Of a stretch of DNA of 39,931 nucleotides, positions 1 to 39,931 are shown in pieces. The notes under the pieces were generated by a model. That model did not search any database and was not told where the DNA came from. It worked only from the letters and a program-made list of their open reading frames with translations. The position numbers were made by a program, and so were the translations under genes. Numbering within the stretch: position 1 is the first letter of the stretch; each line of letters opens with the position of its first letter. Source of the stretch: an uncultured Saprospiraceae bacterium (lineage in GTDB: Bacteria > Bacteroidota > Bacteroidia > Chitinophagales > Saprospiraceae); the NCBI GenBank assembly GCA_937959375.1, contig CALGLS010000144.1, positions 1 to 39,931 on the forward strand, in the 5' to 3' direction.

Positions 1-29
1 TTATTGCTCCAATAAGGCAAATCGCGCTC

Positions 30-1349
30 CTATTTCCGCATCCAAACATCTCGCTGTGGAAAAGGAATTGTAATATCGTTTTCACGAAATAAGCGGTCAA
101 TCTCAAAGCGCAAATCACTCTTTATATCTTCGATCACGATGAAGTTCCGTGACCAAATCATCAATTCAAAAGTTAGAGCTGAATCACCAAAATCAATAAA
201 TCGAACCGAAGGAACTGGTTTACCCAATACATAGATATTTTCCTTGGCCGCTTGAATCAACAAATCTTTTACCGTTTCCGTATTTGATCCATAAGCTACT
301 CCTATCGTAATCGTAAAACGGACCTTGTCATCATTGTGTGTCCAATTGACTACGTTGTCCATGATTAGTTTTGAGTTGGGCACAAAAACTGTTCGGTTAT
401 CTCGCGACTCAATGGTAGATGTTCTCAAACCAATTCGTTTGACCGTTCCCACTAAAGTCCCCACCTCTACCACATCACCTACTTCTACCGTTCGCTCAAA
501 CAACAAAATAATTCCAGAAAAAAGATCATTAAACGTTTGTTGTAATCCCAATCCAACACCCACCAATAAGGCCGCCAAACCACCCCAAACTACAGTCATT
601 TTTACACCAAGTGTTTCTATCGCAACAAATACCGCTATGATGTAAATGATGTATTTCAACAACTGGTTAATCGCATAACGAGACCCCACATTTACTGCTC
701 TCTTTCTATAGTAAGTATGCATAACTAACTCTGTAAGAATCCAAACAAATAGATTCGCCAAAAGCATCACCATTACTATATTGAATAGGCTTGATATTTT
801 TACCCAAGTATCTCCCAATGGAAATAAATCATAATCTAATCTAAAGTTTTGCAAAATCAATACAACCGCAATCGTATACACCAAATACCGAGCAGTATAG
901 CTTCTACCTTTTGGTTGGTTTGCTGCTGTTAAATTAGAATTAGAAGTCATCGACTCATCCTTTCGAGTCTTATCGTAATTGTATAATAAGATTTTTGAAA
1001 TCGCCCAATCCGCAAGACGTGCCAATTGAAAAAGAAGGAAGGCTTGTAGAATCGCACTTATCCTTATCGTCGTATCATTTCGTTCATAAAGGACATAATC
1101 CAAATTCAGAATCATCAGTATACCTATCAAAGCCGCAAAAATAAAAACGTAACGAATAGACATTCGTACAACTCGCTCAGGTTTCACCTTTATCGTTTCC
1201 CTCTTAAAGTATCTAGTCAACAATTTACTAGCCAATACCCAATACAAAACCAAACTCACAAGGACAACGGCCGCAACTGCTGTCAACTGAGCTCCCGTTA
1301 TAGCTTGATTCAGGATCTTAAAGAATTCGGTATTAAAAAATGTTTCCAT
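30..1349 (-). CDS. Mechanosensitive ion channel family protein (MscS-like)
   Basis: Multi-TM N-terminus followed by MscS core 'GGLAALLVGVGLGLQQTFNDLFSGIILLFERTVEVGDVVEVG...GTVKRIGLRTSTIESRDNRTVFVPNSKLI'. Confidence 0.93.
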   Translation of the reverse strand: METFFNTEFFKILNQAITGAQLTAVAAVVLVSLVLYWVLASKLLTRYFKRETIKVKPERVVRMSIRYVFIFAALIGILMILNLDYVLYERNDTTIRISAILQAFLLFQLARLADWAISKILLYNYDKTRKDESMTSNSNLTAANQPKGRSYTARYLVYTIAVVLILQNFRLDYDLFPLGDTWVKISSLFNIVMVMLLANLFVWILTELVMHTYYRKRAVNVGSRYAINQLLKYIIYIIAVFVAIETLGVKMTVVWGGLAALLVGVGLGLQQTFNDLFSGIILLFERTVEVGDVVEVGTLVGTVKRIGLRTSTIESRDNRTVFVPNSKLIMDNVVNWTHNDDKVRFTITIGVAYGSNTETVKDLLIQAAKENIYVLGKPVPSVRFIDFGDSALTFELMIWSRNFIVIEDIKSDLRFEIDRLFRENDITIPFPQRDVWMRK

Positions 1350-1415
1350 TGTTTCTTTTTACGGGATAAATATAGATAAGTTAAACGGTTAAGTAATAAA
1401 GTAGATACAACTTCT

Positions 1416-1423
1416 TACTTTTG
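1416..1423 (+). promoter_or_regulatory. Possible Bacteroidota -7 element (TACTTTTG) upstream of adenine deaminase
   Basis: Matches TAnnTTTG; no clear -33 TTG seen at the expected spacing. Confidence 0.35.
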
Positions 1424-1461
1424 CTCAAAGCAAGTGCTTGTACTAAACAAAATAAACAACG

Positions 1462-3084
1462 ATGCGCATCAAAGGTAATTATATAGACATAGCAGCAAAA
1501 TCAATTTATTATGCTGCTATTGAAATAGAAGACGGAATCATCACCGCTGTAACAAGAGAGGAAGGTGAAAGTAAAAATTATATCATGCCTGGATTCGTAG
1601 ATGCGCATGTGCATATTGAGAGTTCTATGCTGATTCCCTCCGAATTTGCTCGACTTGCTGTAGTTCACGGTACCGTTGCAACTGTTTCTGATCCCCATGA
1701 GATTGCGAACGTGTTAGGCCTCAAAGGCGTTTTCTATATGCTTGATAATGGTAAGAAAGTTCCTTTCAAATTTAACTTTGGAGCTCCTTCTTGTGTACCA
1801 GCTACTACTTTCGAAACAGCAGGTGCCGTTATCAATGTTAAAGATGTAAAAGACTTATTGAAAAAAGACGACATCCTCTACCTCACTGAAATGATGAACT
1901 ACCCTGGCGTTCTTTTCGACTCCCCTGATGTTATGGCAAAAATTGCCGCAGCAAAAGAGGCAGGCAAACCAATAGACGGTCATGCTCCTGGGTTAAGAGG
2001 CGAAGATGCAAAAAAATATGCTGACGCTGGTATCAGTACCGACCATGAATGTTTTACCTACGATGAGGCACTCGAAAAAATTGAATACGGCATGAAGATC
2101 TTAATCCGTGAAGGAAGTGCAGCCAAAAACTTTGAAGCACTAATCGATCTTTTACCAAAATTTCCAGATCGCATTATGTTTTGCTCCGATGATAAGCATC
2201 CTGATGATCTAATTCTTGGTCATATAAATAAACTCGCTGCAAGAGCCATTGACAAAGGCTGCGATTTATTTGATACGCTTAACGCTGCCTGTGTTAATCC
2301 TGTAAAGCATTACAATCTTCCAGTCGGTTTACTGCAAGTTGGCGATCCTGCAGATTTTATTATTGTTGACAATCTTAGAACTTTCGATGTAAAAGCTACT
2401 TATATTGATGGAGAGCTTGTCGCAAAAAAAGGAGAAACTTTAATCCCACGAGTCGAATCTGAAATCGTCAATAATTTTAACACCAGTTACAAATCAGAAG
2501 ACGATTTTGTAGTTGTTGCGAAAACAGATAAAGTCAATGTAATCAAAGCAATAAATGGTGAAATAGTAACCGAAAGTTATGTTGCTTCCGCTAAAGTAGA
2601 AACGGGAAATGCGATCTCTGATGTAGAACAAGATATACTCAAACTAACGGTAGTTAACAGATATGGGGACACACCACCAGCAGTTGCCTTTATCAATGGT
2701 TTCAATTTAAACGATGGCGCCATAGCCTCCTGTGTAGGTCACGACTCACATAATATTATTGCAGTAGGAACAGACGACGAATCTATTTGCAAAGCTGTAA
2801 ATCTCATCATCGAAAATCAAGGAGGTATTGCAGCCGTTCAAGGAAAAGAAGAACAAGTATTAGCACTCCCAGTCGCTGGTATTATGACAAATGCTGATGG
2901 ATACGCTGTTGCTCGTGATTATAGTGTAATTGACCAGTTTGTAAAAACAAAGATGAACTGTCCACTTACGGCGCCATTTATGACCCTATCCTTTATGGCT
3001 TTATTGGTTATTCCTCAACTCAAATTAAGTGACAAAGGCCTTTTTGACGGAGCTGCATTTGCTTACAAAGAATTATTCGCCTAG
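1462..3084 (+). CDS. ade: Adenine deaminase
   Basis: 540 aa, amidohydrolase motifs '[45 protein letters not shown]', '[11 protein letters not shown]', C-terminal '[23 protein letters not shown]'. Confidence 0.95.
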
Positions 3085-3250
3085 TGTATTCAATGCAGTA
3101 GACCATTAACTTCTTTTTAATAAAATATTAAATTTCTAGATATTTCTTGTTAAAGACAAGCATGTATCTGCTATGTTGGTTATCTTTGTAGAATATTTAG
3201 AACGCCCCAAACGTTTCGAATAAAAGACTACATAGATATTCACAACATTC

Positions 3251-4936
3251 ATGAAACAGATACTCCTACTATTAACGCTTTGTTGCATCATTGCTCTGCC
3301 GAATCAAGATATATTTGCGCAGAAAAAATATGTATTGGAAAAACTCCCACCTACTATCAATACTGCTCAGTTTGACGAAATCGCTCCTATTGCCAGTATC
3401 GACGGTAACAATCTCTACTTCACAAGAGTTGGATATCCTGACTTCGAAAAAACGCTAATAGAAAAAGGTGAAGACCTCTCTTATAAGTTGAGTAATCAGC
3501 AATACATGAACTATCTTAGTAAGATATACTCTAAGATTGCACATCAGCATGTTTCTAATCCTGTCAACTCAGGTTTCAACCAAGACATATGGGTAGCCTC
3601 TGGTTCTGCAGGCAATTTTACGCAAGTAAGCCACCCCGGATACCCGCTCAATAATGCACTTCCAAATAGTGTAAGTTCTCTGACACCTTCTGGAAATGAA
3701 CTTATCGTTCTCAACCAATTTGTTGAAGAAGGTGGAATGAAAAAAGGTTTTTCTATTATTAGAAAAACGCAGGACGATTCTTGGTCTTTTCCAGAACCCG
3801 TAGGTATTGAAAATTACTACAACTCAGGAACAGACGTAAGTATGAATGTAAGCCAAGATGGTAGTGTGCTTATTCTCGCAATGCAGCGTGGTGACTCATT
3901 TGGGAAAAGTGATTTATACATTTGTCACCGTACAGGCCATAATAGTTGGAGTGCTCCACAAAATATGGGGCGAATGGTTAATTCTTCCAGACAAGAAACA
4001 ACACCTTTTTTATCAGAAGATAAAACGCGTCTGTTCTTCTCTTCCGACCGAAGAGGTGCCAAAGGAGGTAATGATATTTTTATGCTTATGCGAAAGGGTG
4101 ATAGCTGGACCGAGTGGTCAAAGCCACGTCGTTTCAAATCACCTGTCAACTCTAAGAGTGATGACAGCCAACCATTTTTTAATTCAGCTACAGGCTATCT
4201 CTATTTCACTTCCAATCGTGATGGCAGCTCTGATATTTTTCGAGTAAAAATTGCACCTCCTGTTCCTGTAGGTATTACCATAAAGGGTAAGATCATCAAT
4301 TCTAAAACAGGCGAACCAATGGCTGCTAATGTCAAATCTGGTTTAGCTAATAATGAGTTATATAGAAATGTTTATGTTTCTGAAGATGGTTCTTTTGAGA
4401 TTACCGTTCCTAAAGGAGTACAGTTTACATTGGTAGCTGACAGACCTGGTTATGTTGGGCAAAAAGATACTGTTTACTACAGAAGTGATTATGTCTATTT
4501 CAAAGACAAACATCTTGATCTAAAAATGGATCCAGTTGAAGCCGGAACTAAGGTCGACCTTGATCCAATTTACTTTACAAAGTCTACGGCTGAAATTAAA
4601 AAGGAATCTTACCCTGCTTTGGATAAGTTAGCGAGTTTCCTCAGAGATAATTATTTTATTACCATTCAAATTTCTGGACATACCGACAATCAAGGAGACA
4701 AACCTGCTCTCGCTCGCTTATCAGAAGAACGTGCAGAAGCGGTAAGACATTATTTGATTTATACGGGTCGCATAAATCCATTGCGAATGGAAGCAATTGG
4801 AATGGGACATACCCAACCCGTGACCGATAATTCAACAGATGCACTGAGAAGGTTGAATCGAAGAGTTGAGGTCGAAATAATTCGAGTACACGAACCAGAG
4901 ATGAGTCAACAAGGAGGAGAAAGAAAAGTTGACTAA
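3251..4936 (+). CDS. OmpA family protein with PD40/WD40-like beta-propeller repeats
   Basis: Signal peptide; repeats 'LFFSSDRRGAKGGNDIF', 'LYFTSNRDGSSDIFRVK'; C-terminal OmpA domain 'IQISGHTDNQGDKPALARLSEERAEAVRHYLI'. Confidence 0.92.
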   Translation: MKQILLLLTLCCIIALPNQDIFAQKKYVLEKLPPTINTAQFDEIAPIASIDGNNLYFTRVGYPDFEKTLIEKGEDLSYKLSNQQYMNYLSKIYSKIAHQHVSNPVNSGFNQDIWVASGSAGNFTQVSHPGYPLNNALPNSVSSLTPSGNELIVLNQFVEEGGMKKGFSIIRKTQDDSWSFPEPVGIENYYNSGTDVSMNVSQDGSVLILAMQRGDSFGKSDLYICHRTGHNSWSAPQNMGRMVNSSRQETTPFLSEDKTRLFFSSDRRGAKGGNDIFMLMRKGDSWTEWSKPRRFKSPVNSKSDDSQPFFNSATGYLYFTSNRDGSSDIFRVKIAPPVPVGITIKGKIINSKTGEPMAANVKSGLANNELYRNVYVSEDGSFEITVPKGVQFTLVADRPGYVGQKDTVYYRSDYVYFKDKHLDLKMDPVEAGTKVDLDPIYFTKSTAEIKKESYPALDKLASFLRDNYFITIQISGHTDNQGDKPALARLSEERAEAVRHYLIYTGRINPLRMEAIGMGHTQPVTDNSTDALRRLNRRVEVEIIRVHEPEMSQQGGERKVD

Positions 4937-4954
4937 CCTATTCAATATAGTTTT

Positions 4955-4993
4955 AAAAAAGGCATTTGGTTTGATAAACCAAATGCCTTTTTT
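4955..4993. terminator. Bidirectional-type intrinsic terminator
   Basis: AAAAAAGGCATTTGGTTT-GAT-AAACCAAATGCCTTTTTT, perfect stem with T-tract, 18 bp after the OmpA stop. Confidence 0.92.
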
Positions 4994-5088
4994 AGTAGTT
5001 TATACCCTTGTCCGATAACTTACTTTAGTCAAAGTTTTATCGCATCGCTTAATTTGTATAACTTGCCACTCAATTCAATTGCAAAAAA

Positions 5089-5757
5089 ATGCTTCGTATT
5101 TTAGCTCAATTCGTTTCTATTGTCTTTCATCCTTTGCTGATCGTTACCTACATGTTAGTGATCCTCCTCTTGGTCAATCCATACATGTTTGGAGTCAATG
5201 ATTTAGCTAGTGCTAAAAGCAAGCAATTAATTCTATTGATTTTCTTGTCCACCTTTATTATTCCTGGATTTGCGGTTGTCATGATGAAAGCACTAGGTAT
5301 GATAGATTCGCTTCAGATGAAAACAAAGTCCGAACGTATTGGTCCCTACATCGTCACAGGAATTCTCTACATGTGGCTTTTTCAGAATATTCTTAACAAT
5401 CCAGATATACCTTCTGCCTACAAAGTTTTCGTACTTGGTGCAACCATAGGCTTGTTTGTTAGCTTCTTCTTCAATCTCTTTACCAAAATAAGTATGCATG
5501 CCCTAGGAATGGGCGGACTATTAGGGATGATCATTATTACATCGCTACTCTTTAGCTATGGCTCCTTTGTATTTAGTATTGGCCCTTTTGGAATGATGGA
5601 AATGAGTATGAATGCGCTTCTTTTGATTGTCATTCTTATCTCCGGCTTAGTTTGTACCTGCCGACTTTTGCTTAATGCCCATGATCTACAAGACCTCTAC
5701 AGTGGATTTATCATTGGAATAGGCGCTCAATTTTTGGCCCTAAGAATAATGTTTTAG
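5089..5757 (+). CDS. Multi-pass membrane protein, PAP2-superfamily-like
   Basis: Hydrophobic 222 aa ORF with about 6 TM segments; overall pattern resembles PAP2-related Bacteroidota proteins. Confidence 0.65.
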   Translation: MLRILAQFVSIVFHPLLIVTYMLVILLLVNPYMFGVNDLASAKSKQLILLIFLSTFIIPGFAVVMMKALGMIDSLQMKTKSERIGPYIVTGILYMWLFQNILNNPDIPSAYKVFVLGATIGLFVSFFFNLFTKISMHALGMGGLLGMIIITSLLFSYGSFVFSIGPFGMMEMSMNALLLIVILISGLVCTCRLLLNAHDLQDLYSGFIIGIGAQFLALRIMF

Positions 5758-5945
5758 CATTTATTTAGATGGCTTCCGCCAAAAATCTTCCTACTTACAT
5801 CTTCTTCTTTAGTGTAACTGCCTTCCTGTTGCTAAAATTAGTCTCTTAATTTCTCCTATTACCGATCTGTTTTAAGACATTTGTAGGTAAATACTTAGAA
5901 ACTAGGAGAAAAGTCCATGTATCTGAATCCTTTTATTTCCGTTAT

Positions 5946-6794
5946 ATGGAATACTTTCTCGCAAAAAAAATACCTATGCAGGAGTTAAAAAGTACAATAG
6001 AACAATGTTGGGAAGATCGATCTTTACTAAAAGACGAAAACAACCAAAAGCAAATTGAAGCGGTAATCGACCTTTTAGATAAAGGCGAAATTCGCGTAGC
6101 GCAACCAGATGACAACGACGGTTGGATCGTCAACGACTGGGTAAAAAAAGCAGTAGTACTCTACTTCCCTATTCGAAAAATGGAAGCCATCGAAGTTGGC
6201 CCTTTCGTTTTCCATGATAAAATGCCATTGAAAACAGATTACGCACAAACTGGAGTCCGTGTTGTACCTCATGCAATTGCCCGAAAAGGTGCATTCATTG
6301 AAAAAGGTGCCATCCTCATGCCTTCTTATGTTAATATCGGCGCATGGGTTGGAGCTGGAAGTATGGTTGATACTTGGGCGACCGTTGGTTCTTGTGGACA
6401 AATCGGACGCAACGTTCATCTAAGTGGTGGCGTAGGTATTGGTGGTGTTCTCGAACCTTTGCAAGCAACCCCAACTATTATTGAAGACAACTGTTTTATT
6501 GGCTCTCGTTGTATCGTTGTGGAAGGGGTACGAGTTGGTAAAGAATCAGTGCTTGGCGCAAATGTAGTATTGACGCAATCAACACACATCATTGATGTAA
6601 CAGGTGATGAGCCCGTAACAACAAAAGGTTATGTTCCTCCAAGGTCTGTCGTAATTCCTGGAAGCTACACACGTAAATTTCCAGCTGGTGAATTTCAGGT
6701 CAACTGTGCCCTCATCATTGGTAAACGAAAAGAAAGCACCGACAAAAAAGTTTCTCTTAATGATGCGCTTCGTGAATACAATGTTTCAGCTTAG
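5946..6794 (+). CDS. dapD: 2,3,4,5-tetrahydropyridine-2,6-dicarboxylate N-succinyltransferase
   Basis: Left-handed beta-helix hexapeptide repeats; 'MPSYVNIGAWVGAGSMVDTWATVGSCGQIGRNVHLSGGVGIGGVLEP' is diagnostic of DapD. Confidence 0.96.
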   Translation: MEYFLAKKIPMQELKSTIEQCWEDRSLLKDENNQKQIEAVIDLLDKGEIRVAQPDDNDGWIVNDWVKKAVVLYFPIRKMEAIEVGPFVFHDKMPLKTDYAQTGVRVVPHAIARKGAFIEKGAILMPSYVNIGAWVGAGSMVDTWATVGSCGQIGRNVHLSGGVGIGGVLEPLQATPTIIEDNCFIGSRCIVVEGVRVGKESVLGANVVLTQSTHIIDVTGDEPVTTKGYVPPRSVVIPGSYTRKFPAGEFQVNCALIIGKRKESTDKKVSLNDALREYNVSA

Positions 6795-6854
6795 TAATTT
6801 AAAATCCAGTTTGAATACTTAATGTGAATTAGTTTTAAAACACAATAAATAATA

Positions 6855-9485
6855 ATGAAGTCTATACTATCCTTTTCTGTACTTTTTATATTCTTATTGA
6901 TGGGATGTAAAACAAGTCAAAAAGCAAGCGATCCGGTTTACACCATTGAAGAAAGATTCTTGGATACACTTTCTATTGTTGCTGACAAACCTGATAATTT
7001 AAAAGAACCTGAAGATTTTAAATTACCTCCATATGCTCCAAGTTATACACTTACCAACAACCTTTTACACACCAAACTAGATTTACGTTTTGATTGGGCA
7101 AAAGAACATGTTATTGGTAAAGCAACATTGACATTAGAACCTTATTTCTATCCAACCAATACCTTGGTACTAGATGCCAAAGGTTTTGATATTAATAAAG
7201 TTACCTATGCCGGAAAATCTGCTGATTTAAAATACGAATACAATGGTGAACAACTTATCATTGACCTCGGTCGCGAAATTCCTTCCAACCAAAAGTATGA
7301 TATCTACATCGACTATGTAGCCAAACCTGCAGAGGTTGCTGCTGGTGGAGGAAGTGCTGCGATCACTTCAGATCAAGGACTTTTCTTTATTAATCCAAAT
7401 GGTGATGACCCAACAAAACCTCAACAAATTTGGACACAAGGTGAAACTGAATGGAACTCCCGTTGGTTTCCAACTATTGATAAACCTAACGAGCGTTGTA
7501 CACAAGAAATGTATTTGACGGTAGATAAAAAGTACAAAACATTATCTAACGGTGCCTTGATCAATAGTAAGAACAACAGTGATGGAACACGTACCGATTA
7601 CTGGAAAATGGATTTGCCACACGCACCTTATTTGTTCATGCTTACCGTTGGTGACTTCGCTGTAGTGAATGATAAATGGAGCGGTATCCCTGTTGACTAT
7701 TACGTAGAACCTGCTTATGAAAACTCTGCTCGCGGTATCTTTTCCAACACCACTGAAATGTTAACTTTCTTCTCAGATCTTGTTGGTGTAAAATACCCTT
7801 GGCCAAAATACTCTCAAATCATTGTTCGCGATTATGTTTCTGGTGCCATGGAAAATACTACTGGTGTTATCTTTGGTGAGTTTGTACAAAAAACGAATCG
7901 CGAATTAATTGATAATCACAATGAATTAATCGTTGCTCACGAGATGGTTCATCATTGGTTTGGTGACTACGTTACCTGTGAAAGTTGGTCAAATCTAACA
8001 ATGAATGAAGGTTTTGCTAACTATGGTGAATACCTTTGGTTGGAACACAAATACGGAAACGATGATGCGGACCGTCATAGAATGAATGAGATGAATGGTT
8101 ATCTAAATTCTGTAAATCGTGGTGGTGCTCATCCACTTATTCACTTTGGTGTAGAAAATAGTGAAGACATGTTTGATGCGCACAGTTACAATAAAGGTGG
8201 CCTTGTTTTACATATGCTTCGCAATTACCTAGGTGATAAAGCTTTCTTTGCTGGACTAAAAAAATATTTGGTTGACAATGCGTACACTGCCGTAGAAGCA
8301 CATGACTTGCGCCTTGCGATGGAAGCTATTTCTGGTCAAGATCTCAACTGGTTTTTCAATCAATGGTATTTTGAATCAGGACATCCTCGACTAGATATCA
8401 AATACAACTATAATGAAGTTGCTGGTGAAACAGAAGTAATCATTGAACAGAAACAAGATACCGATCGTTACCCTGCAATTTTCACACTACCCATTGGTAT
8501 TGACATTTATGTTGGTAAACAAAAAGCGATCCGTGAAAACGTAATGATGACTAAACGAAAGCAAACCTTTTCTTTCAAAGTTTCTGAAAAACCAGTATTG
8601 GTAAATGTAGATGCAGATGGCGTTTTACTTTGTGAAAAAACAGACAACAAAACGGAGTCTGCTTATATTTTCCAATTTTACAATGGCAAAAACTTACAAG
8701 ATAGACTGGAGGCAATTGAAGCTTTAAAGACAAGTAATAATACAAAAGCAAAACAACTTATTGTAGATGCTTTAGATGATCCATTTTGGGGAATCAGAAG
8801 ATTAGCGCTAAGATATATTGATCCAAATTCAGATGCTACCATTACAGACAAAGTAGCTACACTTGCAGCTAAAGATCCTAAGTCTCAAGTACGTTCATCT
8901 GCAATTGGTTTTCTAGGACAAACTAAAAACATGAAGTACTTACCGGTTATTAAAACAGCCGTTGAAAAAGATCAAGCCTACCCTTCCGTTTCTGCTGGTC
9001 TGTCCGCACTTGCTGAACTAGATCCCAAAACGGCTACTGCTTATGCAAAGAGAATGGAGTCTGACGAAAATAGTAATATCATTAATGCGATTGGAAATGT
9101 TTACGGCTTAGTTCCAGACAAATCTAATCTTGCATATTTTGAAAACAACTTTGACAAGCTAGAAACTTTTAGTGCTTTCTCATTTTTTGAAAACTACTCT
9201 AAGTTACTTAGCGCCATGGACCTAACAGTTGTTGATGATAAAATCAAAATGCTAGAAGGCTATGCAACAGATGCTGACAAATCACAGTGGAAACGATTCT
9301 CAGCAACTAAAGCCATTTTTGATGTAAAGTCAGGATATGATGAACGTCTTTCAACCATGGAAGCAACGGATACTGGCCGTGCTGATCTTGAATCACGGAT
9401 CGCAACCATGACAGAAATGATTAAAGTCATCAGTGACAAAGAGACAAATCAGCAGCTTAAGATGATTTATCAAAATTTTAAGTAA
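6855..9485 (+). CDS. M1 family aminopeptidase, lipoprotein, with C-terminal HEAT-like region
   Basis: Lipobox 'LLMGC'; 'GAMENTTGVIFGE' and 'HEMVHHWFGDYVTCESWSNLTMNEGFANY' (HEXXH-X18-E). Confidence 0.95.
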   Translation: MKSILSFSVLFIFLLMGCKTSQKASDPVYTIEERFLDTLSIVADKPDNLKEPEDFKLPPYAPSYTLTNNLLHTKLDLRFDWAKEHVIGKATLTLEPYFYPTNTLVLDAKGFDINKVTYAGKSADLKYEYNGEQLIIDLGREIPSNQKYDIYIDYVAKPAEVAAGGGSAAITSDQGLFFINPNGDDPTKPQQIWTQGETEWNSRWFPTIDKPNERCTQEMYLTVDKKYKTLSNGALINSKNNSDGTRTDYWKMDLPHAPYLFMLTVGDFAVVNDKWSGIPVDYYVEPAYENSARGIFSNTTEMLTFFSDLVGVKYPWPKYSQIIVRDYVSGAMENTTGVIFGEFVQKTNRELIDNHNELIVAHEMVHHWFGDYVTCESWSNLTMNEGFANYGEYLWLEHKYGNDDADRHRMNEMNGYLNSVNRGGAHPLIHFGVENSEDMFDAHSYNKGGLVLHMLRNYLGDKAFFAGLKKYLVDNAYTAVEAHDLRLAMEAISGQDLNWFFNQWYFESGHPRLDIKYNYNEVAGETEVIIEQKQDTDRYPAIFTLPIGIDIYVGKQKAIRENVMMTKRKQTFSFKVSEKPVLVNVDADGVLLCEKTDNKTESAYIFQFYNGKNLQDRLEAIEALKTSNNTKAKQLIVDALDDPFWGIRRLALRYIDPNSDATITDKVATLAAKDPKSQVRSSAIGFLGQTKNMKYLPVIKTAVEKDQAYPSVSAGLSALAELDPKTATAYAKRMESDENSNIINAIGNVYGLVPDKSNLAYFENNFDKLETFSAFSFFENYSKLLSAMDLTVVDDKIKMLEGYATDADKSQWKRFSATKAIFDVKSGYDERLSTMEATDTGRADLESRIATMTEMIKVISDKETNQQLKMIYQNFK

Positions 9486-9587
9486 CTGTTCGTGATTTAG
9501 CTATAACATATTTCGGATGTCTTCAATTGGCATTCGAAATATGTAGCTAATGCAGAATGAAGTTGTATAAGAATTCGAAAAGAAACT

Positions 9588-10667
9588 TTATCTTTTCGTC
9601 AATAGTTCAAACAGCTTTAAGTTTATATAGTAATTTCCTGTTCCAATTTTCTTCTTTTCAAGAATACCGTCTTTAGCTAATTTATTTAAGTAATTTCCCG
9701 CAGTTATTCTTGATACTCCCATCTCTTCTACTATAAATTCTATCTTGGTGTAAGGATGTTTAAATAAGTTATTGAGCAAATCTTGGCTGTAAAATTTGTA
9801 GTTATTTCTAAGGTTATGTTTCATGGTCAACATTAATTCTTTAATTGATAAAATTAATTGAATTGTTTCCTTTGAAGTAGTTTCTATTCCTTTAATTATA
9901 TATAATAACCAATTTTCCCATTCATTCGTATCCCTTACTTCCTGTAAAAGTTTGTAGTAGTCACTTTTATTTTTTATGATATAACTACTCAAATATAAAA
10001 TAGGCAAATCTAATAATTCTTCTAGTATCAAATACAAAATGTTAATGATCCTTCCTGTTCTCCCATTTCCATCGTAAAATGGATGAATACTCTCAAATTG
10101 AAAATGAATAATTCCCATTTTCACCAGCGCTTCATAATCACTCATGGTTTCGTCGTTTATAAATTGTTCAAGATTTGACATCAAATTACTAATCGTATCA
10201 TAATCCTGAGGAGGCGTATAAACTGTTTCTCCAGTCGTAGCATTTCTCAATGCGGTACCAGGTAATTTCCGAAATCCTGCTTTATTATTTTCTAATATCT
10301 CTTGTATTTCTACAATCATATTTGAAGTGAGGATTTTTTTATCAGACACTAGAGCGTATCCTTTTTTTAGAGCTTTTATATAATTTTGAACTTCTTTAGC
10401 TTCTAGTTTCTGTATCGATTTCAGATTTAATTCAAATTTATATAACTCATCATGGGTTGTAATTATATTTTCAATTGCTGAACTATCTTTTGCTTCCTGT
10501 AATCCTAATGTATTTACCAGAATATTTTGGTTAGGTATACTCAAAGCTATTCCTTTCAATTCCGCTAAAGCTGCATATGCTTTTGGAAGGCTCTTTAATA
10601 TTTTTTTTGTTTCGATCTCTTTTGAAGGAGGAAGATTCTCTAGTTTCCAAATATTTTGATTATTCAT
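9588..10667 (-). CDS. Fic family protein (putative AMPylator) with N-terminal inhibitory motif
   Basis: Fic core 'HPFYDGNGRTGRI'; N-terminal 'SSAIEN' fits the [S/T]xxxE[G/N] inhibitory motif; C-terminal winged-helix-like region. Confidence 0.93.
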   Translation of the reverse strand: MNNQNIWKLENLPPSKEIETKKILKSLPKAYAALAELKGIALSIPNQNILVNTLGLQEAKDSSAIENIITTHDELYKFELNLKSIQKLEAKEVQNYIKALKKGYALVSDKKILTSNMIVEIQEILENNKAGFRKLPGTALRNATTGETVYTPPQDYDTISNLMSNLEQFINDETMSDYEALVKMGIIHFQFESIHPFYDGNGRTGRIINILYLILEELLDLPILYLSSYIIKNKSDYYKLLQEVRDTNEWENWLLYIIKGIETTSKETIQLILSIKELMLTMKHNLRNNYKFYSQDLLNNLFKHPYTKIEFIVEEMGVSRITAGNYLNKLAKDGILEKKKIGTGNYYINLKLFELLTKR

Positions 10668-10668
10668 C

Positions 10669-10695
10669 TGTATAGATTTATTGATATTCTATACA
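10669..10695. repeat. Inverted repeat TGTATAGA-N11-TCTATACA upstream of fic
   Basis: 8-bp arms at 10669-10676 and 10688-10695, directly adjacent to the fic start codon. Confidence 0.75.
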
Positions 10696-10701
10696 AAGAT
10701 A
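10694..10701 (-). promoter_or_regulatory. Possible -7 element TATCTTTG for fic
   Basis: Reverse complement of caaagata; matches TAnnTTTG. Confidence 0.4.
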
Positions 10702-10742
10702 TCTATTATGATAAGAAAATCGGATTTTCTTATCATAATAGA
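10702..10742. repeat. 19-bp perfect inverted repeat with 3-nt loop
   Basis: TCTATTATGATAAGAAAAT-CGG-ATTTTCTTATCATAATAGA. Confidence 0.9.
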
Positions 10743-11173
10743 CGTAAAACGTAAAGAATCTTTACATTTTATATCATAATTCTTTTTTCCACATAGTCTA
10801 CAGCTCATCCTAACCAAATCATATGAGATAATAAAAAAGTCACCTAATGCTCGAGCGGGACTTTCAACCCTTTTCCCCTCTGATTTCATACGCCCGTCAC
10901 TCTCCTCCTATCTTTGTCGCCCAACTACAGCTCCACCCCTTGATTTTAACCGCGTTTATGGTTAATTTACGGCTGTATTTTAATATTCGTAACTCCATCA
11001 TTTTCAGCATTTTATTCGAAACCACAGGCTGAGTGCTTCGTATAAATGTATTCAAGCTCTGTTAAATCTACTTTTTTGGCAATCTTTTCAGGGTTTAGAT
11101 GGTTTTATTAGGTGAAGCAATTGAAAAAATATGTTCTCCTATTTAGGTATTACACACGTTCAACACGATAAAA

Positions 11174-14100
11174 ATGGCATCAAAAGATAATTATCAGATA
11201 TTAATTGAGAAGCTAGACCGATTTACACGAAAGTTCTACATGAATCAATTGATCAGAGGAACTTTGTATAGTGTAGGCTTGATTCTAGCTGCTTTTATTT
11301 TGATGAATCTCCTAGAGCATCAATTCTTTTTTGGGAAAGGAGGTAGAAAAGCGCTATTTTTCTCATTTGTAGGTATTAGTGCCGCTGCCCTTGTTTATTG
11401 GGTTTTTATGCCACTCTTGCACTATTTCCGACTAGGAAAAGTCATTTCACATGAACGTGCTGCAGAAATTGTAGGTGAACATTTTACTGATGTAAAAGAC
11501 AAATTGCTCAATATTCTTCAGCTAAAGAAGCAAGCAGACAGCAATCCTGATGCACAACTGGTCTTTGCAGGTATCAATCAAAAAACCGCAGAAATAAATC
11601 CAGTACCATTCCGATCTGCTATAAACCTTGGACAAAACAAAAAATATCTTCGTTACGCTTTACCTCCGCTTCTTTTATTACTCATTCTTTTATTTGCTGC
11701 GCCAAGTATTATCAAAGACAGCACCAAACGTTTAATCAACAACAATACTGAATTCAAAAAAGATGCGCTCTTTTCTTTCTTAATCGAAAAAGAAGAAGAA
11801 CTAACCGTTATTCAATTTGAAGATTATTTATTGGAAGTAAAAACAGAAGGACAGGTTGTTCCGAATGAAGTTTTCATCAATATCGACAACTACCATTATC
11901 GTTTGAATAAAGAAGAGTCCGGTAACTTTACATACAAATTTAGTAACGTACAAAAGGACATGGATTTCACCGTGTTCTCTAGTGGTATAGAATCCAAAGC
12001 ATACAAACTCAATGTTTTGAAAAAGCCAAATATCCTTGGCTTTGAAGTTAAGTTAGATTACCCTGGTTACACTGGTCGACGTGACGAGACAATCTCTAAT
12101 ATTGGTGATATGGTTGTTCCACGTGGTACCAATCTTGACTGGGTTTTCAACTCTGCCAATACCGACGATATTCAAATTAGTTTTTCTGGAAAGAACACAC
12201 CAATTGCAACCAATCGATTTAGCGATGAGCTTTTTACTTACAAGAAAAAAGCAATGCGAGATGAAAACTATAAAGTATATGTTTCCAACAATGCTTTACC
12301 AAAAGCTGATTCTGTTGCTTACACTATTTCTGTTGTCCCCGATTTACATCCAACTATTGCGGTAGAAGAATTTAAAGACAGTACGGATAGTAAATTATTG
12401 TTCTTTGTTGGTGATGCTTCTGACGACTATGGCCTAATGAGTCTTTCCTTCAACTATAGATTGAAAAAGGAAAAAGGTACACAAGGTGATTTGAACACTC
12501 TAAAAATGCGCAAGCCTGATGGTCGCCAAACACAATATGATCACACTTGGGATTTAGCTGAATTGGAACTAGATCCAGGTGATGAACTCACCTACTACTT
12601 TGAAGTTTTTGATAACGATGCCATCATGGGTAGTAAATCAGCACGTACCAATGTGATGACTTTTGCAATGCCTACTATAGAAGAGATCGAAGAAAAAACA
12701 GAGAAGAACAACGAAGAAATCAAAAAAGATTTAGAAGAAGCGATAAAAGAAAACAAGAAGATTCGTGAAGATATGAAAGAACTTCGCGAGAAGATTCTTC
12801 AGGAAAAAGATATGGATTGGCAAACTCGTAAAGAATTAGAAAAGCTACTCGAACGTCAAAAGGAAATGGAGCAGCAAATGCAAGAGGCTAAAGAAAAGTT
12901 TGAGGAGAACATGAAAAATCAAGAGGAGTTTGAAAAACCAAGTGAAGAATTGTTAGAGAAGCAAGAAAAAGTTCAAGAACTCTTTGAAGAAGTAATGGAT
13001 GATGAAATGAAAGAACTTATGAAGCAAATAGAAGAATTGCTACAAGAGTTAGAGAAAGACGAGGCGCTGGAGAAAATGGAAGAAATGGAAATTAGTGATG
13101 AAGAAATGGAAATGGAGATGGATCGTATGCTCGAACTACTCAAGCAACTTGAAGTCGAAGCTGAAATGGAAAAGGCAATTGAAAAGTTAGAAGAGTTAGC
13201 TGAAAAGCAAGAAGAACTTAGTGAAGAAACTGAAAAAGAAGAAAAGCCACAAGATCAGTTAGAGAAAGAACAAGAAGAAATCAACGAGGAGTTTAAGAAA
13301 ATTCAAGAAGATATTGAAGAGGCCAAAAAGAAGAATGAAGAATTAGAACGTCCTAACGATCTTGGTGACCAAGAAGAAGAAATGGAAGACATTGAAGAAG
13401 ACCTTGAGGAAAGTCAAGACCAATTAGAAAAACAAGACAATCAAAAAGCTTCTGATGCTCAAAAGAAAGCTTCTGAAAAAATGAAGGAGATGGCTGCTGG
13501 TATGCAACAGCAAATGCAGTCTGGTCAGCAGGAGCAAATGGAAGAGGATATGGAAGCGCTACGCCAACTTCTAGAAAACCTGCTCGGTATGTCGTTTGAT
13601 CAAGAACAACTAATTGATGACATAGGAGAATCAGAAATCAACACACCTCGATATGTCGATCTCGTTCAAGGTCAATACAAATTGAAAGATGACTTTAAAT
13701 TAATTGAAGATAGTTTACAAGCTTTGAGCAAACGTGTTTTCCAAATCGAATCTTTCGTTACTGAAAAAGTAACTGATATAAAATCTAATATGAAAGATGG
13801 ATTAAAAGAATTGGAAGAGCGTCACAAACCTCAAGCTGCAACGCATCAGCAATACACCATGAAAAATGTGAATGATCTGGCACTAATGTTAAGTGAAGTC
13901 ATGAATCAAATGCAACAACAAATGTCTAGCATGATGCAGGGTTCACAGATGTGTAACAAACCCGGAGGAAGTGGTGGCAAGAAACCTGGCAAGAAACCCG
14001 GCGATAAAATGAGTAAAGGCCAAGGTGAGCTCAACAAAGACATGAAGGAAATGATGGAAGGGCTCAAAAAAGGTCAGGGTGGTACAAGTAAGCAATTTGC

Positions 14101-14509
14101 AGAAATGGCGCGCCGACAGGCTGCTATGCAAAAAGCACTACGTGATCTACAAAAAGAAAAACAAGAACAAGGGAAAGGCTCTAAGGAGTTACAACAAATC
14201 ATTGATGAAATGAATAAGGTCGAAACAGACCTTGTGAACAAAAAGCTCACCAATGAAATGATGAAACGCCAAGAAGAGATCCTTTCTCGTTTGCTTAAAG
14301 CTGAAAAAGCAGAACGCGAACGTGAATATGAAGAAAAGCGTAAGGCTGAAACGGCTTCTACAAAAGAACGTAAGATGCCGCCGTCATTAGAAGAATACAT
14401 CAAAAAACGTGAAGCAGAAATAGAAATGTATAAAGCTGTTTCCCCTTCTTTGAAGCCTTATTATAAATATTTAGTGGAAGAATATTTTAAATCATTGAAA
14501 AAACAGTGA
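11174..14509 (+). CDS. DUF4175-like family protein: N-terminal TM segments, long K/E/M/Q-rich coiled coil
   Basis: 1111 aa; two to three N-terminal TM segments, beta-rich middle, extended charged coiled coil; resembles Bacteroidota DUF4175 proteins. Confidence 0.75.
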   Translation: MASKDNYQILIEKLDRFTRKFYMNQLIRGTLYSVGLILAAFILMNLLEHQFFFGKGGRKALFFSFVGISAAALVYWVFMPLLHYFRLGKVISHERAAEIVGEHFTDVKDKLLNILQLKKQADSNPDAQLVFAGINQKTAEINPVPFRSAINLGQNKKYLRYALPPLLLLLILLFAAPSIIKDSTKRLINNNTEFKKDALFSFLIEKEEELTVIQFEDYLLEVKTEGQVVPNEVFINIDNYHYRLNKEESGNFTYKFSNVQKDMDFTVFSSGIESKAYKLNVLKKPNILGFEVKLDYPGYTGRRDETISNIGDMVVPRGTNLDWVFNSANTDDIQISFSGKNTPIATNRFSDELFTYKKKAMRDENYKVYVSNNALPKADSVAYTISVVPDLHPTIAVEEFKDSTDSKLLFFVGDASDDYGLMSLSFNYRLKKEKGTQGDLNTLKMRKPDGRQTQYDHTWDLAELELDPGDELTYYFEVFDNDAIMGSKSARTNVMTFAMPTIEEIEEKTEKNNEEIKKDLEEAIKENKKIREDMKELREKILQEKDMDWQTRKELEKLLERQKEMEQQMQEAKEKFEENMKNQEEFEKPSEELLEKQEKVQELFEEVMDDEMKELMKQIEELLQELEKDEALEKMEEMEISDEEMEMEMDRMLELLKQLEVEAEMEKAIEKLEELAEKQEELSEETEKEEKPQDQLEKEQEEINEEFKKIQEDIEEAKKKNEELERPNDLGDQEEEMEDIEEDLEESQDQLEKQDNQKASDAQKKASEKMKEMAAGMQQQMQSGQQEQMEEDMEALRQLLENLLGMSFDQEQLIDDIGESEINTPRYVDLVQGQYKLKDDFKLIEDSLQALSKRVFQIESFVTEKVTDIKSNMKDGLKELEERHKPQAATHQQYTMKNVNDLALMLSEVMNQMQQQMSSMMQGSQMCNKPGGSGGKKPGKKPGDKMSKGQGELNKDMKEMMEGLKKGQGGTSKQFAEMARRQAAMQKALRDLQKEKQEQGKGSKELQQIIDEMNKVETDLVNKKLTNEMMKRQEEILSRLLKAEKAEREREYEEKRKAETASTKERKMPPSLEEYIKKREAEIEMYKAVSPSLKPYYKYLVEEYFKSLKKQ

Positions 14510-14641
14510 TATTCCCACTCTAATTAGAACAAATGGCTGTATTTAACGTAAAGATTTTACACACGATTCTGCGAACACCCCATTTTTTTAGTCGCTGAGT
14601 CTTTGAAAGACCTTGCGTTAACCTAATCGTTTATACTGTTA

Positions 14642-15046
14642 ATGAGCAAACAACACGAAATGCTTCAATTATCCTCTGACCCCAAAAATGTTGCGCGGGT
14701 GGAAACCTTCGTTGAGAGTGTGTTCGAAGAATATCACCTCAGTCCGGATATTTACGGCAACATTTTAATCAGTTTGACGGAAGCTGTTAATAACGCCATT
14801 ATTCATGGCAACAATAACGATTCAACCAAATCGGTTGTCGTTACCTACAAGAAATTGAAAAATCAGATGGCTTTCCTCATTTCTGATGAGGGACCTGGTT
14901 TTGATCACCACAACCTTCCGGACCCTACTGCTCCTGAAAATTTACTCAAAATAGGTGGACGAGGCGTTTTCCTTATGAAACAACTCTCCGATGAAGTCAG
15001 TTTTCATGATGATGGTAGAACTGTTGAAATTACTTTTAACATCTAA
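14642..15046 (+). CDS. ATP-binding protein, anti-sigma factor / RsbW-like histidine-kinase-fold ATPase
   Basis: HATPase motifs 'EAVNNAIIHGN', 'ISDEGPGFD', 'GGRGVFLMKQLSDEV'. Confidence 0.9.
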   Translation: MSKQHEMLQLSSDPKNVARVETFVESVFEEYHLSPDIYGNILISLTEAVNNAIIHGNNNDSTKSVVVTYKKLKNQMAFLISDEGPGFDHHNLPDPTAPENLLKIGGRGVFLMKQLSDEVSFHDDGRTVEITFNI

Positions 15047-15085
15047 AACTATCTAAGCTCTTGTTTTCTCTTTTATCTTCGCGCC

Positions 15086-15538
15086 ATGTCTGACAAAACA
15101 ACTGAAGGTATATTGGATAAGATCTCTTTTCACGTTGAAGAGATAGATTTCGAATTGGCTAATGCTGATTCAATCGCAAATTGGTTGGAACAAGTTCTTG
15201 AAATGGAAGACAAGGCGCTTAATTCCTTAAGTATTATCCTATGTAGTGATAGCTATCTTCATAATTTGAATGTAGAATATCTTCAACACGATACCCTCAC
15301 TGATGTTATAACATTTCCTTATACTCGAGCGGGCAAACCTATTGAAGGTGATATTTTCATCAGCATTGATCGAATTAAAGAAAATGCAAGCCAATTCAAT
15401 AGCACTTTCCAACATGAACTGCATCGCGTAATGGTTCATGGCGTTTTACATCTTGCGGGTTATCTTGATAAAACTCCAGAAGAAGCTACTATTATAAGAG
15501 CTAAGGAGGACTTTTATTTAGAACAATTTAGCGCTTAA
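15086..15538 (+). CDS. ybeY: rRNA maturation endoribonuclease YbeY
   Basis: 'LTDVITFPY' and metal-binding 'MVHGVLHLAGYLDKTPEE'. Confidence 0.93.
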   Translation: MSDKTTEGILDKISFHVEEIDFELANADSIANWLEQVLEMEDKALNSLSIILCSDSYLHNLNVEYLQHDTLTDVITFPYTRAGKPIEGDIFISIDRIKENASQFNSTFQHELHRVMVHGVLHLAGYLDKTPEEATIIRAKEDFYLEQFSA

Positions 15539-15605
15539 CCCCTACTTTAAATCCTAGTTCGTTTATCTTTCGCATAAATGATTACTTTTCTTTATCAACA
15601 AACTA

Positions 15606-15636
15606 TTGACTGGTAAGGTGTTTTCATTCATATTTG
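15606..15636 (+). promoter_or_regulatory. Possible thrABC promoter (TTG-N20-CATATTTG)
   Basis: TTG at 15606-15608, CATATTTG at 15629-15636; one mismatch to TAnnTTTG. Confidence 0.4.
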
Positions 15637-15650
15637 CACAGTTTTTGTCT

Positions 15651-15700
15651 TTGTTATGAATTACAATTTCAGGTACTTAAAAATAAAGTATTCATAACAA
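15651..15700 (+). promoter_or_regulatory. Leader hairpin upstream of thrA
   Basis: TTGTTATGAAT (15651-15661) pairs with ATTCATAACAA (15690-15700), 11 bp. Confidence 0.6.
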
Positions 15701-15709
15701 GAAACTCAT

Positions 15710-18208
15710 ATGGTAATCGATTTTCAAAATTCTTATTCAAAACCCTCCCTGATGAAAGTTTTAAAGTTTGGTGGTTCTTCCGTTGCTAAACCGGAGCGAA
15801 TCAAAAATGTTATAGATATTCTAAAAGAATACTATAAACGAGGCGAACAATTTACTGTTGTTTTTTCTGCCTTTGGTGGTGTTACCGATTCCCTTATCAG
15901 CATGAGTGAAATGGCTGCAAAAGGAAAGGATGATTATCTAAAAGAATTTGAAGCTTTTAATACTCGTCATAAAGATGCTGCAGCTGAATTGTTATCTGGC
16001 GAATACCTAAAATCTGTTTTAGATATTTTAGAAGAAAACAGTACCGTCCTTAAAAATTTACTTCATGGAATTTCATTGTTGAGAGAAGCGTCTCCACGTA
16101 CAATGGACTATGTCCTTAGTTTTGGTGAGCGTAGTTCTGCTTTAATTATTAGTTATGCTTTTCAGCAAAACGGTATTAATGCTCGTTTCCTTGATGCACG
16201 AAAACTCATCAAAACAGATAATACCTTCGGCTCTGCAAAAGTTGATTTTGATATAACTTATGATAACATAAAAGAACACTATTCAAGCAATCCAGAAGTA
16301 CAGGTAGTTACTGGTTTTATCAGTTCTGCAAAAGGTGGATTGACAACTACACTAGGACGTGGTGGTTCTGATTATACTGCTGCCCTACTTGCTGCCGGTT
16401 TAAATGCTGAGATCATCGAGATATGGACAGATGTAGATGGCGTACTTACCGCTGATCCAAGAAAAGTACAGAAAGCTTTTACCATTCCAGAGATGACTTA
16501 TGCAGAGGCTATGGAAATGTCTCACTTTGGTGCCAAGGTTATTTATCCTCCAACTTTACAACCTGCCTTAAGCAAGCAAATTCCTTTAGCCATCAAAAAT
16601 ACTTTTAACCCAGCATTTAAAGGAACTCTGATTTCTAATAACGCAGCAATGAACGGGCATCCGGTTAGAGGAATCTCTTCCATTGGTGATATTGCTTTGT
16701 TGACGCTTCAAGGTTCTGGTCTTTACGGTGTTCCAGGTATTGCTGGGCGTTTGTTTAATTCTTTGGCCCAAGCCAAAATTAATATTGTATTAATTACACA
16801 GGGATCGTCTGAATCATCAATAAGTTTTGCAGTAAAGCCTAGTCACGCTAAAAAAGCTAGGAAGTGTGTTGAAAAGGAATTCGTTTTTGAATTACAAAAT
16901 AAGGCCATAGATCCTGTTGTTGTTGAAAAAGAACTCGCTGTTATCGCTATTATTGGTGAAAACATGCGTTATCAGCCTGGTATTGCTGGGCGTTTGTTCC
17001 AAGCACTTGGTAAAAATGGTATTAACTGTATTGCTATTGCGCAGGGATCATCTGAATTAAATGTTTCTGTGGTTATTCCTCAGGAAGATGAGCAAAAGGC
17101 ACTTAACGCTTTACATCAGGGCTTTTTCTTATCGAAAACCAAAGAACTCAACCTATTTATGGCTGGTACTGGGCTTATAGGAAGTACCTTAATTCGTCAA
17201 ATTCAGGAACATGGGCAGTACCTCAAGGAAAAACAATCCATTGAGATTAACATTATCGGTTTAGCTAATAGCCGAAAGATGTTATTTAATGAAAATGGAA
17301 TAACGATGGCTAATTGGCAAGATCAGCTAGATGAAACCACTGAAAAGTCAGAAATCGGCGACTTTATAAGCAAAATGAAGGCGCTAAATCTTCCAAATAG
17401 TGTTTTTGTAGATAATACAGCCTCTGAGAAGGTCGCAAACTACTATGAAGCGATACTAAACTCGAGTATTTCCATTTCTACACCCAACAAAATTGCGACT
17501 TCTTCTTCCTACCCACAGTACTTGAGGCTAAAAAACATAGCGACTAAGCGTGGTGTCCAGTTCATGTACGAAACCAATGTTGGTGCTGGTTTACCCGTTA
17601 TCAACACTTTACACGATCTTACCAACAGTGGTGACAATATTTTAAAGATCGAAGGTGTGCTATCAGGATCTTTATCATTTATTTTCAATTCCTTCAAAGA
17701 AGGCGTTTTATTTAGTGATATTGTAAAAGAGGCTCGTGATCTAGGTTTTACTGAACCAGATCCAAGAATTGATTTGATGGGTGTTGATGTTCGCCGAAAA
17801 ATAATTATCCTTGCAAGAGAAACAGGAATTCCCTTGGAAGCTCATGATGTTGAAATTGAATCGATTTTACCAGAAGCTTGTGTGAATGCACCTGATGTAG
17901 AAACTTTCTTTACGGAAATAGAAAAGGCGAATCAAACCTTTGAAGATAAAAGAGCGGCAGCAGCTAAAGAAGGTAAGGTTTTAAGAATAGTAGCAACACT
18001 TGAAAATGAAAAAGCAAGCATCAAACTTTGTGCTGTTGATAACACGCATCCGTTCTATAGTTTGTCCGGAAGTGACAATATGATTGTCTTTACAACCGAA
18101 CGATATAAGGAACGTCCACTTGTTGTTAGAGGTCCTGGTGCAGGAGCTGAAGTTACTGCTGCGGGAGTATTCTCTGAAGTAATAAAAATAGGCAACTACT
18201 TATCGTAA
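15710..18208 (+). CDS. thrA: Bifunctional aspartate kinase / homoserine dehydrogenase
   Basis: 'MKVLKFGGSSVAKPERI' AK start (in-frame ATG at 15752 may be the true start), tandem ACT domains, homoserine dehydrogenase 'TNVGAGLPVINTLHDL...GVLSGSLSFIFN'. Confidence 0.96.
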   Translation: MVIDFQNSYSKPSLMKVLKFGGSSVAKPERIKNVIDILKEYYKRGEQFTVVFSAFGGVTDSLISMSEMAAKGKDDYLKEFEAFNTRHKDAAAELLSGEYLKSVLDILEENSTVLKNLLHGISLLREASPRTMDYVLSFGERSSALIISYAFQQNGINARFLDARKLIKTDNTFGSAKVDFDITYDNIKEHYSSNPEVQVVTGFISSAKGGLTTTLGRGGSDYTAALLAAGLNAEIIEIWTDVDGVLTADPRKVQKAFTIPEMTYAEAMEMSHFGAKVIYPPTLQPALSKQIPLAIKNTFNPAFKGTLISNNAAMNGHPVRGISSIGDIALLTLQGSGLYGVPGIAGRLFNSLAQAKINIVLITQGSSESSISFAVKPSHAKKARKCVEKEFVFELQNKAIDPVVVEKELAVIAIIGENMRYQPGIAGRLFQALGKNGINCIAIAQGSSELNVSVVIPQEDEQKALNALHQGFFLSKTKELNLFMAGTGLIGSTLIRQIQEHGQYLKEKQSIEINIIGLANSRKMLFNENGITMANWQDQLDETTEKSEIGDFISKMKALNLPNSVFVDNTASEKVANYYEAILNSSISISTPNKIATSSSYPQYLRLKNIATKRGVQFMYETNVGAGLPVINTLHDLTNSGDNILKIEGVLSGSLSFIFNSFKEGVLFSDIVKEARDLGFTEPDPRIDLMGVDVRRKIIILARETGIPLEAHDVEIESILPEACVNAPDVETFFTEIEKANQTFEDKRAAAAKEGKVLRIVATLENEKASIKLCAVDNTHPFYSLSGSDNMIVFTTERYKERPLVVRGPGAGAEVTAAGVFSEVIKIGNYLS

Positions 18209-18230
18209 AATATTGATAATCAAATAGTTA

Positions 18231-19166
18231 ATGAAAAACTCACATTCAGGATTAAAAGTTTTTGCACCCGCATCTGTAGCGAATATGGCTTGTGGATATG
18301 ACATTCTCGGATTCGCGCTTGAAAAGCCTGGAGATGAAGTTTTTGTTAAACTTTCAGACAAACCCGGATTAAGAATTACAAAAATAACTGGTGGGAAACT
18401 TCCTTATGAAGTTGAAAAAAATACCGCTGGATTTGCCGCACTTAAGTTGTTAGAACATCTTGGAGAAACTGGTCGTGGTTTTGAAATGGAGATTCACAAA
18501 AAAATGCCTTTTGGTTCTGGACTAGGATCTTCAGCCGCCTCGGCAGCTGCAGCCGTTATGGCCATCAATGAGATCTTGTATCGCCCATTAGAAAAACGGG
18601 AATTACTTCCTTTTGCAGTGCTTGGTGAACAAATTGCAGATGGAGCTTATCACGCTGATAACGTTGCCCCTTCTTTACTTGGTGGTATTATTTTCATACG
18701 AGATAATGAGACATTAGATGTTCACCGTCTTCCAGCCATTAAAGGCTTACATGCCGCAGTAATCCATCCTAAGATTGAAGTTTTGACTAGAGACTCTAGA
18801 GCTATACTAAAAGAGCATGTTACTTTGAAACAAATGATCAAACAGACTGGTAGTATAGGTGGGTTTGTTACCGGCTGTTATACTGGTAATCTTGATTTAA
18901 TTCAACGCTCATTGACTGATGTGGTTATTGAACCGCAACGTGCTCAATTGATTCCTGGTTTTTATAAAGCAAAGGAAGCTGCTTTAAAAGAAGGTGCTTT
19001 AGGTTGTAGTATTAGCGGTGCAGGACCTTCTATTTTTGCGCTTTGTGCGAATAACCTCATTGCTGAGCAAGCTGGTGCCGCACTTCAAAAAGTCTTTACC
19101 GATCAAAAGATTGAGTCAGATCTTTTTATTTCTCCTATTAATCAAGAGGGAGCTATTTTGTGTTAA
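18231..19166 (+). CDS. thrB: Homoserine kinase
   Basis: GHMP kinase motif 'MPFGSGLGSSAASAAAAVMAINE'; lies between thrA and thrC. Confidence 0.96.
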   Translation: MKNSHSGLKVFAPASVANMACGYDILGFALEKPGDEVFVKLSDKPGLRITKITGGKLPYEVEKNTAGFAALKLLEHLGETGRGFEMEIHKKMPFGSGLGSSAASAAAAVMAINEILYRPLEKRELLPFAVLGEQIADGAYHADNVAPSLLGGIIFIRDNETLDVHRLPAIKGLHAAVIHPKIEVLTRDSRAILKEHVTLKQMIKQTGSIGGFVTGCYTGNLDLIQRSLTDVVIEPQRAQLIPGFYKAKEAALKEGALGCSISGAGPSIFALCANNLIAEQAGAALQKVFTDQKIESDLFISPINQEGAILC

Positions 19167-19181
19167 CTAACTTCTTTTCCT

Positions 19182-20513
19182 ATGAAACTCTACAGTACAA
19201 ATAATACCGAGGTTCTTTTTTCTTTAAAGGAAGCTGTCCTCAAAGGTTTACCTGATGACAATGGTTTGTTTATTCCTCAGACCATTACTCCCCTTCCTAC
19301 TTCTTTTTTTGAGTCTATTGAACAATTAAGTTTTCCAGAGCTTTCTTTTGAAGTTGCGAAAGCTATCATTGGTGATGTTATTCCAGAGCATGACCTAAAA
19401 GAGATTGTATTTGATGCCATTAACTTTGACGCTCCTGTTATTCCTTTAGATAATGATTGCGCTGTATTAGAGTTGTTTCATGGGCCTACCCTTGCGTTTA
19501 AGGACTTTGGAGCGCGTTTCATGTCTCGCTTGATGTCTTACTTCAATAAGGCTGAAAGTAAAGAGCTAGTAATCCTTGTGGCTACCTCTGGTGATACTGG
19601 AGGAGCTGTTGCTTCTGGTTTTTATAAGACGCCTGGAATTAAAGTAGTTATTCTCTATCCTTCTGGTCGAGTTAGTCCTTTGCAGGAAAAACAACTTACA
19701 ACATTAGGACATAATATTTCTGCTATTGAAGTAGATGGTTCTTTTGATGATTGCCAAGCGATGGTTAAATCCGCTTTCCTTGACAAAGATCTAAACCGAG
19801 TTATTCGCTTATCTTCTGCTAACTCTATTAATATAGCTCGTTTAATACCTCAATCATTCTATTACTTTGAAGCTTACAAGCAATTGAAAGATAAGTCCCG
19901 TCCTTTAGTCTTTTCTATTCCTAGTGGAAATTTTGGAAATCTTACTGCTGGGCTTTTAGCCAAACGGTTAGGTCTTCCTGTAGATCATTTCATTGCTGCA
20001 ACTAATGCAAACGACATCGTTCCACAGTTTTTAGCTTCAGGCGAATACAATCCTAAAGCTTCAGTAGCTACTATTTCAAATGCTATGGATGTAGGAAATC
20101 CTTCGAACTTTTATAGAATGCTTTCACTTTATATGGATAAAGTAACTCCTGTACAAGTGGAACGTTCCACGTGGAACAATATGAAACAAGATATCAGTGG
20201 TTATGCTTATTCTGATGAAACTACGCGTAAAGCTATTCAAGAAATAAAGGAAAAGTATGATTATGTAATGGATCCACACGGAGCAGTAGGTTATCTTGCT
20301 CTAAAAGAATATCAAACGATTCATCCTAATGCCACAGGAATCATTTTAGAAACAGCTCATCCATCAAAGTTTATTGATGAGGTTGAATCAACTTTAGATA
20401 TAAAAGTCGATATCCCTGAAAGGCTTGCAAAACTTGCAGAGCTTCCAAAAGAGGCAACTACTATGAAAGCTCAATTTGATTTATTTAAATCTTATCTCCT
20501 TGAGAAATTCTAA
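19182..20513 (+). CDS. thrC: Threonine synthase
   Basis: 'HGPTLAFKDFGARFMSRLM', 'ATSGDTGGAVASGF', 'SIPSGNFGNLTAGLLAK'. Confidence 0.96.
   Translation: MKLYSTNNTEVLFSLKEAVLKGLPDDNGLFIPQTITPLPTSFFESIEQLSFPELSFEVAKAIIGDVIPEHDLKEIVFDAINFDAPVIPLDNDCAVLELFHGPTLAFKDFGARFMSRLMSYFNKAESKELVILVATSGDTGGAVASGFYKTPGIKVVILYPSGRVSPLQEKQLTTLGHNISAIEVDGSFDDCQAMVKSAFLDKDLNRVIRLSSANSINIARLIPQSFYYFEAYKQLKDKSRPLVFSIPSGNFGNLTAGLLAKRLGLPVDHFIAATNANDIVPQFLASGEYNPKASVATISNAMDVGNPSNFYRMLSLYMDKVTPVQVERSTWNNMKQDISGYAYSDETTRKAIQEIKEKYDYVMDPHGAVGYLALKEYQTIHPNATGIILETAHPSKFIDEVESTLDIKVDIPERLAKLAELPKEATTMKAQFDLFKSYLLEKF
20163..20178. other. Candidate parS (ParB-binding) site within thrC
   Basis: CGTTCCACGTGGAACA; 14-bp perfect palindrome GTTCCACGTGGAAC with CACGTG centre, parS-like. 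Confidence 0.7.
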
Positions 20514-20571
20514 TTAAATAGCTTCACTCAGAAAGGTCCTTCGTACGCTACATTTCACCTTCTTTTTATAT

Positions 20572-20579
20572 TACATTTG
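20572..20579 (+). promoter_or_regulatory. Possible -7 element TACATTTG for the M1 metallopeptidase
   Basis: Exact TAnnTTTG match, 14 bp upstream of the parS-like palindrome. Confidence 0.45.
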
Positions 20580-20593
20580 TCTGTCCAATACAA

Positions 20594-20609
20594 CGTTTCA
20601 CGTGAAACA
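20594..20609. other. Candidate parS (ParB-binding) site, intergenic
   Basis: CGTTTCACGTGAAACA, 15/16 to TGTTTCACGTGAAACA. Confidence 0.82.
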
Positions 20610-20651
20610 TTATATTGGTACATATTTACTACACACTTAAAATGTAATTAA

Positions 20652-23003
20652 ATGAGGGGTTTTTCTACTTACACACTAGCATTCTATATGCTATTCTTTA
20701 CTCTATTCAGCTTTAGCTTAAAAGCGCAAGAGATAAATACTAACAATAACAAATTTCGTCAGCTAGGTCAGGAACTTCCAACACCTAACGTATATCGCAC
20801 AGCTTCCGGAGCGCCCGGACACATGTACTGGCAACAACAAGCGGACTATGTGATGAATCTGGAATTAGACGATGAGAAACAAATACTCAGAGGGGATGAA
20901 ACGATTACTTACCACAACAACTCTCCAGATCCTCTAGATTATCTTTGGTTGCAGCTAGATCAAAACGTACGCTCTAAAGATTCAGATAGTCATAAAATAA
21001 GGACGGGTGAGATATCTGATAAGATGGGAATGCGCCAGTTAAGTCGATTATTCAATGAATTTGAAGGTGGCTTTAATATAGAAAGGGTTAGCACAAAAAC
21101 AGGGGCAAAGCTTCCTTACACCATCAACAAGACTATGATGCGAGTAGATCTTCCGCAAACCTTAAAGCCTGGAGAAACATTCTCTTTCTCCATTAAATGG
21201 TGGTATAACATCAATGATAGAATGCAAATAGGTGGGCGTTCTGGTTTTGAATACTTTAAAGAAGAAGATAACTACCTATACACCATAGCTCAGTTCTTTC
21301 CACGAATGTGTGTTTACAATGAAGTAGAAGGATGGCAAAACAAACAATTTCTAGGTAGAGGTGAGTTTGCCTTAGTATTTGGAGACTACGAAGTAAATAT
21401 CACGGTACCCGCAGATCATATGGTAGCAGCTACAGGAGATTTACAAAACCCAAAAGATGTACTAAGCTCAAAGCAAATAAAACGATTAGAAAAGGCAAAT
21501 AAGGAAAGAGAACAACCTGTAATGATTGTAACAGAGGCTGAAGCGAAGGAGAATGAAAAAAAGAAATCAAGCAAGAAAGCTACTTGGTCTTTCAAAGCAA
21601 AGAATGTGAGAGACTTTGGTTTTGCTTCCTCTCGTAAGTTTATCTGGGATGCTATGGGAGTTGAGCAAAGCAATGGAGATGTAGTAATGGCTATGTCAAT
21701 GTATCCAAAAGAAGGAAATCCACTTTGGGAAAAATATTCAACTAAAGCTGTGGCACACACCTTGAAATGGTATTCTCATTATACCTTCGATTATCCTTAT
21801 CCTGTAGCTTGGTCAATACATGCCAATAGAATAGGAATGGAGTATCCAATGATTTGCTTTAATGGAGGTAGACCTGAGGCTGACGGGACTTACTCTGAAA
21901 GAACTAAATATGGAATGATCAGTGTCATTATTCATGAAGTAGGGCACAATTATTTTCCAATGATTGTCAACTCTGATGAGCGTCAATGGACATGGATGGA
22001 CGAAGGATTAAACACCTTTGTACAATCGCTTACTGAACAACAATGGGAAAGAGACTATCCATCTAGGGGTGGATCTGCTGACCGAATTGTAGCTTATATG
22101 AAAGGAGATAAATCTCGAATTGCTCCAATTATGACTAACTCAGAATCGATCTATCAATTTGGTGCCAATGCTTATGCTAAGCCATCTGTAGCACTGAACA
22201 TTTTGCGAGAAACTGTGATGGGCCGTGAACTTTTCGACTTTTCATTCAAAACCTATGCAAAGCGTTGGATGTTTAAACATCCTTCTCCAGCTGACTTATT
22301 TAGAACAATGGAAGATGCATCTAGTGTAGATCTTGATTGGTTTTGGAGAGGTTGGTTCTATACCAACGATCATGTTGATATTGCGATCAATGATGTAAAA
22401 TGGTTTGAGATGGATTCTAAAAATCCTGAAATAGAATTAGCCGCTAAAAAGAAAGAAAAAGAATCAGAACCTACTAGTATCATCAGCATTCGCAACAGAG
22501 AAACGATTGCTCAAACACAAGATGAAAAAGATAGATTATTGAGAGATTTTTACACCGAATATGATCCGTACAAAATAAACAAAACTAAAAAAGAAGAATA
22601 CAATAAATACATATCTAAACTATCCGATAAAGAAAAAGAAATGCTAAATGCTGGCTATAATTTCTATGAAGTCTCTTTTAAAAACGTAGGTGGCCTAGTT
22701 ATGCCCATACTTTTAGAATTTGAGTACATGGATGGTACTAAAGAAATGTACCACATCCCTGCAGAAATTTGGAAACTAAATCACGAGGAAGTATCAAAAG
22801 TATTTGTAACACAAAAAGAAGTGAAGAGCATGACGCTAGATCCATATTTAGAAACAGCAGATACGGAGCTTAATAATAATCACTACCCTCCTAAACAAAA
22901 GATCAATCGATTTGAATTATACAAGGAAAGGCAAAGAGGAAATCGACCTAATCCAATGCAAGAAGAAAAGAAACAGAAGAAAGAAAAATCGGGAACGGAT
23001 TAG
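20652..23003 (+). CDS. M1 family metallopeptidase (secreted)
   Basis: Signal peptide; 'HEVGHNYFPMIVNSDERQWTWMDEGLNTF' zinc site; 'GMEYPMICF' in place of GxMEN. Confidence 0.92.
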   Translation: MRGFSTYTLAFYMLFFTLFSFSLKAQEINTNNNKFRQLGQELPTPNVYRTASGAPGHMYWQQQADYVMNLELDDEKQILRGDETITYHNNSPDPLDYLWLQLDQNVRSKDSDSHKIRTGEISDKMGMRQLSRLFNEFEGGFNIERVSTKTGAKLPYTINKTMMRVDLPQTLKPGETFSFSIKWWYNINDRMQIGGRSGFEYFKEEDNYLYTIAQFFPRMCVYNEVEGWQNKQFLGRGEFALVFGDYEVNITVPADHMVAATGDLQNPKDVLSSKQIKRLEKANKEREQPVMIVTEAEAKENEKKKSSKKATWSFKAKNVRDFGFASSRKFIWDAMGVEQSNGDVVMAMSMYPKEGNPLWEKYSTKAVAHTLKWYSHYTFDYPYPVAWSIHANRIGMEYPMICFNGGRPEADGTYSERTKYGMISVIIHEVGHNYFPMIVNSDERQWTWMDEGLNTFVQSLTEQQWERDYPSRGGSADRIVAYMKGDKSRIAPIMTNSESIYQFGANAYAKPSVALNILRETVMGRELFDFSFKTYAKRWMFKHPSPADLFRTMEDASSVDLDWFWRGWFYTNDHVDIAINDVKWFEMDSKNPEIELAAKKKEKESEPTSIISIRNRETIAQTQDEKDRLLRDFYTEYDPYKINKTKKEEYNKYISKLSDKEKEMLNAGYNFYEVSFKNVGGLVMPILLEFEYMDGTKEMYHIPAEIWKLNHEEVSKVFVTQKEVKSMTLDPYLETADTELNNNHYPPKQKINRFELYKERQRGNRPNPMQEEKKQKKEKSGTD

Positions 23004-23029
23004 ACTTGAATCATAAAAAGAATAAAAAA

Positions 23030-23062
23030 GAAGCTTGATCAGTTGATCAAGCTTCTTTTTTT
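23030..23062. terminator. Bidirectional intrinsic terminator between convergent genes
   Basis: GAAGCTTGATCA-GT-TGATCAAGCTTC followed by T7 and preceded by A6 on the + strand. Confidence 0.88.
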
Positions 23063-23823
23063 GCCGAAAGTTCAGCTAGAAAAGCTTCTAAAGCATTATT
23101 AAATTCTGCAGGCTTCTCCATCATAGGCGCATGTCCGCATTCCTCTACTACAACCAGCTTAGAGCCCTCTATCAGCTCATTAAACTTCTCTCCTACGAAG
23201 AATGGAGTTACATTATCCTGACGCCCCCATATCAATAAAGTCGGACGCTTAATATTATGTAGTTTATCGCTTAGGTTGTGCCTAACAGCTGATTTGGCAG
23301 TAGCCACAATACGAATTGCTTTGTTTCTATCATTAACAGTGTCAAACACCTCATCAACCAATTCTTTCGTTGCTACTTCAGGGTTATAGAAAGTATCCGC
23401 AGTCTTCTTACGAATGAATTCATAATCACCACGCTTAGGGAAAGTCGAACCTAAGGTATTTTCAAATAAACCAGAACTTCCTGTAAGAATCACTGAATTT
23501 ACCTTATCAGAATGAGCTAATGCATAAAGCAAAGTAATATGGCCTCCTAGTGAGTTACCTAATACATTTACCTTATCAAACCCCTTAAATTCCACAAATT
23601 CCGCAACATGATCAACTAAACCAGATACAGACACTTTACGAATTGGTAATTCTAAAATTGGTAAGAGTGGAACAACAACATTGTGGGTTTTTCCAAAATG
23701 CTCGATGATTCCACCAAAATTACTTAATGCTCCAAATAGACCGTGAAGTAACAAAAGGACTTCGTCTCCCCCTTTGGTCTCTATGTATTTAAATTTATCT
23801 TCTTCCTTTAACTCGTAACTCAT
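23047..23823 (-). CDS. Alpha/beta hydrolase
   Basis: 'LLLHGLFGALSNF', nucleophile elbow 'VLGNSLGGHI', 'LLIWGRQDNVTP', 'ECGHAPMMEKP'. Confidence 0.93.
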   Translation of the reverse strand: MSYELKEEDKFKYIETKGGDEVLLLLHGLFGALSNFGGIIEHFGKTHNVVVPLLPILELPIRKVSVSGLVDHVAEFVEFKGFDKVNVLGNSLGGHITLLYALAHSDKVNSVILTGSSGLFENTLGSTFPKRGDYEFIRKKTADTFYNPEVATKELVDEVFDTVNDRNKAIRIVATAKSAVRHNLSDKLHNIKRPTLLIWGRQDNVTPFFVGEKFNELIEGSKLVVVEECGHAPMMEKPAEFNNALEAFLAELSAKKEA

Positions 23824-24023
23824 TTATAATAAGATGATTTCGAAAGTGTTGGTAATGCGTCAATGTAATAATAATATCAACAAAATTAGAAAAAATATTA
23901 ACAAGTCTGTTCTTCAAGTAAGACCTCAAATATCTTTTGTGAAAACAAATGATCAATACTAACACTGAAAACAAGGGCTTTATAGGTAATTCTAATAGTT
24001 ATCCACATAGTTACCAACAATTA

Positions 24024-25091
24024 TTAACTACTTACTTTAGGAGTCAAGTAGAGCATATATAAAGATATCATTAGTAATAACAAGGCGCCTCCTTGATGGT
24101 ATACACCGAAGTCTACCGGAATACTACCTTTACATAGCAAAACAGTAGCGATCCCTAATCCAGCTTGGATTACCAACATAGTTATCAACATATATAAACT
24201 CTTTGTGTAATTTGAAGATACTTTAGCTCTTATCCCCTTCCAGAAGAATGTCAAACCAATGATTATCAACAAATAAGCTAGACTTCTGTGAATAATTTGT
24301 ATAAGGGCAGGCATGAAAAGGTTTTTATCATACTCATAAAAGTTATTAACATTCCACATACTTGATTCACGTAAAACGGAAGGAATCACTTCTCCGTTCA
24401 TATCCGGCCAAGTAGGAAAGAACAAACCAGCCTTCATTCCTGACATAATTCCTCCAAAGAAAACTTGTACCGCTAAAACAGTAACAAAGCCCAAACTCAA
24501 CTTTCTTAACATAGAATTGTGGAAAACTTTGGGACGGGGCTTAAAAACCTTAAAAGTGGTCCAGAGGAGGTATGAAAAAAGAATAAATGCCAGACTCAAA
24601 TGAAAGCTCAATTTATAGGCATTTACCCAAGGCCGCTCAATTAAGCCACTTGCCACCATGATCCAACCAACTGAAGCAACAATTACGGCTAGTAAAATCA
24701 CAATACACAAGTCAGTTATCAACGATTTAGAGAGCTTCCCCTTGATTAAGAAGAATACAAAGGGGATCAGGAAGACAAAACCCATGGTTCGTGCCCACAA
24801 GCGATGGAAATACTCCCAGAAGTAAATGAATTTGAATTCAGACAGTGACATCCCCTTGTTGATTTGTTCATACTGCGGTGTTGCCTTGTATAAGTCAAAC
24901 TCTGAGGTCCAACCCTCTTGGCTCATCGGAGGAAGCGTACCTGTTACAATTTCCCATTTAGTAATGGAAAGTCCAGAACCAGTCAACCGAGTCACTCCTC
25001 CGATCACGACCTGGAAGAAAACCATGACAATCCCAATGATCAACCAGATCTTTACGATTTTAGAAATGCTATTTGATTCAGTAAATTTCAT
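24024..25091 (-). CDS. ctaA: COX15/CtaA family heme A synthase
   Basis: 'VVIGGVTRLTGSGLSITKWEIVTGTLPP', 'FKFIYFWEYFHRLWAR', 'GGIMSGMKAGLFFPTWPDMNG'. Confidence 0.95.
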   Translation of the reverse strand: MKFTESNSISKIVKIWLIIGIVMVFFQVVIGGVTRLTGSGLSITKWEIVTGTLPPMSQEGWTSEFDLYKATPQYEQINKGMSLSEFKFIYFWEYFHRLWARTMGFVFLIPFVFFLIKGKLSKSLITDLCIVILLAVIVASVGWIMVASGLIERPWVNAYKLSFHLSLAFILFSYLLWTTFKVFKPRPKVFHNSMLRKLSLGFVTVLAVQVFFGGIMSGMKAGLFFPTWPDMNGEVIPSVLRESSMWNVNNFYEYDKNLFMPALIQIIHRSLAYLLIIIGLTFFWKGIRAKVSSNYTKSLYMLITMLVIQAGLGIATVLLCKGSIPVDFGVYHQGGALLLLMISLYMLYLTPKVSS

Positions 25092-25876
25092 AAGTGTAGT
25101 TTCGTTTTAATTTTTACTGTGGATAACTAAGAGAAAAGTCGGAAGACCGAAGACGGAAATCCGAAGCTTCCCTCTAACGTATACTCGCGATTGTGAGAAA
25201 CCTCCGACTTTGGTCTTCGGACTTCGGTTCCTTCACTTCCGACTTCCGTCTTACCATATCCAACAACGAAACTAAAAAAAGGATTAACATCCTAAAGTAA
25301 AAAAATCAACCTTCTCTTAATCCTCTGGAGAAAAACCAGAAAAGCCTTTGTGAATAACTCAATCAATTCACTTATCCACACAACTAACTATTGGTAATTA
25401 TTAATTAATAAAAAATTTTAAAAAAAGCCTATCATCATTAGGAGTGTTAATATGGGGATAAAATAATCGACTACTTTTTGGTTTATTCACTACTAAGCTT
25501 TTATCTACAGTTACCAACACCTTATTAACATCAGTTCACGGTATAAATCAAGGATTTAGCCGTTTTTTAACAGGATGTTGATAACTCCAAGTATGGATAA
25601 GTTTTTTTATTTTTCGGATGTTGACAAGTTGGTGGGATGTAGATAACTACCCCACTTACTGACAATTTTTAGTAAAACATACGAAATGTTATATATTAAT
25701 TTTCAAAATTCTTGGTAGCTGTTAACAACTCTACTGGTTTTACACCTAGTTACTAACATCCAAAATGTAAAAATGTGGGAAACTTCAGGTTTTACAATGG
25801 TATTTTGTAACTTCAGAAAATCCTTGAAAATGAGGTTTTAACCAAACAAAGAATTACCAACACTTATCAACATATT
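25092..25876. other. Putative chromosomal replication origin (oriC): DnaA-box cluster with AT-rich tract
   Basis: TGTGGATAA 25118, TGTGAATAA 25349, TTATCCACA 25372, TTATCTACA 25501, TGTTGATAA 25576, TATGGATAA 25592, TGTAGATAA 25638, TTATCAACA 25864, plus weaker boxes; AT-rich stretch at about 25392-25427. Confidence 0.65.
25137..25256 (+). repeat. Dispersed intergenic heptad-repeat element, copy A
   Basis: Left arm CGGAAGA|CCGAAGA|CGGAAAT|CCGAAGC; core CTTCCCTCTAACGTATACTCGCGATTGTGAGAAACCTCCGAC; right arm with 7-bp-period GTCCGAA/GTCGGAA units in the opposite sense. Confidence 0.75.
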
Positions 25877-26533
25877 ATGTGCAAACGTTATTCATTCACT
25901 ACATCAAAAGAAACAATCGAAAGTCAACTCGGGTTCGAAGTTGTTGGTAATATAAGGACCAGTTTTAATATTGCTCCAATGCAATATAGCTATGTCATAA
26001 CAAACACTGAAAAGCAAAAGCTACAATATATGACTTGGGGACTGATTCCACATTGGTCAAATGATGGCGTAAATAATGGTAAGTTGATTAACGCTCGTAA
26101 AGAAGGTATTTCAGCGAGTACATCATTTAGAATACCAATTCGACGTCGCAGATGTCTAGTTTTGGCAGATAGTTATTATCAATGGCAAAAAGATGGACTA
26201 AATGAGATTCCTTACAGAATTGTTCAAGATGGAGGAAATATCATGATGATGGCTGGTATTTGGGATATTTGGGAGGAAGGAGCAAAAGAAATTAAGAGCT
26301 TTTCGATCATTACGATTCCATCCCCACCAGAGCTCAATGACATAGGTGATCGTTGCCCTTTAGTTTTGGAGACAGCTGAGTTGCAGGAGCAATGGTTAAA
26401 TGACCTAAATCTCGATCAAATTATAAAAGTGATGGGAACAAGGCCAACTAAACTAAAGCACTACCCGATATCTAAAAAAGTAAATTCTATAAAATTTAAC
26501 TCAATTGAACTCCATGAGGAGCTAGCATCCTAA
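25877..26533 (+). CDS. SOS response-associated peptidase (SRAP/YedK/HMCES family)
   Basis: Catalytic Cys2 'MCKRYSF', 'INARKEGI', 'CLVLADSYYQWQ', 'MMAGIWD'. Confidence 0.95.
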   Translation: MCKRYSFTTSKETIESQLGFEVVGNIRTSFNIAPMQYSYVITNTEKQKLQYMTWGLIPHWSNDGVNNGKLINARKEGISASTSFRIPIRRRRCLVLADSYYQWQKDGLNEIPYRIVQDGGNIMMMAGIWDIWEEGAKEIKSFSIITIPSPPELNDIGDRCPLVLETAELQEQWLNDLNLDQIIKVMGTRPTKLKHYPISKKVNSIKFNSIELHEELAS

Positions 26534-26551
26534 AAAGTATCTATATATTAT

Positions 26552-27004
26552 ATGAGAGTTGTTATTCAAAGAGCGAAAGAGGCTTCAGTTACGATTGAAG
26601 GGAAAGTAAAATCATCTATTGGCCAAGGTCTACTCATATTGTTGGGCATAGAACCAACTGACACTGTTGAAGAAATCAAATGGCTATCTAATAAAATAAC
26701 CAACCTTCGCATCTTCGATGATGAAAATAGAGTGATGAACCTATCAGTAGGTGCCATTAATGGAGGCATCATCGTTGTGAGCCAGTTTACTTTAATGGCC
26801 AGTACCAAAAAAGGAAATCGCCCATCTTACATACGAGCAGCAAAACCTGATATTGCTATACCTTTATATGAAGCCTTTGTCAAGGAATTGCATCAGACCA
26901 GTCAAATTGAAATTGGAACGGGAGAATTCGGAGCAGACATGAAAGTTGCTTTAATCAATGATGGTCCAGTTACCATAATAATAGATACCAAAAATAAAGA
27001 GTAA
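26552..27004 (+). CDS. dtd: D-aminoacyl-tRNA deacylase
   Basis: 'MRVVIQRAKEASVTIEGK', 'VVSQFTLMASTKKGNRPSYIRAA', 'GEFGADMKVALINDGPVTIIID'. Confidence 0.97.
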   Translation: MRVVIQRAKEASVTIEGKVKSSIGQGLLILLGIEPTDTVEEIKWLSNKITNLRIFDDENRVMNLSVGAINGGIIVVSQFTLMASTKKGNRPSYIRAAKPDIAIPLYEAFVKELHQTSQIEIGTGEFGADMKVALINDGPVTIIIDTKNKE

Positions 27005-27006
27005 GC

Positions 27007-27345
27007 ATGACGATAAAAGAAGCACAAGAAACAGTTGATAAATGGATCAACTCAGTTGGTATCCGCTATTACAATGAATTGACCAATACGGCAATACTAA
27101 CAGAAGAAGTTGGAGAAGTAGCTAGCTTAATGGCAAGATTATATGGTGAACAATCGTTTAAAACCAAAGAAAAAGAATCATCGGCCAGAGAAGATCTAGG
27201 TGATGAAATGGCAGATGTACTTTTTGTATTAATTTGTCTGGCGAACCAAACCGGTGTTGATCTATCTGAAGCACTGATAAAAAACTTAGCAAAAAAGACC
27301 AAACGAGATACAGATCGTCACGCTAATAACAAAAAACTAAAATAG
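27007..27345 (+). CDS. MazG-like nucleotide pyrophosphohydrolase
   Basis: 'TEEVGEVASLMAR...DLGDEMADVLFVLICLANQTGVDL'. Confidence 0.9.
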   Translation: MTIKEAQETVDKWINSVGIRYYNELTNTAILTEEVGEVASLMARLYGEQSFKTKEKESSAREDLGDEMADVLFVLICLANQTGVDLSEALIKNLAKKTKRDTDRHANNKKLK

Positions 27346-27346
27346 A

Positions 27347-28960
27347 ATGAAAATTAAGTTGCCCCTCCTACTAGCTTTTTTGCTTTGTAATTTATCTATT
27401 TGCTTAGCGCAAAAAACAATACCTAATCGAACTGTTATTGAAGTAAATGAATTTTCTACAATAGAAAATAACAGAGCAAAGTCTGCCCAATTTATAGAAC
27501 AAAGCATTCCAATTATAGCAGACCCATTTTTAGCTTTTTCTATTGTTTGGGAAGCAGATAATTGGACGGAAGAAACAGATCACATGCAATATCGTTTCTA
27601 CAAAAATCTAAATGAAAAAGGAGATTGGAAAGAAGCGAAAATAGATGGACATGCAGATAAAAAAAATAATAAACAAATTAGTCAACTTATATTTGAAGAT
27701 AGAGACCAACGTTTTTTTGATATCAGAATAATTTTAAAAACGGGATCAAACACAAGCGTTCAAAATACAAAACTCCATTTTTTTAATCCCGGAATTACAG
27801 TACAAAGAACGGATAACTCAAATCAAGTTGAAACCAGAACTACAACGACTTGCCCTTGTCCACAACCAGATTTTGAAGATCGACTAGATTGGTGTCCAAC
27901 CGGTAACTGCCCAGAAGATACAACTCCAGCAGCAACTACCGTTACACATTTAATTGTACACCACTCTGCTGGTACCAATGCTAGTTCCGACTGGGCGGGA
28001 GTCGTTCGAAGTATTTGGGATTACCACGTAAATGTAAATGGTTGGGATGATATTGGATACAATTGGTTAGTTGATCCAAACGGGGTGCTATACGAAGGAA
28101 GGGGAGACGACGTACGAGGAGCCCACTTCTGTGGAACCAATACAGGAACGATGGGCGTTTGTGTTTTAGGAGATTTCACAAATACAACTCCAACCGACGA
28201 TGCAAAGTCCATATTAAAAAACCTGCTGGCATGGAAAACTTGCGATATAGATGTAGATCCCTTGGGAAGTAGTTTTCATACTGCATCAAGTCTGACGTTG
28301 AATCACATTTCGGGACATCAAGATGGTTGTAGTACAGAATGCCCTGGCGATCTATTTTATCCAGAATTAGGTGAAATTAGAACGGAAGTCAATGACTACA
28401 TTCAAAATAATTGCGCAGCAAATTTAGCACCTCCTACCAATCTGGAAGGTACAGTTATTAGTTCCACAAGTATCCAACTTGATTGGCAAGATAATGCATC
28501 CAATGAAACCAATTTCGTCATAGAACGATCAACAAACAACAACTCAGATTATCAAGAAGTAGGAACAACACTCGCAAATATTTCTACTTACGAGGACACT
28601 AATCTAATGCCCAACACTGCTTACTTCTACAAAGTTAAAGCAACAAATACACAAGAGGTATCTGCTTACAGTAATGAAATTGGAATAGCAACAGTCGTGA
28701 CAAATATCAATGACTTATCAAATGAATTAGGCATTCAAATATTTCCAAACCCAGTTCAAGACATTTTGAATATAAAGCTAGATGCAACTAGTGATGAATT
28801 ACTAAATTATCAATTGACAGATTATACCGGCAAACTAATAAAGAAAGGAATTTTCGATTTTTCTACTTCCGTAAAAATGGGTCATTTACCAAAAGGTTTA
28901 TATCTCTTAACGATAGAAAAAGCAACAAAAAGAGCAGTATTTAAAGTTGAGAGATTTTAG
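27347..28960 (+). CDS. PGRP/N-acetylmuramoyl-L-alanine amidase domain protein with FN3 domain and T9SS-type C-terminal sorting domain
   Basis: Signal peptide; 'HLIVHHSAGTNASSDWAGVVRSIWDYHVNVNGWDDIGYNWLVDPNGVLYEGR'; FN3 'PPTNLEGTVISSTSIQLDWQDNASNETNFVIERS'; C-term 'IQIFPNPVQDILNIKL...LPKGLYLLTIE'. Confidence 0.93.
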   Translation: MKIKLPLLLAFLLCNLSICLAQKTIPNRTVIEVNEFSTIENNRAKSAQFIEQSIPIIADPFLAFSIVWEADNWTEETDHMQYRFYKNLNEKGDWKEAKIDGHADKKNNKQISQLIFEDRDQRFFDIRIILKTGSNTSVQNTKLHFFNPGITVQRTDNSNQVETRTTTTCPCPQPDFEDRLDWCPTGNCPEDTTPAATTVTHLIVHHSAGTNASSDWAGVVRSIWDYHVNVNGWDDIGYNWLVDPNGVLYEGRGDDVRGAHFCGTNTGTMGVCVLGDFTNTTPTDDAKSILKNLLAWKTCDIDVDPLGSSFHTASSLTLNHISGHQDGCSTECPGDLFYPELGEIRTEVNDYIQNNCAANLAPPTNLEGTVISSTSIQLDWQDNASNETNFVIERSTNNNSDYQEVGTTLANISTYEDTNLMPNTAYFYKVKATNTQEVSAYSNEIGIATVVTNINDLSNELGIQIFPNPVQDILNIKLDATSDELLNYQLTDYTGKLIKKGIFDFSTSVKMGHLPKGLYLLTIEKATKRAVFKVERF

Positions 28961-29153
28961 TTGATGAGCTTAATGATAGAGAAGTAATTTTTTAAAAGCT
29001 ATACTTTTTCTTTCAGCGAATTAAATAATTTCAGTAATCAAAAATACTGATAATCCTATCAAGAAAAAAGCGTTTATTTGAGAACGCAAACCAAAACGAC
29101 AGAAGAGAAATTCCCATTCCCATTCCCACTCTAATTCTATTTCTATTTCCCAT

Positions 29154-29954
29154 TCATTCCTCCTCCTCCTTACTAGCCCGCATCTCCTTAAAAATCTCAT
29201 CAATCATATCCTGACCAGTAGCTTCCTCATTAGCATGCTGTGCTTCTGCGGCCAAAGCCAGCGCCGCCGCCGCCTTCTCCTCCGAAATACGAGTAGAAGT
29301 CTGAATATGTTTTAGCGAAAGTTTGTAAGCAAAATAAAGAGAGGCAATTAATACCAGCGAAGCAAACGACATCAGCCATTCATAATAAGGTTGTAGAATA
29401 AAGAAATCATACAAACCATGTACAAAAGCAGGAATCAATAATCCCATTAAGAGGTATTGTACTTTTTTAGTTTTACTCATTTTGGCAAGACCAACATAGT
29501 AACCCATAATCACAGCAAAAGCAGCATGCGCGGGCACCGCAGTCAAACCTCTCAAGGCAATGGTTTGAATTCCAAAACGATCGGCATAAAGTAGATTCTC
29601 CACGGTAGCAAAACCCATAGCGATAAATACAGCATAAACGATTCCGTCTAAAGGTTCATTAAATTCTTTACGAAAGTAAGGAAAGGCCAAACATAAAAAT
29701 TTGAAAGCCTCTTCTATTAATCCTACAAAGACTACAGAGAAAACAAATATTTTGATAAAATTTGTAGAGTCTTCCCAACCTAGTGTAGAGGCAAAAGCTT
29801 CCACCTTCATGGTCGGGTAAGTGATAAGTGCACCTAACACAAATGCAGCGAGCATCATCAACTTTGGTTCCTTATCATAACGGTCTGCTCTGAAGATCAA
29901 ATAGCAGATCAACAGTCCCGGAACAATAGCTAGAATAAGTAAAAATGGATTCAT
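29154..29954 (-). CDS. PrsW family intramembrane metalloprotease
   Basis: 'GLIEEAFKF', 'VYAVFIAMGFATVENLLY', 'GLTAVPAHAAFAVIMGYY', 'HGLYDFF'. Confidence 0.92.
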   Translation of the reverse strand: MNPFLLILAIVPGLLICYLIFRADRYDKEPKLMMLAAFVLGALITYPTMKVEAFASTLGWEDSTNFIKIFVFSVVFVGLIEEAFKFLCLAFPYFRKEFNEPLDGIVYAVFIAMGFATVENLLYADRFGIQTIALRGLTAVPAHAAFAVIMGYYVGLAKMSKTKKVQYLLMGLLIPAFVHGLYDFFILQPYYEWLMSFASLVLIASLYFAYKLSLKHIQTSTRISEEKAAAALALAAEAQHANEEATGQDMIDEIFKEMRASKEEEE

Positions 29955-30084
29955 TTGTGGTTTATAATCTCAGGAAAGCTTGTGATTTTGTGTTTTGTTG
30001 GAGTAAATGTACAAATTTTGTGTAGAACAATAGGAATTGATGGATCTTCTCATTTTGAAATCATTTTTGGTCTCTTCAACAACT

Positions 30085-31218
30085 TCATTCTTTTGAGCAC
30101 AAATCTGTAAATGTCTGATCATATAATAAGGCCTGTGTTTCCCAATCGTATTTAGCAACATGAGTTTGCAAATAATTAGAACTGCGAACCTGATTAATTT
30201 TTAAAACCGCTGATTTAAGTCGACTATAAAACTCAGTATCTGTTTCATAAAAATACGTATCATGTAACTCACTAGGAATATGCTCTGGATAAGCTAACCG
30301 ATTAGGTAACAAAAGGGAACAACCACAATAGATAGCTTCAACAACAGAACCACCAAAAAAATCTTGAATTCCTGTTACTGGCAACAAGTCTGCTTGATAT
30401 AATAGCTCTTGATATTTATTCTTACTTTCAGTAAAACCAAAATGAATAATCTCTTCTCTCAATTTTTCTTTCGCTTTCGCAAAAACTGCTGGTGCCTTAT
30501 GAAAAGATTCACCCAGTACAATTAATTTGAAAGCAACACTCTCCTCTTTTAATCGAAACAAAGATTCAAAAAATAAATCAGGTTGCTTATCATATTCCCA
30601 ACGGTGATTCCACAAAATTGTAACAGCATTGTTGTCAGTATCTATATTAAGTTTTTCCAGATACTCGGTTTGGGTAATTATTTTTTTAAGATCCATACCT
30701 AAGTACAAGACCTGACTTTTATTTTTGATTAATTCAATATTTTCAGACTCATGGAAATCTGGAAACTGATTCAAAAAATTGGGTAAACTATTTACAAAAG
30801 AATCTAAATGATATTGGGAATTAAAAAAAATACGATCCGCAGCAAGAGCAGAAGTATAGTTGATAAATGCGTAATGATTATCTCTTTTTAATTTTACATC
30901 AGGATCAGAAGTTGACCAAGGATAAGTCAATTGATTTTCATGAAAATAAATACCAACAGGAACTCCACTTGTTTTGTTTTTGGTCAAAGCCAAAAAAACA
31001 GATAGATCTAACATATCCGTTGCCAAAATAAAGTCAGCATTAAATGCACTTTGATTATATTGCTTAGCAAGCGAAACAGCTCCACCATGCATACGCCATT
31101 TCCAATGCCTACCCGGCAAAGAAAAGATATCCACATCATGTTGGGAACTCTGTTGATAACCCTCTGCCCAGCGCTGATGACTGCCCGTAAAGAAAGGTTC
31201 TAGTAAGGCGATTTTCAT
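30085..31218 (-). CDS. DUF3524-domain glycosyltransferase (GTDC1/QTMAN-like; putative tRNA-queuosine alpha-mannosyltransferase)
   Basis: N-terminus 'MKIALLEPFFTGSHQRWAEGY...LPGRHWKWRMHGGAVSLA'; 'YFHENQLTYPW'; GT-B C-terminus 'ILWNHRWEYDKQPDLFFESL'. Confidence 0.85.
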   Translation of the reverse strand: MKIALLEPFFTGSHQRWAEGYQQSSQHDVDIFSLPGRHWKWRMHGGAVSLAKQYNQSAFNADFILATDMLDLSVFLALTKNKTSGVPVGIYFHENQLTYPWSTSDPDVKLKRDNHYAFINYTSALAADRIFFNSQYHLDSFVNSLPNFLNQFPDFHESENIELIKNKSQVLYLGMDLKKIITQTEYLEKLNIDTDNNAVTILWNHRWEYDKQPDLFFESLFRLKEESVAFKLIVLGESFHKAPAVFAKAKEKLREEIIHFGFTESKNKYQELLYQADLLPVTGIQDFFGGSVVEAIYCGCSLLLPNRLAYPEHIPSELHDTYFYETDTEFYSRLKSAVLKINQVRSSNYLQTHVAKYDWETQALLYDQTFTDLCSKE

Positions 31219-31320
31219 TTATTGAAATTAGTTCTTTTTTCTAAGTTATTTGAATATTCAAAATGAAAAGTATTTTGTCCAACTTAAGAGTGAAAAAAAA
31301 TCAATTAATTTTTCTAAATC

Positions 31321-31374
31321 ACGCTATCGGAATTCACGTTAGAGGAAAACTTTAGACTTCGGACTTCAGACATT
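31321..31374 (-). repeat. Dispersed heptad-repeat element, copy B
   Basis: Reverse complement has GTCTGAAGTCCGAAGTCTAAAGTTTTCCTCTAACGTGAATTCCGATAGCGTG; shares CCTCTAACGT and the CCGAAGTC heptads with copy A. Confidence 0.6.
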
Positions 31375-31414
31375 TTATACTCAAATTTTAATTTTCATTA
31401 CTTACCTTTACAAA

Positions 31415-32650
31415 ATGACATCCAACATCAATAAGAATAAAAAAGATTCACCCAACCAAAGAGCTTGGCGTCGCTTGTGGAAAAACAAGCCTGCTATATT
31501 TGGTATGGTAGTTATTGGATGTGCCGTTTTGATGGCAATTTTGGGTTACCTTATCTCACCAGATCAAACACCTGATGTAAACGAACAAATTCCTGAAGTA
31601 TCTTTGAAGTCGCCTGGCTTCGAAGTTCAAATACTTGCCATTCATAAAAATAGGAAAATAGAAAAAAGCAATTTCTTTAAAACCATGCTTTTTGGTAAGG
31701 CCAATCCGCACAAATTACTGCCCATCAATAACTATAAATTTGAAGGAGCAAAAATAATAGTTGAACGCTACGAAGGCGATAATTTAGAAACGGGTCAACG
31801 AATCAAAGGAAAAGAAATTACTTATGATCTGGCAGATGTTTATTACCCATTGTCGTTCAAAAATAAAAAGCAAGAAGTAGTAACAGGTCAACTAAACTTT
31901 AACGACATAAACGAAGAAAAAAAAGAAATAGCAATAACTGATTTACAAGCACAAATAAAAAAAGAAAATATCTACTCAAAAACTTTTGTATTAGGAACAG
32001 ATAAATATGGACGCTCTATGTTAAGTCGACTCATTCTTGGAGTTAGAATTTCATTATTAGTAGGACTTATTGCCGTGTTTATTTCATTGACCATTGGTAT
32101 TACTCTAGGATCTATTGCTGGTTACTTCGGTGGTCGAGTTGATGATCTAGTGATGTTGATTATAAATACAGTTTGGTCCATCCCAACCTTATTACTAGTT
32201 TTCGCAATTGTATTAGCCTTAGGTCGAGGAATCGGAATCATATTTTTGGCCGTAGGGTTGACGATGTGGGTAGATGTAGCACGTATTGTTCGTGGGCAAG
32301 TGATTTCATTCAAAGAAATACAATTTGTAGAAGCGGCGCAAAGTATGGGATTTAAATCAGGTAGAATCATATTTCGACACATTTTGCCCAATGTATTAGG
32401 TCCGGTAATGGTCATAGCGGCAACTACTTTCGCAACAGCTATACTAATTGAAGCAGGATTAAGCTATCTTGGCTTTGGAATTCAACCACCAACACCATCA
32501 TGGGGGACCATGTTAAATGAAAATTATGGTTACGCCATCAGTGGAAAACCTTTTCTTGCATTAATCCCTGCTTTCGCAATTATGCTAATGGTTTTAGCTT
32601 TTAATCTGGTTGGGAACGGTTTTCGCGATGCATTAGATGTGAATAATTAA
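31415..32650 (+). CDS. ABC transporter permease (OppC/DppC-like)
   Basis: 'LGTDKYGRSMLSRLILGVRISLLVGLIAV', EAA-like 'EAAQSMGFKSGRIIFRHILPNVLGPVMV', 'LSYLGFGIQPPTPSWGTML'. Confidence 0.93.
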   Translation: MTSNINKNKKDSPNQRAWRRLWKNKPAIFGMVVIGCAVLMAILGYLISPDQTPDVNEQIPEVSLKSPGFEVQILAIHKNRKIEKSNFFKTMLFGKANPHKLLPINNYKFEGAKIIVERYEGDNLETGQRIKGKEITYDLADVYYPLSFKNKKQEVVTGQLNFNDINEEKKEIAITDLQAQIKKENIYSKTFVLGTDKYGRSMLSRLILGVRISLLVGLIAVFISLTIGITLGSIAGYFGGRVDDLVMLIINTVWSIPTLLLVFAIVLALGRGIGIIFLAVGLTMWVDVARIVRGQVISFKEIQFVEAAQSMGFKSGRIIFRHILPNVLGPVMVIAATTFATAILIEAGLSYLGFGIQPPTPSWGTMLNENYGYAISGKPFLALIPAFAIMLMVLAFNLVGNGFRDALDVNN

Positions 32651-32656
32651 ATTGTA

Positions 32657-32718
32657 TAGTCCGAAGACGGAAGTTTCTCGTCTGATGCGAATATACGATT
32701 GAAGGAAACTTCCGTCTC
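32657..32718 (-). repeat. Dispersed heptad-repeat element, copy C
   Basis: AGTCCGAAGACGGAAGTTTC...GAAACTTCCGTC; reverse complement aligns to copy A core GAAG(T/C)TTCC-TC-A-CGTATA-TCGC...GAGAAAC-TCCG. Confidence 0.7.
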
Positions 32719-32750
32719 CAACAAAATTTCCTAAAAACGATAAACAAGAA

Positions 32751-33998
32751 ATGTCTGAATTTTCAAAAATAAAAAAGGATCTCTCAAAGCTCGAAACCAT
32801 GGAGCGGGCACTGCATCTCAAACAACTGCAGATCAATCGTCTATTGACGATCACCCAAGCTATCAATAATAATGTAAAAGCTTCGGGATTGTATGAGATG
32901 TACAATTCTTTTTTAAGTTGGGAAATGGGCGTAAAGAAAATGGCGCTCTATGTGATTGAAGAAGACAAATGGAGTTGTATCTCATCCATAGGTATTGAAG
33001 ATGAATTGGTGCAAATGGATATCAGTGATGTTTTGCCAAAATACCAACGTCTTGGAAATCTGGAAGATGATATAGATCATCCTTTGATCAAGCAATTTGA
33101 TATTGTTATTCCTGTTTTGCACAAAGACAATGCAATTGCTTACACTTTTATCGGTGGCTTCGATAAAGATGATGACATGTATAATAAGGTACAGTTTATC
33201 ACAACGATTACGAATATCATTGCAGTAGCAATCGAAAACAAACGTCTGTTCAAACAACAACTAGAACAAGAAAGACTTCGTCGTGAAATGGAATTGGCAA
33301 GTGATATGCAACATCTTTTGATTCCTTCAACCTTTCCAGTAAGTGACGTTTTTGAATTGGGTTCAATCTACAAACCACATCTTGGAGTGGGAGGAGATTA
33401 TTTTGACTTTATAGAATTCGATGATAATAAATTTGCATTCTGTATTGCAGATATTTCTGGAAAAGGAATTGCCGCAGCATTGTTGATGGCGAACTTTCAG
33501 GCAAACTTTCAAAGTCTTATTCACAAACGTTCTGAATTAGATACTTTTGTAAGAGAACTCAATCAATCACTTTTCAGAATTACAAAAGGCGAAAAGTTTC
33601 TTACCTTTTTTATTGCCGAATTTGATAAGACAAATTATACACTCAAATATGTCAACTCTGGTCATAACCAACCATTAATGTCAATGGGAGGTAAAGTGTA
33701 TCACCTAGATAAAGGGTCTACCATCTTAGGATCATTTATGGAATTACCTGAGGTTGAAATTGGTGAAATCAAAATCGATCAAGAAGCAATCATTGTTACA
33801 TTTACGGATGGTCTCACAGATGTTCAGAATGATGCAGGTGATTTCTTTGATGAAGATATGTTGAAAGAATTTACCTTAGAACATGAACATGACTCTGCAA
33901 CGATCTTTAACCAAAAGTTGATGGAGAAAATAGAAATCTTCAAAGGCGATTTAAACTATCCAGACGATATTGCTGTTCTAACTTGTAAGTTATTTTAG
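32751..33998 (+). CDS. PP2C-type SpoIIE-domain serine phosphatase with N-terminal GAF-like domain
   Basis: 'REMELASDMQHLLIP', 'GVGGDYFDFIEFDDNKFAFCIADISGKGIAAALLMANFQA', 'VTFTDGLTDVQN'. Confidence 0.93.
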   Translation: MSEFSKIKKDLSKLETMERALHLKQLQINRLLTITQAINNNVKASGLYEMYNSFLSWEMGVKKMALYVIEEDKWSCISSIGIEDELVQMDISDVLPKYQRLGNLEDDIDHPLIKQFDIVIPVLHKDNAIAYTFIGGFDKDDDMYNKVQFITTITNIIAVAIENKRLFKQQLEQERLRREMELASDMQHLLIPSTFPVSDVFELGSIYKPHLGVGGDYFDFIEFDDNKFAFCIADISGKGIAAALLMANFQANFQSLIHKRSELDTFVRELNQSLFRITKGEKFLTFFIAEFDKTNYTLKYVNSGHNQPLMSMGGKVYHLDKGSTILGSFMELPEVEIGEIKIDQEAIIVTFTDGLTDVQNDAGDFFDEDMLKEFTLEHEHDSATIFNQKLMEKIEIFKGDLNYPDDIAVLTCKLF

Positions 33999-34263
33999 TG
34001 ATTCGATCAACGTTTACTAGAACCCATCTTAAGAAGTGTTCAAAAGCTAAGGTTTCTCTTTAGGAGTAAGCGTATGTGAATACTAATGAACTGCTTCACT
34101 AAAATAATCCATCAAAAACATCAGTTCATAATGAGAAAGCCTCCATTGGTCTAATTCATTTGTGAAAACAAAGATAAAATATGAATTTAGAGGAATGGAA
34201 ACAATACAATATAAAAGCGAATACGAAGTCGTTGTACTTCAACAAAAGAACCACACACGTCGG

Positions 34264-35070
34264 ATGAAAGATAAAAATGTAGCTGCTATACTCGCCCTAT
34301 TACTTGGATATTTTGGTGTACACCGATTTTATTTGGGTCAGATTGGTTTGGGCTTACTCTACTTTATTCCTGTAGTTGGTTTCGTCCTTTCTATTATTGA
34401 CTTTATTGCTTTTCTTTCAATGGATCAAGATGTATTTGATATCAAATACAACAAGCGATATATGGAAACCACTTATCGTAAACGGAATACAGACTTTGAC
34501 AGAAGAGAACGCAATCGTAGACAAGGTCAACCAGAACGAACAACTCAAGGTAGACCAAATCGTAGTGACCTTAAAAAAGAAAGAGAAGCAGCAGTAAAAA
34601 GACAAAGAGAAGTATATCAACAAAAAGCCGCTAAAAATTTGAACCCATACAAAAAGAGTGGGATAGAAAAGTTTAAAGACTATGACTTTGATGGTGCGAT
34701 TGAAGACTTTGAAAAAGCACTTACGATCAACGATAAAGATCCCTCAGTTCATTTTAACTTAGCTTGTGCTTATTCTTTGACTGAGCAAAAAGGAGAAGCA
34801 TTTTTCCATTTAGACAAAGCAGTAAAACATGGCTTCAAATTGTTTGATAAAATCAAAACGCATGATGCCCTCGCTTATCTTAGAATTCAAGATGAATACG
34901 AAGATTTTGAAAAAAATAACTTCCAACTGGATATAAAAGTAGAACAGGAAGAAACTCCAGCTTTATCAGGAGATCTCCTCGAACAACTTAAAAGACTAGG
35001 TGAATTAAGAGAAAGAGGCTTACTAACCGAAGAAGAATTTTCTAGTCAGAAAAAACGATTACTAAGATAA
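34264..35070 (+). CDS. TM2 domain-containing protein with TPR-like region and C-terminal SHOCT domain
   Basis: TM2 'KDKNVAAILALLLGYFGVHRFYLGQIGLGLLYFI'; TPR 'AIEDFEKALTINDKDPSVHFNLACAYSL'; SHOCT 'LLEQLKRLGELRERGLLTEEEFSSQKKRLL'. ORF opens at 34162 (GTG) but the domain favours ATG at 34264. Confidence 0.85.
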   Translation: MKDKNVAAILALLLGYFGVHRFYLGQIGLGLLYFIPVVGFVLSIIDFIAFLSMDQDVFDIKYNKRYMETTYRKRNTDFDRRERNRRQGQPERTTQGRPNRSDLKKEREAAVKRQREVYQQKAAKNLNPYKKSGIEKFKDYDFDGAIEDFEKALTINDKDPSVHFNLACAYSLTEQKGEAFFHLDKAVKHGFKLFDKIKTHDALAYLRIQDEYEDFEKNNFQLDIKVEQEETPALSGDLLEQLKRLGELRERGLLTEEEFSSQKKRLLR

Positions 35071-35103
35071 ACTGCTATTTCCATATAAAAAACTAAGAAA
35101 AGG

Positions 35104-35138
35104 GCTCCACTACAAACTTGCTTGTAGTGGAGCTTTTT
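35104..35138 (+). terminator. Rho-independent terminator
   Basis: GCTCCACTACAA-ACTTGC-TTGTAGTGGAGC-TTTTT. Confidence 0.92.
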
Positions 35139-35217
35139 ACTTAAAATAACTTCTTAATATATTAATAGTTTTAAATGTCAAATGACTTAACTATCTTGCC
35201 AGCAAAAGATTTATAAA

Positions 35218-35925
35218 ATGAAAAAATTCGATCCTTCAATAATATTCTGGATTTTTGGAGCCATAGTATTTGCTAATATAACTAACCTTCCGTTAATACT
35301 TGTTGGTATTATGGCTATGATGTTTTATAGAGGAACAAGTGCCCAAAGACAACGACAAGGAAAACAGCAACAAAGAGGTGAGCGAACCGATCGCAGATAT
35401 CAAGAGCGACGTGATCGAAGCGGACGAAGACAACAAGCTCCTCCAACACCTGCACCACGCAAACAAAGAAAACCTCGCGCTTCTAGCAAGGCGAACCCGT
35501 ACAAAAACAGTGGTGTCAAGAAATTCAAAGATTACGACTACGAAGGTGCCATCGCTGATTTCGAAAAAGCGCTACAAATCAATGAAGACGATATTTCAGT
35601 ACATTTCAATTTAGCATGTGCTTATTCACTGATGGAAGACAAAAACAAATCGATGTATCACTTGGATAACGCAGTAGCTTTGGGTTTTAAAGATTTTGAA
35701 AAAATAAAAACCCACGATGCTTTGGCCTATTTGAGAATTCAAGATGAATTTGAAGCTTTTCAAGAAAATAACTATCGATTGAGTGGCAACCAAGCTAAGA
35801 AAATGGAAAATCCCGGCCAAAACACTGAGTTATTAGAGCAATTGCAAAAGCTAGCTGAACTTAGACAAAAAGGCTTATTGACCGAAGAAGAATTCGTATT
35901 ACAGAAGAGGAAACTACTAGGATAA
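35218..35925 (+). CDS. TPR-like / SHOCT domain protein, paralog of the upstream TM2 protein
   Basis: 'NPYKNSGVKKFKDYDYEGAIADFEKALQINEDDISVHFNLACAYSLMEDKNKSMYHLDNAV' and 'LLEQLQKLAELRQKGLLTEEEFVLQKRKLLG' mirror the preceding CDS. Confidence 0.85.
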   Translation: MKKFDPSIIFWIFGAIVFANITNLPLILVGIMAMMFYRGTSAQRQRQGKQQQRGERTDRRYQERRDRSGRRQQAPPTPAPRKQRKPRASSKANPYKNSGVKKFKDYDYEGAIADFEKALQINEDDISVHFNLACAYSLMEDKNKSMYHLDNAVALGFKDFEKIKTHDALAYLRIQDEFEAFQENNYRLSGNQAKKMENPGQNTELLEQLQKLAELRQKGLLTEEEFVLQKRKLLG

Positions 35926-36082
35926 TTTTTGGTATAGCGATTGCCTTTTATTAAGCTAATTACTAGTCTATACCTAATTGTCTGCTGCAAGTAAAATCAA
36001 GTATTTATAACAGTTATTTTATCAACAATAGAAACGATTTTTCTCATAAAAGCGTTATAAATAAAAGCAAACATAAATATAC

Positions 36083-36769
36083 ATGCAGCTACAGCAAACA
36101 GAAAATGTCATGATAGCAGAAAACCTTTTATCACAAAGTATTATTCCTCTCAAAACTTCTGATACCGGCGAAGATGCTTTGAGTATTATGAATGACTACT
36201 ACGTCAAACACCTTCCTATTGTCAACAATAGACAATTATTGGGTTTGATTGGTGAAGAAGATATTCTTGATCATGATGTACTAGAAGCTGTTGGGTCTTA
36301 TGACCTATCGCTCAATCGACCTTATGCACAAGCAGGCGATCACGTATACAAAGTACTACATCTAGTAAGTGAATATAAATTGACTGTTATTCCTGTGGTT
36401 GACAAAGAGGACAATTACCTTGGCGTAATTTCACAAGATGACTTATTGCGGTTTTTTGCAAGTATTGGTTCCTTTACAGAACCAGGTAGTATCATTGTTT
36501 TGGAAATGAGCAAAATAGACTACACCCTAGCACAAATCGCTCAAATTGTTGAGTCTGAAAAAGCAGTAGTACTCAGTAGTTTTATCACCTCTGCCCTCGA
36601 TTCTACTCGCATTGATGTAACCATCAAAATCAACAAACCAGAAATCAACAGTATTATCGCTACTTTCGAGCGCTTTGACTATAAAGTAAAGGCATCCTTC
36701 CAAGAGTCAACTTACTTCGATTCACTTAAGGACCGATATAACTTGTTGATGACCTACTTGAACGTCTAA
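36083..36769 (+). CDS. CBS domain-containing protein
   Basis: Paired CBS motifs 'HLPIVNNRQLLGLIGEEDIL' and 'VIPVVDKEDNYLGVISQDDLLRFF'. Confidence 0.92.
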   Translation: MQLQQTENVMIAENLLSQSIIPLKTSDTGEDALSIMNDYYVKHLPIVNNRQLLGLIGEEDILDHDVLEAVGSYDLSLNRPYAQAGDHVYKVLHLVSEYKLTVIPVVDKEDNYLGVISQDDLLRFFASIGSFTEPGSIIVLEMSKIDYTLAQIAQIVESEKAVVLSSFITSALDSTRIDVTIKINKPEINSIIATFERFDYKVKASFQESTYFDSLKDRYNLLMTYLNV

Positions 36770-36906
36770 GTGAACAACTTACGTTAAAACTTATCTGATC
36801 CTTATGTCTTATATGGTTCAAAAAAGTATTCTAGGTCAAAGTAAAAGGTATCATTGCCACAGAGATTGACTTTTCAAACACAATTCAATCATTTATCTCA
36901 ATACGA

Positions 36907-36960
36907 ATTAAGTATTTACTTAATCAATGTATTAACTTCGGCTTTTTCACTTAATTAAGT
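36907..36960. promoter_or_regulatory. Repeated ATTAAGT/ACTTAAT half-sites upstream of the BamA-like gene
   Basis: ATTAAGTA-TT-TACTTAAT (36907-36924) and ACTTAATTAAGT (36949-36960). Confidence 0.55.
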
Positions 36961-36963
36961 CGA

Positions 36964-38370
36964 ATGCCAATAAGATATTTCCACTTCTTGATGCTATTCA
37001 TTTTTCTGCCTACCCTAGCTGTGGCGCAGATGGATAGTGTATTGGTACAAAGTATAGAGATAGCAGGAAATAAAAAAACGAAAGATCGCATTATCCTCCG
37101 CGAACTAGATTTCAAAATAGGAGATAAAATAGCCATGACCGAATTGACAGAGCGGATTGAGGCGAACAAAAGAAACATCCTAAACACGGCACTTTTTAGC
37201 ATTGCAGATTTTAATATTAAAGCTTGGGATCAAGCTAATAATGGGATTTCATTTACTATTGATGTTCAGGAAAACTGGTACGTCTACCCCATCGTTGTAA
37301 TGGAATTAGCAGATAGAAATTTCAATGTTTGGTGGCAAGAACAAAAAAGAGATTTCAATCGAATCAATTTTGGAATGGATGCTTACCACATTAATCTGAC
37401 CGGACGAAAAGATCGTCTGAAGCTAGGTTTACTTTTTGGTTACAAACAAAAATATGAACTCGCCTACGAAATTCCATACATCAACAAAGAACAAACAATC
37501 GGATTTAAAGCCTCAACTTTTTATTCTCGTCGCAAAGAAATAGCCTACCAAACAATCGAAAACAAATTGGCTTTTGATCGAAATGATGATGAATTCCAAT
37601 TATATCGTTTTCGTGCAGGTACTACTTTCATTTACCGAAAGGGAATAAAATTTTATCATCGCGCAAAGTTAGAATATCAACAAAATAGTATTTCCGAGAA
37701 GGTAGCCTTTGAACTCAATCCTGATTATTTTCTCAATAATAAGAAAAGACAACAATTGTTTTTTCTACGTTACGAATTCACAATAGACGAAAGAGATGTA
37801 CGACCTTATCCACTAAGTGGTCGTCGCTTTTTAGGGATCATGGAAAAAGAAGGTTTGGGGATTTTTAAGGATAGAAATGGACTAGCGTTTTCATTACAAC
37901 TGGAACAATATTTTAAGTTGAATAAGAAATTTAGTTTTGGAGCTAAAGTAAAAGGAAAGACCCAAGTACTCCGAAAAAAACAAGCTTACACCAATTATTA
38001 TGCACTTGGCTACATATCCGATTATCTACGCGGTTATGAGTTATATGTAGTAGATGGATTAGATTACGGTTATTTGCAAACAACTCTGCGCTATGAGTTG
38101 TTTAACTTTGAATGGAACTGGGGAAAGGCAATGCCCATCAAGCAATTTAAAAAAATGCCCGCCAAGATATATCTCATATTTTACAACGATACGGGCTATG
38201 TACACGACAATCAATACGCTGCGACCAATCCACTTGGAAACGAATGGATGTATGGAAGTGGTATCGGCTTAGATTTTGTTGTATATTACGACAAGATTTT
38301 ACAGTTTCAGTTTAGTCGAAATCACCTAAACGAGTACGGTTTATTCATCCACAATCAGATATTTTTCTAA
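36964..38370 (+). CDS. BamA/TamA-like outer membrane protein with POTRA-type N-terminus
   Basis: Signal peptide; POTRA-like 'VQSIEIAGNKKTKDRIILRELDFKIGD'; beta-barrel-like C-terminus 'YGSGIGLDFVVYYDKILQFQFSRN'. Confidence 0.87.
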   Translation: MPIRYFHFLMLFIFLPTLAVAQMDSVLVQSIEIAGNKKTKDRIILRELDFKIGDKIAMTELTERIEANKRNILNTALFSIADFNIKAWDQANNGISFTIDVQENWYVYPIVVMELADRNFNVWWQEQKRDFNRINFGMDAYHINLTGRKDRLKLGLLFGYKQKYELAYEIPYINKEQTIGFKASTFYSRRKEIAYQTIENKLAFDRNDDEFQLYRFRAGTTFIYRKGIKFYHRAKLEYQQNSISEKVAFELNPDYFLNNKKRQQLFFLRYEFTIDERDVRPYPLSGRRFLGIMEKEGLGIFKDRNGLAFSLQLEQYFKLNKKFSFGAKVKGKTQVLRKKQAYTNYYALGYISDYLRGYELYVVDGLDYGYLQTTLRYELFNFEWNWGKAMPIKQFKKMPAKIYLIFYNDTGYVHDNQYAATNPLGNEWMYGSGIGLDFVVYYDKILQFQFSRNHLNEYGLFIHNQIFF

Positions 38371-39251
38371 TGCAGGTAGTAGTTTATAGTAAGCAGGCAA
38401 AGGACGCAGATCTTCCAGTTATCCAAAGGCTTTTTGATGCCTTGCACGATAACGAATTTACTACCTATGTATTCACTCCTTTTATTGAACAATTGAAAGA
38501 CAAAATTACCTTCAAAAATCCAGTTGGGAAATTTGAAGGTTATCTAGATTTCAAAACTAGAAAGATCGACTATATGATCACTCTAGGAGGAGATGGAACC
38601 ATTCTTAGTGCCACAACTTTGATTCGGGATAGTGGGGTTCCCATTCTGGGTATTAATTTAGGAAGATTAGGTTTTTTAGCTAACGTAGAAAAAGGAGTGA
38701 TAGAATCAGCAATCCGCCAAGTTAAACGAGGTATGTTTTCTTACGAAGAAAGAAGAATGCTTTATCTAGAATCTAACGTTCCTCTTTTTGGCGAATGCAA
38801 ATTTGCACTCAACGATTTTACCATTCTGAAGCGTGATACCTCTTCGATGATTACGATTCACACTTACATAAATGGTGCTTATCTTAATTCTTACTGGGCA
38901 GATGGAATCATTGTAGCAACACCAACAGGCTCTACGGGATATTCCCTGAGTTGTGGTGGTCCCATCGTCTTTCCAAACTCCGGTAATTTCATTATCACAC
39001 CCGTTGCACCGCACAATCTAAATATTCGTCCCATCGTCATCTCCGACGATTCCGTTATTTCTTTTGAGGTAGTCGGTCGAGCCGAAAACTTTTTATGTAC
39101 ACTCGATTCACGTTTTGAGACCATCACTTCGCTGCATCAATTGGCAGTTAGAAAATGTGATTTCCCGATCCGCTTGATGCGCTTAAACGATCAAAGTTTT
39201 ATGAATACGATTCGAGAGAAATTGACTTGGGGGATTGATACTCGGAATTAG
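38370..39251 (+). CDS. nadK: NAD kinase
   Basis: 'MITLGGDGTILSATTLI', 'LGINLGRLGFLANV', 'DGIIVATPTGSTGYSLSCGGPIV'; start overlaps preceding stop (TAATG). Confidence 0.97.
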   Translation: MQVVVYSKQAKDADLPVIQRLFDALHDNEFTTYVFTPFIEQLKDKITFKNPVGKFEGYLDFKTRKIDYMITLGGDGTILSATTLIRDSGVPILGINLGRLGFLANVEKGVIESAIRQVKRGMFSYEERRMLYLESNVPLFGECKFALNDFTILKRDTSSMITIHTYINGAYLNSYWADGIIVATPTGSTGYSLSCGGPIVFPNSGNFIITPVAPHNLNIRPIVISDDSVISFEVVGRAENFLCTLDSRFETITSLHQLAVRKCDFPIRLMRLNDQSFMNTIREKLTWGIDTRN

Positions 39252-39483
39252 AGCATCTGTTTTAAATAACTCCATAATTTAGGTCTAGTATTACTATACT
39301 GAAATAATAATTCAATAATTAAAACGAAAAGCGCCCCCACACAATAAATACCTGTTAACATCTCGTTAAAATAAAGCAGTCTAAGAACAAGCCTAAGCCG
39401 CAAACGTTAATACTGCATCACCTTCCTCAAGGTACTATTCTACTTCAAGCTCACTAGTAATTTTAAAAAAATCAGGAAACTGA

Positions 39484-39551
39484 CAAAGGATATATTCCTT
39501 TGCCTTGATTCCTTGTTATCTGAATTGTAAATTGTCTTTATACATTTACAA
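39484..39551 (+). promoter_or_regulatory. Two inverted repeats upstream of htrA
   Basis: CAAAGGA-N5-TCCTTTG (39484-39502) and TTGTAAA-N13-TTTACAA (39525-39551). Confidence 0.45.
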
Positions 39552-39584
39552 ACGAATTATCTAACAAAACTAAAATTTAGGACC

Positions 39585-39931
39585 ATGAAAAAATTAATTG
39601 GATTTATAACAGCCGGAGCGATGGGAGGGCTAATTGCACTAGCAGGTGTATTTTACATGATGCCTCAAACGCAGCCAGCAGCTCCTCAAACGACTTTCGC
39701 TCAAAACGTCAACAACAGGGTAAACATCAAGAAAGGAACGGTGGCTGCTCCCCTTGACTTTAAAGCTGCCGCTAAAAAAGCGATGCCTGTAGTCGTGCAT
39801 ATTTCAGCCACAGAAAGTTCTGCTGCTGCAAAAAAAAGAAGACAGGGTCGAAATAATGATCCTTTCGGTCAATTCTTTGGTGGTGACTCTTTTGGTCCAA
39901 GAGGCGGATCTGGCTCTGGAGTTATTTTTTC
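39585..39931 (+). CDS. Do/HtrA family serine protease, N-terminal fragment cut by window end
   Basis: 'MKKLIGFITAGAMGGLIALAGVFYM...LDFKAAAKKAMPVVVHISATES...NDPFGQFFGG...RGGSGSGVIF'; runs off the window. Confidence 0.88.
   Translation, partial: MKKLIGFITAGAMGGLIALAGVFYMMPQTQPAAPQTTFAQNVNNRVNIKKGTVAAPLDFKAAAKKAMPVVVHISATESSAAAKKRRQGRNNDPFGQFFGGDSFGPRGGSGSGVIF

Follow-up and report, generated by a model that had tools for sequence, protein, structure and literature searches.

A very probable chromosomal replication origin, distant from dnaA, in the ctaA/SRAP gap of Saprospiraceae

The BUS of Bacillus subtilis incC is built of a DnaA box, a weaker tandem box, a short spacer, A-centred trinucleotides with GAT nearest the box, and AT-rich DNA, with more boxes nearby (PMC6669920, PMC8287927). 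As a rule for searching other genomes, it has been put as a box, a spacer of at most 16 bp that often holds a second box plus a few base pairs, and at least 3 trios of the form 3'-NAN-5', GAT being commonest in the box-proximal place (PMC8287927, PMC6669920). In Prevotella intermedia, the box cluster of oriC coincides with a skew transition and dnaA lies in another place, an arrangement that is common in Bacteroidetes (PMC4755523). The parS sites of chromosomal ParABS systems, palindromes of the form (C/T)GTT(C/T)CACGTG(A/G)AACA that lie a few kb at most from the origin, are mostly found inside the origin domain, and a C at the first base is allowed in Caulobacter (PMC7022226).

The window examined here is a whole contig of 39,931 nucleotides (C144, GenBank CALGLS010000144.1) from the draft genome of an uncultured Saprospiraceae bacterium, which is 72% complete at 4.98 Mb in 597 contigs; comparison with related CtaA proteins likewise points to this family of Bacteroidota. 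Its genes ctaA and SRAP, the latter encoding a DNA-damage protein and followed by dtd and a MazG-like gene, diverge from a 785-bp gap that is very probably the chromosomal replication origin (oriC), away from dnaA and at a position common to Saprospiraceae. That reading is supported by box clustering kept in the family, an oriented BUS-like core, adjoining parS sites, and turns of skew or strand bias that fall broadly near ctaA in 3 relatives; the boxes, core, parS sites, and conservation are read from sequence, as is a skew that in some of the relatives broadly agrees. Origins separated from dnaA have been described before in Bacteroidetes, and the Saprospiraceae gap is a new and unusually well-marked case. 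A search of papers, as distinct from DoriC with its predicted origins for sequenced genomes, found no published Saprospiraceae origin. The first-pass annotation had seen no dnaA, dnaN, or gidA in view, and the window genes that were searched include none of them; the one match to the DnaA C-terminal domain is on another contig (C106, 2.95 kb), and no dnaA lies next to the box cluster. Its caveat about gene strands is also correct locally, in that the window's genes are not oriented as an origin there would lead one to expect. The features are collected in the table.

Features of the putative origin region and its surroundings, in window positions
Feature	Positions	Strand	Basis
Putative oriC region: all of the gap from which ctaA and SRAP diverge	25092-25876		Box excess; gap kept in family
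Conserved core (BUS-like): AT-rich tract, DnaA-trio-like repeats, 2 abutting DnaA boxes	25414-25464	+	51 bp, profile match
AT-rich tract, probable DNA unwinding element (DUE)	25391-25426	+	Read directly; AT-rich flank kept with core in relatives
DnaA-trio-like repeat TAT CAT CAT TAG (read 3'-GAT-TAC-TAC-TAT-5')	25430-25441	+	Fits 3'-NAN-5' rule, GAT next to box
Weak second core DnaA box TATTAACAC	25444-25452	-	Position conserved
Main core DnaA box TTATCCCCA	25453-25461	-	1 mismatch to TTATCCACA
DnaA box TTATCCACA, exact	25118-25126	-	Motif scan
DnaA box TTATTCACA	25349-25357	-	Motif scan
DnaA box TTATCCACA, exact	25372-25380	+	Motif scan
DnaA box TTATCTACA, 1 mismatch	25501-25509	+	Motif scan
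DnaA box TTATCAACA, 1 mismatch	25576-25584	-	Motif scan
DnaA box TTATCCATA, 1 mismatch	25592-25600	-	Motif scan
DnaA box TTATCTACA, 1 mismatch	25638-25646	-	Motif scan
DnaA box TTATCAACA, 1 mismatch	25864-25872	+	Motif scan
parS CGTTCCACGTGGAACA, inside threonine synthase gene	20163-20178		Near-perfect palindrome
parS CGTTTCACGTGAAACA, intergenic	20594-20609		Near-perfect palindrome
ctaA (COX15/CtaA family), borders the gap; synteny marker	24024-25091	-	Pfam PF02628, E = 3e-89
SRAP (YedK/HMCES-type), borders the gap; synteny marker	25877-26533	+	Pfam PF02586, E = 2e-55
dtd, next gene; gap border in relatives where SRAP was not found	26552-27004	+	Pfam PF02580

The gap contains 9 boxes within 1 mismatch of TTATCCACA, where 400 shuffles of the same gap average 0.22 and never exceed 3; the rest of the window's intergenic DNA, 3.1 kb, has 4 such boxes. 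Eight of the 9 had been listed in the first-pass annotation and all are recovered at the same positions and strands; it had called their clustering striking, and the shuffles bear this out. The ninth, TTATCCCCA at 25453(-), was absent from that list and proves to be the core's main box. Across the 4.98-Mb genome the exact 9-mer has 58 copies, a count that does not exceed that of its reversed control, so it is the clustering that is the signal and not the 9-mer itself. Between the box at 25118 and the core there is a palindromic element of about 120 bp (25136-25256, GTCGGAAG...CTTCCGAC) with dozens of matches of roughly 70-89% identity across the genome. Such copies suggest a repeat of MITE or REP type that has invaded the putative oriC, and it may be why the core is farther from ctaA than in most relatives.

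The order ctaA-gap-SRAP/dtd recurs across Saprospiraceae, and boxes and core are kept with it, which answers a check on gap conservation that had been proposed with the first annotation. A set of 54 ctaA-SRAP (or dtd) gaps from relatives, 35 kb in all, holds 144 TTWTNCACA boxes where shuffles predict 9.1 and the rate in flanking DNA predicts 14.5, an excess over shuffles of about 16-fold, and the boxes are also kept where the neighbor is dtd and not SRAP. In some relatives the number of strict boxes in the gap is only 0-2; in the complete relative G059, the roughly 0.7 kb immediately upstream of ctaA contains 15 boxes. In the families sampled outside Saprospiraceae, box clusters are absent both from the DNA upstream of ctaA (within the order) and from that upstream of dtd (within the class). 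Neither ctaA as an order-wide origin marker nor dtd as a class-wide one was retained, the former having no clusters and the latter no upstream boxes in those families. P. intermedia likewise combines a box cluster with a distant dnaA, the cluster being there at a skew transition (PMC4755523) and in some Saprospiraceae broadly near one, whereas the Saprospiraceae address is a specific ctaA/SRAP-dtd gap, found across the family and not in the other families sampled.

Within the gap is a 51-bp core whose layout across ctaA-upstream stretches is AT-rich DNA followed by ATCATCAGggnTGTtaaTtTGTgGatAA. It recurs in one orientation in at least 73 of 79 such stretches, these 73 scoring over 12 bits; 77 of the 79 exceed the best shuffle (-11.5), although the fairer yardstick is the best reverse-complement match at 10.2 bits. 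The window core has 51.5 bits under a leave-one-out model, against -1.4 for the best of 200 shuffles. With a model from a stricter site selection, the core is unique in the window (39.6 bits versus 4.7 for the next non-overlapping match), and G059, over 905 kb, gives 34.5 bits for its gap core and 7.4 for the next match. In genome samples of G017, G019, G044, and G061, the best core match is again the ctaA gap. Five columns are invariant in the stricter-selection model, where they are forced by that selection of sites, and the same 5 are nearly invariant in the first core model, which was unforced at its final step.

Read on the minus strand, the core has TTATCCCCA, the abutting and weaker TATTAACAC, 2 bases, the trinucleotides, and then the AT tract. 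Relatives often have TGTGGATAA or TGTGGAAAA as the main core box, and near the second-box position, on the + strand, TGTTAGTTT or TGTGGATTT. In the terms of the search rule, TTATCCCCA is followed by an 11-bp spacer and then by GAT-TAC-TAC-TAT. Three consecutive NAN trios are not unusual in random sequence; it is conservation on which the argument rests. By architecture the core is BUS-like, and unwinding by DnaA through the trios is predicted. The differences from the B. subtilis BUS are that the window origin would be far from dnaA, that its inner trios are TAC and TAT and not GAT, and that its main core box is one mismatch off the consensus. The AT-rich tract next to the boxes is present where the first-pass annotation had placed it, and it overlaps the conserved core; the suggestion that this is the unwinding element is probably correct.

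Evidence for a candidate origin that is independent of the boxes comes from parS. In the whole genome GTTYCACGTGRAAC matches only 2 sites, at 20163 and 20594, both 4.5-5 kb from the gap and both with C as the first base. They have nothing unusual about them in comparison with the origin-proximal parS described for chromosomal ParABS (PMC7022226). Among 43 genomes in which both features were located, the window genome included, parS is on the ctaA contig in 31, at 0.9-33 kb with a median of 6 kb, and in 26 of these it is on the 3' side of ctaA as it is in the window; the other 12, which are draft assemblies, have it on a different contig. The exact TGTTCCACGTGGAACA is found in 8 of 14 probed genomes, and in those only near ctaA. 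A weaker parS-like site with 2 mismatches (TGTTCCACGTGGTACC) is further left in the window at 12115-12130. G059 has a second cluster 6-7 kb from its ctaA gap (C1, 2044974-2045362), with ten DnaA boxes interleaved with 2 exact parS palindromes.

The window genome being a fragmented draft, GC skew, which had been proposed as a check, was sampled by stretches in relatives. In the 4.35-Mb chromosome of G059, sampled every 50-90 kb, cumulative skew is lowest at about 1.6-2.6 Mb, and a two-state fit draws the origin to 1.35-1.83 Mb by skew and to 2.0-2.5 Mb by gene strand. With ctaA at 2.05 Mb, the skew-only interval misses it by 0.2 Mb. The terminus falls close to coordinate 0, and so does dnaA (position 1352, versus 2050754 for the proposed origin). 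In G017 the skew reaches its bottom at 290-370 kb and ctaA is at 300 kb, and G044 turns at about 1.06-1.16 Mb with ctaA at 1.22 Mb. The check finds broad agreement in G059, G017, and G044; G019 is flat and uninformative, and G061 is contrary, having positive skew on both sides of ctaA, which does not support an origin there, although core and parS are nonetheless present. The turning points are broad, and they support the region and not the exact gap.

That breadth leaves room for the gap to be a DnaA-titration or regulatory site near the origin and not the start site, in the manner of E. coli datA or of DnaA-controlled ctaA/SRAP promoters. DnaA boxes serve such roles too, skew places the origin only within hundreds of kb, and G059 has its second cluster of boxes with parS 6-7 kb away. 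We consider it unlikely all the same, because the core goes beyond boxes alone in having the order of box, spacer, trios, and AT tract that unwinding needs, because the strongest core match of every genome sampled is in the gap, and because the boxes persist where dtd and not SRAP adjoins the gap. That the boxes are a chance cluster of AT-rich 9-mers, as the unremarkable genome-wide count of the exact 9-mer might suggest, has a negligible probability: none of the 400 shuffles reaches 9 boxes, the excess is family-wide, the core is conserved, and conservation has already refuted it.

Many equally dense clusters elsewhere had been named at the outset as what would speak against an origin in the gap. 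The genome has one other tight cluster, not many, with five boxes in 132 bp beside rpsU on contig C548 (3283-3414; three exact TTATCCACA, TTTTCCACA, and TTATGCACA). In strict boxes it is denser than the window gap, but that it is the true origin is highly improbable: its best core match is -3.5 bits, no GTTYCACGTGRAAC parS site occurs on its contig, none of 29 rpsU loci in relatives has a box cluster, and both rpsU copies of G059 are far from the strand-bias turning point. As an origin candidate it was rejected for having neither conservation nor core, and with no core, no parS palindrome, and no rpsU counterpart in the relatives examined, it is probably a secondary DnaA-binding site.

Taking the ctaA/SRAP gap as oriC, we infer that DnaA and ParB bind there and at the nearby parS sites, and that unwinding and the start of forks take place at the gap. 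DnaA would occupy the scattered boxes together with the 2 abutting core boxes (25444-25461), and a DnaA filament would load from the latter onto the trio-like repeats (25430-25441) and open the AT-rich tract (25391-25426), where helicase would be loaded and 2 forks would start. ParB on the parS sites 4.5-5 kb leftward would then separate the newly copied origins. A more far-reaching proposal is that the origin module of Saprospiraceae is specific to the family, its second box being degenerate and its inner trios of TAC type, and that it keeps to one gap next to SRAP, the link to SRAP being functional, for example through co-regulation by DnaA, and not incidental; we hold this to be doubtful.

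An oriC at this gap would give a specific address for a large and mostly uncultured family, usable for peak-to-trough growth estimates from metagenomes, for oriC plasmids in genetics, and for correct orientation of assemblies, the complete relative being numbered from dnaA near its skew terminus. Comparing the cores in depth also shows which parts of a BUS-like module persist over a whole family. Box number varies among its members, and one relative, on contig G023:C349, has 27 TTWTNCACA boxes within 4 kb at ctaA, a number far above the others.
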